From positions 1,116,001 through 1,180,000 of the forward strand of contig WUQR01000139.1 of the NCBI GenBank assembly GCA_009889515.1: a stretch of DNA of 64,000 bases, given 5' to 3'. The DNA is from Nitrososphaerota archaeon (GTDB lineage: Archaea; Thermoproteota; Nitrososphaeria_A; Caldarchaeales; Calditenuaceae). This document shows positions 1 to 64,000 of this stretch, one piece after another (the stretch's first letter is position 1; every line of letters begins with the position of its first letter). The position numbers and the translations under genes were made by a program. The notes below the pieces were generated by a model. That model saw nothing but the letters and a program-made list of their open reading frames with translations. It was not told the DNA's origin and made no database searches.

Positions 1-1
1 A

Positions 2-691
2 GTAATGGAGCGGATTCCATTCACAGTGATGCTGGTTACATCAGCCGTTATGATTTCAACGCTCGCCGGAATCTATATCGGCCTCAAACTCGCCCTAAAC
101 CCAGGTAGCAGGATGGATAGGATAGCTGTCTATTTAGCCGCGATATCGAACGGCCTCCCCAGCTGGTGGACCGGAATAATACTGTTGCTCGTCTTCGTAT
201 ACTATGTGAGGCTGCTACCACCCGGCGGTATTATGAGCTCACCGCCACCCACCGAGCCACACCTCATAGCGCTCGATATCCTGTGGCACTCAATACTACC
301 ACTCACAACGCTGGTGGCAGTGAGCATTGGACCATCAATCTATGCTGCAAGGACCGTTGTCTTGAATGTTGCGCAGGAGGATTTTGTTACGGCCGCAAAG
401 GCTAGAGGACTGCCCGAGGGCGTCGTCATACGGAGATACATCATGAGACCCGCCGCACCGCCAATCATAACTATAGTAGTCTTCAGCCTCGCAGGCTCCC
501 TCGGAGGCGCGATACTCACCGAGACAATATTCAACTGGCCTGGAATGGGAAGGCTCTACTACGACGCAGTCGTGAGGGGAGATGAGGCGATAATAATAGC
601 CCTAACCTACATGTACGGCCTAATCTACGTCGCAGCAAGACTCCTTCTCGAGTCCCTCTACCTCATACTTGATCCCAGGGTCAGATATTGA
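2..691 (+). CDS. Oligopeptide ABC transporter permease, DppB type (5' end missing)
   Basis: C-terminal part of an inner permease of the dipeptide/oligopeptide ABC family, which forms half of the membrane channel. About 230 residues are visible with several hydrophobic helices, the coupling-helix (EAA-type) loop AKARGLPEGVVIRRYIMRPA that docks on the ATPase, and the typical end LILDPRVRY. Family members are about 330 residues, and the frame is open to the window edge, so the first ATG at base 5 is internal. No DppC gene follows, so the partner permease and binding protein must lie upstream. It might be served by the orphan ATPase pair at 58-60 kb; that is inference. Confidence 0.9.
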   Translation, partial: VMERIPFTVMLVTSAVMISTLAGIYIGLKLALNPGSRMDRIAVYLAAISNGLPSWWTGIILLLVFVYYVRLLPPGGIMSSPPPTEPHLIALDILWHSILPLTTLVAVSIGPSIYAARTVVLNVAQEDFVTAAKARGLPEGVVIRRYIMRPAAPPIITIVVFSLAGSLGGAILTETIFNWPGMGRLYYDAVVRGDEAIIIALTYMYGLIYVAARLLLESLYLILDPRVRY

Positions 692-738
692 CGCTGCATC
701 GCAAGGAATATTAACCCGTAAAAACCCACGGGATAGGC

Positions 739-1332
739 ATGGACAATATCAGGGATGCAAAATACCTCGGAGGCATCGGCTCGATACTGATGCTGTTATT
801 ACTGGCCCCAAATGTGGGCTTCATACTCTACATTGTAGGAGTAGTGCTCGTCGCTATAGCTGTGAAAAAAATCGCTGACGCTGTGGGCGACTCATCAATA
901 TTCAACAACATGCTGATCTCAATCATACTATTTATAGTGGGAGGCGCTGTAGGTGTGGCTGTTGGCTTTTCCCTCGGCCTAGCAAGCTTCGCTCAAATCT
1001 TCTCAAGGGTCTTCGCCGGCGACGGTCTGTCGCGAGAATTTACAGAGCCTGAAGCACTTCAACTATTTTGGGGATTATTTATCGCAGTTTTCGCCGCACT
1101 AGTAGTCGTCTGGGTCTTTTCTATTGTGTCCAGCATCTTCCTTAGGAAGAGTTATAGTTCTATATCTGAGAAGCTTGGCGCCGGCCTCTTCTCCACCACC
1201 GGTCTTCTCTACCTTATCGGGGCTGCATTGGCGATAGTTCTTATAGGATTTGTAATTTTGTTCGTAGCAGTTATAGTTCAGATAGTTGCCTTCTTCACTC
1301 TTCCTGAACAGCCATCCTCACCACAGAGCTAG
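739..1332 (+). CDS. DUF996 integral membrane protein
   Basis: A 197-residue membrane protein that opens with DAKYLGGIGSILMLL, the recognisable start of archaeal DUF996 proteins, followed by a second early helix and IADAVGDSSIFNNMLIS, also typical of that family. I count about five hydrophobic helices: about 12-30, 33-48, 60-85, 110-135 and 155-185. The family has no established function. It follows the permease gene by 47 bases on the same strand but need not share its transcript; the TTAACC-rich gap has no clear terminator. Confidence 0.75.
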   Translation: MDNIRDAKYLGGIGSILMLLLLAPNVGFILYIVGVVLVAIAVKKIADAVGDSSIFNNMLISIILFIVGGAVGVAVGFSLGLASFAQIFSRVFAGDGLSREFTEPEALQLFWGLFIAVFAALVVVWVFSIVSSIFLRKSYSSISEKLGAGLFSTTGLLYLIGAALAIVLIGFVILFVAVIVQIVAFFTLPEQPSSPQS

Positions 1333-1389
1333 ACCAATCTAAGCCTACTCCTCTGCGAAAAGCCAATATGAGACAGGCAGTCTATCTAT

Positions 1390-2427
1390 ATGCTGATGGC
1401 TAAAGAGCTCCCACACCCCCCACACTTCGACCCGTCCCAAGCAGACAAGATCTGGCGAGTACCATATCAGCAGAGGGCTGCTGAGGCTTTGGAGTGGCGG
1501 AAGAAGTATTCAATCAAGCCCGCCTCCGCCGACGAGTTTAGGACATGCCTGATACTCATAGATGTTCAGAACACCTTCTGTATGCCTGGGTTTGAGCTCT
1601 TTGTGGCGGGGTCCTCCGGTAGGGGTGCGGTGGAGGACTGCCAGAGGATGGCGTCTTTCATTTACAGGAATCTGGCCTCGATAACTGGGATAGTGGCCAC
1701 GATGGATACGCACCAGGCTTACCAGATCTTCCATTCAGTCTTCTTCGAGGATGAGAATGGCAGGCATCCCGACCCCTATACACGTATAACAGTAGACGAT
1801 ATTAGAGAGGGGAGGTGGAGGGTGTCTGCAGAGGCGGCGAGAACAGTTGGGATAAGCCTCGAGTACCTCCAGTCCTACGTCAGGCATTATGTTGAGACGC
1901 TGGAGAGGAGTGGGAAGTACGAGCTAACCATCTGGCCATTCCACGCAATGCTGGGCGGGATAGGACACTCTCTCGTCCCGCTAGTAGAGGAGGCCGTGTT
2001 CTTTCACGCAATAGCACGGGCATCCCAGCCAGTTATAAGGACGAAGGGCTTCTCACCGCTCACAGAGCACTACTCTGCCCTGGGGCCTGAGGTGAAGCGT
2101 GGGCCGGGCGGGGAGCTTATAGGTGAGAGGGATGAGCAGCTCATAAACCGGCTCCTATCCTACGACGCCCTCATAATTGCGGGTGAGGCTAAGAGTCACT
2201 GTGTCGCTTGGACTGTCTCAGACCTGATAGAGGTCGTGAAGGAGAGAAGACCTGAGCTAGTCCCTAGGATATATTTGCTTGAGGACTGCACTTCGCCTGT
2301 GGTGGTTCCGGGCGTTGTGGACTATTCGGTGGAGGCAGAACTCGCTTTCAAAAGGTTTGCGGAGATGGGGGCCCGTATTGTGAGATCCACCGAGCCCATG
2401 GAGAGTTGGCCAAATATGCGGGTGTAG
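1390..2427 (+). CDS. Isochorismatase/nicotinamidase-family cysteine hydrolase
   Basis: A soluble 345-residue protein with the core of the isochorismatase-like hydrolase family: the nucleophile-assisting Asp in LILIDVQNTFC (about residue 57), a Lys in IRTKGFSP (about residue 218) and the catalytic Cys in EAKSHCVAWT (about residue 272). These form the D-K-C triad of nicotinamidases and related amidases. It is longer than typical nicotinamidase (about 200 residues), with an N-terminal extension and an insert at 120-180, so the substrate is uncertain. A second ATG two codons in is an alternative start. It lies just upstream of hisA, whose own TATA box falls near its 3' end. Confidence 0.8.
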   Translation: MLMAKELPHPPHFDPSQADKIWRVPYQQRAAEALEWRKKYSIKPASADEFRTCLILIDVQNTFCMPGFELFVAGSSGRGAVEDCQRMASFIYRNLASITGIVATMDTHQAYQIFHSVFFEDENGRHPDPYTRITVDDIREGRWRVSAEAARTVGISLEYLQSYVRHYVETLERSGKYELTIWPFHAMLGGIGHSLVPLVEEAVFFHAIARASQPVIRTKGFSPLTEHYSALGPEVKRGPGGELIGERDEQLINRLLSYDALIIAGEAKSHCVAWTVSDLIEVVKERRPELVPRIYLLEDCTSPVVVPGVVDYSVEAELAFKRFAEMGARIVRSTEPMESWPNMRV

Positions 2428-2445
2428 AGGCTGGCCGGGATTGTG

Positions 2446-2453
2446 TATTTATG
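2446..2453 (+). promoter_or_regulatory. Probable TATA box for the hisAFI run
   Basis: TATTTATG lies about 28 bases before the ATG used for hisA, the spacing expected for an archaeal TATA box with a leaderless transcript. This also argues against upstream in-frame starts of hisA. Confidence 0.45.
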
Positions 2454-2480
2454 GTGGCTTTTAGATGGATTCGTGGATAC

Positions 2481-3215
2481 ATGGAGCTGTGGGTCTCGAT
2501 TGACATCCTTGAGGGCCGCGTAGTGAGGCTGATAAAAGGAGATTTAGGAAACATGTTCGTCTACTCCAATAACCCCGCGTATGTAGCGAGTCAGCTGGCC
2601 TCTACAGATATTGACGGTATCCACGTAGTTGATATTGACGCGGCCCTGAACAGGGGGGACAACATGGAAGTTTTAAAAGAGATTGTGAAGAACGCAGAGG
2701 GTAAAGCGGTACAGGTTGGTGGGGGTCTCCGGACCCGGGAGCGGGTTGAAGCCGTCTTTAAGATTGGGGTCGACAGGATCGTTGTTGGGACCATCCTGTT
2801 CAAGAATAGGGAGCTGGTTAAGGAGCTTGTGAGGGATTATGGTCCGGAGCGGTTAGTCGCTGCACTAGACTTCAACAGCGAGGGCATAGTCTATGAGGGG
2901 TGGAGTATGACGAGCCTCATGCGTGTTGAGGAAGGGTTTAGACTCGTCGACGACCTCTCACTGAAATACATTTTGATGACGTCCGTGGAGAGGGATGGTA
3001 CGTTGGAGGGGCCGGACTTGAGATTTTTTGAGAAGGTTCCAGCCGAGAGGAGGGGGTCGATCTACGCTAGCGGTGGAATCACTACGCCGCGCGAGGTCAA
3101 GATACTGTCGAGCATCGGCTATAGGGGAGTAGTGCTGGGCAGGGCCTATTATGAGAAGCTGGCACCGATTAGGGATTACATCAAGGCTGCTAAAGGTGTA
3201 GCGGGTGCCAGCTAA
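2481..3215 (+). CDS. hisA: ProFAR isomerase (HisA)
   Basis: 1-(5-phosphoribosyl)-5-[(5-phosphoribosylamino)methylideneamino] imidazole-4-carboxamide isomerase, the fourth step of histidine synthesis. The 244-residue TIM barrel begins MELWVSIDILEGRVVRL with the catalytic Asp in the first strand, and has phosphate-binding loops at QVGGGLRT and ASGGITTPRE. An in-frame ATG 75 bases upstream would add an unrelated N-terminus; the chosen ATG gives family length and lies about 28 bases after a TATA-like element. It overlaps hisF by 11 bases, so the two are translationally coupled. Confidence 0.93.
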   Translation: MELWVSIDILEGRVVRLIKGDLGNMFVYSNNPAYVASQLASTDIDGIHVVDIDAALNRGDNMEVLKEIVKNAEGKAVQVGGGLRTRERVEAVFKIGVDRIVVGTILFKNRELVKELVRDYGPERLVAALDFNSEGIVYEGWSMTSLMRVEEGFRLVDDLSLKYILMTSVERDGTLEGPDLRFFEKVPAERRGSIYASGGITTPREVKILSSIGYRGVVLGRAYYEKLAPIRDYIKAAKGVAGAS

Positions 3216-3972
3216 GAGGGTTATACCCTGTCTTGATGTTCATCATGGAGTCGTTGTGAAGGGTGTATCATTCAGGGAGCTCCAGACTGCCGGGGACCCC
3301 GTGGCCTTAGCTGCTAGGTACGTGGAGGACGGTGCAGATGAGCTGGCTCTGCTGGATATCTCGGCCTCGGTTGAGGGTAGGGAAACATTTGTCGATGTGG
3401 TGCGTAGGGTGGCGTCGGAGATAAACATACCTTTCACCGTTGGTGGCGGGATTAGAAGTGCAGAGGACGCCTACAGGATACTCGCAAACGGTGCAGACAA
3501 GGTGGCTGTAAACACAGCAGCCATCCAAAACCCCAGCATCATCACGGAGATATCGAGGCGATTCGGCGCCCAATGCGCTGTACTAGCCATTGATGCTAAG
3601 CGGGAATATGATTCGGGCAAGGTGTGGTTCCAAGTATACAGCCACAGCGCGACCAAGCCGACAGGACTGGACGCTGTGAAGTGGGCCGTGCGCGGAGAAG
3701 AGCTTGGCGCAGGAGAGATACTGCTCACATCTATCGACCAAGACGGAAGGAGGACTGGATATGACATAGAGCTGCTCCACCGCATAACTAATGCCGTTTC
3801 CATACCAGTCATCGCTAGCGGGGGAGCGGGTGATCTCAAACACTTCTTGGAGGCAGTCAAACTTGGTGGCGCGGACGCCGTTCTCGCAGCCTCCGTATTT
3901 CACTATGGCGTGTACTCGATCAGGCAGGTGAAGGAATATTTAAAGACACACGGCGTCGAGGTCAGACTATGA
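3205..3972 (+). CDS. hisF: Imidazole glycerol phosphate synthase cyclase subunit (HisF)
   Basis: Cyclase subunit of IGP synthase, which uses ammonia from HisH to form IGP and AICAR. A GTG start inside hisA gives MPAKRVIPCLDVHHG with the first catalytic Asp; the second is in LAIDAKRE (about residue 130). Phosphate-binding loops are TVGGGIRS and IASGGAGD. The length of 255 residues fits the family. Its stop overlaps the hisI start as ATGA. The glutaminase subunit hisH is not in the window, so the rest of the his pathway is encoded elsewhere. Confidence 0.95.
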   Translation: MPAKRVIPCLDVHHGVVVKGVSFRELQTAGDPVALAARYVEDGADELALLDISASVEGRETFVDVVRRVASEINIPFTVGGGIRSAEDAYRILANGADKVAVNTAAIQNPSIITEISRRFGAQCAVLAIDAKREYDSGKVWFQVYSHSATKPTGLDAVKWAVRGEELGAGEILLTSIDQDGRRTGYDIELLHRITNAVSIPVIASGGAGDLKHFLEAVKLGGADAVLAASVFHYGVYSIRQVKEYLKTHGVEVRL

Positions 3973-4331
3973 GCGGCCCAGAGAGGGTGACAGTCTCAGA
4001 CCTTGACTTCTCAAAGCTTGGGGGCTTGGTAAGTGTCATAGTTCAGGACCACGAGTCGGGCGAGGTCTTGATGTTCGCTCACGCCAACAGGGAGGCGATT
4101 GAGAGGACAGTCCGCGAAGGGCTTGCATACTTCTACAGCAGGTCTAGGGGCAGGCTCTGGCTCAAGGGTGAGACCTCAGGAAACTATATGCGGGTTGTCG
4201 AGATATGGGTGGACTGCGACGGCGATGCGGTAATTTACCGTGTCATCCCAGAGGGCCCCGCCTGCCATCTAGGCACTAGGACATGCTTCACCAGAATCCT
4301 AGCAGCAGATCATGGCGAGCGGATAGAGTAG
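3969..4331 (+). CDS. hisI: Phosphoribosyl-AMP cyclohydrolase (HisI)
   Basis: Opens the purine ring of PR-AMP in the third step of histidine synthesis. The 120-residue protein has the family's metal-binding segment VDCDGDAVIYRV (about residues 79-90) followed by GPACHLGTRTCF with two more Cys, and the substrate loop SRSRGRLWLKGETSGN. No PR-ATP pyrophosphohydrolase (HisE) domain is fused to it. It is the last gene of the overlapping hisA-hisF-hisI run. Confidence 0.94.
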   Translation: MSGPERVTVSDLDFSKLGGLVSVIVQDHESGEVLMFAHANREAIERTVREGLAYFYSRSRGRLWLKGETSGNYMRVVEIWVDCDGDAVIYRVIPEGPACHLGTRTCFTRILAADHGERIE

Positions 4332-4439
4332 GGAATATTCGCGTAGCTGGTTGTGGGCTCCACTAAGCTCTTGACTGTCAAAACCGTATAACTGGGTTAA
4401 GTAGATATAGTAGATGCGGAATAAATAGACTCGATACCG

Positions 4440-4865
4440 ATGGTCCGACAAGTTGATTTCAAGTCAGCACCCATAGATCCTGACTTCTCAAAGAAGTTCC
4501 CGAAAACTGGTGAACACCACGGCCACGCCGTTTGGGCTGAGGGGATGGAGCGACTGGACGGTGAGGGTAAGCCATACCCGACGAGGCTGGGAATCCACGG
4601 CACAGCCGTGGCGGTGGATTTCGATTGCTGTGTCGCAGATGGGGCATGTATGGATGTCTGCCCAGTCAACGTGTTTGAATGGTTCCTGAACCCGGGCTTC
4701 TCAGGCACTGGGAAGGACAGGGTTATAGACCCTGAGAAGGATAAGGAGCTCTGGGAGAAGTATAGGACAGACAAGTCCGACCCGGTTAGAGAGTCTGACT
4801 GCATCTTCTGCATGGCCTGCGAATCCGCATGCCCCGTCCAAGCGATCAAGATAACCCCGCCATAA
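4440..4865 (+). CDS. Zinc-containing dicluster ferredoxin
   Basis: A 141-residue electron carrier resembling the zinc ferredoxins of Sulfolobales and Thermoplasma. The N-terminal extension carries the histidines GEHHGHAVW expected to bind zinc. Cluster I is CVADGACMDVCP, with Asp where a 4Fe-4S ligand would be, suggesting a 3Fe-4S cluster. Cluster II is CIFCMACESACP, a complete 4Fe-4S motif. An insert of about 45 residues separates the two. Such ferredoxins accept electrons from 2-oxoacid:ferredoxin oxidoreductases; that role is from the family. It stands alone on the + strand with a leader of about 108 bases. Confidence 0.92.
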   Translation: MVRQVDFKSAPIDPDFSKKFPKTGEHHGHAVWAEGMERLDGEGKPYPTRLGIHGTAVAVDFDCCVADGACMDVCPVNVFEWFLNPGFSGTGKDRVIDPEKDKELWEKYRTDKSDPVRESDCIFCMACESACPVQAIKITPP

Positions 4866-4929
4866 CAGCCCAAGTAATTTTTCTCAGACCGCCTCTCTGA
4901 ACTTCTTTGAGCCCCCGTTTTTCGAGTAT

Positions 4930-5349
4930 TTAGTCACCTATGATGGTCACAAGTATCCGCCTCTCCCTTGCGCGAGTATCGAGCTCGATTAGTACGAGCT
5001 GCTGCCAAGTCCCCGTGGTTAGGGAGCCGTTTCTGATGGGGACGCAGAGGGAGGGGCCTACTATCGAGGCCCTTATGTGTGAGTGGCCGTTATCGTCGCC
5101 CCACCTCTCATGGTGCTTGTAGTAGGCGTTTCTTGGCGCTATACGCTCCAACGCCGCCCTTATGTCCTCTATCAGCCCCGGCTCATACTCCATGGTCGTC
5201 AATGCTGCCGTGGAGCCGACTACGTAGAGGTGGGCGACACCGTTTTTCACCCCTGACCTCTCAATGTAGCCTTCAACCTTCTCTGTTATGTCCACGACAT
5301 CGTTTTCGCCCCGCGTCCGAACCACTATCTCGCCGATATAGGTCGTCAT
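4930..5349 (-). CDS. YjbQ/UPF0047 family protein
   Basis: A 139-residue member of the YjbQ family (secondary thiamine-phosphate synthase-like fold). It shows the conserved histidine cluster YYKHHERWGDDNGHSHIRAS (about residues 81-100), the SLCVPIRNG strand and GTWQQLVLIELD. These residues form the putative active site of the family; its physiological role is unsettled. I start at the internal ATG giving MTTYIGEIVV because the extra 31 residues upstream look non-homologous and overlap the neighbouring enzyme gene. Confidence 0.85.
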   Translation of the reverse strand: MTTYIGEIVVRTRGENDVVDITEKVEGYIERSGVKNGVAHLYVVGSTAALTTMEYEPGLIEDIRAALERIAPRNAYYKHHERWGDDNGHSHIRASIVGPSLCVPIRNGSLTTGTWQQLVLIELDTRARERRILVTIIGD

Positions 5350-5386
5350 CTCCACTCCAGTAAACTTGTAGAGTAGTCTATAATTC

Positions 5387-6337
5387 TTAACCTGTGCCGT
5401 ATCTCTCCCGGAGCTCGCTGCTAGGTAGGAAGAGCCTCTCAAGCTCGGCGTATCTGCTGATGCCTGCGAATTCGTGGAGATTCTCGAAGGGGGTACCTTC
5501 GAGCTCGGACTCGAGCCGCCAGTGGGCCTGCTCCATCTCCTCAGCCAGCGCCTTCAAATACCTCCATACGGAGACGAGCTCGGCCTGTAGTCCACCCATG
5601 CTCACCAAGAGGAGCTTATATCCCATATCAGCTACATCCTTGAAACGCAACCTCAGCCTGCTCTTAGACCACCTGAAGGATGAGGAGTAGTTGAAGAGGA
5701 GTGGGAGGCCCGGATGCTCGGCCAAGACCCTCTCCGCAAATATTTTTGCCGCCTCGTCGTCGGGTGATCTGAACTCTGCCCAGACCACGTCGGCCCCAGC
5801 ATCGGCATACGCAACTCCCCTCCGGACAGCCTCCTCAACCGTCCCACCCTCAGACCCCAAGACATCGGTCCTAGCTATTATGACTAAGTCCCTATCGACC
5901 TCGTCCCGCGCCCTCAGAATCGACTTCATCTTCAACAACGCCTCATCAAACGGGAGGACTAGTTTGCCGGCTAGGTGCCCACACCTCTTGGGAAACCTCT
6001 GATCCTCCACGTGTATCCCGGCAACCCCAATCCTCGCGAACTCCTCAACCGTCCTTGTGGCAGTTACAGCGTTTCCATAGGCGTCGTCAGCATCGGAGAC
6101 CACTGGCTTCCTGACGGCCCTAGTAATCATTCCGGCGAAGTTCACCATGTCTGTGAGGTTGAGGAACCCTATATCCGGTTTGAGAAGATATCCTATCGAG
6201 CATGTGTAGCCGCTTACATAGATGCAGCTGAGCCCCGCGAGCTCAGCCAGCCTTGCCTGAACAGGCGTGTATACTCCCGCGGTGAAGACTAGGCCATCAC
6301 CCCTTAGCAGACTCCTCAAAACCTTGCCAGACGACAT
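5387..6337 (-). CDS. Isocitrate lyase / PEP mutase family enzyme (methylisocitrate lyase-like)
   Basis: A 316-residue TIM-barrel lyase. It has the Mg-binding PVVSDADDAYGN segment (about residues 78-89), VEDQ, and the catalytic loop KRCGH, the form seen in methylisocitrate lyases (isocitrate lyase proper usually has KKCGH). The substrate is therefore a 2-methylisocitrate- or isocitrate-like acid, or a related PEP-mutase-class compound; sequence alone does not settle it. Aconitase is at 24 kb and could supply the substrate, but no citrate or methylcitrate synthase is present. The gene is divergent from the MazG-like gene. Confidence 0.85.
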   Translation of the reverse strand: MSSGKVLRSLLRGDGLVFTAGVYTPVQARLAELAGLSCIYVSGYTCSIGYLLKPDIGFLNLTDMVNFAGMITRAVRKPVVSDADDAYGNAVTATRTVEEFARIGVAGIHVEDQRFPKRCGHLAGKLVLPFDEALLKMKSILRARDEVDRDLVIIARTDVLGSEGGTVEEAVRRGVAYADAGADVVWAEFRSPDDEAAKIFAERVLAEHPGLPLLFNYSSSFRWSKSRLRLRFKDVADMGYKLLLVSMGGLQAELVSVWRYLKALAEEMEQAHWRLESELEGTPFENLHEFAGISRYAELERLFLPSSELRERYGTG

Positions 6338-6440
6338 ACAAACCTATAGGGCGGCTGGGATTGAAAAGGTTTACATCATCACCGGCAGATGGAAGGATTT
6401 TTATGCTGTATCTGTTGTTGAGACTGCTGGAGGGAGGGTC

Positions 6441-6728
6441 TTGGAGCTTAGTGAATGCCAGAGGTTGATGGCGAGGATATACGGCGAGCGCGACGCTGCG
6501 CGGGGTGCTGAGAGGACGCTACTCTGGATGCTCTCGGAGGCTGGAGAGGTGGCTGACGCCTACATTAAAGACTCTAAAAACATTGGGCCAGAGTTCGCCG
6601 ACCTCTTGGCATGGATGCTCAGCACATGTAATGTTTTGGGGATTGACATTCAGAAGGAGTTCATCTCAAGATATGGTGCAGGCTGTCCGCGCTGTGGGCA
6701 AATACCGTGCAGATGTCCAGCTCGCTAG
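6441..6728 (+). CDS. MazG-like NTP pyrophosphohydrolase-fold protein
   Basis: A 95-residue all-alpha protein of the MazG/dUTPase-like superfamily. LSECQRLMARIYGERDAARG is followed by LLWMLSEAGEVADAY, carrying the metal-binding ExxE pattern, and then EFADLLAWMLSTCNVLGID with the second acidic motif. The tail GCPRCGQIPCRC looks like a small metal site seen in some archaeal members. I start at the TTG because GGAGGGAGG lies a few bases upstream; extending to the first ATG would run into the divergent lyase gene. A house-cleaning nucleotide hydrolase is likely, with unknown substrate. Confidence 0.75.
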   Translation: MELSECQRLMARIYGERDAARGAERTLLWMLSEAGEVADAYIKDSKNIGPEFADLLAWMLSTCNVLGIDIQKEFISRYGAGCPRCGQIPCRCPAR

Positions 6729-6889
6729 TCCCGGCTACGCCTCTTCACGATCTTGATCCTGCAGAGCAGGTAGTCCCCATCCTTAATGTCGAAGATCTTC
6801 CTAATCTCCTCCGGGATGGTGATACGTCCGCCTGCGGTCACTTCTGCGAAGAAGGGTACATCCTCCTCCTTTACCGTTACCTCACCCAT
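6725..6889 (-). CDS. AbrB/MazE-type swapped-hairpin DNA-binding protein
   Basis: A 54-residue protein, MGEVTVKEEDVPFF then AEVTAGGRITIPEEIRKIFDIKDGDYL, which is the classic SpoVT-AbrB swapped-hairpin motif, with a basic tail (KIVKRRSRD). Such small archaeal proteins bind DNA as dimers, often as antitoxins or autoregulators. No toxin gene is adjacent, so a stand-alone regulator is more likely. It is convergent with the MazG-like gene, overlapping it by four bases, and lies just downstream of the mevalonate-family gene start region on the same strand. Confidence 0.75.
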   Translation of the reverse strand: MGEVTVKEEDVPFFAEVTAGGRITIPEEIRKIFDIKDGDYLLCRIKIVKRRSRD

Positions 6890-6931
6890 CGCATTTACCT
6901 TACATATCGCTTACTTTTTTAATCTTCTCTT

Positions 6932-7927
6932 TCAGCCAAGGACCTCCACCTCCCCTCCTATACCCGACACCAGTACGTCGAACCCTCCGGCCCGAATCTC
7001 CTCCGCGACTATCTCAGCATCCTCTGGGAGGGTGTTTACGTAGACGGTTGGACCTGTCTGCATTGAGAAGTAGGCCGCTACTCCTTTCCCTCTCAGCCTC
7101 TTGACAATCTCTATCACCATTAGGGCTTCTGGTGTCATGAGTATCGTCCCTTGGGCGCCGGTCATTGTTACAGCGTGGAGCTCGAGGGAGTCCTTCTCTA
7201 CAAGCTCGCCGAATCGCTTGAAGTCGCCGTCCTTAATAGCCTTCTCAAGCTCTATGCACCTCCTATTGGCCGACTCAACCCTAGCCCAGAGGAATGGTGA
7301 GGTCTCAGCCTCTCTATGAGCCGTCTCGGTTGAGACATCAAGCCAGAGAGGGACAATAACATATCTGATATCTAGGTCGGAGGCGTCGCCTATTCTTATG
7401 GCATAGCTATCCTCGTCGCCTGTTCCTGCCAGCCACTTAGCGTACGCACCCACAACCGAGCGGCATGCAGAGCCTGCCAGCAGCCTAGCGATCCGCGATA
7501 TGAGTCTTAAATCCCATCCATACTTTTTGTCGAGTGAGGCGGCCTTGTAGGCGGCCGCGGCTATTGCGGCGCCTGCGGATGAGGAGAAGCCCATGCCCTT
7601 GGCCCTTATCCTCGGGTGATTCTCAGTCTCCACTACGCACTTATCATCGATACCCGCCAGCGCCCTCACCCTATCTATCACAGCTATAACACGCTCCCGA
7701 GGCCGCCCCACAAGCTCTACACCACCAGCCAAAACCTTATCACTCTCAAACGAGCCGAAAGTAACACGCGCAGTTGTGTATGCGACATCTGTGTTCACCG
7801 ATATGCTGTCATGATACGGAATCCTCAGGCTCCAGTCCCTCAGGCCGTGATACTTCACGAGGGCCTGCATGGTATAGGCCCTAGCGACCGCGCCCCTAGC
7901 CACGAATCCATGATAGTCAACCCCCAC
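6932..7927 (-). CDS. Diphosphomevalonate decarboxylase-family GHMP protein with altered active site
   Basis: A 331-residue GHMP-fold protein whose best family match by motif is mevalonate diphosphate decarboxylase. It has ALVKYHGLRDWSLRIPYHDS (Lys25 at the place of the conserved Lys), the ATP loop GMGFSSSAGAA and SACRSVVGAYAKW. In known decarboxylases a catalytic Asp sits in DAGPN near the C-terminus; here the segment reads YFSMQTGPTVYV, with Gln (about residue 290) instead. Reaction is therefore uncertain: a decarboxylase with changed chemistry, or a kinase-only enzyme such as the mevalonate-3-kinases of Thermoplasmatales. Probably part of isoprenoid metabolism. Confidence 0.75.
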   Translation of the reverse strand: MGVDYHGFVARGAVARAYTMQALVKYHGLRDWSLRIPYHDSISVNTDVAYTTARVTFGSFESDKVLAGGVELVGRPRERVIAVIDRVRALAGIDDKCVVETENHPRIRAKGMGFSSSAGAAIAAAAYKAASLDKKYGWDLRLISRIARLLAGSACRSVVGAYAKWLAGTGDEDSYAIRIGDASDLDIRYVIVPLWLDVSTETAHREAETSPFLWARVESANRRCIELEKAIKDGDFKRFGELVEKDSLELHAVTMTGAQGTILMTPEALMVIEIVKRLRGKGVAAYFSMQTGPTVYVNTLPEDAEIVAEEIRAGGFDVLVSGIGGEVEVLG

Positions 7928-8007
7928 TATTCATAGTATCCTCACCCGGTAGAAGTTTTGGAGGGAAGGGCTTTTAACACCTGAACGCTACAACTCAGCG
8001 AACAGGA

Positions 8008-8400
8008 TTGGGGAGAGTGAGAGATCCGGGAAGGAAGTATTTCTACGAGGGCCTCACCGACTCTGAGAGGGCGGCTTTCGAGGCGGGAATCGCGCTGGCT
8101 ACAGCTTATCACTACCTCTTAGGCCTCCCACTACCCAGAAGACCTGCAGCGATTAAGAGGCTGCTGGCCCAATTGAGCGAGGGCCTCGCCGCCCAGCCAT
8201 TCAGGGAGAGGGTAGAGTTGAGGGTTAAGGGCCTGCGTATTGGGAAGACAGCCTACAGGTACGGTCGCATAGACATTAGGAACCTCGAGGTGAGCGTTGT
8301 GGTCAGGTATGGTCAGAGCAGGGTCTGGGGGAGGCTCAGCTGGATTGATGAGCTGAACTACCCCTTAATGAGGATTGAAAAACTCGTCCGCAAACAGTAG
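8008..8400 (+). CDS. mptD: Archaeal dihydroneopterin aldolase (MptD)
   Basis: A 130-residue protein of the former DUF381 family, the archaeal 7,8-dihydroneopterin aldolase that makes 6-hydroxymethyl-dihydropterin for tetrahydromethanopterin-type or folate-type C1 carriers. Recognised by SERAAFEAGIALATAYHYLLGLPL at the N-terminus, AAQPFRERVELRV, and the end VVVRYGQSRVWGRLSWIDELNYPLM. The start is TTG at 8008; a GTG at 8017 is equally possible. It is a single gene on the + strand. Confidence 0.82.
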   Translation: MGRVRDPGRKYFYEGLTDSERAAFEAGIALATAYHYLLGLPLPRRPAAIKRLLAQLSEGLAAQPFRERVELRVKGLRIGKTAYRYGRIDIRNLEVSVVVRYGQSRVWGRLSWIDELNYPLMRIEKLVRKQ

Positions 8401-8430
8401 CTAAACAAACATCCCCTAAATCCTCGCGGA

Positions 8431-8562
8431 CTAGTGGCTGCAGAGCAGGTCGGAGTCACTTGCAACCTTCTCGTAGCACTCGTCGCAGAGTGCCTGGCCG
8501 CGATACATGTTGAGCCTCTTCACAGCAGCGCCACAGCGCGAGCAGGCCCTATAATTCTCCAA
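8431..8562 (-). CDS. Tiny zinc-ribbon-like protein (43 aa)
   Basis: Translates to a 43-residue protein with two CxxC knuckles, ACSRCGAAV and LCDECYEKV, and an intervening basic stretch VKRLNMYRGQA. The start is a TTG; no ATG or GTG gives the full first knuckle, and a stop lies two codons upstream, so the N-terminus is constrained. A TATA-like element (CATATAA on the + strand, 8594-8600) lies about 35 bases upstream, giving it its own promoter. Probably a small nucleic-acid or protein binding zinc ribbon; no function can be assigned. Confidence 0.6.
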   Translation of the reverse strand: MENYRACSRCGAAVKRLNMYRGQALCDECYEKVASDSDLLCSH

Positions 8563-8647
8563 CCCTCATCCACTTCTAGCAACTGCGATCCAGCATATAA
8601 GCCGCTCCCTGCTACACGGCCGGGCTGAGATCCCGCCTGAGAACCCC

Positions 8648-9574
8648 CTACCTGTTCGCCCTGACCATCTGGAGAAAACAGTATCTGGGAAACTCTCTCA
8701 AAATCTTCTTGTAATGAGCCTCCACAGGCATCACAGCCACAAGACTATCTATCTCCCTCAGCGTCTCCTCCAAGATCTCCAGCACATATCCCTGGAATCC
8801 ACGAAGAGCCCTCCACACATTTATCAGCTCGCGGAGACGCCCACTCTTTAACGCAAAGTATCCCTGCCTTATCAGCTCCTCAATCCTCCCTAGGTTTCGC
8901 ACCAGCCTCACAACACCTCTACCCGCGAGCATCTCACCGTAATCATCGCCTAGCTGGTAGACAATACCGACGCACCTCCCATAGTTCTTAGCGAGCATGC
9001 GGACATGTTCGGGAGCCCCCGCAAGTATGGCTGCGGACTCGGCGGCGGCCGCGAAGAGAGAAGCGGTCTTGTTCTCGATGATCCGGAGGTAGAGCAGCTT
9101 AGAGGGCGGGGTCGTCGAGAGGATCTCCTCCAGCACTCCGAGCGAGGCCCTATCCCACGCCTCGAGAAAGATCCGAGCTATCTCTATCCCCTTCTCGAGA
9201 ACCGTCCTGAATGCGAGGTTGATAATTCTGTGCCCCTCCACTACGGCCCTGCTGATCCCCACCTGCCTCCATAGCGCGGGCCGCCCCCGCCTAAGATCGT
9301 CCCAGTCAATAATGTCGTCGTGAACTAGGCTTGCTGCATGCGCCAGCTCTAGGGCAAACGCCACATCGAGGGCGGACTCCCGGTCCTTCCCAGCCAGAGC
9401 TTCAAAAACCAGTAAGAGGAAGACAGGCCGCAGCCTCTTCCCACCGTAAACGGCCCTCTCAAAAATCTGCCTATCAGGTCTCTGGCTTAGCCGCCTCTCA
9501 ATCCAAGACTCAAGCTCTCTCCTCCGCGCGTCAAGATGCTCGACGATCTCTACGCTGTAAGACAGAACACCCAT
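8648..9574 (-). CDS. Isoprenyl diphosphate synthase homologue (trans-prenyltransferase)
   Basis: A 308-residue all-alpha protein of the polyprenyl synthetase family, expected to make geranylgeranyl or longer diphosphates for archaeal lipids. GGKRLRPVFLLL binds IPP, and VHDDIIDWDDLRRGRP is an intact first Asp-rich motif. IENKTASLF holds the conserved KT. Two spots differ from typical enzymes: AVVEGHRIINLAF has GH where GD is usual, and the second Asp-rich region is LGDDYGEM, with Glu in place of the third Asp. Activity is likely but product length, or even catalysis, is uncertain. Confidence 0.8.
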   Translation of the reverse strand: MGVLSYSVEIVEHLDARRRELESWIERRLSQRPDRQIFERAVYGGKRLRPVFLLLVFEALAGKDRESALDVAFALELAHAASLVHDDIIDWDDLRRGRPALWRQVGISRAVVEGHRIINLAFRTVLEKGIEIARIFLEAWDRASLGVLEEILSTTPPSKLLYLRIIENKTASLFAAAAESAAILAGAPEHVRMLAKNYGRCVGIVYQLGDDYGEMLAGRGVVRLVRNLGRIEELIRQGYFALKSGRLRELINVWRALRGFQGYVLEILEETLREIDSLVAVMPVEAHYKKILREFPRYCFLQMVRANR

Positions 9575-9635
9575 TACCCGCGGCCCAGCTGTACAATCCC
9601 CAGTCCTGTAATAAAGCTAGTGCCGGAGCCCGGAG

Positions 9636-10067
9636 CTAGGACACATACTGCATGATCATGTTCTTGAACCTCTGCTTCGGCATGGCGCCGACTATAGCGT
9701 CAACCGGCTTCCCGTCCTTAAAAACGATAAAGGTAGGTATACTCATGATCCCAAACCTAGTCGCAGTAACGGGATTATAGTCCACGTTCAGTTTTCCGAA
9801 AACCACCCTCCCCGCCAGCTCAGACGCCAGCTCCTTAACCACCGGAGCCATGAACCTGCAGGGCGCACACCACTCGGCCCAAAAATCAACCACTACGAGC
9901 GGATACTTGCTCACAAACCGGTCAAACTCCGCGTCACTCAGTTCAACGGGCTGGTTAGGATACTCCCCGACACTCGAGACTTCCTGTGGACTGCCCTCAC
10001 CCCGAGAAAGCAGCTCCTTCATCTTACGCGCCTTAATACGCTCGAGCTCAGAGTCGTCTAGAACCAC
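9636..10067 (-). CDS. Thioredoxin with N-terminal extension
   Basis: A 143-residue cytoplasmic thioredoxin. The redox motif WCAPC (about residues 66-70) follows VVVDFWAE, and the cis-proline loop is MSIPTF, with FKDGKPVDAIVGAMP after it. The first 40 residues (charged, LERIKARKMKELLSRGEG) are an extension beyond the normal fold of about 105 residues. It probably reduces protein disulphides; no thioredoxin reductase is nearby. It precedes the prenyltransferase gene by about 60 bases on the same strand and has its own AT-rich upstream region. Confidence 0.92.
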   Translation of the reverse strand: MVLDDSELERIKARKMKELLSRGEGSPQEVSSVGEYPNQPVELSDAEFDRFVSKYPLVVVDFWAEWCAPCRFMAPVVKELASELAGRVVFGKLNVDYNPVTATRFGIMSIPTFIVFKDGKPVDAIVGAMPKQRFKNMIMQYVS

Positions 10068-10196
10068 AATTCACATTTAGCTAAATTGTTTTATTTAAAT
10101 GCGATTCCTCCACCTACACACGTGCGGCGTCGAAATATACTCGCGTTATTGAGGGATAATTAATGAATAAGTATGGGTTTCAGCGACTAATAACCC

Positions 10197-11126
10197 GTGA
10201 GGATCGTCTCGCTAGTTCCCAGTGCCACCGAGATATTGTTTGCCTTGGGTGCGGGCGATGATGTTGTTGGGGTTACCTATGCCTGCGACTATCCGCCTGA
10301 GGCCCAGACCAGGCCCGTAGTTGTTTCTCCGAAGGTTGATACGCGTGGCAAGTCATCGAGGGAGGTTGACAGGATTATTTCCGAGCTCTACGCTAAGGGT
10401 GAGACGCCTTACGTCGTTGACAGTCGACTATTATCGGAGCTTAGGCCTGACTTGGTGGTAGCTCAGGGGCTCTGTGAGGTGTGCGCAGTCACTCCCGGAA
10501 GCATTGAGGGTGTGATTAGGTCGCTACGGCCAAGCCCCAAGATCTTAACACTTCATCCTCACTCGATTGAGGATGTGTTCAGAGACATTTTGAGGGTTGG
10601 TGAGTCTGTGGGTAGGGCTGAAGAGGCGGGAGAGCTGGTTTCACAGCTCCGCGAGGAAATAGGGCGGATTGCTGAGAAGGCACAAGGACTTGAGAGGAGG
10701 AGGACTTTCTTTATGGAGTGGGTAGACCCACCCTACTGTTCGGGGCATTGGGTTCCGGAGATGGTTGAGATTGCTGGAGGGATTGATTTTGGTGTTAAGG
10801 CGAAGCCCAGTAGGCGGGTTAGACCTGAGGAGATTTTGAGGTTTGAGCCGGAGGTCATAATCTGTGGACCCTGCGGGTACGATCTTCAAGAGTCTTACCG
10901 CGACGCCGAGCTATTGATGGGTGAGGACTGGGTTAGGGAGACTCCTGCATTCATGAGTGGTGAGATCTATGCGGTCAACTCCTCGATATACTTCAGCAGA
11001 CACTCGCCAAGCACTATTAAGGGGGTATCGATACTTGCAGAGATTCTGCACCCGGAGGAGTTCAGGGGCATGGCTCCACCCGGTACATTTGTTAGAGTGG
11101 GTGGGACGGGTTATATCCAGAGATAG
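10197..11126 (+). CDS. BtuF-like cobalamin/metal-chelate binding protein, cytosolic form
   Basis: A 309-residue protein of the class III periplasmic-binding fold: MRIVSLVPSATEILFALG, then DYPPEA, LRPDLVVAQGLCEVCAV and FMEWVDPPYCSGHWVPEMVEIAGG. It has the cobalamin-binding-protein arrangement, but there is no signal peptide or lipobox, so it may act in the cytoplasm; such forms are common in archaea and bacteria and their role is unclear. The start is a GTG. No BtuC or BtuD gene is adjacent. The next gene follows by 15 bases and may be cotranscribed. Confidence 0.8.
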   Translation: MRIVSLVPSATEILFALGAGDDVVGVTYACDYPPEAQTRPVVVSPKVDTRGKSSREVDRIISELYAKGETPYVVDSRLLSELRPDLVVAQGLCEVCAVTPGSIEGVIRSLRPSPKILTLHPHSIEDVFRDILRVGESVGRAEEAGELVSQLREEIGRIAEKAQGLERRRTFFMEWVDPPYCSGHWVPEMVEIAGGIDFGVKAKPSRRVRPEEILRFEPEVIICGPCGYDLQESYRDAELLMGEDWVRETPAFMSGEIYAVNSSIYFSRHSPSTIKGVSILAEILHPEEFRGMAPPGTFVRVGGTGYIQR

Positions 11127-11141
11127 GCCTACAGGTTTTGG

Positions 11142-11708
11142 ATGATGAAGCTGAGACCTACTACCCACATACTGGCCATAGAGACTACCGATCCACACCC
11201 AGACAAAGGAATGCTGCTGTGCATAGGGTACAAGGAGCTCAGTGACGCGAAAGAGAAGATCAGAATTCTCAGGAATATAGGTGGTGAGAGGGCGGCAATA
11301 GCTTCTCTGGAGCGTGTGTTGAGGGCCAGCCACATATACATCAGCTGGGAAGGCGAGTCTAGGCTCGTCCCATTCCTAACCGCTAAGATGCTTTTCTATG
11401 GATTGGATCCCTCACCATTATTTACTGCGAGACACATAGACCTCCACAGCTTAGTGTCGAGCCGATTGGGCCTAAGTGCCAGCAGCCTCTACGATGTGTG
11501 CAGATTTTTTAGAGTCCCAGTAGACCCTGTCCTAAAGCCGGCCAGAGCCCTCGAGCCAAGCACCAGACACCGAGCTCTAAATGCCAAGCAGGAATTGAGG
11601 TATACTTCTGTAAAGTGCAGGGCTGAGGTCGCCGCTTTAGACAAGTTGACGAGGAGGCTGGTCCCCCTGATAATGGCCGTTTACAGCGACCTACCTACTC
11701 TACTTTGA
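11142..11708 (+). CDS. RNase H-fold (DEDD exonuclease-like) protein, degenerate
   Basis: A 188-residue protein with the layout of 3'-5' exonuclease-like RNase H folds: THILAIETT as first strand, HIYISWEGESRLVPFLTAKML as second motif, ARHIDLHSLVSSRLGLSASSLYDVCRFFRVP as the helical region, and VKCRAEVAALDKL as the last motif. The usual acidic residues are largely lost: Ala at the first Asp (AIET), no Asp in motif two, Glu for Asp in the last. I infer a non-catalytic or altered relative. Function unknown; it follows the cobalamin-type gene and converges with the small gene below. Confidence 0.5.
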   Translation: MMKLRPTTHILAIETTDPHPDKGMLLCIGYKELSDAKEKIRILRNIGGERAAIASLERVLRASHIYISWEGESRLVPFLTAKMLFYGLDPSPLFTARHIDLHSLVSSRLGLSASSLYDVCRFFRVPVDPVLKPARALEPSTRHRALNAKQELRYTSVKCRAEVAALDKLTRRLVPLIMAVYSDLPTLL

Positions 11709-11853
11709 TGCCGTGCTCCTCCAAGGCCTTTCTTATCTTCCTTACCTCCTCCTTGAGGAGCATTACCTCTCGGACAAGCCTCTCTATGTCTGATGGCATT
11801 ATCACGCTGGGGCCCTGAAGTCCCCTGACGCCTAAATCGTCCCGCCTTAGCAT
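11695..11853 (-). CDS. Small charged helical protein downstream of hflX
   Basis: A 52-residue frame starting ATG and reading MLRRDDLGVRGLQGP, then PSDIERLVREVMLLKEEVRKIRKALEEHG, an amphipathic helix with heptad-like leucines. It lies 27 bases after the hflX stop on the same strand, so it is probably cotranscribed, and its end overlaps the convergent gene by 14 bases. It resembles small archaeal proteins with an N-terminal strand and a coiled-coil tail, but I do not recognise a family. A second ATG at codon 19 could be the true start. Confidence 0.5.
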   Translation of the reverse strand: MLRRDDLGVRGLQGPSVIMPSDIERLVREVMLLKEEVRKIRKALEEHGIKVE

Positions 11854-11880
11854 CAGACCAAGATACAATATCCACGTATA

Positions 11881-13113
11881 TTAAGTCTCGCCCAGAACGA
11901 AGCTCCCGCCGTTGTAGGTGAGGGCCCGCACTCTCTCGGCGAGCTGGGCGGGAGTTGTTGCTTTGATCTCTAGGAATCCATCGCGGTATTCCATTAGCTC
12001 TACTCGGCCCTTCTCTCGGAGCCAAGTTATGAGCTGTGGACTAGCCTCCATTAGTGGTATCCTTGCAATGAACGTGACAAAGCCTGAGAGCATGGAGTCT
12101 ATGGTTTTTTCAAGGAGGTCTATATTTTCGCCCGTCTTAGCAGATATGACCACTGCGGGATAGGCGCCGTCAACCATCTCGACTAGTTTGTCCCGCTTCT
12201 CGGGTGGTATGAGGTCGGCCTTGTTAAACACTATAATGATCGGCTTGTTGACTACGCCTATCTGCCTCAGTGTGGAGAGGGCGACGTTGAGGCGGAGCTT
12301 TACCTCCGGTAGAGGGAGGGAGCCATCAACTAGGAGTAAGACGAGGTCAGACTCGACAACCTCCATCAAAGTCGACATGAAGGCTGAGACGAGCATGGCT
12401 GGGACATTCTTTATAAAACCTACAGTGTCCGAGACATACACCGGCTTCCCCATGATCCTCGCGACCCGTTTCTTAGTTGAGAGGGTTGTGAAGAGTTTAT
12501 TCGATATCGCGGTGGGATAGCCTGTGAGCCTCTTGAAGAGTGTTGATTTGCCGGAGTTGGTGTAGCCGGCGAGCGCTATTGAGGGTGTGCCGTCAAGTCT
12601 ACTGCGTCTGATGGAGATGGCCTTCTTCATCTTTATCTCCTCGAGCCTCTCCTGTAGCTTCTGTATCCTCCTACTGATCTCCTCGTAGTATACGTCGGCC
12701 TCGTAGGCGCCCAGCCCGTGGAATCCTGGTTGCTCGCCCCTCTTCGCTAGCCTGACCTTCTCCTTGGCCCTTGGAAGCTCGTACTTGAGCTCCGCCAGCT
12801 TTATCTGGAGTTTAGCCTCAAGGCTCGAGGCGTGGAGTGTGAAGATCTCCAAGATTAGCCTTATTCTGTCGATTACCTCGACGCCCAGCGCCTTGGCCAG
12901 ATTGTACTCCTGAATGGGCTTCAGCTCGTTCTCGAATATGACCTTCTCTATGCCCAGCCTTTTCACCGCCTCTGCAAGCTCCTTCACCTTGCTGGGCCCG
13001 ATGTTGTACTGGCTGTGAGGGTGCCGCCTCTGTGATAGCTCGTAGACCACCTCGTATCCAGCTGTCTCACAGAGCTCCGCAAGCTCCTCCAAGTTGGGCT
13101 CCTCATCATCCAA
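11881..13113 (-). CDS. hflX: HflX-type ribosome-associated GTPase
   Basis: A 410-residue GTPase. The N-terminal HflX domain includes SQRRHPHSQYNIGPSKVKEL and the helical linker LKYELPRAKEKVRLAKRGEQ (about residues 113-130). The G domain has G1 GYTNSGKST, G3 DTVGFIKNVP, G4 NKADL and G5 SAKTGENI. HflX proteins bind the large ribosomal subunit and can split stalled ribosomes; that is family knowledge. The gene stands divergent from nothing obvious, with about 140 bases of AT-rich sequence before it. Confidence 0.93.
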   Translation of the reverse strand: MDDEEPNLEELAELCETAGYEVVYELSQRRHPHSQYNIGPSKVKELAEAVKRLGIEKVIFENELKPIQEYNLAKALGVEVIDRIRLILEIFTLHASSLEAKLQIKLAELKYELPRAKEKVRLAKRGEQPGFHGLGAYEADVYYEEISRRIQKLQERLEEIKMKKAISIRRSRLDGTPSIALAGYTNSGKSTLFKRLTGYPTAISNKLFTTLSTKKRVARIMGKPVYVSDTVGFIKNVPAMLVSAFMSTLMEVVESDLVLLLVDGSLPLPEVKLRLNVALSTLRQIGVVNKPIIIVFNKADLIPPEKRDKLVEMVDGAYPAVVISAKTGENIDLLEKTIDSMLSGFVTFIARIPLMEASPQLITWLREKGRVELMEYRDGFLEIKATTPAQLAERVRALTYNGGSFVLGET

Positions 13114-13252
13114 GTATCTGTGGACTATCGCGACCCTTCTAGCGCCTACCTGCGAGCCACACCACCCTTTCCTAGCCCTACTATATAATGCACTATCAGA
13201 GTATTTAACCTGTCACCCAAAAAGGTACGCAAAACCAACAGAGTATGCCCGA

Positions 13253-13621
13253 CTACTCTTTCTTCTCGTCCTTAGAGGAGAGAAGGTCGCCCAGCGTTAC
13301 GCCCCTCTGTAGTGTCTTTGGCGGGGTGATGTGTATGTCCTCGTCTCTTAGCTCCCTGACGATCCGTATCTTGAGGACTTTCTCTATGTTTCGCGCCAGC
13401 TCGATAGGTGGTCTGAAGGAGCCGGCCTCAAGCTTCTTTATTATGGAGACCTTCTCGTGGACGAGGTTAGCCAGCTCTTCTTGGGTCAGTCCGAGCCTCT
13501 CGCGGGCTGAGCGTATAATTTCGCCGAATCCCTCTACAAAATCTATCCTCTCGACGGTTTCAAAAATGTTCGCTCCGCGCCCTCTCGATACTTGTCTTGG
13601 ACTTGGTTTACGTTTCTCCAC
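13253..13621 (-). CDS. MBF1-like helix-turn-helix protein without zinc ribbon
   Basis: A 122-residue protein with a Cro/C1-type HTH, FGEIIRSARERLGLTQEELANLVHEK then SIIKKLEAGSFRPPIELARNIEKVLKI (about residues 30-85), as in archaeal multiprotein bridging factor aMBF1. aMBF1 normally starts with a zinc ribbon; here the N-terminus is a basic linker (KRKPSPRQVSRGRG) with no cysteines. The start is GTG, with TTTATAT 24 bases upstream, so the transcript is likely leaderless and a longer N-terminus is excluded. The tail after 90 is acidic/basic and low in complexity. Confidence 0.75.
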   Translation of the reverse strand: MEKRKPSPRQVSRGRGANIFETVERIDFVEGFGEIIRSARERLGLTQEELANLVHEKVSIIKKLEAGSFRPPIELARNIEKVLKIRIVRELRDEDIHITPPKTLQRGVTLGDLLSSKDEKKE

Positions 13622-13644
13622 AAGGGTTCTATTCCATCCATTGG

Positions 13645-13651
13645 ATATAAA
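13645..13651 (-). promoter_or_regulatory. TATA box of the HTH gene
   Basis: TTTATAT on the minus strand, centred about 26 bases before the GTG start at 13621. This is the spacing for transcription starting at or next to the start codon. Confidence 0.5.
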
Positions 13652-13686
13652 CTTGGCTCGGGAGGTTATGCCTAGCGTGTTAGAAA

Positions 13687-14892
13687 TTATAGCCGGGGCT
13701 TCCAGCCCTCTATCGACTTGTATTCGTTCAATACTCTGTGGTAGACTCCCAGCGTTTGGTCAGCTATTCTTCCCCAGGTGTAGGCGCTTTTCACCCTCTC
13801 GTATGCGTTGTTCCTGATGTGCTCCGCCAGTCCTGGATTGGTGAGCACTTGGACTACCCCCCACGCTATGGAGTCCGGGTTGGGATAAACGCATACACAG
13901 CTCTCCATGTGGCTCACTATCTCGCCTATCCCACCCACGCACGTGGAGACTATTGGAAGACGTGAAGCAGCAGCTTCTAGGGCGACTATGCCGAAAGGCT
14001 CGTAGAGCGAAGGCATAACCAAGACGTCCGCGATCGTGTAGAGCCTTCTGAGGGTCTCTACGTCCAAGAAGCCGGTAACATATACTTTCTGGGAGACGCC
14101 TAGCTCTCCCGCCCGTCTCTTGACCCATTCCTTGAGATATCCTTCGCCAACTATGACGAATTTTGCGTCTACGCTATGGAGGATGCGTGGGATTGCCTCG
14201 ACCAGCAGGTGGACTCCCTTCTCGTGGACGAGCCTGCCAACGTAGAGGACAAGCTTCTCGTGGGGGAGTGCATACCTTGACCGCAACTCGGCGCGGTTGT
14301 CTCGAGGCTGGAAGTTCTCGATATAGACGCCGTTCGGTATCACGTCTATCTTGTCCAGCGGCGTGCCCAAGACCCTGTTAACCTCTTCTGCCATGTATCT
14401 GCTGCAACATATCACCCTCCAAGCCTCCCTAGAGAGCCATGCCTCCGTAGAGGCAATCATTCTCTGATAGTCGTCGTGTATCCCTCCCCGCCTGCCATAT
14501 TCCGTCGAGTGGATGGTCGCTACGAGCGGGACTCTAAAGATGTGTTTGAGAGCTATTCCAGCATATGCTACGAGCCAGTCGTGTGCATGAATTATGGAGG
14601 GCCTCTGCAACACGCTCCTCAGCAGTCCGCAGGCGTAGTTCAGAAGGTTTACGTTCATCATGGCGATCCAGGATGCGAAATCTGGCGCCGGATACTTGTA
14701 GGAGTCTACGCGATATACATTTACGCCATTCACCCTCTCCCTCTCCGCCGCGCCCGGAAAGTCTAGGGTGAGGACATGCACTTCGACTCCTTTCCTGCTT
14801 AGCTCTACTGAGAGGTCGTGGACGTGGGCGGCCAGCCCTCCAACTATTCTGGGCGGAAACTCCCAGCTAAGCATCAGAACGCTCAGGCTCAT
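13687..14892 (-). CDS. Family 4 glycosyltransferase (glycogen-synthase-like)
   Basis: A 401-residue GT-B enzyme. The N-terminal domain starts VLMLSWEFPPRIVGGLAAHV (acceptor/nucleotide loop) with IIHAHDWLVAY. The C-terminal domain has VIPNGVYIENF, LYVGRLVHEKG and the donor-sugar motif MPSLYEPFGIVALEA (E-x7-E). The likely reaction is sugar transfer from a nucleotide sugar to a glycan, glycolipid or glycogen-like polymer. It is cytoplasmic, with no membrane segment. It starts inside the stop of the preceding half-length homologue (TAATG overlap), so the two are coupled. Confidence 0.92.
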   Translation of the reverse strand: MSLSVLMLSWEFPPRIVGGLAAHVHDLSVELSRKGVEVHVLTLDFPGAAERERVNGVNVYRVDSYKYPAPDFASWIAMMNVNLLNYACGLLRSVLQRPSIIHAHDWLVAYAGIALKHIFRVPLVATIHSTEYGRRGGIHDDYQRMIASTEAWLSREAWRVICCSRYMAEEVNRVLGTPLDKIDVIPNGVYIENFQPRDNRAELRSRYALPHEKLVLYVGRLVHEKGVHLLVEAIPRILHSVDAKFVIVGEGYLKEWVKRRAGELGVSQKVYVTGFLDVETLRRLYTIADVLVMPSLYEPFGIVALEAAASRLPIVSTCVGGIGEIVSHMESCVCVYPNPDSIAWGVVQVLTNPGLAEHIRNNAYERVKSAYTWGRIADQTLGVYHRVLNEYKSIEGWKPRL

Positions 14893-15503
14893 TAGCTGCT
14901 CACCAGCTTCTCGTAGAGCTGCAAGACTTGGTCCTCCCAGTCTGCGGCCGAGGGATTAGATACTACGACGGCCTCCCTGTCGATGGATAGGTTGTTCCTC
15001 ACCTCTCTTAGCATCCACTCATCCCTGACCAGTAGGAAGTCGCACTCGCGGACCATGTGCCATTCTATCGTTCTAATGCAGGAGCTGAGCGGCGAGTTGG
15101 GGTTTAGGGACCTGTGCTGCTCGAGGCTGTAGAGGGAGGCCACCCATGGGATGTTGAGGGCTTTTTTCAGGGCTGAGGAGGCTGGGGCGAAGTGCCAGTC
15201 GTATGTATGGAGTATTATCCTATCCGATTCCGAGTGATAGATGTCGGCAACTATTCTGGCAGCCTCGGTGTTTATGCTTACCATCCACGTTATGATTGTG
15301 GAGTGGTGAGAGACTGGGCTGGTTATCCTTGTTATCCTAAAACTGGGTGCGGGCTCCTCGACATAATATCCCGCATCACTGATCGTCACTAGGTCGATTT
15401 TTAACCCCTTTCTCCTAAGCCTCTCAATCTGAGACTGGACTTGCCAGGCCAGTTCACCAACGATGCGGGGCGGATATTCCCATGAGAGAAAGACGACCCT
15501 CAA
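14892..15503 (-). CDS. Stand-alone N-terminal half of a GT-B glycosyltransferase
   Basis: A 203-residue protein homologous by eye only to the N-terminal Rossmann domain of the neighbouring glycosyltransferases: MRVVFLSWEYPPRIVGELAWQV, ILHTYDWHFAPASSALKKAL and VASLYSLEQHRS. It ends at VVVSNPSAADWEDQV, where the linker of a full enzyme would begin; no nucleotide-sugar domain follows, since the next gene starts its own N-terminal domain. It may be a regulatory or acceptor-binding partner of the gene it overlaps, or a decayed duplicate with an intact frame. The frame has no internal stop over its full length. Confidence 0.8.
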   Translation of the reverse strand: MRVVFLSWEYPPRIVGELAWQVQSQIERLRRKGLKIDLVTISDAGYYVEEPAPSFRITRITSPVSHHSTIITWMVSINTEAARIVADIYHSESDRIILHTYDWHFAPASSALKKALNIPWVASLYSLEQHRSLNPNSPLSSCIRTIEWHMVRECDFLLVRDEWMLREVRNNLSIDREAVVVSNPSAADWEDQVLQLYEKLVSS

Positions 15504-15512
15504 CCCGCGACC

Positions 15513-15776
15513 CTACGTGTATATTGAGCAGACCCTTATCACTCCTTTTCCCGTGAGGTAGAAGCTTGCTTCGCCCCCTCGCTGCCTAGTACTAGCCACG
15601 TAGCCGTCGGATTCAAGCTTCCTCAAAGTCTCCTCTACCAGCTGCCTATCCAGTGCCAGAGCCTCGGAGAGTTCTCTAACCTCCACCGCCTTCATCTTGT
15701 CTACATAGCCCATATTGTGCATGAACGTCAATAAGAGGGTCGACTCGTCCCTCTCGGTGGTCATGCCAACCGCCAT
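15513..15776 (-). CDS. Winged-helix transcriptional regulator
   Basis: An 87-residue protein with a winged helix: VEVRELSEALALDRQLVEETLRKLESDGYVAS, followed by the wing EASFYLTGKGVIRVC. It resembles the HTH part of MarR/TrmB-type archaeal regulators, with no ligand-binding domain. It lies 9 bases upstream of the two glycosyltransferase genes on the minus strand and is divergent from a third, so it is placed to control sugar-transfer genes; that is inference. The true start may be the internal ATG at codon 5. Confidence 0.75.
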   Translation of the reverse strand: MAVGMTTERDESTLLLTFMHNMGYVDKMKAVEVRELSEALALDRQLVEETLRKLESDGYVASTRQRGGEASFYLTGKGVIRVCSIYT

Positions 15777-15851
15777 CTATTCGCCGCGATAATACTTAAG
15801 CATATGCACAGTATTATTGCAACTCCACACCCATCCCAGGGTGATATCTTA

Positions 15852-15857
15852 TTTAAA
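15852..15857 (+). promoter_or_regulatory. TATA box of the third glycosyltransferase
   Basis: TTTAAA centred about 28 bases before the ATG at 15883. The placement supports that ATG over the upstream in-frame one at 15817, which would lie before the promoter. Confidence 0.5.
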
Positions 15858-15882
15858 CAGCAAAAACGGAATAACAGCTTGG

Positions 15883-17130
15883 ATGAGGATTGCGTTCATT
15901 ACTTGGGAGTATCCCCCCGTAATCGTAGGGGGTCTCGGAACATACTCCCAATACATGACTATGTGGATGTCCAAGCTGGGGCATGAGGTGGAGGTTTATG
16001 CCCCTCTTCCCGCCGGCTCCCACCCCCCAGTAATAGGGATGGAGAAGGTCGAGGTGAACTGGGTTGAACTCCCCGACCTCTCGGCGGGGTTGAAGCATAT
16101 AATGAATGATGAGGTGAGGGGGTGGGGTGATGGCCTTAAGTTCTTCAGCAATGTTGTTGCCTTTAACGCCGCCACTTCCTCGAGGCTTGTTTCTAAGGTA
16201 TTGGATGGCAGGTTTGACATTGTTGCCTTCAACGACTGGCTTTGCGCCCTCTCAGGCATCTCCATATCAGGGCTGGGCAAGGTTCCCACAGTCTATCACG
16301 TCCACTCTACGGAGTGGGGGAGGGCGATGGGTAGGGGCTCTAGGACTGTCTCCGAGATTGAGAGGCTCGGAGCCGAGTATGCCTCGATAATAATTACGGT
16401 GAGCTACGCGATGAAGGATGATCTGCAGGTACACAGCTGGCCTGCTGACAAGATAAGGGTCGTCTGGAACGGTGTCGACCCTGACGTATACGATCCATCG
16501 GCCATAAGCCAGCAGGATAGGGAGAGCCTCAGGGCGCGGTATGGGATAGGCAGTGATGAGAATATGATACTCTTTGTTGGACGCCTAGTGCATATCAAAG
16601 GCGTTGAAGAGCTTGTCCAAGCTATGCCTCATATTTTGAGCGAGTTTCCCAAGACTAAGCTAGTCATATTGGGTAAGGGTGAGTTGGAGGGTGTGCTCCA
16701 GAATCTAGTCAGAGACCTCGGATTGAGTGACCGGGTTATCCTAAGGACCGAGTTTGTGTCGGAGCGTGAGAGGATTCTGCACTATGCCGCCGCGGATGTC
16801 TGTGTCTTCCCCTCGTTATACGAGCCTTTCGGTATAGTGAGCCTCGAGGCCATGGCCATGGAGAGACCAGTTGTAGTTGGTGCGAGGGGTGTCGTGGGGT
16901 TCAGGGAGCAGGTTATACCATCGGGAGAGAATCAGTGTGGAATGCATGTAGATGGCTCAAACCCGCTCGACATTGCTTGGGGGGTGAAGGAGGTTTTGAG
17001 AGACCCTGACCGCGCTAGGCGGATGGGGCGTAACGGTAGGAGGAGGGTGCTTGAAGAGTTTACGTGGCAGCGGGCGGCTGAGAAGACTTTAGAGGTTTAC
17101 AGCCAGCTACTACAAGTCCAGAAGGCCTAG
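15883..17130 (+). CDS. Family 4 glycosyltransferase (glycogen/starch-synthase-like)
   Basis: A 415-residue GT-B enzyme, paralogous to the minus-strand genes. It begins MRIAFITWEYPPVIVGGLGTYSQ and has FNDWLCALSG and YHVHSTEWGRAMG. The donor domain carries VWNGVDPDVYDP, ILFVGRLVHIKGVEEL, and FPSLYEPFGIVSLEAM with the two catalytic-site glutamates. The likely product is a glycan or storage polysaccharide, or a compatible solute; the donor is unknown. The start was set by the TATA box and by homology with the neighbours. It converges with the aminopeptidase gene, overlapping by four bases. Confidence 0.92.
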   Translation: MRIAFITWEYPPVIVGGLGTYSQYMTMWMSKLGHEVEVYAPLPAGSHPPVIGMEKVEVNWVELPDLSAGLKHIMNDEVRGWGDGLKFFSNVVAFNAATSSRLVSKVLDGRFDIVAFNDWLCALSGISISGLGKVPTVYHVHSTEWGRAMGRGSRTVSEIERLGAEYASIIITVSYAMKDDLQVHSWPADKIRVVWNGVDPDVYDPSAISQQDRESLRARYGIGSDENMILFVGRLVHIKGVEELVQAMPHILSEFPKTKLVILGKGELEGVLQNLVRDLGLSDRVILRTEFVSERERILHYAAADVCVFPSLYEPFGIVSLEAMAMERPVVVGARGVVGFREQVIPSGENQCGMHVDGSNPLDIAWGVKEVLRDPDRARRMGRNGRRRVLEEFTWQRAAEKTLEVYSQLLQVQKA

Positions 17131-18053
17131 CTTGACGTCAATACCTCGCATCCATCCTCATAGATTATGACCGTGTGCTCGGCCTGTGAGACCGGTGCCC
17201 CACTCTTCTCAACCAGTACAGGATAGCCGAAGACTAATCCTCGCTTGTAGAGGCGTGGATGAATCGATGCAGCCTTCTCGCTCAGCCACCTAGTAGTGTA
17301 TGGAAGCCCCCGCGAGACTGTGTTTATCTCTCTAAGCACCTCCTGCTCCTCTTGGCTAAGGCCTTTAGCTCTACCGGAGGCTTCTCTGAGCGAGAAAATA
17401 TTTACCGTCTTAGTGTTTACCACTAGACCTGGAGCATCCTGCAGGGTTATGAAGGGTTCGATAGCGTATATGTGGCCTGCCTCAAGCCTTTGCGACTCAG
17501 CAGCCGGGATATTCGGAATCGAGACCCCCGCGTGTAGGTTGTATCTCTTAATCTCGTGTCCCGAGAGGTTGGAGATCGGTCTACACCTGTATCTTGTGGC
17601 CGTCTCGTAGACTATGCTCCCAATCTCCCCTACCCTGACGCCATGCCTCAGAACGCTGAGAGCATTCCTCAGGGCCTCCCGCGCAACATCCACCAAATAG
17701 CCGTAAGGGCTCCTAAGGTCTACGGATACGGCCGTGTCAACTATATATCCGTCAAGCTCCACCCCTATGTCCAGCTTAACCAGTGAGCCCATCGGGATTA
17801 CTATGTCATCTCCGATGGTCGGCGTGTAGTGGGCTGCAACGGAGTCTACCCCAATGTTGCAGGGGAAAGCCGGTCTGGCTCCAAGTTCTCTAATCCTGGC
17901 TTCAACCCATTCGCATATCTGTAGAGACCGCACTCCCGGCCTAACCCTTAGGACAGCCTCCCTGAGGACAGAGGCAGCAATGGACCCCGCCTGCCTCAGC
18001 CGGTCCAACCCCTCTGGGCCTGGCTCCGAGACCATTCCCTCCGAGCCACCCAT
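17127..18053 (-). CDS. map: Methionine aminopeptidase, type II
   Basis: Removes the initiator methionine from new proteins. A 308-residue pita-bread fold with all five metal ligands visible: Asp in VKLDIGVEL, Asp in IVDTAVSV, His in NLSGHEIKRY, Glu in YAIEPFIT and Glu in SQAEHTVII (by alignment to the family). The insert around GVSIPNIPAAESQ fits the archaeal type II enzymes. The first 16 residues may be an extension; a second ATG at codon 7 is possible. It is six bases from the next minus-strand gene, so they probably form one transcript. Confidence 0.93.
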   Translation of the reverse strand: MGGSEGMVSEPGPEGLDRLRQAGSIAASVLREAVLRVRPGVRSLQICEWVEARIRELGARPAFPCNIGVDSVAAHYTPTIGDDIVIPMGSLVKLDIGVELDGYIVDTAVSVDLRSPYGYLVDVAREALRNALSVLRHGVRVGEIGSIVYETATRYRCRPISNLSGHEIKRYNLHAGVSIPNIPAAESQRLEAGHIYAIEPFITLQDAPGLVVNTKTVNIFSLREASGRAKGLSQEEQEVLREINTVSRGLPYTTRWLSEKAASIHPRLYKRGLVFGYPVLVEKSGAPVSQAEHTVIIYEDGCEVLTSS

Positions 18054-18058
18054 CTAGC

Positions 18059-19726
18059 TCAACCCCCCAAGTTATACTCTCCCCGCCCAACCTCGCGACG
18101 CGGGGCCATGACCAAGACTAGCGACGCCAACCAGTATGTTGCAGCCAGCGTGACTACGGCCAAGGCTAGTGAGTTGCTTCCACCCATAAGTATCGCTGGG
18201 ACACTGTACTCGCCCGACTCTAGCTCCACTGAGTAGGGCTTCCCCGTTACAGGGTTTAGCAGAGACTCGACGGGCGAGTAGTCGTCAGTCAAGATCTTGT
18301 ATTCGCTCAGGTCAGGCAGCCTGCTCCAAAGCCCTCGGGCGACTAGGGTCTCAAGCTCCCTGTTTCCCCACTTGGATAGCGAGTCAAGGAGGTCGCAGTC
18401 CTCCTCTGCGCAGGCGATGAGTATGATGTTCTGGACGAGTGGAGCTCCGTGTTCCGAGGCCTTCACCACATAGATCTTGGGGAAGACTAGGCTCATGGTC
18501 TTATAGGTGGACCAGAGAATCCCTGAAGTGTCGCCGGCGACTGATGCTATGATGTTGCTGACCACCACGCCGCCGCTCTCCAACCTCTCCCTCACAAGCC
18601 TGAAGAACTCAAGGGTCAGCAGATGGTATGGGATATAGGTCTTCGCGTATGCGTCTATGATGATAGCGTCAAACTTTTTACCAATCTTCTGCAGAAAAAC
18701 CCTGCCATCATCTACGTGGATGATGAGCCGCTCATCGTCGGGGACTTGGAAGTATTTTTTGGCTACCTCGACGACGACCGGGTCTATCTCAACCACTTCA
18801 ACGGCAATATTGGGATATCTACTGATGAAGTATTTTGGGCCAGAGAACCCTCCTCCACCTATGAATAGCACATCATTAGCCCTGCTGTTCAGCGCAAGAG
18901 CTGCCTCGAAGAACTTAGTGTAGGTGAAGACCAGCTCATTCGGGTTTTTAAGACTCATGCCACTGTGTGGGAGCCCATTAAGATATAGGACTTGGAGGTC
19001 ATTGCTCCTAGCCACCACAAGACTGTTGTATGGTGTTTCTCTCGCCTCCACCACTTCGCCTGAAGCTGCTACCACTTGGACACCCACAAGACCCAGCGGA
19101 GAGAGTAAGAATAGAAGAATCGCCGCGAAAGTAACCTTCGATGAGATACCGAGCCTCACCATCGAGACCGCCATCAACGCTAAGCCAACTCCGAGAAAGA
19201 TCGTGCGGACGTCTAAAGCGGGGATCAGGAGGAAAACAGTCCCAAATGTCCCGAATATGCTTCCAAGCGTCGAGACGGCGTATAGGTAACCTGCGCTGCT
19301 CCCAAGCAACCTTAACTCGCTTGTAGCCAGCTTAACGGCGAATGGCGACACCATCCCCAACAGGAGGTTGGATGGGGCCAAGAGGGCTAGGCTCGCGAGC
19401 AGCGCCCCCCACCGCTCCTCCAGCCCAACCGATAACACCGCCTCGATACTTACAGGCGAGAAAAATGGTATTGAGATTGCGAGGAGGCCTGCGGTGAAGA
19501 CTATCGTGTCTAGGAGGCGGGGGTCAGGCCGAAGGTCGGAGATCCTTCCACCCAAGTAGTAGCCAGCTGCGAGAGAGGATAGCACAACACCGATGATGCT
19601 ACCCCACACGAATACCGAGCTTCCGAAAACAGGTGTGAGAAGCCTGCTCCCAGCCAGCTCTATAACCATCACGGCAGCCCCAGCTAGGAAGACCAGAGCT
19701 AACAGCCTCACCCTTCCTAAACGCAT
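18059..19726 (-). CDS. Membrane-anchored spermidine-synthase-like protein
   Basis: A 555-residue fusion. The first 200 residues hold about six or seven hydrophobic helices (LVFLAGAAVMVIELAGSRLL, VWGSIIGVVLSSLAAGYYLGG and others), as in the membrane part of bacterial and archaeal spermidine-synthase-like proteins. The cytoplasmic methyltransferase-like domain has VLFIGGGGFSGPKYF, VEVVEIDPVVVEVAKKYF and DDGRVFLQKIGKKFDAIIIDAY. One more helix lies near residue 530. The domain normally transfers aminopropyl groups, but these membrane fusions are uncharacterised and no decarboxylase for the donor is nearby. Confidence 0.85.
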   Translation of the reverse strand: MRLGRVRLLALVFLAGAAVMVIELAGSRLLTPVFGSSVFVWGSIIGVVLSSLAAGYYLGGRISDLRPDPRLLDTIVFTAGLLAISIPFFSPVSIEAVLSVGLEERWGALLASLALLAPSNLLLGMVSPFAVKLATSELRLLGSSAGYLYAVSTLGSIFGTFGTVFLLIPALDVRTIFLGVGLALMAVSMVRLGISSKVTFAAILLFLLSPLGLVGVQVVAASGEVVEARETPYNSLVVARSNDLQVLYLNGLPHSGMSLKNPNELVFTYTKFFEAALALNSRANDVLFIGGGGFSGPKYFISRYPNIAVEVVEIDPVVVEVAKKYFQVPDDERLIIHVDDGRVFLQKIGKKFDAIIIDAYAKTYIPYHLLTLEFFRLVRERLESGGVVVSNIIASVAGDTSGILWSTYKTMSLVFPKIYVVKASEHGAPLVQNIILIACAEEDCDLLDSLSKWGNRELETLVARGLWSRLPDLSEYKILTDDYSPVESLLNPVTGKPYSVELESGEYSVPAILMGGSNSLALAVVTLAATYWLASLVLVMAPRREVGRGEYNLGG

Positions 19727-19791
19727 CCACCCAATCCCGCATACCCCTCTATGAAATATCTATCCCCCTAAACTCCTAGTGACGCGATTGG

Positions 19792-19800
19792 TTTATATAT
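19792..19800 (+). promoter_or_regulatory. TATA box of pdxS
   Basis: TTTATATAT ends 26 bases before the TTG start of pdxS, the spacing for a leaderless or nearly leaderless transcript. Confidence 0.55.
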
Positions 19801-19825
19801 CGTAGGAGCGGTTCTACCATCGGAC

Positions 19826-20791
19826 TTGATCTCTCTCACCCTCAGCCATAGGGAAGCTCCGGGGCTCCGGATAGAGGTTTACGAGGGATTATCCGTCAAG
19901 CGGGGCTCCACCCTAGTGAAGAGAGGGTTCGCCCACATGCTTAAACACGGCGTCGTCATGGATGTTACAAACGTTGAGCAGGCTCAGATAGCGGAGGACG
20001 CTGGTGCAGTCGGAGTTATGGTGCTGGACAAGCTGCCATACGATGTGAGGAAAGCGGGGGGCGTGGCGAGAACTGCAAGCCTCAAAGTGATCGAGGAGGT
20101 GTTGGACCACGTTACTATCCCTGTCATGGCTAAGTGCAGAATCGGACACACCTGGGAGGCCAGGGTCCTCGAGGAGGCGGGAGTAGACATGATCGACGAG
20201 TCGGAGGTCTTAACACCGGCAGACGAGGAGAGGCACATATGGAAATGGGATTTCACAACACCATTCGTCTGTGGTGCCCGCGACTTGGGAGAGGCTCTGC
20301 GCAGGATTGAGGAGGGTGCTTCGATGATTAGGACGAAAGGTGAGCCTGGGACTGGAAACGTTGCGGAAGCTGTGAAGCACGTCAGGATTCTGAACAACGA
20401 GCTGAGAAAAATCGCAATTCTGTATGAGGAGGGTGATGAGCAGGAGCTTATAAGGGCTGCCCGCGAGCTTCGCGTATCATACGAGCTGGTCCTCGAGACT
20501 GCAAGGCTTAAGAGGCTCCCCGTGGTGAACTTCGCCGCCGGAGGGATAGCAACACCGGCCGACGCCGCCCTAATGATGAGTCTAGGGTGTGACGGCGTGT
20601 TCGTTGGCTCAGGCATATTCAAGTCGTCAGACCCGAGGGCGAGGGCTGAAGCCATAGTCCTGGCAACCACTTACTGGGACAGGCCTGACATAGTTGCGGA
20701 GGCTCAGAGGATGGTCGATGAGACCAAGGCTATGGCTGGGCTTGACCTGAAGACGCTTGAGCTGCGGATGCAGGAGAGGGGTACAGGGTAG
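19826..20791 (+). CDS. pdxS: Pyridoxal 5'-phosphate synthase PdxS
   Basis: Makes PLP from ribose 5-phosphate, glyceraldehyde 3-phosphate and ammonia, the ammonia coming from the PdxT glutaminase. A 321-residue TIM barrel with the Schiff-base Lys in [30 protein letters not shown], the second key Lys in [11 protein letters not shown], and phosphate loops [11 protein letters not shown] and GSGIFKS. The N-terminus is about 25 residues longer than usual. A TTG start is used, supported by the TATA spacing. pdxT is not adjacent on this side. Confidence 0.94.
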
Positions 20792-20853
20792 CCGTTAAAA
20801 CGATCTGGGAGATTTAGATATTACTTATTAGTTAGCAGCGCGCTCTATGTGTC

Positions 20854-21597
20854 ATGCAATTGTATAGAGCGTTGGTTGTCGCCGTCGTCGTGGCTGCTGT
20901 CGCTATCTCGAGCTTTGTGGCTGGCATGAGCTACGGCACATACACTACAGCCCTCGAGTCAGAGAAGCTTCTTGCAGGTGAGCGGGAGAGGATCAGACAG
21001 CTGGAGGCAGAGCTGGCCTCAAAACAGTCAGAACTCAACTCCGCCCTTAACAACGTGGACAGGTTAGAGGCGCTTTTAAGCGAGACAAAGAGAATGCTCT
21101 CAGAGAGCGAGGAGCGCCTAGCAGCACTTCAAACAACACTCTCAAGCGAACTCGAGAATTTGAGAAGAAGTAATTCAGACCTGTCAAGGAGGCTAAGCAG
21201 TGTTGAAGCACGGATGCAGCGTGTAGAAACACAAGTGAGAACTGTATCACAGGCAATACCGATCCTAAACCAGCTGAGGGGTGTAGAGGCTCTGGGCCCG
21301 GACAGGAACGCCACGATGAACTACTGGCTCGACATAAAGGGGCTTGTAGCATCATTCGAGCCCGCACTTACACCGTCTGTGGACCGGGTGATAAACAATG
21401 TGAATGGCCTGTTCGACTATTATGACTGGATAGAAAGATATCCGGGCGAGAATGCCTCGGCTGAGGAGATAGTACAGTGGCTATTATCCCTTCCACCCAG
21501 CTACCAGCAGTACGTGGAAGCTGTGAACCAGTTCATCGACGAGCTGCTTACCAGCCTAGCCTCTAAATTATCCGCTCTTCGCGACAGTATCAGCTGA
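20854..21597 (+). CDS. Coiled-coil protein with N-terminal membrane anchor
   Basis: A 247-residue protein of unknown function. Residues 5-28 are a hydrophobic anchor or uncleaved signal (LVVAVVVAAVAISSFVAG). Residues 35-135 form a long coiled coil rich in Glu, Leu, Ser and Arg, and residues 140-245 look globular and helical (TPSVDRVINNVNGLFDYYDWIE, LPPSYQQYVEAVNQF). It is predicted to face outside the cell. It converges with a small 4-TM membrane protein gene, overlapping it by 30 bases, so the two are probably not coexpressed from one transcript. Confidence 0.7.
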   Translation: MQLYRALVVAVVVAAVAISSFVAGMSYGTYTTALESEKLLAGERERIRQLEAELASKQSELNSALNNVDRLEALLSETKRMLSESEERLAALQTTLSSELENLRRSNSDLSRRLSSVEARMQRVETQVRTVSQAIPILNQLRGVEALGPDRNATMNYWLDIKGLVASFEPALTPSVDRVINNVNGLFDYYDWIERYPGENASAEEIVQWLLSLPPSYQQYVEAVNQFIDELLTSLASKLSALRDSIS

Positions 21598-21969
21598 GCT
21601 GACCCTTCTCCTCACCACAGCAACAGCCATCCCGCCGACCAGCCCTACCACAAGCATCAAATATGCATTATACCTGTGAATCATCTCCACGAGCTCGAAC
21701 AGCTCCAAATCAACCCTAAATATTCCGAAGAGAACTAGCCCAAGTATCGATTGAATCAAGACAAGTATGAAAAGTGCGGTTAGATACAAGAGGGATGCGC
21801 GTACTCCTCGCGCAGCGAGGAGCGCGTAGGCTGTCAACACCACACCCGCTAAACCGATGGCCGCATGCAAGTCTCTTAGCGCCCTCGCTGCAAGCCCCAT
21901 CTCCCCCAGCGCGATCTGTACGAGTAGGCCAATGGCTAGTAGGGGGGGTAGCGCCTTCAAGGGTTTCAT
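21568..21969 (-). CDS. Small 4-TM membrane protein, half-size haem A synthase-like candidate
   Basis: A 133-residue protein with four hydrophobic helices (about 8-25, 36-53, 60-83, 100-120). A histidine sits at the start of helix 2 (RDLHAAIG, His35) and another before helix 4 (EMIHRYNAY, His98). The EMIHRxxAY pattern and the four-helix size resemble one half of CtaA haem A synthase, and 4-TM CtaA-type proteins are known in some archaea. This is a pattern judgement; another b-haem protein is possible. It is two bases from the sulphur-carrier gene. Confidence 0.4.
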   Translation of the reverse strand: MKPLKALPPLLAIGLLVQIALGEMGLAARALRDLHAAIGLAGVVLTAYALLAARGVRASLLYLTALFILVLIQSILGLVLFGIFRVDLELFELVEMIHRYNAYLMLVVGLVGGMAVAVVRRRVSSADTVAKSG

Positions 21970-21971
21970 GC

Positions 21972-22253
21972 CTATCCGCCACTTACGGCTGGAAGAATTA
22001 GGACCTCGTCGCCTTCCTGAAGCTTGGTGTCCAGCTCTTGGTGGCTCAGCCCTCTATCATTCACATAGATGTTGATGTATCTTCTGAGCCGGCCCTCGTC
22101 GTCAAGCAGTCTCCTCCTAATCTCTGACCCGTACTTCTTTGCCAGCTCCTCTATCACTGCTCTGACAGAGTCGGCCTCTATTATGAAATCCCTCTGACCC
22201 CCGAGATAGTTTGCGAGGACTGCAGTAACCGTTACCTTCACTTTGGGGGACAT
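21972..22253 (-). CDS. MoaD/ThiS-family sulphur carrier (ubiquitin-like SAMP)
   Basis: A 93-residue beta-grasp protein ending in Gly-Gly (PAVSGG), the site for adenylation and thiocarboxylation by an E1-like enzyme. VTVTAVLANYLGGQRDFIIE and INIYVNDRGLSHQELDTKLQEGDEVLIL fit MoaD. It could supply sulphur for molybdopterin or tRNA thiolation, or act as a protein modifier (SAMP). A MoaB-type gene is nearby at 23.7 kb, which favours but does not prove a molybdopterin role. Confidence 0.85.
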   Translation of the reverse strand: MSPKVKVTVTAVLANYLGGQRDFIIEADSVRAVIEELAKKYGSEIRRRLLDDEGRLRRYINIYVNDRGLSHQELDTKLQEGDEVLILPAVSGG

Positions 22254-22311
22254 CTTTAAAGGATTTCTGGCGAGGGGATGATATAAACCGTACAGGTTTT
22301 CTGGTCTTCTC

Positions 22312-23541
22312 CTACTGCAGGTTTAGAGCCTTTTTAACACCTTCGAGTGTGGGAGGTATGATTCTAACACGGTTGGGCTCTGGCTGGAGTTCAACTGTCT
22401 TTAGTCCGGTACCTGTTACGCAGCAGACTACCTCCTCATCCCTCCCAATCTCTCCCAGCTCTAGGAGTTTCTTGAGGGCTGCGACTGATATGGCGCCGCC
22501 AGGCTCTGCAAAGATGCCTTCAGTGGATGCAAGCAGCTGGACAGCCTCTAGGCACTCGTCATCGGTCAATGCGACTGCGGTCCCTCCGCTCTCCCTCAAC
22601 ACCTTTAGGGCCTGGTAGCCGTCTCCCGGGTCGCCGATGGCGAGGCTCTGCACGATAGTGTCGGGGTGCCTGACAGGCTCTATACGGTCGCTCCTCTCCC
22701 TGAAGGCTTTCACAATCGGAGAACATCCAAGCGGCTGTGCACAGGTCATGGCTACACTGCTATCACGTATCAGGCCTGCCTGCTCCGCCTCAACGATACC
22801 CTTGAATATCGCGGAGAGTAGGGCTCCGCTCGCCGTCGGAACTATAATCCTGTCAGGCGTCCGCCAGCCCAGCTGCTCAACGATCTCCAAGCCCATCGTC
22901 TTCGAGCCCTCCACATAATACGGCCTCAGATTCACGTTGACGATGCCGATGCCAAGCCTGTCAGCCGCGAGCGCTGCGAGCCTGTTGGCGTCGTCATAGG
23001 TCCCCTGTACTAGGAGTATCTCAGCGCCATAGAGTGCGGCCTGTTTAATCTTGGTCCTCTCAACGCTGCTGGGCATGAAGACATAGCATGGGAGCCCTGC
23101 GGCTGCTGCGTGCGCGGCCGTCGCCCCAGCTAGGTTGCCAGTGGAGGCACACCCAACAGCGCCTATGCCAAACTCCCTAGCCTTTGAGACTGCCAAGCTC
23201 GAAGGCCTATCCTTAAAACTGAAGGTGGGGTTTAGGGTGTCATTCTTTATGTAGAGATTTGTGACACCCAGCTTTTTTGCGAGTCGCTCGGCCCTCACAA
23301 GTGGAGTGTAGCCGGCGCCTATGTCGACCTTCTTGGATGCGTCGAGGAGGGGTAGAAACTCCCAGTACCTCCACATAGACGGTGGCCGCGCCTCTATCAC
23401 AGCTCTGCTTACCGAGTGCCTGTCCGGGCTGTACGCTGCTTCGAGGGCTCCAAAGCATTCATCGCACACATGTGCCAGTATATGGCCGAAGGGTTTTCCG
23501 CACTCCCTACATCTCAGGAATACTTCTGCCTCGGATAGCAC
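22312..23541 (-). CDS. thrC: Threonine synthase
   Basis: PLP enzyme converting O-phosphohomoserine to threonine. A 409-residue protein with a Cys4 knuckle at the N-terminus (FLRCRECGKPF and HVCDECFG), GYTPLVRAERLAKKLG, the PLP lysine in PTFSFKDRPSS, the phosphate loop CASTGNLAGATAAHA, and a C-terminal SVAALKKL region. The start is GTG, preceded within a few bases by AGGTGAT, a strong archaeal ribosome-binding site. A TATA-like TTTATATCC lies upstream near 23575. It is divergent from the MoaB gene. Confidence 0.93.
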   Translation of the reverse strand: MLSEAEVFLRCRECGKPFGHILAHVCDECFGALEAAYSPDRHSVSRAVIEARPPSMWRYWEFLPLLDASKKVDIGAGYTPLVRAERLAKKLGVTNLYIKNDTLNPTFSFKDRPSSLAVSKAREFGIGAVGCASTGNLAGATAAHAAAAGLPCYVFMPSSVERTKIKQAALYGAEILLVQGTYDDANRLAALAADRLGIGIVNVNLRPYYVEGSKTMGLEIVEQLGWRTPDRIIVPTASGALLSAIFKGIVEAEQAGLIRDSSVAMTCAQPLGCSPIVKAFRERSDRIEPVRHPDTIVQSLAIGDPGDGYQALKVLRESGGTAVALTDDECLEAVQLLASTEGIFAEPGGAISVAALKKLLELGEIGRDEEVVCCVTGTGLKTVELQPEPNRVRIIPPTLEGVKKALNLQ

Positions 23542-23664
23542 AGATCACCTGACGAGAATCCACCCAGGCAGGATATAAACCATAATCCAACACAATATCC
23601 AAACCGGTGTTCGGCAGAGCAGCACCACTCTACTCTTATTACTCGCCCTCGATGTGATACATTT

Positions 23665-24186
23665 GTGTCTGCCGCGGAGTCGCATAGATCAGCGGCACCG
23701 AAGAGGCTTAGAATAGCGATCATAAGGTCTAGCACCTCTCGCTATCAGGCTATGGTGAGGGGTGAGCCGTACGTGGATGATTCATCAGAGGTGGCGCGAA
23801 GGGTTTTGGAGGAGCTGGGCCATGAGGTTGAGCACCTAGGCCTTGTTGGCGACGAGATACTAGGCATAAGGGCTAAGCTAGCCCAAGCATTGGCTGAGGG
23901 CTACGATGTAGTGGCGGTGATAGGCGGGACGGGCATATCGAGGAGAGACGTTAGCGTAGAGGCTGTGAGACCCCTCCTAGAGAAGGAGATTGAGGGTGTG
24001 GGAGAGATCTTCAGGCTTGAAAGCTATAAGAGGATAGGGTTTCACGCCGCGCTTTCGAGATGCCTCGCCGGCGTTATCTCAGGCTCCATAATACTCGCCC
24101 TGCCCGGCTCCCCCGAGGCGGTGGAGACGGCCCTCAAGCTGATAGGGCCGGAGCTGCCCCACATGGTGCATGTAGCGCGCATTTAA
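23665..24186 (+). CDS. moaB: Molybdopterin adenylyltransferase-type protein (MoaB/MogA)
   Basis: A 173-residue protein that adenylates molybdopterin before molybdenum insertion. It has YDVVAVIGGTGISRRDVSVEAVRPLLEKEIEGVGEIFR with the conserved GGTG and D, and SIILALPGSPEAVETAL. The start is GTG with a short variable N-terminus (MSAAESHRSAAPKR). It is alone, divergent from thrC. Use of molybdo- or tungsto-enzymes by the organism is implied. Confidence 0.92.
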   Translation: MSAAESHRSAAPKRLRIAIIRSSTSRYQAMVRGEPYVDDSSEVARRVLEELGHEVEHLGLVGDEILGIRAKLAQALAEGYDVVAVIGGTGISRRDVSVEAVRPLLEKEIEGVGEIFRLESYKRIGFHAALSRCLAGVISGSIILALPGSPEAVETALKLIGPELPHMVHVARI

Positions 24187-24245
24187 GCCGGGTTTAAAAC
24201 CAAGGTTAAAAACCCAGCTAGTCAATCTCTGCACGAGACAGAAGC

Positions 24246-27005
24246 ATGAGTTCTAGGAAGGAGATCAGGGAGGTTAGGAAGAGTATACCTACGCCGTTAG
24301 GTGAGGCTTACTATTACAGTCTTTCCATGCTCGAGGAAGTTGGTCTGGCTAAGAGCTTGGACACTATGCCGTTGAGCCTGAAGATTCTTCTGGAGAATGT
24401 TGCTAGGAGTGCTGGCGCGGGGATAGCTTCTCTCGATGACGTGAAGGCTGTAGGTGAGGGTAGGGCTGGGGGCGATTCGGAGATACCGTTTATGCCATCT
24501 CGCGTCCTATTACAAGACTTCACCGGAGTCCCACTAATCGTCGATCTTGCCGCGATGCGGGAGGTGGTTCACAGTCTCGGCGGAGACGCTTCACGGGTCA
24601 ATCCAACAATACCGACACACCTAGTCGTCGACCACTCAATCCAGGTTGACTACTTCGGGGTGAAGGATGCCTACTGGAAGAACCTCGCGCTAGAGTTCGC
24701 GAGGAACAGGGAGAGATATGTGCTACTGAAGTGGGCTCAAAACGCGTTCAAGAACTTTTATGTTGTTCCTCCTGGGAGGGGGATTGTCCATCAGGTCAAT
24801 CTTGAGAGCTTGGCTAGAGTAGTGGAGGTTAGAAAGGAGGCCGACGGGCTGGCGGCCTACCCCGACACACTTCTGGGAACAGACTCGCACACACCCATGG
24901 TAAATGGCCTCGGGGTCTTGGGCTGGGGGGTTGGAGGGATTGAGGCTGAGGCAGTCATGCTTGGCCAGCCCTACTACATGAGCGTCCCTGAGGTCGTTGG
25001 AGTACGGCTAGTCGGTGAGCTTCAGCCCCCAGCCACAGCCACAGATCTCGTGCTGACTGTGACGGAGACACTTAGGCGGAAAGGCGTGGTCGGCAAGTTC
25101 GTCGAGTTTTTCGGCCCCGGAGTGGCTAAGCTGAGCGTCCCCGACAGGGCCACGGTCTCAAACATGGCCCCCGAGTACGGCGCAACTGTAGGCCTCTTCC
25201 CCATAGACGAGCAAACACTCAGCTACCTTAGGATGACTGGGAGGGATGAGGCACACATACAACTGGTCAGACGCTATACTGAGCTTCAGGGCCTCTTCAC
25301 AACGGACTACGAACGTGGGGCTAGGTATAGCGATGTCGTTGAGATTGATTTGAGCGCGATAGAGCCCTCCATAGCCGGGCCCGCAAACCCGGAGGACAGG
25401 ATAAGGCTTAGGGAGGCGAAGAAGATTGTGCTGGATATTTTGAGGAAGGCTAAACCGGTTATAGCTGCTTCTGAGAATCGGCTGGGGGTCTGGCATAGTG
25501 AGGGAGGGTCGAGTGGCACCCACCCCGTATCTGGTGGTATGGCTGGGAGGGTTAGGATTGGTGGCGAAGAGATAGAGATCTCAGATGGTGCGGTAGTGAT
25601 AGCCGCGATAACCAGCTGCACAAACACCTCCAACCCCGAGGTCATGATAGGCGCGGGCCTACTCGCTAGGAACGCTGTCCAGAAGGGGCTGAGACGGAAG
25701 CCCTATGTGAAGACCAGCCTCGCACCAGGCTCCGCAGTCGTTACTGATTATCTCGAGGCGGCCGGTCTCCTTCCCTATTTGGCCGAGCTCGGGTTCGAGG
25801 TTGTGGGCTATGGATGCACCACCTGCATTGGAAACAGTGGACCGCTACTCCCGGAGGTTGAGGCAGAGATAAAGAAGAGAGACCTCTTCACAGTGGCAGT
25901 ACTGAGTGGTAACAGGAATTTTGAGGGTAGGATACACCCCTCTGTCAAGGCAAGCTTCCTGACCTCGCCCATACTGGTTGTGGCGTATGCGCTGGCCGGT
26001 AGGATAGATGTTGACTTTTACTCAGAGCCACTCGGAGTGGGCAGAGACGGCAGGCCAGTCTTCCTGAAGGATATTTGGCCGGACAGGCATGAGATTAGAA
26101 GAATAATGGAGTCGAGCATCAGGACAGAGATGTTCAGGAAAAGGTATGGCGAGATATTTAGCGGCGTTGGCGAGTGGGAGGAGCTGAAAGCGCCGCAGAG
26201 CCCCACCTATAACTGGGACCCCACCTCCACATACATCAGGAAGCCCCCATACTTCGAAAACTTCCAGAGGGAGCCCACCCCGCCAGGCGACATAAGGGGC
26301 GCGCGCGTACTAGTCCTCCTCGGAGACCGCGTAACGACAGACCACATCTCACCAGCCGGTGCAATACCCCCCAACAGCCCCGCTGGACTCTACCTGAAGA
26401 GCCTAGGAGTAGATCCCACAGACTTCAACACTTATGGCTCGAGGAGGGGGAATCACGAGGTCATGATTCGTGGGACCCTCGCAAACCACCGTCTAAGAAA
26501 CTACCTTCTACCGGATGGTGAGGGGTGGTGGACAATACACTATCCCGACGGGACCAAGATGACTGTCTACGACGCGGCTATGAAGTATAGGGAGGAGGGG
26601 GTGCCGCTGATAATCATCGCGGGGAAGCAGTATGGGGCCGGGAGTTCGAGGGACTGGGCCGCAAAGGGTGTTAGGCTTCTCGGCGTTAGGGCTGTGATAG
26701 CTGAGAGTTTCGAGAGGATTCACAGGAGCAACTTGGTGGGTATGGGGGTGCTTCCTCTCCAATTCTTGGACGGCGTCAGCTGGAGGAGCCTTGGCCTCAC
26801 GGGCTCCGAGGTCTACGATATTGAGATAGGCCAGCTACAGCCGAGGAAGCGTGTCAGAGTTACTGCGCGGCGGGGAGATGGGACCTCCATTACATTCGAG
26901 ACAATACTCAGACTCGACACACCAATAGAGATAGAGTACTATAAGCATGGAGGCATTCTCCCCTACGTTGTAAGGAAGATTCTTAGCGAAAAGGCCGCCG
27001 CTTAG
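24246..27005 (+). CDS. acnA: Aconitate hydratase (AcnA type)
   Basis: Isomerises citrate and isocitrate in the TCA or related cycles. A 919-residue AcnA/IRP-type protein with all three cluster cysteines: ITSCTNTSNP, and the pair in GYGCTTCIGNSGPL. GTDSHTPMVNGLGVLGWGVGGIEAEA is also typical. The C-terminal swivel domain (from about residue 690) has RVLVLLGDRVTTDHISPAG, YGSRRGNHEVMIRG and YGAGSSRDWAAKG. With the isocitrate-lyase-family gene at 5.4 kb it could feed a glyoxylate- or methylcitrate-like route, though the two are 18 kb apart. Confidence 0.96.
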   Translation: MSSRKEIREVRKSIPTPLGEAYYYSLSMLEEVGLAKSLDTMPLSLKILLENVARSAGAGIASLDDVKAVGEGRAGGDSEIPFMPSRVLLQDFTGVPLIVDLAAMREVVHSLGGDASRVNPTIPTHLVVDHSIQVDYFGVKDAYWKNLALEFARNRERYVLLKWAQNAFKNFYVVPPGRGIVHQVNLESLARVVEVRKEADGLAAYPDTLLGTDSHTPMVNGLGVLGWGVGGIEAEAVMLGQPYYMSVPEVVGVRLVGELQPPATATDLVLTVTETLRRKGVVGKFVEFFGPGVAKLSVPDRATVSNMAPEYGATVGLFPIDEQTLSYLRMTGRDEAHIQLVRRYTELQGLFTTDYERGARYSDVVEIDLSAIEPSIAGPANPEDRIRLREAKKIVLDILRKAKPVIAASENRLGVWHSEGGSSGTHPVSGGMAGRVRIGGEEIEISDGAVVIAAITSCTNTSNPEVMIGAGLLARNAVQKGLRRKPYVKTSLAPGSAVVTDYLEAAGLLPYLAELGFEVVGYGCTTCIGNSGPLLPEVEAEIKKRDLFTVAVLSGNRNFEGRIHPSVKASFLTSPILVVAYALAGRIDVDFYSEPLGVGRDGRPVFLKDIWPDRHEIRRIMESSIRTEMFRKRYGEIFSGVGEWEELKAPQSPTYNWDPTSTYIRKPPYFENFQREPTPPGDIRGARVLVLLGDRVTTDHISPAGAIPPNSPAGLYLKSLGVDPTDFNTYGSRRGNHEVMIRGTLANHRLRNYLLPDGEGWWTIHYPDGTKMTVYDAAMKYREEGVPLIIIAGKQYGAGSSRDWAAKGVRLLGVRAVIAESFERIHRSNLVGMGVLPLQFLDGVSWRSLGLTGSEVYDIEIGQLQPRKRVRVTARRGDGTSITFETILRLDTPIEIEYYKHGGILPYVVRKILSEKAAA

Positions 27006-27013
27006 CTCTATTC

Positions 27014-27187
27014 TCAGAGACGCTCCTTAAGGCTTTTCAGCCACCTATAGCTGCGCCACTTCTTCGTAGCTCCAAACCCACAGTGTCCACACCTACCACG
27101 CCTATAGTTGAATGAGCGTCTACCACACCTCCTGCAGCGCCCATGCGTCGGCGTCTTAAACTTACCCATTGAGGGTGTTCCCTTCAT
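27014..27187 (-). CDS. rpl37e: Ribosomal protein L37e
   Basis: A 57-residue large-subunit protein translated from the region between aconitase and the LSm gene. It has the double zinc knuckle [22 protein letters not shown], here in two parts, [13 protein letters not shown] and [11 protein letters not shown]. The end [16 protein letters not shown] is basic, as in the family. Its ATG overlaps the LSm stop as ATGA, so the two are translationally coupled, the usual LSm-L37e pairing in archaea. Confidence 0.93.
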
Positions 27188-27450
27188 GCGCCGCTAACCT
27201 CCTCTTCCTGTTTTATCTGCGAGGGGGAGATCATAACTATGTTGTCCCCCCTCACAACTATGAGTCCTAGCTTGACCGAGTTGTTCTCGCCCCTTATCTC
27301 CTCTGCGCCCTCTAGGACGAGGTTCATGTGTTGGTCGTATCCTTTGAGCTGGCCTCGTATTGCTCGGCCGTTTCGCAGCTTAACCAGCACAGTACCTCCA
27401 AGCGACCTTGCCAGCATCTTCAGCGATATATCCGTGGACAAGGATACCAC
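27184..27450 (-). CDS. LSm (Sm-like) RNA-binding protein
   Basis: An 88-residue Sm-fold protein: [36 protein letters not shown] is Sm motif 1, and [16 protein letters not shown] is motif 2 with the IVVRGDNI signature. It forms heptameric RNA-binding rings in the family. It shares an ATGA junction with the L37e gene, so RNA binding and translation genes are linked. An alternative start a few codons downstream is possible. Confidence 0.93.
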
Positions 27451-27578
27451 TATACCTCTTGGGACTCTGCTTTTAAAGTTTCGCGCAGGAAGGGTAGATT
27501 TTAGCGATTATCAGTATTATACTTGATGGGGTTCTTAAACTCTATATACCTAGCCTGAGACTCGCTGCTGGAGGGTAT

Positions 27579-28562
27579 ATGGTCGCAACACTCAGTGATA
27601 GCGATGTTGAGGCTCTTGTATCGGTGGAGGAGCTGCTGAGCTCTGTTGCCGAGGCGTTTAAAGCACTCAGCCTCGGCGAGGTCGTTATGCCGCCCCGGAA
27701 CAGGATTAGTGTTCAAGGAGTAGGGGACATACTTTTAATGCCGTGTCTTGCTCCAAGTCTGAAGGTTTTCTCCCTCAAGGTCGTCTCAGTATATCCGGGC
27801 AATATTGAGAAGGGTTTACCGACCACCAACGCCGTAGTCGTGGCAGTTGATCCTGCGGACGGTATCCCCAAGCTGGTCGCTGAGGCGCGGGCCCTAACAG
27901 GCTTAAGGACTGCGGCCGCCACCGCCCTCTCCGTAAAATACTTAGCTAGGAGCGATGCATCAAGCCTGGGAATCATAGGCTGCGGATACCAAGCCCGCTG
28001 GCAGCTCTCCATAACACACCGAGTGATGAAGCCGGAAAGAGTCTACGCTTTCGACGTATATAGAGATAGGGCCGAGAGGTTCGCCGAGGAGATGCGAGAG
28101 AAGACCGGGGTAGAGGTGGAGATATGCGGCTCTGCCGAGACCCTAGTCAGGTCCTGCGACGTCATTATAACCGCCACCACGAGCAAGACACCCGTAGTCT
28201 TGAAGGAGTGGGTGAGACCCGGAACACATATCTCGGCTATAGGGGCCTACACCCCTGAAATGGCCGAGATAGACCCGCGGCTACTGGCATCCAGCAAAGT
28301 TGTTGTTGACTCGCTAGCCGCGGCCAAGGAGGAGGCGGGGGAGATAATTCAGGCAGTCAAGTCGGGCCTGATGAGGTGGGAGGACGTGTATGCTGAGATT
28401 GGGGAGATAATAGCTGGAAGAAAGGCTGGCCGTGTCAACAATGATGAGGTTACCGTCTTTAAGACAGTTGGTACAGCAGCACAAGACGCGGCTGTAGCCT
28501 CCATTCTCTTAGCTAAGCTCTCGCAGGTCAGGGCTACTCGCGATGCCTCAGGGCGCCCGTGA
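27579..28562 (+). CDS. Ornithine cyclodeaminase / mu-crystallin family dehydrogenase
   Basis: A 327-residue NAD(P)-dependent enzyme. PPRNRISVQ and LMPCLAPSLKVFSLKVVSVYPGN are the substrate region, ALTGLRTAAATALSVKYLA is family-typical, and the Rossmann nucleotide loop is LGIIGCGYQARWQL (about residue 130), followed by ITATTSKTPVV. The family includes ornithine cyclodeaminase, alanine dehydrogenase of archaea and ketimine reductase, so the substrate is open. It converges with phoU, overlapping 29 bases. Confidence 0.87.
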   Translation: MVATLSDSDVEALVSVEELLSSVAEAFKALSLGEVVMPPRNRISVQGVGDILLMPCLAPSLKVFSLKVVSVYPGNIEKGLPTTNAVVVAVDPADGIPKLVAEARALTGLRTAAATALSVKYLARSDASSLGIIGCGYQARWQLSITHRVMKPERVYAFDVYRDRAERFAEEMREKTGVEVEICGSAETLVRSCDVIITATTSKTPVVLKEWVRPGTHISAIGAYTPEMAEIDPRLLASSKVVVDSLAAAKEEAGEIIQAVKSGLMRWEDVYAEIGEIIAGRKAGRVNNDEVTVFKTVGTAAQDAAVASILLAKLSQVRATRDASGRP

Positions 28563-29169
28563 CGATATACTCCACAGCATCGCAAATGTAGGTGGCGTGG
28601 TCTGCAATCCTCTCGAGATTCCTGAGCGTCAGGACGATTGCTACATCACACTCCCGCGAGCCGTTTCTCTCGAGTGTTATTGCCTTAATCCTCTCCCGAT
28701 AAATCTCGTCTATCCTCTCATCCATCTCCTTAACCTTCTTGGCCATATCCACATTTAGCTCTTGGAGTGCTTGGAGGGCGTTCTTAAGCATCTGGCCAAT
28801 AACCTCGCTGGCCTCCGAGATTGGTGTAAGGTCGCATTCAAGGAGAGAGCCGAGCATCCGACTGCTCCTAGTTATCTCTAGGGCGTATCGCCCCATCCTA
28901 AGAATGTCGTACGAAATATTGAGGCAGGAGCGGATGTATCTTAGATCTTTAGCGACTGGCTGATACCTAGCTATAAGCTCCGTAGCAATTTCACTAATCT
29001 CTTCGTGCAGGTCCCTTAGCCTCTTCGCAGACTCAAAGACCTCATTCTCAACGTCTCTGTACTGCAGTAGCCCGTCGATACTCTTGTAGAAAGAGTTTAT
29101 GCCGATGTTGAACATCTCCTCTAGACGCCGAGTAAGTAGCTGAAGCCCCATATCGAGTATCCTGCTCAA
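28534..29169 (-). CDS. phoU: Phosphate-transport regulator PhoU
   Basis: A 211-residue all-helical protein with two repeated three-helix PhoU bundles, with ITLERNGSRECDVAIVLTLRNLERIADHATYICDAVEY at the end of the second, including the metal-binding ER.ADH pattern. In family members it damps phosphate uptake through PstSCAB when phosphate is plentiful. It is the last gene of the pst operon, nine bases after pstB. A second, DNA-binding PhoU paralogue is at 33 kb. Confidence 0.93.
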   Translation of the reverse strand: MSRILDMGLQLLTRRLEEMFNIGINSFYKSIDGLLQYRDVENEVFESAKRLRDLHEEISEIATELIARYQPVAKDLRYIRSCLNISYDILRMGRYALEITRSSRMLGSLLECDLTPISEASEVIGQMLKNALQALQELNVDMAKKVKEMDERIDEIYRERIKAITLERNGSRECDVAIVLTLRNLERIADHATYICDAVEYIVTGALRHRE

Positions 29170-29178
29170 ACCCTCTCC

Positions 29179-30027
29179 TCACCCTATACGCCCACTGATG
29201 TAGTCCTCAGTCCTCTTATCCCGAGGGTTTGTGAAGATCTGTCTAGTCTCCCCGAACTCGATTATCCGGCCCACCATGTTTTCATCGGGCATCATGACGG
29301 CTGTGTAGTCCGAGACACGCGCAGCCTGAAGCATATTGTGTGTGACTATTATTATTGTGTACTCGTCCTTGATTGAGCGGAGCAGAGACTCGATACGCGC
29401 AGTGGAGATGGGGTCGAGCGAGACTGTGGGCTCGTCGAGCAGCAACACCTCAGGGTCTACGGCCAATGCGCGCGCGATACATAGCCTCTGCTGCTGCCCA
29501 CCCGACAGGCTGTACGCGTGCTTGTCCAGCCTGTCCTTAACCTCATCCCACAGAGCCGCCTTGACCAGCGCATCCTTCACCTTCTCATAAAGCTCTGACT
29601 TCGAGAGCTTGAAGCCATTAACCCTCAGACCAAAAGCAACATTGTCGAATATGCTGAAGGGGAAGGGGTTCGGACGCTGGAAGACCATTCCAATCCTAGA
29701 ACGTATAAAGACTGGATCCACATCTCGTGAGTAAATATCAATTCCGTTAAAGTATACTTTACCGGTTACCTTGGCGCCTGGGATGAGGTCGTTCATACGG
29801 TTTATCGATCTTAGGAGGGTTGATTTGCCGCAGCCCGACGGCCCTATGATTGCTGTGATGTTGTTACGTTTGAATGATATGTTTATGCCGTCAATGGCTG
29901 TTTTGCCCCCATAGTCTACTCTAAGGTTCTCCACCCTCACGACCTCAGGGCCAGATATATCTGCCATCTCCTCCTTACCTAGCTCCACATAGTCCCTGAG
30001 TAACTGATTATATGACTCTATCGCCAA
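29179..30027 (-). CDS. pstB: Phosphate ABC transporter ATPase PstB
   Basis: A 282-residue ATPase that powers high-affinity phosphate import. Walker A is [11 protein letters not shown], the signature [15 protein letters not shown], Walker [14 protein letters not shown], and the H-loop [13 protein letters not shown]. An N-terminal extension of about 24 residues precedes the family core. It overlaps the pstA stop by 10 bases. Confidence 0.96.
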
Positions 30028-30914
30028 GTCTGCCCAATCCTCCTCATCAAATACTGTCTCAAAGCGATGGCGACGCCGTTGAGCGCTAATAGTATCAGCA
30101 GCAGGATGATAATTCCGGCGGATGAGAGTTCTATGAAGGCTGGCTGTGGCCTGCTTATCCAGTTGTAGAGCTGGAGCGGCATGACTGTAAATTTGCTGAA
30201 GAGTGAGGTTGGGTCCTCTCTTATGAAGAGTATGCCACTCACAACTAGTATTGGAGCAGCCTCGCCTAGGGCTCTGCTTATGCCTAGTATCCCGCCCGTC
30301 AGCATCATGGGTAGAGCCCTAGGGAGGGAGATGCGCCTAACGACTTGAAGAGTCGTAGCTCCGAGAGCATATGCACCCAACCGTAGATCGTCGGGAACAG
30401 CCTTCAATGCCTCGACACAAGTCACGGTCACTAGGGGTAGCGTCAAGATGGCGAGCGTGAAGGCTCCGGTGATTACTGTCCGCCCCATTCCCAACCAGTA
30501 GGCTAGGAAGCCCAGTGCTACGACTCCAAAGACCACTGATGGGACACCCGCCAAATTTGCAATGTTGTAGCGAAGGAGGGAGGAGAGCCTACCTCCCCTC
30601 GAATACTCCACGAGATAGATCGCGGTTGCTATGCTGAGGGGGACGCATATAAGCGCAGACAAGCCTACAGTGAATATGCTGCCCAGAATGGCAGACCTCA
30701 TACCGGCCTCTTCAGGGTTGGCTGACGGATAGTTGAGGATCAGGTTCCATGACAGCCTGTGGCCGCCGGTAATAATCACTGTGAGGAGTAGGGAGGCTAC
30801 GGTGGCGACCGCTATGAAAACAGCCACGCTGAGAATTATGGGCAGCACCCGGTCAATGAACTTCCTAAGCCTCGCATGACGGCGCTCTGCGCCAGTCAAT
30901 ACTTGATGGCCCAT
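30018..30914 (-). CDS. pstA: Phosphate ABC transporter permease PstA
   Basis: A 298-residue integral permease with about six hydrophobic helices. The ATPase-contact loop is [28 protein letters not shown] and the family segment [16 protein letters not shown] is clear. It forms the channel with PstC. It overlaps pstC by 19 bases and pstB by 10, a tight operon. Confidence 0.95.
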
Positions 30915-31822
30915 CTCCTAACCACCCTGATACCTATGTAGTTTAACACGGCCGTTATCACTAGGAGGAATAGCCCGACGGCGAACAATGACTGGTATTC
31001 TATTGTTCCGTGCGGGGCGTCACCGGTTGCAACCTGTGCAATGTATGCCGTCATCGTCTGCATGCTCTCGCCTATGTTGAAGGTTAAAATGCTCCTGAAC
31101 CCGCCAGCTATGGCGGCGATCATAGTCTCACCCATAGCCCTCGCAAACGCAAGTATTATCGAGGCTGACACGCCTGAGAGGGCTGCGGGTAGAACGACTC
31201 TAAGCGCAACGTCAGACTTCCTAGAGCCTACAGCATATGCCGCTAGCCTGAGGTCGGCGGGGACAGCTGCCATGGCGTCATCACTGATGGAGGCCACTAT
31301 CGGGATTATCAAGACGCCAATCATCAACCCGACCGCAAGAGCGTTGTGGAGTTGCAATCCCTCCCACAGGGGCTTCAGCAGATTAGGTGTTACAAAGTAG
31401 AGGGCGAAATATCCGTAGACGACTGTAGGTATGCCTGCAAGCGTCTCGACCAGTGGCTTAACTACTGACCGCGTATTCGCTGAGGCGTACTCGCTAAGGA
31501 ATAATGCTATCATGACTCCTAGGGGTGCGGCTACCGCGATGGCTATCAGCGAGGTAAGAATGGTCGCGTTCAGAAGTGGAAGAACACCGAAATGCTTTTC
31601 TGCGAAAAGTACAGTCCACTTGGTACTCGTCAGAAATTCGACTATTGAGACATGAGCGAAGAACCCGAAGGATTCAAGCCCCAATGTTGCGAAGATGATT
31701 ATAAGTGCAGCCGTAGAGACAAGGGTTGATAAAAGAAAGAGGATGTAAAAAATCCTGTCCATATATCTCCGCCTATCTATTGATCTCTTTAATTTCTCCA
31801 CACTAGTTGTTTCAGCTACCAT
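30896..31822 (-). CDS. pstC: Phosphate ABC transporter permease PstC
   Basis: A 308-residue permease partner of PstA, with six or so hydrophobic helices, VKPLVETLAGIPTVVYGYFALYFV and the coupling loop LRLAAYAVGSRKSDVALRVVLPAALSGV. It lies 20 bases after pstS on the same strand. The N-terminal 15 residues are charged and probably cytoplasmic. Confidence 0.95.
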   Translation of the reverse strand: MVAETTSVEKLKRSIDRRRYMDRIFYILFLLSTLVSTAALIIIFATLGLESFGFFAHVSIVEFLTSTKWTVLFAEKHFGVLPLLNATILTSLIAIAVAAPLGVMIALFLSEYASANTRSVVKPLVETLAGIPTVVYGYFALYFVTPNLLKPLWEGLQLHNALAVGLMIGVLIIPIVASISDDAMAAVPADLRLAAYAVGSRKSDVALRVVLPAALSGVSASIILAFARAMGETMIAAIAGGFRSILTFNIGESMQTMTAYIAQVATGDAPHGTIEYQSLFAVGLFLLVITAVLNYIGIRVVRRWAIKY

Positions 31823-31842
31823 TAAGCATCCACCTTCTCACA

Positions 31843-32916
31843 CTAGTGGGGACCCGCGTTCCTCCACACGACTATGGACGTTAATGAGTACAGCCCGTCG
31901 GTTACGCCGGCTCTTAGTAGGGCGGCAGCAGACTTATAGTACTGCGAAGTGAACGGTGTATAGCTCACCTGTTTCGCAAACTTCTCCCCATTCTCGAGGT
32001 AGAATATAACGAACTCTCTCAGCCAAGGCTTCTCGTTCCATGCCTTCTTGTTGACGTATATGAATATTGGTCTCGCAAGTGGATATACAAACGAGCCCAC
32101 CGTCTCATCTGTAGGTACTACGCACTCTGACCCCTCCTTCAAATCATCACGTATGGGTACTATCCTGATCCTATCTGCCGCGTGGGGATAATATGCGTAG
32201 CCGAAGTATCCCAGCGCATTCTTCTCCCCCTCTACACCAGCTACTAAGACGTTGTCGTCCTCAGAGGCGATGTAGTCTGTCCTACTTGCCTTAAGCTTCC
32301 CCACAACCCTCTCGGTGAAGTAGTCGAAAGTACCTGAGTCGGGTCCAGGGCCGTAGAGCAGTATGGGTGCATTGGGCCACTCGGGTCTTATGTCACTCCA
32401 CTTTGATACCTTGCTATCGGGCTCCCAGATCTTCTTAAGCTCCGAGATTGTTAAACAGTCCACCCAGTCATTCTGCCTGTTCACCACAACCACTAAGCCA
32501 TCTATCGCGACAGGAACCTCTATCCACTCTATGCCATTCGACTGGGCGGTCTCAGCCTCGCTCCTCAGAATGGGCCTAGAGGCGTCGTTGATGTCCGTCT
32601 CACCTACTACAAACCTCTTAAACCCGCCCCCCGTCCCCGATATCCCAACAGATATCTTCACATTGGGGTAGAGATTCATGAAGGCCTCCGCAGCCGCCTC
32701 AGTTATAGGATACACTGTGCTGGAACCATCAATGATGATCTCACCCGCAAGCTGTCCGGTGGTCTGAGTCTGTCCCCCAGATGTAACCGTTATTTTCTCT
32801 GTGACGGTTACTATTGATGAGGGGCTAGATGAGAACCATCCTCCCACGTATCCTATTACGCCGCCTACAAGTAAGAATGTCAGGATTAGCCCAATCGTTT
32901 TTGGCTGTGACATCAT
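31843..32916 (-). CDS. pstS: Phosphate-binding protein PstS
   Basis: The extracellular phosphate receptor of the transporter, 357 residues. A membrane anchor at 8-28 (IGLILTFLLVGGVIGYVGGW) precedes a Ser/Thr-rich linker. The phosphate site appears as IDGSSTVYPITEA, SGTGGGFKRFVVGETDINDASRPI, and GPGPDSGTFDYF. There is no lipobox, so it is probably tethered by the N-terminal helix. It is the first gene of pstS-C-A-B-phoU. TTTAAA about 30 bases upstream is the likely TATA box. Confidence 0.95.
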   Translation of the reverse strand: MMSQPKTIGLILTFLLVGGVIGYVGGWFSSSPSSIVTVTEKITVTSGGQTQTTGQLAGEIIIDGSSTVYPITEAAAEAFMNLYPNVKISVGISGTGGGFKRFVVGETDINDASRPILRSEAETAQSNGIEWIEVPVAIDGLVVVVNRQNDWVDCLTISELKKIWEPDSKVSKWSDIRPEWPNAPILLYGPGPDSGTFDYFTERVVGKLKASRTDYIASEDDNVLVAGVEGEKNALGYFGYAYYPHAADRIRIVPIRDDLKEGSECVVPTDETVGSFVYPLARPIFIYVNKKAWNEKPWLREFVIFYLENGEKFAKQVSYTPFTSQYYKSAAALLRAGVTDGLYSLTSIVVWRNAGPH

Positions 32917-32943
32917 CTCGACCTTAACAGGCTATATTGACGA

Positions 32944-33020
32944 TTTAAACTAAACCTATATTCAATATTTTATCTACACATTCCTATATAGGAGTCAAAA
33001 GACGGGAAAGCCTATATATT
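32944..33020. promoter_or_regulatory. Divergent promoter region between pstS and the AbrB-PhoU gene
   Basis: Minus-strand TTTAAA at 32944-32949 lies about 30 bases before pstS. CCTATATATT at 33011-33020 serves the plus-strand regulator. Between them is the perfect 10-base palindrome CCTATATAGG (32983-32992). The half-element CCTATATTCAA (32955-32965) recurs as CCTATATATTCAAA (33011-33024). These are candidate operators for the AbrB-PhoU protein, based on position and symmetry only. Confidence 0.4.
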
Positions 33021-33051
33021 CAAACACCGCCACTAAATAGTTCGAAGCGGT

Positions 33052-34074
33052 ATGCCCGTCTACTCTCGCCGCGTACAGAAAACAGGAGGCTCAACCCTCA
33101 TAGTTTCGCTACCACAGGAGTGGGTTAGGAGGGTTGGACTGAAGCCCCATGACGAGCTCTACTTGATGGAGGAGCCCGGTGGGGGGCTTATAATATGGCC
33201 GACCGCCCTCGATGGGCAGGAGGCCGTAGAGGAGGCCGTTGTCAAGGTTCCTGCTGATGCAGGCCCCGAGGATGTGCTGCGGCTTTACCTCTCAATGTAT
33301 ATTGCAGGTTTTAGCGTCATTAGGCTTGAGTTCGGGGAGACTGGCTATAGGCACACGAAGGAGTTGAAGGAGATGATGAGGAGGTGGCTGGTGGGTGTTG
33401 AGATCGTTGGTGAGACCTTCCATGGGATAGTCACACAGTGCTTGCCTACCCATGACAGCCTACAGCCGGTCAAGGTTATCGAGAGGATGGCGGACCTCGC
33501 CGCAAGCATGCAGAGGGATGCCCTATACGCAATTGAGAATAATGATGAAGGACTTGCCCAAGACATCATCCAGAGGGACTATGACGTGGACAGGTTCTAC
33601 CACTTCGCCGTTAGACAACTTAACATAGGCATCTCAAGCCCTCGAAGACTAGCAGCGCTCGGCCTCAAGAACCCGCAAGAATGCCTATCATACATCATAG
33701 CTGCTAAAACAATCGAGAGAGCGGCCGACCATGCAACATCCATCGCCAACTTCCTAGTCGGTGAGAGGCAGACTAAGACCCCACCGCCCGAGCTAATAAG
33801 GGCCGGCTACGAGGCCAGCAGCCTCTTCACAGAGGCCAAAACTGCGTTACTTGAGAGGAGCGTCTCGAGAGCCCGCCAGGCAATGAGGAAGATTGAAGCG
33901 TTTGAGCTCCTGCTCATGGACATAACGAGGAGAAAGGGTGCGAAATGGGAGACCGATGTCGGGGTCATCATGCTAGCCCAAGACATACGGCGAATCGCGG
34001 AATACAGCTCCGACATCTGCGAGGTCACCTTAAACTTAGGCGCGCTGGAGAGGGTCTCCGCGGAAAAGCCATAA
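33052..34074 (+). CDS. AbrB-PhoU phosphate-responsive regulator
   Basis: A 340-residue fusion. Residues 1-45 are an AbrB-type DNA-binding hairpin (TGGSTLIVSLPQEWVRRVGLKPHDELYLME), and about 110-335 are two PhoU-type helical bundles, with KTIERAADHATSIANFL and DIRRIAEYSSDICEVTLNL carrying metal-binding residues. This architecture occurs in archaeal pst loci and is thought to repress them. It is divergent from pstS, sharing a 135-base promoter region, a typical placement for a local regulator. Confidence 0.9.
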   Translation: MPVYSRRVQKTGGSTLIVSLPQEWVRRVGLKPHDELYLMEEPGGGLIIWPTALDGQEAVEEAVVKVPADAGPEDVLRLYLSMYIAGFSVIRLEFGETGYRHTKELKEMMRRWLVGVEIVGETFHGIVTQCLPTHDSLQPVKVIERMADLAASMQRDALYAIENNDEGLAQDIIQRDYDVDRFYHFAVRQLNIGISSPRRLAALGLKNPQECLSYIIAAKTIERAADHATSIANFLVGERQTKTPPPELIRAGYEASSLFTEAKTALLERSVSRARQAMRKIEAFELLLMDITRRKGAKWETDVGVIMLAQDIRRIAEYSSDICEVTLNLGALERVSAEKP

Positions 34075-34109
34075 TTAAGGATATATCGGGGTGTGACTGC
34101 CGCCTAAAC

Positions 34110-35564
34110 GTGAGCCGGCACGCTAAAATCTGGGTGGACGCCAGCTCTGTGGTTGGACCTCTCGACAAGAGGGTTTTCGGCCAGTTCATTGAGCATCTGG
34201 GACGCTGCATATACGGTGGGATTTGGGTGGGGGAGAACTCGCAGATACCCAACCTGAGAGGTTACAGGTCTGACGTCCTCGAGGCCGTGAAAAGAATAGC
34301 ACCTCCAGTTACCAGATGGCCTGGTGGAAACTTCTCGTCAGCCTACCACTGGATGGATGGGATTGGGCCGAGGGCCTCGCGTCCAAGGAAGTTTGAGCTG
34401 GCTTGGGAGTGGGTTGAGCCCAACGAGTTTGGGACAGTGGAGTTTATCGAGTGGTGTAGGCTTGTGGGCACCGAGCCATTTATCGTCGTCAACGCTGGCA
34501 GTGGTACGCCGGAGGAGGCGGCAGCATGGGTGGAGTACTGTAACTCGAGAGGCGATACGTATTATGCGTCCTTGAGGAAGAGGGATGGATGGTCTGAACC
34601 CTTCAACGTCAAGCTCTGGGGGGTTGGGAACGAGCTGTACGGCCGCTGGCAGGTCGGCTTCTGCATCGACGGAGCCGAGTGCGCGCGGAGGACAATAGAG
34701 TTTGTAAACCTGATGAAAAGGGTTGATAAAAGCATCGAGATCGTGGGCTGTGGAGTCGATAATGACCCAGAGTGGAACATAGACATGATAAAGATCGCTG
34801 GCAACTACATCGATTATCTCTCGGTACACACCTACATTTTCTGTCCAAAAAAGCATGAAGACCTTATCGCCGCCCCGCTACAGATTGAGCGTAACCTAAC
34901 CTCAATATACGAAAGCGTAAAGACTGCCTGCAGAAAGTTTGGCATTCCAAAAAGGATTCGACTAGCTTTTGATGAGTGGAATGTATGGTATAAAGAGGCG
35001 GTTCCTCCCATGCATGTTCAGTTTACATCGATGAGGGACGCAGTGTTTACAGGCCTTGTATTGATTAAGCTCCAAAAGATGTCTAAGATGGTTCCGATAG
35101 CTTGCTTTGCGCAGACCGTGAATGTCCTCCCACTCATCTCGACTAGGGATGATGGGGGGATGGTCCTGAGCCCCCAATTCTACGTCTATGAGCTATTTGC
35201 ACCAAACGCGGGGAGCCAAGTTGCTTGGACGGGTGTCGTCGGGCCTACACTCTACTCTGAAGAGGCTGAAGAGCAGGTCCCAGCAGTGGATGCGGTGGCC
35301 AGCTTTGATAGTGATAAAATGTATTTGCACGTGGTTAATGGGTTGCAGGATGAGACTGTTGAATGTAGTATCCGCGTTGCCGGCTTCGACTTCAAGCGTG
35401 TGAAGCATCGATACTTGACTAGCCCCTCACCTGACGACAGAAATACGTTCGACGAGCCAGGTAAAGTCGTTCCGAGAGATGGGGGAAGAATTGAGAGCCG
35501 GAATGGAGAGATAATATTGAATCTGGAGCCTTGTTCGGTTCACCTACTGACCCTTACGCAATGA
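34110..35564 (+). CDS. GH51 alpha-L-arabinofuranosidase
   Basis: Releases terminal arabinofuranose from plant-type polymers or glycosides. The 484-residue protein has the GH51 opening VFGQFIEHLGRCIYGGIW, RWPGGNFSSAYHW, the acid/base Glu in KLWGVGNELYGRW and the nucleophile Glu in LAFDEWNVWY, then a C-terminal beta domain. There is no signal peptide, so the enzyme is cytoplasmic and expects imported oligosaccharides; no sugar transporter is adjacent. GTG at 34110 is chosen because upstream frame overlaps the PhoU-type gene and is not homologous. Confidence 0.92.
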   Translation: MSRHAKIWVDASSVVGPLDKRVFGQFIEHLGRCIYGGIWVGENSQIPNLRGYRSDVLEAVKRIAPPVTRWPGGNFSSAYHWMDGIGPRASRPRKFELAWEWVEPNEFGTVEFIEWCRLVGTEPFIVVNAGSGTPEEAAAWVEYCNSRGDTYYASLRKRDGWSEPFNVKLWGVGNELYGRWQVGFCIDGAECARRTIEFVNLMKRVDKSIEIVGCGVDNDPEWNIDMIKIAGNYIDYLSVHTYIFCPKKHEDLIAAPLQIERNLTSIYESVKTACRKFGIPKRIRLAFDEWNVWYKEAVPPMHVQFTSMRDAVFTGLVLIKLQKMSKMVPIACFAQTVNVLPLISTRDDGGMVLSPQFYVYELFAPNAGSQVAWTGVVGPTLYSEEAEEQVPAVDAVASFDSDKMYLHVVNGLQDETVECSIRVAGFDFKRVKHRYLTSPSPDDRNTFDEPGKVVPRDGGRIESRNGEIILNLEPCSVHLLTLTQ

Positions 35565-35571
35565 GGCACAT

Positions 35572-36237
35572 TTAACCAAGAGCTGTCTTTAACAGCGGAG
35601 CAATGGGTGCCCTCCATCTACCGATGCCGACTAGATAGACCTCCGAGCTGTGCTTTCTCAGACTTGGCGGCGTCGTAACTCTCTTGTAGTTGTTAAAGCA
35701 GCTGCGGAGAACTCTGTCGACCCGCGTAAGTTCTGGACACTCGAAGGCCTTGAGCATGATGTTTCCATTATCTTTCAGGACCTCGTCTGCAATCTCGCAG
35801 CACCTTATAACTAGGTCAAGCTGCCTCATCGTATCTATCTCGGCGATACCAATCAGGTTTGGGGAGGCGTCGGAGATAAGCACATCACATCCAACATGCC
35901 CTAAAAGTTTCAATATCTCCTTCGGCGCTGAAGGATCGTAGATGTCGATTCTCAGATGCCGGATGTTATCGCCAGTGCAGTGTATCGGCTTAATGTCAAC
36001 ACCCACAGCCAGCCCATCCTCACCCACAAGCTCGGAAGCTACCTTCAACATGCCGCCCGGCGCAGCCCCAAGCTCGACTACAACATCTCCAGGGCTTATG
36101 ATTGAGTATAGTCTCTGGATGTGTTTGAGCTTATATGCCGCCCTAGAGGGGTATCCCTCCTTCTTAGCCATCCTGATCCAAGGATCGGCACGCCTCTCCG
36201 CGAGCCACCTCTCCCGCGTCACTCCCTCTCCGTTCAT
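35572..36237 (-). CDS. rlmE: FtsJ/RrmJ-type rRNA 2'-O-methyltransferase
   Basis: A 221-residue SAM-dependent RNA methyltransferase. The K-D-K-E tetrad is visible: Lys in SRAAYKLKHIQ, Asp in VLISDASPNL, Lys in NIMLKAFEC and Glu in KHSSEVYLVG. The SAM loop is VVELGAAPGGMLK. The family methylates a uridine in the large-subunit rRNA A-loop. Start chosen at the second ATG (MNGEGVTRERW) because a TATA-like TTTAAT lies about 25 bases before it; the upstream ATG at 36270 precedes that element. Confidence 0.9.
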   Translation of the reverse strand: MNGEGVTRERWLAERRADPWIRMAKKEGYPSRAAYKLKHIQRLYSIISPGDVVVELGAAPGGMLKVASELVGEDGLAVGVDIKPIHCTGDNIRHLRIDIYDPSAPKEILKLLGHVGCDVLISDASPNLIGIAEIDTMRQLDLVIRCCEIADEVLKDNGNIMLKAFECPELTRVDRVLRSCFNNYKRVTTPPSLRKHSSEVYLVGIGRWRAPIAPLLKTALG

Positions 36238-36288
36238 AGTTAAGAGGGGGTGCGGATTAAACCTATGCATATACCCATGGTCTGGGCA

Positions 36289-36756
36289 TTAGGACTGGCT
36301 CCTTCTAGCCACTATTACTCTGGGGGGTTTCAGAATCTTACCCACATATTCATACCCCCTGCTAATCTCCGCGACTATCGTTTCGTCCTCGACGTCATCT
36401 CTCTCGACGAAGCCGACCGCCTCGTGGATGAATGGGTCAAACTTCTTCCCTATAGTCTCTAACGGATTGACACCTTGCTCGGCCAATAGCTTCCTTATCT
36501 CTTTCAAGAGAATGCCGATTCCCTCCGCGACTTGTTTCATGTCCGAGTTGTTGAGGAGGCTTGTAAACACTCTCTCGACTTCCTCGTATATCAGGATCAT
36601 GTTCAATAGGAGTCTCTCGGCCACTGCGCGGCTGGCGGTCTCCACTTCCTTAGCCATCAGCTTCTTGAGGTTCTCGATCTCGGCCTTGAGGTAAAGGTTC
36701 TCCTCCCTAAGCCGCTTCAACTCCTCCTCTAAAGAGCCACCCCCCTCACTAGACAT
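36289..36756 (-). CDS. grpE: GrpE nucleotide-exchange factor
   Basis: Releases ADP from DnaK/Hsp70. A 155-residue protein with a long N-terminal coiled coil (LEEELKRLREENLYLKAEIENLKKL), a helical dimer region, then the beta domain with GKKFDPFIHEAVGFVERDDVEDETIVAEISRGYEYVGKILKPPRVIVA, the family signature. DnaK and DnaJ are not in the window. It lies just downstream (by strand) of the SRP RNA gene. Confidence 0.9.
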   Translation of the reverse strand: MSSEGGGSLEEELKRLREENLYLKAEIENLKKLMAKEVETASRAVAERLLLNMILIYEEVERVFTSLLNNSDMKQVAEGIGILLKEIRKLLAEQGVNPLETIGKKFDPFIHEAVGFVERDDVEDETIVAEISRGYEYVGKILKPPRVIVARRSQS

Positions 36757-36805
36757 GTCTATCCCACGAATTAGTGTGCTCGATATTAAAACTCTACATT
36801 AGAGA

Positions 36806-37128
36806 GGGGTGGCGGCTCCAGCTGGTCGAGGGCCGATGCCTCTGCCGCTCCTAGACGATTCAGTTAGCCACGCACCCCCACCAGCAGCCCGGCTGCACCT
36901 TAGCGCTGCTCCCTCCCGGGCCTGACGCGGTTCGGTGCATGCGGGTGTGGGAGGCCACGCCTACGCGTGGCGCCGCACCCTACCGTTCTCCGGTGGGACG
37001 CGGCTTCATGCCTCCTCGTCTAGGCCGAGCAGAGGACCGGACACCCCTTCCAGCCGGTTACTGGCCCCTGCGTAAGCCCGTTTCAGGTTGTAGGGGAGGG
37101 CTAGCCCCCCGGCCCTACCCGCCACCCC
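36806..37128 (-). ncRNA. Archaeal 7S signal recognition particle RNA
   Basis: No protein gene fits the 437-base gap here, but the minus strand holds SRP RNA landmarks. The helix 8 segment CAGGCCCGGGAGGGAGCAGC (36905-36924) binds SRP54. The 5' side has the Alu-domain stretch with ACAACCTGAAAC. The ends pair: GGGGTGGCGG at the 5' end (37119-37128) is the exact complement of CCGCCACCCC at the 3' end (36806-36815), closing helix 1 and giving about 323 nt, normal for archaea. A TTTAAT element lies about 30 bases upstream, and T-rich sequence follows the 3' end. Confidence 0.9.
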
Positions 37129-37192
37129 GAAAAAACATAGTTGCCCGGCTGGGAATTAAAGGCTTTCTGACCGAAAACGTATTCCTTCCTGC

Positions 37193-38284
37193 CTATGCGA
37201 GGTATTCCGCAAGCTCTTTAGCCGAGCTTATTATTCTAATCTCTCTCCGTCTAATCGTCTCCCTGTGTTGCTCGATTTTGGCTTTGAGGTCCTGCATCAG
37301 TTCGACGAGCCTTTCGTATAGGTACTCCTTGATTTCGCCGCTTATCATTTTGCCGGTTGAGTAGCTCTCAGCTATGCGTCGGAGTTCAGAGTCATCCTTT
37401 AGGATGAATTGCAGGATTTTGTATGGTACGTCCTTCTCTAGGTCTGCACCATATTTTCTCTGCTCCTCAAGCGTGTTGGCTCCGCCTGAGAAGGCCTTGT
37501 AGACCTTTCTTTTCAATTCCTTGTAGTCGTCTTCTGGGAGGAAGATTGCGGCGTGGGGCTCACTCTTACTCATTTTCCCCTCACCCTTCAGGCTGGGAAC
37601 ATCCCTGATGTATACGCCGACGGCCTGCTTAAACTGGAAGAACTTTGAGCGTCTAACATAGTCTCGGCAGAGTCTGATGTGTGGGTCCTGGTCCAGTCCT
37701 ACCGGGATTATGCCTATCATAGGCCTTACTAGTTGGGGGAATAGGATGTCACCTATCTGGTAGAGGGACGATATTATGCGGGAGGGTTCTAGCACGCCAT
37801 AAACGGCCCTGAATTCTTGGAGTGTAATCTCTCTCGAGGCGTCGGCAGCTATCTTGTGGATGTCCTTGTTCTCTGACTGGAAGTAGAAGACGCACTTCCC
37901 GGGATCTATCCCTAAAGCCAAATAGGTGGGTATGTGGAATTCAAAGGCTATCCTTCTAGCCTCTTCTAAGCTCACCTCCCTAGTGGCTAGGGACTCCAGA
38001 TCTGCGACCAGCAGGATGGTTTGCTTTGCCCTGTCGGAGAAGCACTTCACCGCCTCCACCACAGCCATTGTGCCTAGATGTATCCGCTCCGAGGAGGGCA
38101 TGATCCCAGTAAGCGTGTAGAAGTCGCCGCTCTTGAGCGCCTCCATCAACTCCTCATATCCTCTGCACGCGAAGATAATGCCCCTCCTTGCAAAATAGTG
38201 ATCAATCCCTAACTCCTGTCCAGTTATACTTCTTAGGCCGAACTCCTCGATCAGCCGAACTTCCCGATCCACGTCTCCCTGCAT
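37193..38284 (-). CDS. trpS: Tryptophanyl-tRNA synthetase
   Basis: A 363-residue class I aminoacyl-tRNA synthetase of archaeal/eukaryotic type. YTLTGIMPSSERIHLGT holds the HIGH-equivalent loop, VGLDQDPHIRLCRDY binds adenylate, and KGEGKMSKSEPHAAIFL is the KMSKS loop. It has FYFQSENKDIHKIA and the usual C-terminal helical anticodon-binding domain. It lies 64 bases upstream of the SRP RNA on the same strand. Confidence 0.94.
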   Translation of the reverse strand: MQGDVDREVRLIEEFGLRSITGQELGIDHYFARRGIIFACRGYEELMEALKSGDFYTLTGIMPSSERIHLGTMAVVEAVKCFSDRAKQTILLVADLESLATREVSLEEARRIAFEFHIPTYLALGIDPGKCVFYFQSENKDIHKIAADASREITLQEFRAVYGVLEPSRIISSLYQIGDILFPQLVRPMIGIIPVGLDQDPHIRLCRDYVRRSKFFQFKQAVGVYIRDVPSLKGEGKMSKSEPHAAIFLPEDDYKELKRKVYKAFSGGANTLEEQRKYGADLEKDVPYKILQFILKDDSELRRIAESYSTGKMISGEIKEYLYERLVELMQDLKAKIEQHRETIRRREIRIISSAKELAEYLA

Positions 38285-38342
38285 TTCCTGGTCCTAAGAA
38301 TGCCTAACTGACCCTAATACAAATACGTGATTCCGCCCATGC

Positions 38343-38918
38343 CTAGGGAGACGCGCCCCTAATGAGTGGGAGTCGTCTAACATAGCCGCCCCTCTCTAGG
38401 AGGTCTGCGGTTCGGTGATCCAGCGACGCGATGGAACCCTCACGGAACGGGCCCCTCGTAACCCCATCAGCGTCGACTATTGCTGGCGCATCCTTCAAAA
38501 ACTCTACCACAACCTTGTCGACGGCCTCTGTAAGCTCCCTCGTGAGGTCAAGTGTCTCGGAACAGTACTCGATATATTCCCTGTAGACTGTTAGGGATTT
38601 GAGGAGGCTTTCATAGAGCCTGCTCTCGGCGGGGAGGAGATTTTCAACAGCCTCCCCTCTTATGGCGGCCCTCACGATCTTCTCCAGCCGAACATTAAAG
38701 ATATCTGAGACAAGTGTTGAGAGCACTTCCAACTCCCTCTCGCAGAGTCTTGAATGTATGCTATCGCGGTCTACCGCCAGCCTCAGACGGACCTTGAGCT
38801 CCTCTGCATACTCTTTAAGCCTCTTTATCCAATCCTCAGAGATCTTGACCAGACTCTTCGAAGTCCTCTCAAGACTCCAGATCTCAACAACCTCATCATA
38901 TATTGTCTTCCCAGACAA
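38343..38918 (-). CDS. GINS complex subunit (Gins51-like)
   Basis: A 191-residue replication protein. The helical A domain comes first (YDEVVEIWSLERTSKSLVKISEDWIKRL ... LLPAESRLYESLLKSLTVYREYI). The small beta domain at the C-terminus reads IVDADGVTRGPFREGSIASLDHRTADLLERGGYV, the recognisable GINS B domain. Domain order matches archaeal Gins51 rather than Gins23. It works with MCM helicase and RecJ/Cdc45 in the family. It is seven bases from the DUF763 gene upstream. Confidence 0.82.
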   Translation of the reverse strand: MSGKTIYDEVVEIWSLERTSKSLVKISEDWIKRLKEYAEELKVRLRLAVDRDSIHSRLCERELEVLSTLVSDIFNVRLEKIVRAAIRGEAVENLLPAESRLYESLLKSLTVYREYIEYCSETLDLTRELTEAVDKVVVEFLKDAPAIVDADGVTRGPFREGSIASLDHRTADLLERGGYVRRLPLIRGASP

Positions 38919-38924
38919 TCCAAA

Positions 38925-40028
38925 CTACACCTCCAATCTACCAAGCAGTGTGCCGAGCCGCCTTAACATGATCCGCGAGGCGCTTGAGTCCTTGGATTCT
39001 AGGGCCTGTCTTATGGTCTCTGCCGCCTTGACCATGGCGCGTTTATCAACGGGGTATGGTCGGCCCGATTTAGTCCCGAAGGCGTAGGCATATCTTGCAG
39101 GGTCTTTCCAAGAAGCCCGAGCACCATAAACCAGCTCCGAGATATAGGCTAACCCTCGGAGCGTCGCCGGTCCTACCCCTTCGCAGAGTAGGAGAGATTC
39201 GAAGCTTTCAGCATTCTCTTTAGCCTTACGCAGGATTGCTTCGTCCAGCTTTTTGGGAGGCTTTAAGTGGGCGTTCTTAGACCAAGCATCACTAGAAGGC
39301 CGCTCATCAAGCGTAGCCTGCCCGGCTAGGATGCTCCTCACCCTTGCGAAGTCTGATTGTATCGTCCCGATTGGGGAGTCCCTCAAAACGTCGAGGATAC
39401 AATCCCTACACTCTCTCGACTCCCTACTTGTCAGGTCTAGGACAACCTCTTCCACCACTTCGGAGGAAATGGAGGTGTGGGGCTCCTCGACCCTAATGCT
39501 CGAGCCTAGCCACTGATACCTCCTAGCCGTCTGTGCTTCAATGTTCATTCCTTGATTGATTATGGCTGAGGAGCCGGAGTCCGAGACCGCTATAGAGTGG
39601 AAATAAATATTGTAGGTGTCTTGGATAGCGTTGTTGTCGACTTTACAGCTCATCATCGACGCCTTCACCAGCTGGGGGACAAGATCCTCTCTCCCAATTC
39701 GCTTCAGGTATTCACTAAGCTCGTGGGGCGTCTCCCTCATCGCCCCACCTTTACCGCCAACCACGACGACCCCCAGCTCACCTTCTCTGAGGGCATCCTT
39801 TAAAGCCCTGAGTGTGACGGTAGTCTGGCCAGACGTATTCCATTCGAAGCCGAGGACGCAGGAGAGGCAGCTGAGCCAAAAAGGGTCTGAGAGCCTCTCC
39901 ACCAAGAAATCTGGGCCATACTCCTCCACGATGAGCCGGGAGATCTCCCTCCCCAGCACTACCATCTCCCGGTAGTGGGGGACGCCGCCCTCAACCAGCA
40001 GCAGCTCCGTCCTCCCGACCCTCCTCAA
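38925..40028 (-). CDS. DUF763 protein
   Basis: A 367-residue cytoplasmic protein of the archaeal/thermophile DUF763 family: RVGRTELLLVEGGVPHY, a patch ending FWLSCLSCVLGFEWNTSGQTTVTLRALKDALREGELGVVVVGGKGGAMRETPHEL, and VDNNAIQDTYNIYFHSIAVSDSGSSAIINQGM. Its C-terminal half contains LLLCEGVGPATLRGLAYISEL, which looks like a helix-hairpin-helix, suggesting DNA binding; that is inference. Location next to GINS could hint at replication or repair. The function is not established. Confidence 0.85.
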   Translation of the reverse strand: MRRVGRTELLLVEGGVPHYREMVVLGREISRLIVEEYGPDFLVERLSDPFWLSCLSCVLGFEWNTSGQTTVTLRALKDALREGELGVVVVGGKGGAMRETPHELSEYLKRIGREDLVPQLVKASMMSCKVDNNAIQDTYNIYFHSIAVSDSGSSAIINQGMNIEAQTARRYQWLGSSIRVEEPHTSISSEVVEEVVLDLTSRESRECRDCILDVLRDSPIGTIQSDFARVRSILAGQATLDERPSSDAWSKNAHLKPPKKLDEAILRKAKENAESFESLLLCEGVGPATLRGLAYISELVYGARASWKDPARYAYAFGTKSGRPYPVDKRAMVKAAETIRQALESKDSSASRIMLRRLGTLLGRLEV

Positions 40029-40184
40029 CCAGCCGCCACTACATGCCTAGAACCCCACCGTACTTAAAAGCGTTAAAACGTGTAGTAGAAACAATCCGTA
40101 GAACCTTGATCGGGGGAAAACCAGACCCCCGTCGCTCCACCCGCATAATATTAAAAAACCAGCCCCCTCCACATCTCTTTTAGC

Positions 40185-40463
40185 ATGAAGGTTCCGCCGA
40201 AGCTTAACAGCTACTGCCCCAAATGCAACCAGCATACCGAGCACCAAGTAGCCCTCTATAAGAAGGGTAAGGAGAGGGGCCTAGCCATAGGTGCGAGGAG
40301 GCATGAGAGGGAGCTGAGAGGATATGGTGGCCAGAAGTATCCGATTCAGAGGAATAAGGCCAAGACGACGGATAAGAAGACCCTAGTCTTGACGTGCTCC
40401 AAGTGTGGTAGAAAGTCTATGAGGGAAGGAGTAAGGCTGAGAAAACTCGAGATAGTGAGGTGA
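40185..40463 (+). CDS. rpl44e: Ribosomal protein L44e
   Basis: A 92-residue large-subunit protein. A zinc ribbon with CPKCNQHTEH near the N-terminus and CSKCGRKSMREG near the C-terminus frames the basic loop GGQKYPIQRNKAKTTDKKT. A TATA-like ATATTAAAA lies about 35 bases upstream. S27e follows after 10 bases, the standard archaeal pairing. Confidence 0.95.
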   Translation: MKVPPKLNSYCPKCNQHTEHQVALYKKGKERGLAIGARRHERELRGYGGQKYPIQRNKAKTTDKKTLVLTCSKCGRKSMREGVRLRKLEIVR

Positions 40464-40473
40464 CTGATCAGGC

Positions 40474-40680
40474 TTGTCGAGAGAGCAGATCATTGAGCGC
40501 CTAATCCCGAGGCCTAGGAGCCGCTTCCTCCTAGTCACATGCCTCCAGTGCGGCAACAAGCAGATCTTCCCCGATACGGCAAAGATCAGGGTTGTCTGCA
40601 ACGTGTGTGGGGAGCCATTAGCCCTGCCTACAGGTGGTAAGGCAAAGATTCTGGGCAGAGTGGAGAAGGTCCTAGAATAG
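40474..40680 (+). CDS. rps27e: Ribosomal protein S27e
   Basis: A 68-residue small-subunit zinc protein. FLLVTCLQCGNKQIFPD and VVCNVCGEPLALPTGGKAKI are the two zinc knuckles, with the latter characteristic of S27e. A TTG start is used, GGTGACTGATC upstream supplying a ribosome-binding site that overlaps the L44e stop. In many archaea the initiation factor eIF2-alpha gene follows; here it does not. Confidence 0.94.
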   Translation: MSREQIIERLIPRPRSRFLLVTCLQCGNKQIFPDTAKIRVVCNVCGEPLALPTGGKAKILGRVEKVLE

Positions 40681-40866
40681 ATCCCTATACAGGCGTCACA
40701 ATATTTGTAACGAGTGACCGAGCGGCTCCCGAGAAACTCGGAAGACTATACGCTAGACTATACAGGATCTTCGGACCAAACACCTTCACTTCAAACGATG
40801 TCGCAGAAATGCTGGGAGGGTTGAATTGGCGGCGCTTCTTAACACTGCGATGCACTTGTGTAGTTG
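40681..40866 (+). other. Gap between rps27e and ilvC with a possible gene remnant
   Basis: One frame stays open from about 40683 to a stop at 40887-40889, running into the 3' end of the convergent ilvC. It encodes a plausible-looking sequence (DRAAPEKLGRLYARLYRIFGP and TSNDVAEMLGG, resembling a helix-turn-helix piece) but has no ATG, GTG or TTG in its first 40 codons. It may be a gene remnant or chance. I see no RNA gene here. Confidence 0.2.
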
Positions 40867-41847
40867 CTATATTAGTGCCATTTCCCTGAGTCTCTTTCCC
40901 ACGACCTCGAGCGGGTGCTGCTCCGTCTTCCTCATCAATTCTTCCAGGATCTTGTATGCGTTGGGGTTTCCGGTCCACATCTTCTCGAACTCGCCAGACT
41001 TTATCCTCCTCAAAGCCTCCTGCATCTTCTGTTTCACGGTCTCGTCGATTATCTGGGGGCCGATTGTTAGGCCGCCAAACTTGGCAGTGTCGGAGACGGA
41101 GCGGAGCATGTGCATCAGACCTCCCGAGTATATCAGGTCCACTATGAGTTTTAGCTCGTTGCAGACTTCATAGTAGGCGAGTTCGGGCTGATATCCGTTC
41201 TCGACCAAGAATTCAAACCCCTTCTTGATGAGTTCCATGACTCCGCCGACCAGAACTGCCTGCTCCCCGAGAAGGTCAGTCTCGGTCTCCTCCTGGAATG
41301 TCGTTTCTATGACCCCTGCCCTAGTTGCGCCAATCGCCTTGGCAATCGCTAGGGCGATCTCCTTCGCGTTGCCTGTGGGGTTTTGGTGGACTGCTATGAG
41401 GCTGGGGACTCCGCGCCCCTCGAGGTATTTCTGCCGCACGAGCGGGCCGGGGCCCTTAGGTGCTACAAGGACCACGTTTACGTAGGGCGGAGGAATGATT
41501 CTCTTATAGTGTATATTGTATCCGTGGGCGAAGACAAGTGTCTTGCCGGGTGTCAGGCTGTTTTCGACATAATTCTTATATGTCTCGGGCATGGGCACGT
41601 CGGGGATTAGCATCAAGATAACATCGGATATCCGGACAGCCTCTTCTATCGGAATAGGAGTGAACCCATCCTTGACCGCCGCCTCATACGACTTGCCCTC
41701 CCCTCTCAGTCCGATAACAGTCTCTATCCCGGAGTCCCTGATGTTTAGGGCTTGAGCCCTGCCTTGGCTTCCATAACCGATCACTGCAACCCGCTTTCCA
41801 CTGAGAGGGTTGAGAGAGGCGTCGGAGTCGTAGTAGACCCTAGCCAT
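40867..41847 (-). CDS. ilvC: Ketol-acid reductoisomerase
   Basis: Second common step of valine and isoleucine synthesis. A 326-residue class I enzyme: VAVIGYGSQGRAQALNIRDSG is the NADPH loop, HGYNIHYKRIIPPPYVNVVLVAPKGPG the knot region, and FQEETETDLLGEQAVLVGG the metal-binding Asp/Glu site. AGGTGA six bases before the ATG is a good ribosome-binding site. It is the last gene of leuA-ilvB-ACT-ACT-ilvC. Confidence 0.96.
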   Translation of the reverse strand: MARVYYDSDASLNPLSGKRVAVIGYGSQGRAQALNIRDSGIETVIGLRGEGKSYEAAVKDGFTPIPIEEAVRISDVILMLIPDVPMPETYKNYVENSLTPGKTLVFAHGYNIHYKRIIPPPYVNVVLVAPKGPGPLVRQKYLEGRGVPSLIAVHQNPTGNAKEIALAIAKAIGATRAGVIETTFQEETETDLLGEQAVLVGGVMELIKKGFEFLVENGYQPELAYYEVCNELKLIVDLIYSGGLMHMLRSVSDTAKFGGLTIGPQIIDETVKQKMQEALRRIKSGEFEKMWTGNPNAYKILEELMRKTEQHPLEVVGKRLREMALI

Positions 41848-41853
41848 GACTCT

Positions 41854-42126
41854 TCACCTGATCCCCTCCCATATGATCCGGGCGTCCAAGTCCTCAACAC
41901 AAGCCTCTATGAAGCCGTTACTCGATGACACGGTTCTTAAGAATTCGTTGACCACTTGCGAGCTCGCTGACAATTCTAACACCACCTCGTACATTTCTTC
42001 AACACTTTCACGCCCGATGTATATAGCTCTAACCTCCACGCCCTCCAACTCTCCGACTAGCCGCGCAGCAGAAATCGCGTTCCCCAACCCTTTGAATAAG
42101 AGCCTAACAACAAGCCCTCCAGACAT
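41854..42126 (-). CDS. Short ACT-like protein between ilvB and ilvC
   Basis: A 90-residue protein, SGGLVVRLLFKGLGNAISAARLVGELEGVEVRAIYIGRESVEEMYEVVLELSA and so on, alternating strands and helices as in ACT-type regulatory domains. It is six bases upstream of ilvC. Conventional archaea have one ilvH of about 160 residues here; this and the next gene may together replace it. I cannot confirm the fold by eye; it might also be a different small alpha/beta protein. Confidence 0.5.
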   Translation of the reverse strand: MSGGLVVRLLFKGLGNAISAARLVGELEGVEVRAIYIGRESVEEMYEVVLELSASSQVVNEFLRTVSSSNGFIEACVEDLDARIIWEGIR

Positions 42127-42134
42127 ACCGCCTG

Positions 42135-42365
42135 CTACTCGAGACTTTTACACTCTATGACTAGGGGTGAGCCGCTGGCCTTTTTCGCGAACCAGTCGAT
42201 CTTCTCTGGCGGCCCCTCCACAACCAGCTCGGCCGATAGTTCGCCGTCGTCAGATTTTAGATGAAACTCGCTTAACACTAGCCGCCCTTGCTTTGCGAAG
42301 AGCAAGAGCTTCAGGACAGCCTCGTAGGAGTTATTTAGCCGGACTAGTAGTTTTCTCCTCGACAT
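42135..42365 (-). CDS. Short ACT-domain protein, probable acetolactate synthase regulatory partner
   Basis: A 76-residue protein beginning MSRRKLLVRLNNSYEAVLKLLLFAKQGRL, matching an ACT-domain layout (strand, helix, then LVLSEFHLKSDDGELSAELVVEG strands), similar in size to the IlvM-type small subunit of acetolactate synthase. Its ATG lies inside the 3' end of ilvB (35-base overlap), strongly implying coupled expression. The next gene follows after eight bases. A longer N-terminus is possible but would read into ilvB. Confidence 0.6.
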   Translation of the reverse strand: MSRRKLLVRLNNSYEAVLKLLLFAKQGRLVLSEFHLKSDDGELSAELVVEGPPEKIDWFAKKASGSPLVIECKSLE

Positions 42366-44064
42366 AGGAGCTGAACCCCGGTGGGAGGATGACGTCCGCA
42401 AGCCACTTTCCGGGCGGCACCATTGGGAATACTTTCTCGTCCTTGTCGATAGGCACGTCTATGACTAGGGCCTCATTGTTTCTGATGGCCCTCCTAAGCG
42501 CGGTCCTCAACTCCTCATAGCTCTCAACGAAGACACCCTCAACCCCGAAGGCCTCAGAGAGCTTGACTAGGTTTGTCCTATCCTCGATGTCAACATCCTT
42601 GAACCTCTTCTTGTAGAAGAGGTCCTGCCACTGCCTCACCATGCCTAGCGAGCGGTTGTCGAAGATCACCGTGATAACGGGGAGGTCGTATTCGACGATG
42701 GTTCCGAGAGTCTGGCAAGTCATCAGGAAGCTACCATCCCCATCCATGTTGAGGACTATCCTGTCTGGGGCTGCAGCCTTGGCACCCATAGCTGCTGGAA
42801 GGCCGAAGCCCATGGTACCCAATCCCGCGCTCGTGATGAAGGTACCGGGCTCTAAAACTTTGAAGAAGAGCTGTGACCACATCTGATGCTGCCCCACCCC
42901 TGTAGTCACTATGGCATTCCTAGGCAGCTCGTCTCTAATAGTCTTGACAACCTTCCAAGACGATAGCCTGCTCCCATCAGCTTGGTTAAACATGTAATCG
43001 TCAAAACTGCGGCCAATCTCCTTGAGGCCCAAGACCCATCCCGGATCCTTAGGCTTGATGTCTTGCGCTGAGAGGTTTTCCAGTATCTTCATTAGGGCTA
43101 CTTTGGCGTCGCAGACAATACCTACGTCGGGGACAACATTCTTCCCAATCTCGCTGCCGTCAATGTCTATGTGGATGATTTTTCTGCCCTTCCTGAATTC
43201 TGTTGGCGGGCCGATGGCCCTGTCTGAGAGCCTAGTACCGACACACAATATGACGTCAGCGTCTATGACAGCGAGATTAGACTCGAAGCGTCCATGCATT
43301 CCAACCACCCCTAGGACGTTTGGATGGTCTTCGATGAGGGCTGTTTTCCCCGGTGTGGTGGCGATCACGGCGGCGTTGAGAAGCTCAGAGAGTTTCAGAG
43401 CCTCTCTTGTGGCATCACTGAAGTACGTCCCACCACCCAGCAATATGCATACACGCTGAGCGGCTGCCAAGAGCTCAGCAGCTCTCCTAAACTGGCCGTC
43501 ATCGGGCTGTGGGGCAGGTTTGATGAATCTCTCCTCGACAGAGTCGTCGAGCTGCTCGTAATCTCCCACGTCCTCTTGTTGAACATCCCTGGGAATATCT
43601 ATCAGAGCTGGCCCAGGCCGCCCACTTATGGCGCACCGGTAGGCATTGACAAATTCTTTCACGAGCCTCGACGAATCGACGACAACTGTGGCGTATTTTA
43701 CGTGGGGGAGTACCATGCCGACTATGTCTGCCTCTTGGAAGGCGTCTGTACCCATAAAGGACCTGACTACCTGGCCCGTGATGGCTACTAGGGGTGCGCT
43801 ATCCATCGAGGCGTTCACGATGCCTGTTATCAAGTTCGTCGCCCCTGGGCCGGAGGTGGCTAGGGCTATTCCGGGCCTCTTTTTGACGCGGGCATAACCC
43901 TCAGCGGCATGGGCGGCTTGCTGCTCATGCTTCACGAGCACGCTCCTGATATCTGAGTCGTAAAGGGAGTCGTATAGTGGCAGGTTAGCGCCGCCCGGGA
44001 TGCCGAAGACTATCTCAACGCCCAGCTCCTCCATCTTCTTGACTAAGGCGTCGCTGGCCTTCAT
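42331..44064 (-). CDS. ilvB: Acetolactate synthase large subunit
   Basis: ThDP enzyme that joins pyruvate with pyruvate or 2-oxobutyrate. 577 residues: the N-terminal FGIPGGANLPLYDSLYDSDIRSVLVKHEQQAAHAAEGYAR region with the catalytic Glu, FAD-type middle domain VLGVVGMHGRFESNLAVIDADVILCVGTRLSDRAIGP, and the ThDP-Mg site MDGDGSFLMTCQTLGTIVEYDLPVITVIFDNRSLGMVRQWQ. It overlaps leuA by four bases (ATGA) and the ACT gene by 35. Confidence 0.95.
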   Translation of the reverse strand: MKASDALVKKMEELGVEIVFGIPGGANLPLYDSLYDSDIRSVLVKHEQQAAHAAEGYARVKKRPGIALATSGPGATNLITGIVNASMDSAPLVAITGQVVRSFMGTDAFQEADIVGMVLPHVKYATVVVDSSRLVKEFVNAYRCAISGRPGPALIDIPRDVQQEDVGDYEQLDDSVEERFIKPAPQPDDGQFRRAAELLAAAQRVCILLGGGTYFSDATREALKLSELLNAAVIATTPGKTALIEDHPNVLGVVGMHGRFESNLAVIDADVILCVGTRLSDRAIGPPTEFRKGRKIIHIDIDGSEIGKNVVPDVGIVCDAKVALMKILENLSAQDIKPKDPGWVLGLKEIGRSFDDYMFNQADGSRLSSWKVVKTIRDELPRNAIVTTGVGQHQMWSQLFFKVLEPGTFITSAGLGTMGFGLPAAMGAKAAAPDRIVLNMDGDGSFLMTCQTLGTIVEYDLPVITVIFDNRSLGMVRQWQDLFYKKRFKDVDIEDRTNLVKLSEAFGVEGVFVESYEELRTALRRAIRNNEALVIDVPIDKDEKVFPMVPPGKWLADVILPPGFSSYVEEKTTSPAK

Positions 44065-45596
44065 CTCCCCACCCCCCGCGACTGGGTTAGCAAGTATTGA
44101 TTAACTGCATTAGATACCGCGTTTAGTATTGTGTGTCCACTCGTCTTGCCAATCCCCCTCCCGACAACAGTGTTTCCATTAACTTTTATGATGACCTCGG
44201 CCTCGTAGGGGTGTCTATCCTCGTATGGTGATGCAAAGAGAGAGTAGTCAACGATTTTAATATCTCCTAAAATGTTGGTAAACGCCTTCAGCGAAGCGTC
44301 TATCGCAGACTTAAGAGGTGTGTCACCAACCCCCTCGACGCGTAGCGTCTCGCCGTTAACTTCAAACTCGGCCACACACCTGTCGCCATACTCGGTTGTA
44401 ATCTGCTGGAAGCCCCTTAAAGCTACAGGCCTCACGGCCCTCGACCCGACGACCTCGTTTACAATCTGCAGCAGTTCTTGATCGCTCAGCTTATGACCAG
44501 AGTCGGCAACATTCTTCACCCTCTCTAGTACAGCCCTGACCTCGCCAGTCTCTAAGACGAAGCCATACTGTCTTAGAATCATGTTGACCGAGTGTGCCCC
44601 CGAGTGCTTACCGATGATGATCCGCCTGCTCATACCCACCTGCTCAGGCATGATTGGCTCATATGTGGCGGGGTTATTGATCACCCCGTGTACATGGATG
44701 CCGCTCTCGTGGGAGAAGGCGTGCTCCCCGACGACGGCCTTGTTTTTGGGGACTGGTATTCCTGTCAACCGGGCTACGAGCCTCGAGACCTTCGCAATAT
44801 TTTCATACCTTATCCCAGTCTCGACTCCGTAGAGGAATTTGAGGGCGACTGCGACCTCCTCCAGACTCGTGTTTCCAGCCCGCTCACCAATCCCATTCAC
44901 TGTGACGTGCACTATCTCCGCGCCACCCTCTACGCCGGCTAAAGTATTAGCCGTGGCTAGGCCCATATCGTCGTGACAGTGGACTGCGATAGGCAGGCCA
45001 GTCTCACGCTTCGCCCTACTGGCAAGCGACCTCATAACGTGTGGAACAGCGACACCGACGGTGTCAGGAATGTCTAAACTATCAGCCCCCGCATCCCTTA
45101 CGCGCCGGTATACCTCCATCAGAAATTCCGGATCGCTTCTCGTCGCATCCTCAGCCGAGAAGTGGACTACAACACCCCGGCTCTTCGCATATTCAACCAT
45201 TTCAACAGCCCGCTCAACTACCTGCTCCCTCGTCATGTTCAGCTTATACTTCATGTGGAGTTCGGAGGTCGCTATGAATACGTGGACCCAGTCGCAGCCC
45301 GCGTCGACAGCGGCGTCAACATCCCTCTTCTCGCACCTGCTTAGGGAGCATATCTTTGAGCTCAGCCCCAAGCCACATATCTTCTTGACTGCCTCATACT
45401 CGCCCCGCGAGACTACGGCGAAACCCGCCTCTATCACATCAACTCCCAAGTCGGAGAGTGCTTCAGCAATCAACACCTTCTCCTCCACGCGCAACGCAAC
45501 ACCCGGAGTCTGCTCACCATCCCTCAGCGTAGTATCGAAGAAGAATACACGACTCGGAAGAGCATATACCCCCTCCAAGAAACTTCTCCAGCTCAT
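44061..45596 (-). CDS. leuA: 2-Isopropylmalate synthase family enzyme (LeuA/CimA)
   Basis: Condenses acetyl-CoA with a 2-oxoacid. 511 residues: FFFDTTLRDGEQTPGVALRVEEK opens the TIM barrel with the metal-site Asp and catalytic Arg, HCHDDMGLATANTLAGVEGGAEIVHVTVNGIGERAGNTSLEE holds the metal histidines, and GKHSGAHSVN is in the linker. The C-terminal allosteric domain (about 390-505) is present. The operon with ilvB and ilvC fits leucine synthesis, but citramalate synthase for isoleucine has the same architecture. Ribosome-binding GGTGAGG precedes the ATG. Confidence 0.9.
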   Translation of the reverse strand: MSWRSFLEGVYALPSRVFFFDTTLRDGEQTPGVALRVEEKVLIAEALSDLGVDVIEAGFAVVSRGEYEAVKKICGLGLSSKICSLSRCEKRDVDAAVDAGCDWVHVFIATSELHMKYKLNMTREQVVERAVEMVEYAKSRGVVVHFSAEDATRSDPEFLMEVYRRVRDAGADSLDIPDTVGVAVPHVMRSLASRAKRETGLPIAVHCHDDMGLATANTLAGVEGGAEIVHVTVNGIGERAGNTSLEEVAVALKFLYGVETGIRYENIAKVSRLVARLTGIPVPKNKAVVGEHAFSHESGIHVHGVINNPATYEPIMPEQVGMSRRIIIGKHSGAHSVNMILRQYGFVLETGEVRAVLERVKNVADSGHKLSDQELLQIVNEVVGSRAVRPVALRGFQQITTEYGDRCVAEFEVNGETLRVEGVGDTPLKSAIDASLKAFTNILGDIKIVDYSLFASPYEDRHPYEAEVIIKVNGNTVVGRGIGKTSGHTILNAVSNAVNQYLLTQSRGVGR

Positions 45597-45605
45597 AGCC
45601 CACCC

Positions 45606-45731
45606 TCACCAGAGAAGGAGAATGCGAAGGGAGGGAGCAGAGATTTCAGTAGTGGCGGCGACACATGGGATGTACGGAGCTAGTTCAGAGCCCCAAGCAA
45701 TAACTACCACCCTTCGCCTGTGCCTGAACAT
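45606..45731 (-). other. Possible short leader ORF upstream of leuA
   Basis: A 41-codon frame in the leuA leader, ending TGA ten bases before the leuA ATG and in the same reading frame. It is rich in branched-chain codons: VVVIA at codons 8-12 and ILLL at codons 37-40, just before a final Trp. From the TATA spacing, transcription would start near 45720, so translation could begin at the GTG codon 8 (45710) rather than the ATG. It may be a regulatory leader peptide or chance. Confidence 0.25.
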
Positions 45732-45742
45732 AGCTATTGGTC

Positions 45743-45751
45743 AATATATAA
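45743..45751 (-). promoter_or_regulatory. TATA box of the leu/ilv operon
   Basis: TTTATATATT-like element on the minus strand, the only clear TATA box before leuA. It predicts a leader of roughly 120 bases, unusual in a window where most genes look leaderless. It also reads as an AT-rich element for the divergent gene at 45813. Confidence 0.45.
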
Positions 45752-45812
45752 ACATTAACATTGCAACACAGTCTGAGCCCTACACAGCGCATGGAAGCGC
45801 GATGTATAGCAG

Positions 45813-46106
45813 ATGATTTATTATCCGGCTCAGCAATCACGCCAGCAGGATTTGAGGTCGCCACAATACCGTGTAGAGGTTAAGACGGCTCAGAAGGCGC
45901 TTAAGGTAGACCAGAGCATTGTGGAGAGCCTGAAGAAATCTCTGAGCAACAAGATGATAGCGAAGATGAAGAAGGAGTACGTGGAGTGCCCGGTAGCCGG
46001 TCAGGCCGTCGCATTCCTGATGTGCTACAACTGCGTCTCATTCATCAGGCGTGTGCAGGGCGTTGTGGACTGTGAGGGAAAAGAATTTAAAATAAAAACA
46101 CCTTAA
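45813..46106 (+). CDS. Small cysteine-motif protein of unknown function
   Basis: A 97-residue basic protein. The first 55 residues are charged and helical (VDQSIVESLKKSLSNKMIAKMKKEY), then YVECPVAGQAVAFLMCYNCVSFIRRVQGVVDCEGKEF has four cysteines (C-x14-C-x2-C-x11-C in outline), a plausible zinc or iron-sulphur site. The pattern ECPV.G..V.F..C..C..F.R...G.V.C.G looks like a conserved archaeal domain I cannot name. It sits divergent from leuA. Confidence 0.6.
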   Translation: MIYYPAQQSRQQDLRSPQYRVEVKTAQKALKVDQSIVESLKKSLSNKMIAKMKKEYVECPVAGQAVAFLMCYNCVSFIRRVQGVVDCEGKEFKIKTP

Positions 46107-46153
46107 ACTAAAAGGTGCGTGGAGTTCTATCGTAGCTGATGGCTATTCTCTTT

Positions 46154-46648
46154 CTACGGTATCAGCGTTATGGGGCAATCGAGCTTGAGGCCTCCCTCAG
46201 CCCTGAAGAGCGGGAGACCAAAGAACTGCCTCCGTGTCCCGCCATTCACCGACATGACAACCCTGTACGGCTTTATTGATTTAGCGACGGCCTCGATCCT
46301 CTCCTTCTTGTCCCCGAACTCTATCTGAACCTCGTAGGGTACGTTCATATTCCTTAGAACTGCGACATAGGGCTCTAGTACTGCCCTACCAAGGTACTGG
46401 TAGTAGAGGTATTGTGGAGGGTCGGTAAACCTCTCGGAGTTGACGAACTTAATAAATTCGTCGGGAACCCTATTAACCTTCTTCAGAACCGTCATTATGA
46501 CAAGTTCTGCACCCTCTTCTATGGCCATCTTAGCTGCGGCCTCCAGCACCTTAACATCCTTGCCTGTCCCGTCAACATACACAAGTATTTTCCTGTTACT
46601 CGCCGTTGTTAGACCTTTTTCCTGCTCTAGTGCTAGCATTCCTATCAC
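46154..46648 (-). CDS. Universal stress protein (UspA) family
   Basis: A 164-residue Rossmann-like protein: KILVYVDGTGKDVKVLEAAAKMAIEEGAELVIMTVLKKV, then a variable middle, VPYEVQIEFGDKKERIEAVAKSIKPYRVVMSVNGG and CPITLIP at the end. The usual ATP-binding G-x2-G-x9-G(S/T) is not clear at the C-terminal loop, so it may not bind ATP. The N-terminal ten residues may be extra. It is divergent from sufB. Confidence 0.78.
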   Translation of the reverse strand: MIGMLALEQEKGLTTASNRKILVYVDGTGKDVKVLEAAAKMAIEEGAELVIMTVLKKVNRVPDEFIKFVNSERFTDPPQYLYYQYLGRAVLEPYVAVLRNMNVPYEVQIEFGDKKERIEAVAKSIKPYRVVMSVNGGTRRQFFGLPLFRAEGGLKLDCPITLIP

Positions 46649-46758
46649 CGACCAATGCTATGTGTTTTAATGATTTAAATGTGTCGTATTAACGGGTTGT
46701 GTGTATATATGTTGTAAATACTTGGGCAGGTGGACTACCAGTTGTTGTAGCCACTAAC

Positions 46759-46765
46759 TTATATA
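46759..46765 (+). promoter_or_regulatory. TATA box of sufB
   Basis: TTATATA ends 29 bases before the sufB ATG, indicating a leaderless or nearly leaderless transcript. Confidence 0.55.
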
Positions 46766-46793
46766 GAGGAATAACACTGTTATATCGAATCTA

Positions 46794-48188
46794 ATGACAG
46801 CAGAAATAAGTTTTGACTACAGCAAATACAACTTCAGAGACGAGGTAGAATACAAGCACATCTTCCAACCAGGAATCTCGGAGCGGGTAGTCGAAGAGAT
46901 CTCTAGGCTTAAGGACGAGCCCGGCTGGATGACCGAACTCCGGCTCAAGGCCTACAGATACTTCGTTGAGAGGAGTATGCCGAATTGGGGAGTGGACCTT
47001 AGCGGCCTAGACTTCGACAGGATCAGATACTATGTAAGCCCAACTGATAGGAAGTTTAAGAGCTGGGAAGAGGTTCCCGAATATATAAAGAGGACCTTTG
47101 ACCGGCTAGGGATACCAGAGGCAGAGAGGAAGTTTCTCGCAGGCGTAGGAGCCCAGTATGACTCGGAGGTCGTTTACCACAATGTGAGGAAGGAGCTTGA
47201 GAAGCAGGGAGTAATTTTCTGCGACATGGATACCGCGCTGCGAGAGTATCCCTCAATAGTTAAGCGATACTTCGGGACAATTGTCCCGCCGAATGATAAT
47301 AAATTCGCGGCACTAAACACTGCCGTCTGGAGTGGGGGGAGCTTCGTTTATGTCCCAGAGGGCGTGCATGTCGAGTTTCCGCTTCAGGCGTACTTCAGGA
47401 TTAATGCTGCAAATGTAGGCCAGTTTGAAAGGACGTTGATTATAGCCGAGCCTGGAAGCAAGGTCCACTACATCGAGGGCTGCACTGCCCCTATCTATAG
47501 CTCCGAAAGCCTACACTCTGCCGTTGTAGAGATTATTGCCATGAAGGGAGCATACGTAAGGTATACAACCCTCCAGAACTGGAGCACGGACGTTTACAAC
47601 CTCGTAACGAAGAGGGCCTTCGCATACGAAGACGCTGTGGTCGAGTGGGTTGACGCTAACATAGGGAGTAAGGCGACAATGAAGTATCCGAGTGTCTATC
47701 TACTGGGCCGTGGAGCGCGGGCTGAGATCCTCTCAGTCGCCTTTGCGGGAAGGGGCCAGCACCAAGACACAGGCGCCAAGGCAATCCACCTCGCACCAGA
47801 TACCACCAGCCGGATAACCTCTAAGTCCGTCTGCAAGGATGGCGGCAGGACATCCTATAGAGGCTTGCTTCACGTTGCAAGGGGTGCTAAGCGTGTGAAG
47901 TCAAGTGTTAGATGCGATGCACTTATTCTGGATGACCGGTCCAGGACAGATACCTACCCGTACAACGAGATCCACGAGGACGACGCCACCGTTACGCATG
48001 AGGCCACTGTTGGCAGGATAGGTGAAGACCAGATCTTCTACCTGATGAGCAGGGGGATTCCAGAGCAGGAAGCCCTAAACATGATTGTCCTCGGATTCCT
48101 AGAGAGCTTCACAAAAACACTCCCTATGGAGTATGCGATAGAGTTTAACAGGCTTATAGAGCTTGAGATGAGTGGCAGCGTAGGCTAG
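46794..48188 (+). CDS. sufB: Fe-S cluster assembly scaffold SufB
   Basis: Core of the SUF iron-sulphur assembly complex with SufC ATPase and SufD. 464 residues: [54 protein letters not shown] is the beta-helix start, [54 protein letters not shown] is characteristic, and [26 protein letters not shown] ends it. Cysteines are present in EGCTAP and SVCKDGG. SufC and SufD are not adjacent here, unusual but seen in some archaea. Confidence 0.96.
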
Positions 48189-48191
48189 GCA

Positions 48192-48533
48192 CTACTTTAC
48201 AGCCTCAGGCCCGCGTTCACCCGTCCTTATCCGGATTGCCTCCTCAACATGCGTTATGAATATTTTTCCATCACCTATCTCGCCAGTCGAGGCAGCCGAC
48301 TGTATAATCTCTGCGACCCTATGAGCCTGCTCATCTTCAACCACTATCTCTATCTTTAGCTTGGGCAGCAGGTCTATCTTGTAGACGTTGCCCCTTATCT
48401 TCCAAGAGAAGCTGTCCTGCCTTCCACGTCCTCTCACGTCGTAGACCGTGAGGCCGTAGAATCCCTCCTTCTCAAGAGACCTTTTTACCTCCTCAAGGAG
48501 TTCAGGCCTTATAACTGCGTGCACCATCTTCAT
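48192..48533 (-). CDS. glnK: Nitrogen regulatory protein P-II (GlnK)
   Basis: A 113-residue trimeric signal protein that binds ATP/ADP and 2-oxoglutarate and gates the ammonium transporter. MKMVHAVIRPELLEEVKRSLEKEGFYGLTVYDVRGRGRQ opens it, the T-loop follows (DSFSWKIRGNVYKIDLLPK), and GDGKIFITHVEEAIRIRTGERG is the nucleotide-binding end. The T-loop lacks the bacterial uridylylated Tyr at its usual place. It is 14 bases after the amt gene, the universal amt-glnK pairing. Confidence 0.94.
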   Translation of the reverse strand: MKMVHAVIRPELLEEVKRSLEKEGFYGLTVYDVRGRGRQDSFSWKIRGNVYKIDLLPKLKIEIVVEDEQAHRVAEIIQSAASTGEIGDGKIFITHVEEAIRIRTGERGPEAVK

Positions 48534-48547
48534 CCAGCCCTCACCCC

Positions 48548-49768
48548 CTACACAACCACGTATTCACCGTGCTGCGTTATATCCAGCCCTATCATTTCCT
48601 CCATTGGCTTAACCCGCAGCCCTACCAGCCTGTCCACCAGCTTGACTATGATGAAAGTCATGAGGCCAGCGTAGGCCCAAGTTGCGGCCACACCTATAAG
48701 CTGCACCCCCAGTAATGACGGATTGCCTAAAAGAAGGCCATTGGCTCCCGCCGGGTTTATCGAGGCATCTGCGAATATTCCCGTTGCTATCGCCCCCCAC
48801 GTACCACCGACACCGTGGACACCCCAGACATCAAGCGAGTCATCAACACCGAGCAAAGCCCTCAAATTGACACCCGCATAGCATAGGATTCCGGCTAACC
48901 CGCCTATCACCAGGGCCGCCTGAGGACCGACAAAGCCCGAGGCAGGCGTTATGGCTACTAGACCTGCCACAGCTCCGCTCGCAGCCCCAATACTGCTGGG
49001 CTTGCCCTTGTGTATCCAGCCCGCCACCATCCAAGCCAGAGCTGCTGCCGAGGCGGCTAGGTGTGTGACCATAAAAGCGTTCGAGGCTAGACCACCTGAG
49101 GCCAATGCGCTGCCACCGTTGAAGCCGAACCAGCCAAACCACAGGAGCCCCGCACCCAGTATGACGAGTGTGGGGCTGCTTGGCTCCATCGCGAAGCTAC
49201 CATAACCTATTCGCCTCCCAATCACCATCGCCGCCACAAGGGCCGAGACTCCGGAGCTTATGTGGACGACCGTACCGCCAGCGAAGTCGAGGGCACCTAA
49301 ACTTCTCAGCCAGCCCCCAACGCCCCAGACCCAATGGGCTATTGGTGCGTATACAAGCGTAGACCATAGGACAAGAAACAGTAGGAACGGCCCGAACCTT
49401 ACCCGCTCAGCAAATGCGCCCACTATCAGTGCTGGCGTAATTATGGCGAACATCGCTTGAAACAGCATGTAGGTTGAGTGTGGAATAGTGGCCGCGTAGT
49501 CAGGGTTAGGCTCGCCGCCAACTCCGGCAAGGCCAAACCATTCGAGACCCCCTATAAATCCTCCGCGGCTGGGGCCAAAAGCCAAGCTATACCCCCAGAG
49601 CGCCCAGATAACGGATATTGTAGCCACAGCTATAAAGCACTGCATCAGGACAGCCACGACGTTCTTCCTCCTCGAGAGACCAGCGTAGAAGAAGCCGAGA
49701 CCCGGAGTCATCAACATTACCAGCGCAGCCGAGACCAATACCCACGCGGTATCACCAGCATCCACCAT
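48548..49768 (-). CDS. amt: Ammonium transporter (Amt)
   Basis: A 406-residue channel with about 11 helices. The pore twin histidines appear as VVHISSGVSALVA and VWGVHGVGGTWG, with GLGFFYAGLSRRKN at the N-terminus and WFGWFGFNGGSAL. Imports ammonium at low concentration, blocked by GlnK. The TATA-like TTTATATTAA lies about 40 bases before the start, leaving a short leader with GTGAG near the ATG. Confidence 0.96.
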   Translation of the reverse strand: MVDAGDTAWVLVSAALVMLMTPGLGFFYAGLSRRKNVVAVLMQCFIAVATISVIWALWGYSLAFGPSRGGFIGGLEWFGLAGVGGEPNPDYAATIPHSTYMLFQAMFAIITPALIVGAFAERVRFGPFLLFLVLWSTLVYAPIAHWVWGVGGWLRSLGALDFAGGTVVHISSGVSALVAAMVIGRRIGYGSFAMEPSSPTLVILGAGLLWFGWFGFNGGSALASGGLASNAFMVTHLAASAAALAWMVAGWIHKGKPSSIGAASGAVAGLVAITPASGFVGPQAALVIGGLAGILCYAGVNLRALLGVDDSLDVWGVHGVGGTWGAIATGIFADASINPAGANGLLLGNPSLLGVQLIGVAATWAYAGLMTFIIVKLVDRLVGLRVKPMEEMIGLDITQHGEYVVV

Positions 49769-50189
49769 GACTAGCTCACTTTAAGTAAACCGAGACGCCG
49801 CAGGTTAATATAAATGTACCGTCAGATGTTCTCCAAAAACCGGCTCAATTTGTAAAAAATGTCTGAATATATGCAATTTTTTTATCAAAATGATATTCGG
49901 TTTGCAGGAAGTGGGGCTAAAAATGTGCTTAAAAAAGAAGGGTTGAGGCTGGGTTCTATGCCGGAGGCCTTAGGCCACCTAGCTACCGAGATCACCGACA
50001 GAATGACGGCCACCACTGCAAGAGCCACGACTATTTGGGCTACCGTCAGCTAACTCTGAGCCGCTGCTTGGACATTCCTCGTCAATGCGACACACCAATA
50101 CTCGGCGACAAGTCCAGAACCTAATTCATATAACCAGACCTAATGAGAAGACATACAATACGTACTATCTAATCAAAGATTGAGGCTAT
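49769..50189. other. 420-base gap with two weak small ORFs
   Basis: Contains the amt promoter. On the minus strand a frame from GTG at 50028 to 49885 encodes a 47-residue peptide with one hydrophobic stretch (ALAVVAVILSVISVARW), a possible tiny membrane protein. On the plus strand a 64-codon frame from ATG at 49859 overlaps it and has no recognisable content. The rest is AT-rich with no RNA or repeat that I can see. Confidence 0.25.
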
Positions 50190-51206
50190 TTACTCATGCT
50201 TAGGTCGGTTTGTTTCGGACATCCCTGTCTCATAGAGGTAGCAGGCAACCAACCTCTCATTAGCAGATCTATAAAGTGGCGGCTCGAGAACGTCACACTT
50301 CCCCTTCATGAAGAATCGACATCGCGGGTAGAATCTACATCCCTGTGGCGGATTTATCAGACTCGGCGGTTCACCAAGAATCACTTCTCTAAGCCTAAAA
50401 CGATTAGCAGGATCTGGATCAGGTATAGCCTCAATAAGTGACTGTGTGTACGGATGATGCGGATTCTCTAAAACGCTTCTACTGGGACCTAATTCAACAA
50501 TTTTACCAGCATACATGATGGCTATCCTGTCTGCGAAATATTTGGCTGTGGCCATGTCATGTGTTATATAGAGTATGGTTAGCCCATATTTGTGCTGAAT
50601 TTCCCTCAAAAGACGGAGTATTTCAACTCTTATCGATGCGTCGAGCATCGTGACAGGTTCATCAGCCACGATGAAGTCTGGGTTAGAGATTATCGCTCGC
50701 GCAATTGCCGCCCTCTGACGCTGACCACCACTAAGCATGTGTGGATATTTAGAGGCGAAAAAATCAGGGGGATTGAGCTTGACATCACTTAATGCCTTTA
50801 ATACCCTCTCTCTTCTCTCCTGTTTATTACCGATCTTATTAACTACCAGCGGTTCTTCAACAGACCTGAATATGGTAAACCCTGGATTGAGGCTGGAGAA
50901 TGGATCTTGGAAGATAACTCCTACCCTACGTCTTAATTGCTTTAATTCTTTCTCAGATAATTCGCAAATGTTGACGCCATCAAAAAAGATTTTCCCATCA
51001 GTAGGCCTGACCAAGCCTATAATTGCCTTTCCAAGTGTAGTTTTGCCTGAACCGCTTTCACCAACCAACGCAAGTACTTCCCCCTTTTTAATCGTCAAAC
51101 TTACACCATCAACAGCCCTGACATAACCCACGACAGAAAAGATTTTTCTTATTGGAAAATACACCTTAACATTCTCCAACACAACGATATTATCTCCACT
51201 ACTCAT
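50190..51206 (-). CDS. Oligopeptide ABC transporter ATPase, DppF/OppF type
   Basis: A 338-residue ATPase. Walker A GESGSGKTTLGK, signature LSGGQRQRAAIARAI, Walker B FIVADEPVTMLD, and a C-terminal oligopeptide domain with cysteines (NPPQGCRFYPRC and GKCDVLEPP) near the end. It energises peptide import by the permeases at 52-55 kb. The stop and start with the partner gene overlap as ATGA. The sequence is clearly richer in A and T than the paralogue at 59 kb. Confidence 0.94.
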   Translation of the reverse strand: MSSGDNIVVLENVKVYFPIRKIFSVVGYVRAVDGVSLTIKKGEVLALVGESGSGKTTLGKAIIGLVRPTDGKIFFDGVNICELSEKELKQLRRRVGVIFQDPFSSLNPGFTIFRSVEEPLVVNKIGNKQERRERVLKALSDVKLNPPDFFASKYPHMLSGGQRQRAAIARAIISNPDFIVADEPVTMLDASIRVEILRLLREIQHKYGLTILYITHDMATAKYFADRIAIMYAGKIVELGPSRSVLENPHHPYTQSLIEAIPDPDPANRFRLREVILGEPPSLINPPQGCRFYPRCRFFMKGKCDVLEPPLYRSANERLVACYLYETGMSETNRPKHE

Positions 51207-52180
51207 CCTTTCTCACCCTCAAAAAGCCAGCATTTGACTTGATGGCCGTCTCTAATTTCTATAATATCAGGTTCCTCTACATCGCATTTTCCTTTAATGG
51301 CGAAAGGACACCTAGGATGGAAGCTGCACCCTTTCGGAGGATTTACAAGGTCCGGAGGCTCTCCGGGTATGGATGTAGGAGGCCTATTCTCCCTTAGGGT
51401 TGGAACGCTATTAAGAAGTAGTTGTGTGTAAGGATGCTTAGGTGTGAGGTAAACAGACTCGGAAGACCCTAACTCTATGATTTTTCCGGCATACATGACG
51501 GCTACCCTGTCGGCTATCTCGGATGCAAGTCCTAAGTCGTGGGTTATGAAGATATATGAAAATTTCATCTCGGCTTTCAGTTTTTTAAGAAGATTCATTA
51601 TGTTTGCTTGGGAGATTACATCTAGCGCAGAGGTGGGTTCGTCCAAGATTATTACCTTCGGTTTTGTAACTAATGACATCGCTATTAAAACTCGCTGCTT
51701 CATTCCGCCGCTAAGCTCGTGCGGATACCTTTTTCCGACCATTTCACTGAGACCTACAAGTTTTAAAGCCTTAATGCTCTCAGTCAACGCCTCTTTCTTA
51801 CTATAACTCATGTTTATCAGCAATGGTTCTGCGACTTGGTCTTCAACCCGCATAACCGGGTTGAGGGAATTCATTGCCCCCTGAAAAACCATGGAGATAC
51901 CCCCTACCCGCACCTTTTTCCTAAATTCTTCATCGTCAAGTTTCATAATATCCGCGCCATTAAAAATAATTGAACCAGTATACTTTGCCACATTTCTTGG
52001 AAGGATTCTAACTATAGCCTGAGCTGTAGATGATTTCCCCGAACCGCTCTCACCCACTATAGCGAGAGTTTCGCCCTGTTTTAGTTCAAAACTTATACCA
52101 TCGACGGCTTTGACCGTCCCCCTAAGGGTAGAATAGTATAGTACCAGATCTTTCACATCTAAAATTACATTGTCTTCCAT
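51203..52180 (-). CDS. Oligopeptide ABC transporter ATPase, DppD/OppD type
   Basis: A 325-residue ATPase, partner of the DppF gene. Walker [13 protein letters not shown], signature LSGGMKQRVLIAMSL, Walker [14 protein letters not shown], and a Cys-rich end NPPKGCSFHPRCPFAIKGKCDVEEP. It lies 12 bases after the small membrane protein gene, within one operon of six genes. Confidence 0.94.
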   Translation of the reverse strand: MEDNVILDVKDLVLYYSTLRGTVKAVDGISFELKQGETLAIVGESGSGKSSTAQAIVRILPRNVAKYTGSIIFNGADIMKLDDEEFRKKVRVGGISMVFQGAMNSLNPVMRVEDQVAEPLLINMSYSKKEALTESIKALKLVGLSEMVGKRYPHELSGGMKQRVLIAMSLVTKPKVIILDEPTSALDVISQANIMNLLKKLKAEMKFSYIFITHDLGLASEIADRVAVMYAGKIIELGSSESVYLTPKHPYTQLLLNSVPTLRENRPPTSIPGEPPDLVNPPKGCSFHPRCPFAIKGKCDVEEPDIIEIRDGHQVKCWLFEGEKG

Positions 52181-52192
52181 GTTCCCTTTCTT

Positions 52193-52444
52193 TCACCCCT
52201 CTGGACCCTCCTTACGTCCAACCCAACCCAAGACCCCATGTAGCCCAACCACCAACCCTGCCAAGGACATTGAATAAGCAAGCAGGCTTAGAGCTATATC
52301 TCTCTCTAATATACCTACCACCATCAGGAATGACGCTACGAAGCCACTTATGAGTAATATAGCTCCAACAAAGATCTCGTAGGCGGCTCTCTCCTTCTTC
52401 AACACTTTTATAGAGAGTTGAGGAAGTAGGTGATAAGCTTTCAT
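52193..52444 (-). CDS. Small two-helix membrane protein in the peptide transporter operon
   Basis: An 83-residue protein with hydrophobic helices at about 25-45 (IFVGAILLISGFVASFLMVVG) and 50-72. The N-terminus is basic and the tail is charged. Its start overlaps the DppC stop by four bases (ATGA), so it is coexpressed with the transporter. I recognise no family; it may be an accessory subunit. Confidence 0.7.
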   Translation of the reverse strand: MKAYHLLPQLSIKVLKKERAAYEIFVGAILLISGFVASFLMVVGILERDIALSLLAYSMSLAGLVVGLHGVLGWVGRKEGPEG

Positions 52445-53832
52445 ATCTCTTTCAACTTGGGGTTAAATATTTTGTCCAGCGTGAAGCCAATTAAAGCAAA
52501 ACTTATTGAAGTCGATGCCAGGAGAGCGGATGGTATTAGCACCCAGTAGTATTGTCCCTTGAACAATGCACCGTTGTAGAAAGCGTCTTGTATGACTTTC
52601 CCCCATGTGGGGGCAATTGGATCGCCTATCCCAAGTATCGCTAGCGCGGCTTCTAAAAATACAAACTCTGCAGCTGACAAGACGATAGAGGGTATCATTG
52701 TAGGTAGCACGCGTGGTATCAAGTGTAAGATTAGAATCCGAAAGTCTCCAGCGCCGTAGGCGCGTGCAGCCTCTACATAAGGTGATTCCCTAAGCTGCAT
52801 AAACAGCGCGCGGTAGTTTTTAACACCGGGTCCAAAAGAGCTTAATAAAATAACTACTAACAGGATTGTCCAGATGTTAATCTCATAAAGTGTTGAGATC
52901 ATAATAAGGACTGGTAGGAATGGAAGGACGAGGAATATTTCCGTAATTCTCTGCATGAATGTGTCTACAGCACCTCTGAACCACGCACTCACCGCCCCTA
53001 TACTCATCTGTATCAACGCAATAGAGACAGCCGCGGAAACTCCGAATAACAATGCGATCGGAGTTCCCCACAGAAGTGCTATACCTATATCACGCCGCAA
53101 ATGATCCGTTCCTGCCCACCCGTAAACTTTCCCATAAACGACCAGTTTTGCATCAAAGTCAGCAGTAGGCTCGAATAAAAGCCCTTCGATTAGTAATCTA
53201 TACCCACCTTTTAATGTTTCAACCGATTCTGAGGTTAGAATAGATTCGTTTATTACTCCGAATAATACAGAGGTGGTTGAAATACTGTATGGTGGTTTTG
53301 CACCGAGTTTATCTTCTATGATGCGGTTGAGCGCTGCATTAAGTTCGGTATCGGCCGAAATATAGAACTTATCATCTCTAGATATTGTCATTTTCTTTAA
53401 ATCAAATTGTACACCATCCGGTCTTATCCAAGATATTGTCAGCTGTGGCGGTGAAGAATTGTATGTAGATTTGAAAAAGAGGTTTATTTCGCTCGGGGGA
53501 GTGTCATATTCATAATCAAACCTCATCTCTACACGTATTATCTTTATATTCTCGCCGGCTGGCGCAGATATCTTGATAACATTCAAGCTATTCGACTCGG
53601 TGTCTAGCACTATTGTTTCGGGAAGCTTAATGGGGCTGAACAAATTGACCCAGCTTGGCACGGCGTTTCGGGGATTTTCAAGCCAAGTTTGCTCGCCGGC
53701 CCTCCACAATCTAGCTGCCTCCTCGTAAGGGATTGTAATGATGGTGAATATTGATACGATTATAAACACACACAATATCGCTGCCCCTATCAACAATGAT
53801 CTATAGCGTAATATGGGCCTGAGACTCATCAT
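52441..53832 (-). CDS. Oligopeptide ABC transporter permease, DppC type with large external insert
   Basis: A 463-residue permease, far longer than the usual 290 or so. After the first helix (15-35) there is an insert of about 190 residues, polar and strand-rich, predicted outside the cell, before WAGTDHLRRDIGIALLWGTPIALLFG, where the standard core starts. The coupling loop EAARAYGAGDFRILILHLIPRVLPTMIPSI is present. Such inserts occur in archaeal peptide permeases and may replace or contact the binding protein. Confidence 0.9.
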   Translation of the reverse strand: MMSLRPILRYRSLLIGAAILCVFIIVSIFTIITIPYEEAARLWRAGEQTWLENPRNAVPSWVNLFSPIKLPETIVLDTESNSLNVIKISAPAGENIKIIRVEMRFDYEYDTPPSEINLFFKSTYNSSPPQLTISWIRPDGVQFDLKKMTISRDDKFYISADTELNAALNRIIEDKLGAKPPYSISTTSVLFGVINESILTSESVETLKGGYRLLIEGLLFEPTADFDAKLVVYGKVYGWAGTDHLRRDIGIALLWGTPIALLFGVSAAVSIALIQMSIGAVSAWFRGAVDTFMQRITEIFLVLPFLPVLIMISTLYEINIWTILLVVILLSSFGPGVKNYRALFMQLRESPYVEAARAYGAGDFRILILHLIPRVLPTMIPSIVLSAAEFVFLEAALAILGIGDPIAPTWGKVIQDAFYNGALFKGQYYWVLIPSALLASTSISFALIGFTLDKIFNPKLKEI

Positions 53833-54899
53833 CTAGCCAACACACCTGCCCTAACTCTCGGATCTAAGATGGCATAGACAAATTCCAAGACAAACACCGT
53901 TGTAGCAAGCAGATAGGCGTATATAACTACGAGACCTACCAGTACGGGTGTGTCGAAGAAGACCGAGGCGACATAGAAAAGGCTTCCCACACCTGGCCAG
54001 TTGAACACTGTCTCGGTTATAATTGCACCTGTCCACGACGCAATAAGTGTTAGAGACAGATCTGTTATGATTGGGGGTAGTGTTGGCCTAAGTATGTATC
54101 TTCTTCTCACGACTGATTCAGGTATTCCTCTAGCCCTAGCCACTTCGACGTAGTCTTCACTTGAAAATATCAGAAAGAAGGTTCTACGCGTGTATGCACT
54201 TATAAAGAAATACGCCGTTAGCCACGACATAATTGGAAGTATCATGTGCCGCGCAACACTTAATGCGTATTGAAGCCTATCAGTTGGTGGAGGTATGTCA
54301 ACCATTCCTCCGTAAGGTAGTATGCGGAGTATAGATGCGAATATCAGTATGAGGAATAGCCCATAAAACCAGCCTGGCAGGGAAGACATTGGCGTTAATA
54401 GTGCAACCAATCTGTCTAGCTTACTGCCGTATTTACGGCTCAGGAGGAGCCCAGTAAAAAGTCCTAGGAAGAAAAGTAACAGTTGTACAGTTGTGAAAAG
54501 TAGAACGGTGTTTGGAAGTCTTTCCGCAATAATTATTCTCACACTTCTCGAGCCACTATCGCTGCTTATGAACAGAGACCTACCAAGGTCAAGCGTTAAG
54601 GCATCACGTAAATAGTTAATGCTCCTGACAATAAAGGGTTGATCAAATCCAAGCCTTTCTAGCTCGTTTTGGTATAATCGATCTATAAGATTCCTGATCT
54701 GCGTCTCATTTAAACTCCTATAAGCCGGGTTTGCCCTCACTGCCTGTGAGACCCTGAGCAGTGCTTCACCCTTAACAATCTCGTCAACATAGCCGCCCAT
54801 GTTAGCCACGTATATGGTGATGTAGACAGCCAGCACTACTGTTATCATTATGGTAACTGCACGCTTCAGCAAAAGCAGTGTCACAGGCGGGATTTTCAT
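53829..54899 (-). CDS. Oligopeptide ABC transporter permease, DppB type
   Basis: A 356-residue permease with a first helix at 10-30, an external stretch of about 90 residues (AVRANPAYRSLNETQIRNLIDRLYQNEL), and the core with LGLFTGLLLSRKYGSKLDRLVALLTP, coupling loop VARARGIPESVVRRRYILRPTLPP and the end YAILDPRVRAG. The same end motif occurs in the partial permease at the window start. It overlaps DppC by four bases. Confidence 0.94.
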   Translation of the reverse strand: MKIPPVTLLLLKRAVTIMITVVLAVYITIYVANMGGYVDEIVKGEALLRVSQAVRANPAYRSLNETQIRNLIDRLYQNELERLGFDQPFIVRSINYLRDALTLDLGRSLFISSDSGSRSVRIIIAERLPNTVLLFTTVQLLLFFLGLFTGLLLSRKYGSKLDRLVALLTPMSSLPGWFYGLFLILIFASILRILPYGGMVDIPPPTDRLQYALSVARHMILPIMSWLTAYFFISAYTRRTFFLIFSSEDYVEVARARGIPESVVRRRYILRPTLPPIITDLSLTLIASWTGAIITETVFNWPGVGSLFYVASVFFDTPVLVGLVVIYAYLLATTVFVLEFVYAILDPRVRAGVLAR

Positions 54900-54942
54900 C
54901 CAACCATATTGGGGGTTAAAAAATATATAAAGATGTTTTTGA

Positions 54943-57624
54943 CTACTTTCTCCTCATTAGACCTATTGATATACCTACCAACGATATGGCTATGGCAGCC
55001 ACCGCTAGGCCTATCGCAATGTTAAGCGTTCCTTGTAAACTTTCGACACCTGAAGTCACCTTGTTGACACTGCTGCTGAGTGTATTCATTTGGGAGTCTA
55101 GCCTAGCTATCCGAGCCTCGAGATCGGCCCGCGCCTTCGCCAGCTCGCTTAATATGCCCTCTTTAAAGCTTAGGACGTTAAGAGTTGTAGATGTGCTAAC
55201 TGGTATTCCTACACGCTTTGACACTGTGATTAACTCGAGCTGAACTGCACCTGTTGGTAGTTTATAAGTCTCCTCAGGCTTGAGCACAACCCTCCAATTT
55301 CCTCCTCCTATTGGCTCAGCGAATCCAATCGAGGTCCCTACAGAGCTTGTGAGGACGTATTTTACAAATGCTATATCTTCGTCACGGTATGGCTGTCCTT
55401 TGAAAGTGATCGAGAAAGTGACCTCAGCTGGGAAGCCTGTCTCGATTGTGGGTGTAGTTAGAACCTTGACCTCGGGTATTAAAGGTTCAGTGAAGATAGC
55501 CCATTTCGTCGGTGGGTCTGGAAATTCCCGGAAAGCCTTCAGGACAACTATCTTCGCGGTTGGGTCCACCTTGTCTAGGTAGAACGGCCCATTGCCGACA
55601 AGGAAGTGCCCCTTACTCTCTACCCATCTTTTTAGGTTGTTGTATCTTTGTGCCACTTCTTGGGGTGATAAGTACTGGCTAAGTACCTTGTCGTATGGTA
55701 TGAAGTTTTGCTCGATTGCCATGTCTAAATATTTCTTGAGTATGTCGATTGATGGGCCTGCTACAAAGCTGGTCCATTCAACCTTCTGTGATTCAGCTTT
55801 ATCTGCTGAGAATGCAAGCTCACCGTTGGCTTCTGCAAGCCATGCTACAGCAATTGTGTGCCATGGACCGGGGCCGTACGCGTAGTCTGGGAAGAAGGCC
55901 GAAGCTGCCGCATTTACTTGCCACTCAGCATCAAGATAGGTTGCATCGGAGTAGTACTCTATAACTAATGGATCGACACTGATTATTTTGAACCCCTTGA
56001 ATGTCGCCCTGAACTCTTCGAAGACTGGTACGTATGACTCGTCGAAGACAGGGCTATTCTCATCAGCCCTATCAAATGTTAGAATGTAGCTGAAAATGAT
56101 GTCGGCTAATGAGAGTGTACTTCCATCGTGGAACTTCGTTTCGAACAAACCTGGCTCGAAATATACCACTGTCCTAGTTTTCGCGGTAGTTCCAGGCGGT
56201 GCGGTGATTATTTCTTGCTTTTCAGCATCCCAACCGTACCAAGCATCTTCTGGCACCTTAATCTCTGGAACAAATCTTAACGTAACGTAATCGAGGGTTG
56301 AGGTCATAGGTGTGCCTTCAATCGCATAAACCTCTGCTTTAGTTATTCTGTTAGGTAGGTATAATCCTGTATAGGGGTCTGGCATAACAGCTGGGTCGCT
56401 GGTCGCCCTGTAGAACATTGCGTCGTACACCCAGTTGCTTCCTGCGACAGGGTTTATAGGTTCAACGAGAAGGTCGGAGGAAGCTATTTTTACGCTTCCA
56501 CCAGTACGGTCGACATACTTAATTGTATAAGGCCACAGTCTGGCCCCAGAGTAGCCTGCTGCAAGATCATATGTCAGTGCGATATCTTTTCTAGCTGCCC
56601 AAGGAGCTGTCTGGTGCACCAACCAAACTCTCACAGAGTCCTTCATTGACAATACAATAGCCTTTTCCATTAACATGTTTCTCTCTTCAATGCTCTTGAA
56701 CTCTCTGTTCCATAACTTAGCTGCGGCTTGATCGAATTCAGGGTCGGGCTTGTATGCTTGCCATAGGGGAACCGGTTGTCCCCGCGGCGTATAGAAGAAG
56801 CCGAAGTTATCTCCTTCATCTCTAGAGACAGATGTTGTTATCCACCCGCCGGTGTATATATGCCATTGCCCATCGGCTGGATTTCCCCTCAACCAGATTG
56901 GCGAGGCCTCCCTACTTGTCTTATACTGTCTATCTACAGTGAATCCAAGCTTCTCAAGCTGTGACGCAATATAGTCTCCTATCTGCCTTCGCTGGTCCTC
57001 AACCCTAATCAAGAAGATCAGGGTTACGGGTTCACCTTTGTAATACCACTTCCCTTCTCGTAATTCAGCACCTAACTTGAGCATTTCTTCACCTATAATA
57101 GATCTTGCCTTGTCAAAGTCGTAGGAATATTCTCTCTCAATTCTTCTTAAGATATCGGCGTAGCGTGCATAATCGGGGAATGAAGGAGATAGTGCTGTAT
57201 ATCTCGGGACAGCTAAACCGCCCATTATCTCATTCGCAATGTAGTTTCTGTCAACCAGATAGTTCATGGCCTCTCTTATCCGCGGAACTGAGAATGGGTT
57301 TAGCTTACCTGTGGCTGGGAATTCTGGCCCGACAGGGTTGAAAGTCAGCTCATAGTAGAGGCCATAGGACATAGCGTATGTAAGCTCTGGCGATTCACGC
57401 ACGCGTTTGAAAAGTTCAGGGTCTCTCAGATCCCTAAAGTAAGCCTGTATCTCGTTCTTCAACAGCATATCGATGGCTTTGGCTTGGTCCTGCTCGATGA
57501 AGAAGACCACTTCATCGACCCACGGGCCCTTTAGCTCGGCCTGCGCGGATGCGCTTAAGATTAGGGCTGGTATCAACAAGGCGGCTGTAATAAGGATTAC
57601 GGCAAAACTATTCCGCGACCTCAT
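54943..57624 (-). CDS. Extracellular peptide-binding protein (SBP family 5), membrane-tethered
   Basis: The substrate receptor of the operon, about 893 residues. A signal peptide (FAVILITAALLIPALILSASAQA) is at the N-terminus. The family 5 binding domain follows, with LNPFSVPRIREAMNYLVDRNYIANEI and GNGPFYLDKVDP. The C-terminus has a coiled coil (ELAKARADLEARIARLDSQMNTLSSSVNKV) and a membrane helix ending in RRK, anchoring the protein. Start placed at the internal ATG (57624) because TTATAAAG lies some 40 bases before it and an upstream ATG would lie before that element. Confidence 0.9.
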   Translation of the reverse strand: MRSRNSFAVILITAALLIPALILSASAQAELKGPWVDEVVFFIEQDQAKAIDMLLKNEIQAYFRDLRDPELFKRVRESPELTYAMSYGLYYELTFNPVGPEFPATGKLNPFSVPRIREAMNYLVDRNYIANEIMGGLAVPRYTALSPSFPDYARYADILRRIEREYSYDFDKARSIIGEEMLKLGAELREGKWYYKGEPVTLIFLIRVEDQRRQIGDYIASQLEKLGFTVDRQYKTSREASPIWLRGNPADGQWHIYTGGWITTSVSRDEGDNFGFFYTPRGQPVPLWQAYKPDPEFDQAAAKLWNREFKSIEERNMLMEKAIVLSMKDSVRVWLVHQTAPWAARKDIALTYDLAAGYSGARLWPYTIKYVDRTGGSVKIASSDLLVEPINPVAGSNWVYDAMFYRATSDPAVMPDPYTGLYLPNRITKAEVYAIEGTPMTSTLDYVTLRFVPEIKVPEDAWYGWDAEKQEIITAPPGTTAKTRTVVYFEPGLFETKFHDGSTLSLADIIFSYILTFDRADENSPVFDESYVPVFEEFRATFKGFKIISVDPLVIEYYSDATYLDAEWQVNAAASAFFPDYAYGPGPWHTIAVAWLAEANGELAFSADKAESQKVEWTSFVAGPSIDILKKYLDMAIEQNFIPYDKVLSQYLSPQEVAQRYNNLKRWVESKGHFLVGNGPFYLDKVDPTAKIVVLKAFREFPDPPTKWAIFTEPLIPEVKVLTTPTIETGFPAEVTFSITFKGQPYRDEDIAFVKYVLTSSVGTSIGFAEPIGGGNWRVVLKPEETYKLPTGAVQLELITVSKRVGIPVSTSTTLNVLSFKEGILSELAKARADLEARIARLDSQMNTLSSSVNKVTSGVESLQGTLNIAIGLAVAAIAISLVGISIGLMRRK

Positions 57625-58007
57625 TTCCCTTCTCGAGACATATACACCCGAACACACCTTTATAATGTTTTTCTCACACCTCTTGAAAATGTCTGGATTC
57701 CGGATGAGAACACATTGGATGAACTCTTTCCATCCCTACGATGCATAGCTCGGGGCTAAGGCTATTTAAGGCGTTATCCGATACTAACCCTCAAAAATTA
57801 TAGAAGAGAGTTGACATTTCGTAAAAATTTCTTATAAAAAAGTTGGAGCCCAATCGAATCGCTTGACACTATTTGAAGACTATCCGTCTTCAACAATACT
57901 GCGGCCTAGGATATTGATTAATAATTGCTTTGCTTACATTTGTGATGATTTCGCCGGGGCTTGAGCCAGTGACTAACCCGAGAGTGAGGGGGAGGATCAG
58001 GGCATAG
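57625..58007. other. Divergent intergenic region between the two peptide-transport loci
   Basis: Holds AT-rich elements: TTATAAAG near 57660-57668 for the minus-strand binding protein gene, and TATTTAAGG near 57764 and TTATAAAAAAG near 57831 as possible + strand promoters. GAGGGGGAGGATC precedes the start of the ATPase gene at 58008, a strong ribosome-binding site. I see no ORF of substance, tRNA or repeat. Confidence 0.4.
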
Positions 58008-58970
58008 ATGAGTGAGGCACTTGTGGTTGAGGAGCTGAAGGTCTATTATCGTACGGAGAAGGGGGCTGTACGGGCTGTGGACGGCGTGTCTTTTAGCTTG
58101 GCGCGGGGTGAGAGTCTCGCTATTGTGGGTGAGTCGGGCAGCGGTAAATCTACCTTGGGCTTGACGCTGATAAGGGCCCTTCCAGCAAACGCCTCAGTGG
58201 TCTCAGGCCGAGTCTACATTAACGGTGAGGAGACCCTGTCCCTGAGCCTATCCGATTTCAGGAGGAGGTATAGCTGGAGGGTTATATCGATGGTTTTCCA
58301 GGGGGCGATGAACTCTCTGAACCCTGTCCTCAAAGTAGGTGACCAGATTGCTGAGCCCCTGATATATAATGGTGGAGTCTCGAGGGAAGAGGCTCGGAGA
58401 AGGGCTATGGAGATGATTGAGCTTGTGGGGCTTCCGCGCGAGTTCTACTACAGGTATCCACATGAGCTGAGTGGTGGGATGAGGCAGAGAATTGTCATCG
58501 CTATGTCGCTTGTCATGAACCCTAGGATCCTTATACTTGACGAGCCAACTTCGGCACTTGACGTGACTATTCAAGCTCAGATATTAAATCTGGTCAAAGA
58601 CCTTATCGAGAGATTCAGCCTAAGCGTGATATTCATCACTCACGACCTTGCATTGGCTAGCGACATTGCGGATAGGATCATGGTTATGTATGGTGGTCAG
58701 ATTGTTGAGCTGGGATCGGCTGAAAGAGTGCTGGGTGAGGCGCCCAAGCACCCTTACACGGAGAAGCTGCTGGCGAGCATACCGAGGCTCAGGGGCGAGA
58801 CAATACCAGAGTTCATTCCGGGCCGCCCACCCGACCTTACTTCCCCGCCTCCCGGATGCAGGTTCCATCCCCGCTGTCCCTATGTATTCGACAGGTGTAG
58901 GAGGGAGGAGCCGCCGCTCTTTAAGGTAGGTGAGGGGCACGTGGCTAGGTGTTGGCTTCACGGTGAGTGA
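58008..58970 (+). CDS. Oligopeptide ABC transporter ATPase, DppD type (orphan)
   Basis: A 320-residue ATPase, Walker [15 protein letters not shown], signature [15 protein letters not shown], Walker [15 protein letters not shown]-terminal [24 protein letters not shown] with the conserved cysteines. Paralogous to the gene at 51 kb but in the GC-rich style of the rest of the window. No permease or binding protein accompanies it; it forms a pair with the next gene only. Confidence 0.93.
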
Positions 58971-58973
58971 GGA

Positions 58974-59975
58974 GTGGAGGAGGTAATACGTCTCGAGGGT
59001 GTCAAAAAATACTACGAGGTTAGGTCGGGCCTTATTGGCTCAAAGATTCTAAAGGCCTTGGATGGTGTGACACTCTCAATTAGGAAGAAGGAGACAGTGG
59101 CGGTTGTGGGGGAGTCGGGGTGTGGAAAATCTACGCTCGGGAGGGTCTCTCTCCGGCTTTTGGACGTGACGGATGGTAGGGTGTTCTTCAAGGGCCAAGA
59201 CATCTCGAGAATGACGGAGGAGGAGCTTCGGGAGAAGAGTTTTAGGAAGAAGATGCAGATAATCTTTCAGGACCCATACTCCAGCCTCAATCCGTTTATG
59301 AGGATCGGCGATATAGTCTCGGAGCCGCTGGAGATACATGGGTATCGTAGGGAGGAGATTAGGGAGGCGGTCTATAGGGCTCTGGAGGATGTTAAGCTGG
59401 TCCCGCCTGAGGAATTTGTTAACAGGTATCCACACGAGCTTAGCGGCGGGCAGAGGCAGCGAGTCAACATAGCTAGGGCCCTTGTCCTCGGCCCAGAGTA
59501 TATCGTCGCAGACGAGCCGGTCTCGATGATTGACGCATCCAGCAGGGCTGAGATTCTCCTACTCTTGAAGAGTATAAGGGACAAAAGGGAGATGGGCGTA
59601 CTTTACATCACACACGACATCGCTACAGCTAGGTATGTCTCCGAGAGGATTGCCGTCATGTATCTCGGTGAGATAGCTGAGACAGGCTTGACTACGAGCG
59701 TCCTGAAGACGCCCATCCACCCCTACACCATCCTGCTCCTGAACAGTGTACCTGAGCCTGACCCGGCCAACAGGCGGAGAAAGAGGCCGGTAATTAAGGG
59801 CGAGCCGCCCAGCCCCTTGAACCCGCCCAGCGGCTGCAAATTCCACACACGATGCCCAGTGGCTATTGAGAGGTGCAGAACTGAGAAACCTGCGCTAATC
59901 GAGTATATGCCGGGGCACTTTGTAGCCTGTCACAGGGCCACCGAGATAATGCGTGGAGACATATCCGTAACCTAG
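58974..59975 (+). CDS. Oligopeptide ABC transporter ATPase, DppF type (orphan)
   Basis: A 333-residue ATPase, Walker [14 protein letters not shown], signature LSGGQRQRVNIARAL, Walker B YIVADEPVSMIDAS, and NPPSGCKFHTRCPVAIERC at the end. The start is GTG, three bases after the stop of the partner, with GAGTGAGGA upstream as a binding site. It converges with the DUF420 gene (four-base overlap). Its membrane partners may be a distant locus such as the permease at the left edge. Confidence 0.92.
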   Translation: MEEVIRLEGVKKYYEVRSGLIGSKILKALDGVTLSIRKKETVAVVGESGCGKSTLGRVSLRLLDVTDGRVFFKGQDISRMTEEELREKSFRKKMQIIFQDPYSSLNPFMRIGDIVSEPLEIHGYRREEIREAVYRALEDVKLVPPEEFVNRYPHELSGGQRQRVNIARALVLGPEYIVADEPVSMIDASSRAEILLLLKSIRDKREMGVLYITHDIATARYVSERIAVMYLGEIAETGLTTSVLKTPIHPYTILLLNSVPEPDPANRRRKRPVIKGEPPSPLNPPSGCKFHTRCPVAIERCRTEKPALIEYMPGHFVACHRATEIMRGDISVT

Positions 59976-60520
59976 CCCCCAGCAATTGGGAGCCGAAGCA
60001 TAGCATAGACGAGTAGGCCGAGGGCTAGGCTGACTGTCCATGCAGGGTAGGCTATTCGCCCTATACGCCGGTGATACGAAACCCCGGCCCGCGTCCTGAG
60101 CCAGAGTCCAGTCAGGGCGTTGTAGACTACGAGTGGGACAGAGACCATGGAGAGTGCTAGATGTATTGTTAGGGCGGGTAGGTATACTAGGTTTCGTAGA
60201 ATGTCTGGGCCCTTGTAGGCCTCGGGGCCAAGAGTGGCGACCTTCAAGACGTATAGGACTAGGAAGGCGACGATAAGTGTGAAGGAGGCGCCCATGAAGG
60301 CTGCGTGCCTGTATATCCTCCTACCCCGGATGCTTCGATATCCCAGCTGGAGAAGAACCACCGTAGCCAGATTGATTACGGCTATGATGTGGGGGAAGGA
60401 TAAAGCCACATCCCTCGGGACTAAGGCAAACCCCTCCCTACCTCCGGTAGGAGCGAGTGCCAAACCCAGCACAGCATAGGCAGAGAGCGTTATGATAGCA
60501 GTCACTATTCCGAACCGCAT
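59972..60520 (-). CDS. DUF420 membrane protein (CtaM-like)
   Basis: A 182-residue protein with about five helices. Histidines sit at helix ends: SFPHIIAVINL, RIYRHAAFM, LTIHLALSM and SYHRRIGRIAYPAW, the pattern of DUF420, a family linked to assembly of haem-copper oxidases (CtaM in Bacillus). No oxidase subunit gene is in the window. Its presence with the CtaA-like gene at 21.6 kb suggests aerobic respiration, by inference. Confidence 0.75.
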   Translation of the reverse strand: MRFGIVTAIITLSAYAVLGLALAPTGGREGFALVPRDVALSFPHIIAVINLATVVLLQLGYRSIRGRRIYRHAAFMGASFTLIVAFLVLYVLKVATLGPEAYKGPDILRNLVYLPALTIHLALSMVSVPLVVYNALTGLWLRTRAGVSYHRRIGRIAYPAWTVSLALGLLVYAMLRLPIAGG

Positions 60521-60590
60521 ATGATAAAATAGATGGAGGGCTTAGACAAATACGTATTACATAAATCGTGGAGTGTTTACGGGTGTTCTG

Positions 60591-61373
60591 ATGACCTCCG
60601 ATTCTCTGAAGGGTCGTGTGGCCCTTGTGACTGGTGCTTCGCGGGGGATAGGTGCCGCGATTGCGACTAAACTTGGCCTTAGCGGTGCTAAGGTTGTCTG
60701 TAACTATAGCAGGAGCGTGGAAGCAGCAAATAGAGTTGTTTCTAGGATTGTGGAGAGTGGGGGAGAGGCGATAGCGGTTAAGGCGGATGTCTCGTCGAAA
60801 GAGGAGGTTGAGGCGATGGTCGAGAAGACTATTGAGACCTTCGGGAGGCTGGACATACTCGTCAATAACGCCGGAATCCTCATCCGAGGCGGAGTGCTTG
60901 ATGACATTAGCATACTTGACAGGATGATCGAAGTAAATGTCAAAGGGGTCATCTATTGTATAGCCGCGAGCCTCAAGCACATGATGAGGCAGCGGTATGG
61001 CAGAATCATCAATATAGCCTCGATATCGGCCTTGGGAACAACTTCGCGGAACACGACCTACTACGCCATGACTAAGGGGGCGATAATAACTCTGACCAAG
61101 AGGCTTGCATTCGAGCTTGGGGAGTATGGGATAACGGTGAACGCCGTAGCGCCAGGCTTCACGAAGACCGATATGACGATGAATAGGCCTGCAGAAGAGC
61201 TGCAGGCTGCCATCAGGCACCTGGAATCGATAACCTCTTTGAGGAGGGTAGGTGAGCCCGAAGATATAGCCGAGGTAGTCGCCTTCTTGGCCTCTGACAG
61301 GGCGGGATTCATCACCGGCCAAGTAATTTCGGTGGATGGAGGTAGAATGGACTTCTTCTCTAGGTCGGCCTAA
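60591..61373 (+). CDS. Short-chain dehydrogenase/reductase (FabG-like)
   Basis: A 260-residue NAD(P)-dependent SDR. VALVTGASRGIGAAIATKLG binds the cofactor, LVNNAGI is present, and the catalytic Ser (IASISALG) and YAMTK (Tyr-x3-Lys) are intact. Ends with GQVISVDGGRMDFF. The substrate is unknown; sequence fits 3-oxoacyl or sugar-type reductases. Start at the internal ATG: TATA-like TTACATAAAT lies about 29 bases before it, so the upstream GTG at 60573 is unlikely. Confidence 0.9.
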   Translation: MTSDSLKGRVALVTGASRGIGAAIATKLGLSGAKVVCNYSRSVEAANRVVSRIVESGGEAIAVKADVSSKEEVEAMVEKTIETFGRLDILVNNAGILIRGGVLDDISILDRMIEVNVKGVIYCIAASLKHMMRQRYGRIINIASISALGTTSRNTTYYAMTKGAIITLTKRLAFELGEYGITVNAVAPGFTKTDMTMNRPAEELQAAIRHLESITSLRRVGEPEDIAEVVAFLASDRAGFITGQVISVDGGRMDFFSRSA

Positions 61374-61420
61374 GAGGTATGGTAACCATAAATTTCAGTT
61401 CTAAATGAGTGGTGTCAAGC

Positions 61421-62884
61421 ATGGCTGAACTGATCCCGGGGATTGTGAGTATCCCTATCCTGAGTCTGTTGCTAGCTGCTGTGCTGATCTCGCCAGTATT
61501 GATGGTGTTGGCGAGGGTGTTGAAGGCCCCACGGATAATAGGTGTATACGTATCACTGGTCTTGGCCTACACGCTCTGGGATAGCCTCAACAGGGCAGTA
61601 CGCTCCGGAACACTGGCGACAGGGCTCAACCAGATGCAGGGTTCGATTATTATGGCGGACGGCCTCACGTACTATTTCACGTCGATAATCCTTGGCATTG
61701 GGCTCTTATCGGCGATATACTCCCTCGGATATGTCAAGCAGAGGATAGCGGAGTTCTACACCCTTCTCCTGATCATGGTTTTAGGCATGGTTGGCGTCTT
61801 CTTTTCAGGCGACTTTGTCACCTTCTTCATCTTCTGGGAGGTCATGAGCATCTCCTCATACCTTCTAGTAGCCTTCAACTATAGAGAGTGGGAGGCGGTC
61901 GAGGCGTCGCTGAAATACTTGATAATGAGTTCGACGGGTTCGGCGGCCATCCTCTTTGGCCTCTCCCTTCTATACGGTTTGACTGGGACGCTTACCTTCA
62001 GCGGCCTGTCAAGCATCTTGGCAAGTCAGAGTGTGAGATCCGAGCTCTGGAACATTGCGGCGCTTGTCCTGATTGTGGGTGGGCTGGGAGTCAACATAGC
62101 CATGTCTCCATTCCATTACTGGCTTCCAGACGCGCATCCGGCGGCACCCAGCCCGATTAGCGCCATGCTGTCAGGGGTTGTGATTAAGACAGGTGTCTTC
62201 GCAATGGTTCGCGTTTTTACTCTCCTGTATCCCTCTGAGATGTATGGGTGGGGGAGCGGCCTTATGGCTCTGGCACTGTTAACCATGAGTATTGGCAATC
62301 TTATGGCCGCTCTGCAGAGCGATATTAAGCGGCTTCTAGCCTTCAGCAGCATAGCGAACATAGGCTATATTGTTCTTGCGCTTAGCATTAATACTCCTCT
62401 GGCGTTGGCTGGAGCACTCCTGCATGTGCTGAATCACGCGCTCGCTAAGGCCCTGCTCTTCCTCTCTGCCGGCTGCCTCATAGAGTCGACAGGTACGAGG
62501 AACTTGGACGAGCTATCTGGGGTTGGTAGAAAGATGCCACTCTCAGCCGCAACATATTCTATAGGGGCCTTCAGCCTCGCAGGCATCCCCGGGCTGAACT
62601 CCTTCGTAAGCGAGTATGCCATTATTTTGGCCGCCTTCTCGGCAGGCCACTTTGTGCCAGGCGCGATAATGCTGATAAACGTCATCATAGGGGCAATGTA
62701 CCATCTAAGGGTTGTCCAGACACTCTTCCTAAAGCCTGAGACCCCGAAGTCCTCAGCCGGACACGAGGCCGGGCCATCTATGCTTGCCCCCCTCCTAGTC
62801 CTAGCTGCTCTATGCGTCCTGATAGGTGTCTATGCCTCGCCTTTCCTCTCGATCGTTTTCCAGCTAGCCGCATATCTGAGATAA
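61421..62884 (+). CDS. NuoN/MrpD-type proton antiporter-like membrane subunit
   Basis: A 487-residue protein with about 14 helices of the Mrp/complex I antiporter family. It has VFFSGDFVTFFIFWEVMSISSYLLVAF with a conserved Glu, the helix with ASLKYLIMSSTGSA, MSPFHYWLPDAHPAAPSPISAMLSGVVIKTGVFA, LMAALQSDIKRLLAFSSIANIGYI and HALAKALLFLSAG. Stand-alone members occur with Mrp antiporters, membrane hydrogenases or complex I; no partner is here. ATG at 61421 is preferred, a TATA-like ATAAATTT about 30 bases upstream; GTG at 61409 is possible. Confidence 0.88.
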   Translation: MAELIPGIVSIPILSLLLAAVLISPVLMVLARVLKAPRIIGVYVSLVLAYTLWDSLNRAVRSGTLATGLNQMQGSIIMADGLTYYFTSIILGIGLLSAIYSLGYVKQRIAEFYTLLLIMVLGMVGVFFSGDFVTFFIFWEVMSISSYLLVAFNYREWEAVEASLKYLIMSSTGSAAILFGLSLLYGLTGTLTFSGLSSILASQSVRSELWNIAALVLIVGGLGVNIAMSPFHYWLPDAHPAAPSPISAMLSGVVIKTGVFAMVRVFTLLYPSEMYGWGSGLMALALLTMSIGNLMAALQSDIKRLLAFSSIANIGYIVLALSINTPLALAGALLHVLNHALAKALLFLSAGCLIESTGTRNLDELSGVGRKMPLSAATYSIGAFSLAGIPGLNSFVSEYAIILAAFSAGHFVPGAIMLINVIIGAMYHLRVVQTLFLKPETPKSSAGHEAGPSMLAPLLVLAALCVLIGVYASPFLSIVFQLAAYLR

Positions 62885-62944
62885 GAGTATGGGATGGCTA
62901 TTCCTTGAATTTTGTTAATTAGGAGCCCCATACATTAGATACTC

Positions 62945-64000
62945 GTGCCCAAGAAGCGTGGCGAGGCTGCTGAGACTGGGGCGAGGGTGGAGCAACACTA
63001 CAAGTCGGACGAAGTGAAAAAAGCGGTCTTAGCCAAGCTGAAGAAGATAGGAGAGGAGGTCGTGGAAACCCTCAACAGAGGTGATTGGCCAACCCTCTAC
63101 CTCCCTGTGAGAAGCACCAAGAACATAGTCTACGACCCCAGCCTCCGCCAATACATCCTAGGCTCGAAGAAGGCTGAGAGGACTTTGGCAAACATCAGGC
63201 ATCTGAGACCATTCGCCCAGCTCATCTGGGTGTCCAAATTCGCCAAACAGCTCTTAACAAGCGGTAAGACATCAACCCTCAGAGACACCTACTATGTCGC
63301 GATAGGTGAGGGGATAGACTTCGAGTCCCAAGACGAGAGCGACGAGATAATCATGGAGGTGGAGAGCCTCATCAACCATCCAAGAGAGGACATGAACATC
63401 TTCCCAGAAGAGAGGGCCTCAATATACGGCGACCTAGTGATTGAGTATACGATACCAGGGTTTAGGGGTCAGAGGGTCGACCTTTCCACCCACCCCGACG
63501 GCTACGCGATTGGACCTGCACTGACGACGGCCGAGTTTGTGAAATGCGGAGCGGAGCAGGTCTTCGTGATAGAGAAGGGCGCAGTGTTCAGCAGGTTTGT
63601 CGAGGAGAGGGCTGATAAGAAGTTCAAGGCGCTCCTCATACATACGGCGGGACAGTCGCCCAGGAACTGTAGAAAACTCATAAGACGACTCAGAGAGGAG
63701 CTGAATCTGCCAGTATACATATTTACAGACGCAGACCCTTACGGTGTCCACATAGCCAGCGTACTCATCCACGGGTCAGCCCTTTCTGCACACATTAGGC
63801 AGATAAACGTCCCAGACGCCATTTGGGCGGGAGTGTATGCTACAGACATCACGAAGTATAGGCTGCCTGCGATGAGGCTGACGGAGCAGGACCTTAAGAG
63901 GCTCAAGGAGCTTGAGCAGGACCCGCGGTATACTGTGGACCCGTGGAGGCGTGAGGTCCAGTTCTTCGGAAAGATTAAGCGTAAGGCCGAGCTGGAGGCC
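62945..64000 (+). CDS. top6A: DNA topoisomerase VI subunit A (3' end missing)
   Basis: Cuts both DNA strands in the type IIB topoisomerase, homologous to Spo11. 352 residues are visible from a GTG start (MPKKRGEAAETGARVEQHY) to the window edge. The catalytic Tyr is in TLRDTYYVAIGEG (Tyr117 probably), and the Toprim acidic site is VFVIEKGAVF and IFTDADPYGVHIASV. A full protein is about 380-390 residues, so only the end is missing. The partner subunit B is not in this window and may follow. Confidence 0.95.
   Translation, partial: MPKKRGEAAETGARVEQHYKSDEVKKAVLAKLKKIGEEVVETLNRGDWPTLYLPVRSTKNIVYDPSLRQYILGSKKAERTLANIRHLRPFAQLIWVSKFAKQLLTSGKTSTLRDTYYVAIGEGIDFESQDESDEIIMEVESLINHPREDMNIFPEERASIYGDLVIEYTIPGFRGQRVDLSTHPDGYAIGPALTTAEFVKCGAEQVFVIEKGAVFSRFVEERADKKFKALLIHTAGQSPRNCRKLIRRLREELNLPVYIFTDADPYGVHIASVLIHGSALSAHIRQINVPDAIWAGVYATDITKYRLPAMRLTEQDLKRLKELEQDPRYTVDPWRREVQFFGKIKRKAELEA

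Follow-up and report, generated by a model that had tools for sequence, protein, structure and literature searches.

A predicted archaeal phosphomevalonate decarboxylase with glutamine in place of the catalytic aspartate

The residues lining the phosphate site of mevalonate-pathway decarboxylases have been compared previously (eLife 2013, PMC3857490), and read Tyr, Lys, Ile/Asn/X, Ser, Ser, Ser in diphosphomevalonate decarboxylase (MDD or DMD) and Tyr, Leu, Arg, Ala, Ser, Thr in the mevalonate 5-phosphate decarboxylase (MPD) of Roseiflexus. The role of the catalytic Asp in such enzymes, whether as base, orienting group, carbocation stabiliser or helper of phosphate loss, is debated on the basis of mutants alone. 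In MDD it may orient the 3-OH and stabilise the carbocation, and the D283A variant of the S. epidermidis enzyme is inactive (PMC7414129). The mutant results of Motoyama 2017 (JBC) are taken here as cited in PMC9254496 and PMC7414129; as given in the former, Sulfolobales SsoDMD is turned into a 3-kinase by D281T or D281V and is still active as a decarboxylase with D281N. Bisphosphomevalonate decarboxylase (MBD) strictly needs the Asp, its D309N and D309T variants being dead (PMC9254496), and a basic residue of the beta9-alpha8 loop aids phosphotransfer in both MDD and mevalonate-3-kinase (M3K) (PMC9254496, PMC7414129). Mevalonate 3,5-bisphosphate is stable, so that its decarboxylation must be catalysed (PMC5177888).

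A 2024 survey (PMC11052028) reports phosphomevalonate decarboxylase (PMD) in Nitrososphaeria and Nitrososphaeria_A, relying on conserved residues, the Lys of DMD and the His of PMD; its main text makes no mention of a missing Asp, and its PMDs are presumably the Gln-type proteins described below, on which no study was found in the full text of openly licensed papers. What appears to be new is a clade-wide, single-origin change from Asp to Gln in an enzyme that seems to provide the only route. With Gln fixed in the probable sole route to membrane lipids, this natural clade opens the function of the Asp to direct testing, and also calls for caution, as surveys naming these proteins PMD depend on an enzyme without the textbook catalytic residue.

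The gene, its family and its likely substrate

The window, a stretch of 64,000 nucleotides from a hot-spring archaeon, contains on its minus strand an open reading frame (6932-7927) of 331 aa with a GTG start and no break in frame, in the translation of which the motifs AAYFSMQTGPTVYVNT, ALVKYHG, AKGMGFSSSAGAA and SACRSVVGAYAKW can be read. In four congeners a stop codon interrupts this longer frame between residues 1 and 9, so that the GTG at residue 9, 24 bases downstream of 7927, is the likelier start and the protein most likely comprises 323 aa (Table 1). Residues are numbered from that start (Lys17, Arg148, Glu241, Gln282); counted from 7927 they include Lys25, Arg156 and Gln290. The gene is under purifying selection (dN/dS 0.04-0.08, window versus congeners).

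Table 1. Features of the locus, in positions of the window
Feature	Position	Strand	Remark
PEP-mutase/isocitrate-lyase family gene	5387-6337	minus	conserved across genus
MazG-like gene	6267-6728	plus	conserved across genus
Gln-type phosphomevalonate decarboxylase homologue	6932-7903	minus	323 aa, GTG at 7903 the probable start
Gln282 codon (CAG), site of the catalytic Asp	7058-7060	minus	Q in 56/56 clade members
Glu241 codon	7181-7183	minus	E in 56/56 clade members; Ser/Asn in near PMDs
beta9-alpha8 loop, residues 185-192	7328-7351	minus	basic residue aiding phosphotransfer in MDD missing
Arg148, substrate carboxylate arginine (Arg144 of S. epidermidis MDD)	7460-7462	minus	invariant column
ATP/phosphate-binding loop GMGFSSSAGAA, residues 103-113	7565-7597	minus	clade-invariant Lys102 just before it
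Lys17 of KYHG motif	7853-7855	minus	invariant column, all 60 aligned homologues
Upstream in-frame extension of longer ORF, probably untranslated	7904-7927	minus	stop codons there in four congeners
Archaeal dihydroneopterin aldolase gene	8008-8400	plus	conserved across genus
Polyprenyl synthetase gene (isoprenoid chain elongation)	8648-9574	minus	PF00348 1.3e-39; neighbourhood kept in genus

The nearby polyprenyl synthetase gene is taken as supportive context only. The PEP-mutase/isocitrate-lyase and MazG-like genes overlap at their predicted 5' ends. Immediately upstream of the Gln-type gene, and often overlapping it, many Nitrososphaerota loci have a DUF371 (PF04027) gene (e.g., L030:5519-5980, L020:5534-5983 and L017:2821-3288), whose product is a possible functional partner.

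The sequence-only reading had placed the protein in the decarboxylase family, and the database matches and the predicted fold bear this out. Pfam gave MVD-like_N (PF22700, 5.8e-38) and MDD_C (7.6e-12), with a weak match to PF21433, while none of four NCBIfam models reached its curated cut-off: the best match was NF040704, phosphomevalonate decarboxylase (1.9e-73, 247 bits, cut-off 475, which the Asp-bearing Bathyarchaeia-like PMD with 290 bits also misses), followed by TIGR01240, diphosphomevalonate decarboxylase (1.7e-47, 161.9 bits, cut-off 171.35), NF040847, bisphosphomevalonate decarboxylase (3.6e-28, 98.8 bits, cut-off 560) and NF040848, mevalonate-3-kinase (6.4e-11, 41.8 bits, cut-off 440). 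A chance family resemblance is ruled out by the TIGR01240 and NF040704 E-values, by PDB homologues down to 1e-38 and by the dN/dS values. The AlphaFold2 model (pLDDT 97.5) best matches Anaerolinea thermophila PMD (6n0y/6n0x, TM 0.92-0.94), and the GHMP/MVD fold seen in it and in PF22700 is accompanied by the ATP loop and by the invariant Lys17 and Arg148, in agreement with the earlier observation that Lys, Arg and loop are kept.

The six phosphate-site residues are Tyr18, Leu21, Arg27, Ala143, Ser145 and Thr192, a set identical to that of the proven Roseiflexus enzyme, and the His that marks PMD (H194 of AthPMD, mutated in 6n0z) is present as His196, invariant in the clade. The site is therefore of the kind expected for PMD (no Lys21; Arg27, Ala/Ser143, Ser145, Thr192, His196), which points to mevalonate 5-phosphate, and not mevalonate or the diphosphate, as the likely substrate. 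Leu21 instead of Lys21, Gln282 instead of Asp and the TIGR01240 score set the protein apart from DMD/MDD.

The earlier pointer to a mevalonate-3-kinase as in Thermoplasmatales fares worse. The shared fold, the absence of the Asp and the weak matches to NF040848 and PF21433 speak for it, but the PMD model scores far better, the phosphate-site residues of PMD are retained, the protein falls on the PMD side of the tree and the genome has its own mevalonate 5-kinase over cut-off. Moreover, Lys17, Arg27 and His196 are kept; in the M3K-like control L167, by contrast, Phe stands in place of both Lys17 and His196, and the Asp is absent. Model scores and this residue comparison rule out a mevalonate-3-kinase as the likely identity, and we regard that reading as highly improbable.

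L167 (532-1491, minus strand; NF040848 134 bits; without Asp and Lys17) comes from a Thermoproteota genome (G426) that also encodes an MBD-like protein, L155 (NF040847 170 bits, Asp kept), and has no AcnX, the aconitase-X-type dehydratase, over cut-off. This genome possibly holds a Thermoplasma-type split pathway, for which the phylum is not mentioned in the main text of the 2024 survey (PMC11052028).

The change from aspartate to glutamine

In all 56 full-length relatives Gln stands where the D-x-G-[PA] loop would carry its catalytic Asp, the loop reading SMQTGP[ST]V, rarely SFQ or SLQ; characterised decarboxylases have Asp there without exception. The same column holds Asp in 23/23 haloarchaeal PMD, 4/4 Bathyarchaeia-like PMD, 7/7 Sulfolobales DMD and one Chloroflexota homologue ('Bathyarchaeia-like' and 'Sulfolobales' being labels assigned in this analysis to genomes of other families in the phylum), and the loops align column for column: STDTGASVYVNT in haloarchaeal PMD, SIDTGPSVFINT in Bathyarchaeia-like PMD, FDAGPN in Sulfolobales DMD and IDAGPN in Chloroflexota. 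No shifted catalytic Asp was found within the loop in the alignment to Asp-bearing PMDs. The missing Asp and the Gln at about residue 290, as first read from the sequence, are thus real. A sequencing error is ruled out by the 56 sequences and by the codon, CAG being present in the window as well as in five congeners; nor has the motif decayed or arisen by chance, given the invariance of Gln and the low dN/dS.

Carriers of the Gln form comprise Calditenuaceae and Caldarchaeaceae (the window's order), other Nitrososphaerota including Gagatemarchaeum, and MAGs labelled Methanocellales or Methanosarcinales; the Nitrososphaerota carriers outside the window's order we take, from their names, to be non-ammonia-oxidising. 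A maximum-likelihood tree computed without the Gln282 column places the Gln clade on the PMD side of the family (support 97/93) and needs a single change from Asp to Gln, which by this tree happened once, in the common ancestor of the clade. The long-branch, Asp-bearing L155 adjoins the clade, its placement being unsure.

Positions that set the Gln clade apart, almost without exception, from both PMD groups are Met12, Ala14, Asn37, Gly111, Phe204, Arg215, Glu241, Met281 and Gln282, among which Glu241 is the only fully conserved gain of a carboxylate. It lies near the C-terminal end of helix 228-247 in the AlphaFold2 model, in the context DS/DTLELH, as opposed to DTLNLH in Bathyarchaeia-like PMD and DSLSLT in haloarchaea; outside the clade the residue is S/A in haloarchaeal PMD, N in Bathyarchaeia-like PMD and S in DMD. 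A second PMD-like gene in two halophile-group genomes (L168:452-1420, minus strand, and L169; 394/389 bits) encodes Glu241 together with the catalytic Asp. Glu241 alone is therefore not diagnostic, and the idea of an exclusive swap between position 282 and residue 241 is weakened. One of these two genomes, G129, also has AcnX.

The beta9-alpha8 loop is without Lys or Arg in 8 of 9 members of the window's family (f1), versus 0 of 25 sequences of haloarchaeal PMD, Bathyarchaeia-like PMD and DMD. This loss would suit an MBD-like, ATP-independent decarboxylase of mevalonate 3,5-bisphosphate supplied by a separate kinase, but the ATP loop and Lys102 are invariant, MBD depends strictly on the Asp that is Gln282 here (D309N/T dead, PMC9254496) and the NF040847 score is weak, which together make such an enzyme scarcely credible. 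Lys102, we infer, could replace the missing basic residue.

Pathway context across genomes

The advice to look for AcnX was followed, and none over cut-off was found in the window's own genome or in the 20 genomes of families f1 and f2. Of the 44 genomes in the class, 11/12 of f1, 6/8 of f2 and 0/24 of f3 and f4 have the Gln form, whereas AcnX over cut-off and close AMPD (the AcnX-linked decarboxylase, at least 260 bits) are each found in 0/20 genomes of f1 and f2 versus 22/24 of f3 and f4. Only distant UbiD relatives (185 bits at most) are present in f1 and f2, in five genomes. As this pattern follows families, it reflects only one or two evolutionary events. Isopentenyl phosphate kinase (IPK) and mevalonate kinase are over cut-off in 42 and 40 of the 44 genomes, respectively, the window's own included.

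The genome search found no hidden AcnX route in the own genome and no second decarboxylase paralogue, the two other GHMP matches there being the mevalonate kinase just mentioned (L062) and a 300-aa GHMP kinase (L061). With mevalonate kinase and IPK present and AcnX and AMPD absent in the window's relatives, this protein alone is therefore left for the step between, as in the PMD pathway, methanogen MAGs being the exception.

Among these MAGs, five of seven (G044, G045, G046, G048 and G122) carry AcnX, AMPD and the Gln form, and in two (G077 and G134) AcnX over cut-off and AMPD are both absent. The Gln form is also found in 22 Nitrososphaerota genomes outside the class; 20 of these give no AMPD match at 1e-20, and 10 contain an AcnX homologue. 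These two groups rule out that the Gln form and AcnX strictly exclude each other in all genomes; the overlap is not peculiar to the Gln form, since Asp-type Bathyarchaeia-like genomes hold AcnX too. AcnX large-subunit homologues without AMPD were seen in Nitrososphaerota genomes G049, G054, G055, G056, G059, G060, G063, G068 and G069, where AcnX probably has a role other than the dehydration of mevalonate 5-phosphate.

In methanogen MAGs with intact AcnX and AMPD the Gln form would be redundant. This coexistence, together with the lack of a directly adjoining mevalonate gene (the polyprenyl synthetase excepted), might indicate that the protein acts on another beta-hydroxy acid or its phosphate, outside isoprenoid synthesis. 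However, all substrate residues of PMD are kept, and in that case genomes of the class with mevalonate kinase and IPK would have no means of converting mevalonate 5-phosphate to isopentenyl phosphate; we consider this very unlikely.

Proposed mechanism and comparison with known systems

Since the usual archaeal route of AcnX and AMPD is missing, full PMD activity is the likeliest role of the protein, rather than a new reaction. We consider it likely that the gene encodes an ATP-dependent PMD of a haloarchaea-type mevalonate pathway, with Gln282 doing the job of the Asp, and that the product is probably a decarboxylase making a building block of the host's membrane lipids. In this pathway mevalonate kinase would convert mevalonate to mevalonate 5-phosphate, the Gln-type enzyme with ATP would phosphorylate it at position 3, with subsequent loss of phosphate and CO2 yielding isopentenyl phosphate, and IPK would produce isopentenyl diphosphate. 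The Asp would have been replaced by Gln in the clade ancestor alongside the conserved changes Met12, Ala14, Asn37, Gly111, Glu241 and Met281; the amide of Gln282 may orient the 3-OH or 3-phosphate and the carbocation in the manner of Asp, behaving like the Asn of SsoDMD D281N, and Glu241 may restore the negative charge lost.

Several points weigh against reading the protein as a PMD: the variants D281T/V, D309N/T and D283A lose decarboxylation; f1 members also have no basic residue in the beta9-alpha8 loop to aid phosphotransfer; the Gln form would be redundant in several methanogen MAGs; the distribution within the class stands for one or two events only; and Glu241 also accompanies the Asp in a haloarchaeal paralogue. 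An enzyme that is a mevalonate-5-phosphate 3-kinase only, yielding mevalonate 3,5-bisphosphate for a separate, non-homologous decarboxylase and thus a fifth arrangement of the mevalonate pathway, would agree with the 3-kinase activity of SsoDMD D281T/V (as given in PMC9254496), with the lack of the Asp in M3Ks and with the retained ATP loop. It is nevertheless unlikely: since the own genome has no other MVD-family protein, a further, unrecognised decarboxylase is required, as mevalonate 3,5-bisphosphate is not decarboxylated spontaneously (PMC5177888); SsoDMD D281N stayed active (as given in PMC9254496); and the residue missing in f1 is precisely one of phosphotransfer. The earlier suggestion of a kinase or a new activity thus survives in its first part as this 3-kinase, while full PMD activity is favoured over a new reaction.

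As a tentative general proposal, either the carboxylate regarded as indispensable in the MVD superfamily was lost once, clade-wide, with its role passing to Gln282 and Glu241 or else to a phosphate of the substrate itself, or the enzyme halts at mevalonate 3,5-bisphosphate and an unrecognised decarboxylase completes a fifth mevalonate pathway. The Gln form is real and conserved, and it is probably a functional variant PMD, though one without the Asp that defines the enzyme.

Among known systems, haloarchaeal PMD (NF040704, Haloferax type) is a tree neighbour with about 34-41% identity, IPK as partner and KYHG, Arg27, His196, Thr192, TMTG and the ATP-loop serines in common; unlike it, the window protein has Gln282 for Asp, Glu241 for Ser and an ATP-loop segment two residues longer with Lys102, and the loop Lys is missing in f1. 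Bathyarchaeia-like PMDs (L135-L137, L139), on a short branch, are the nearest Asp-bearing relatives and share the GKGLGFS-type loop, Leu21, Ala143 and TGPSVFINT, but have Asp and Asn241 where the window has Gln282 and Glu241, and their genomes contain AcnX. The mevalonate 5-phosphate decarboxylases of Anaerolinea and Roseiflexus (6n0x; eLife 2013) provide the closest solved fold and the same phosphate-site residues, but with Asp280. Sulfolobales SsoDMD (5gmd) has the fold, Lys, Arg and ATP loop in common and differs by Lys21, Asp281 and Met at the position of His196. Finally, Thermoplasma mevalonate-3-kinase shares the fold and the absence of the Asp, whereas the M3K-like control L167 is also without Lys17 and His196, and the window protein scores much more weakly with the M3K model.
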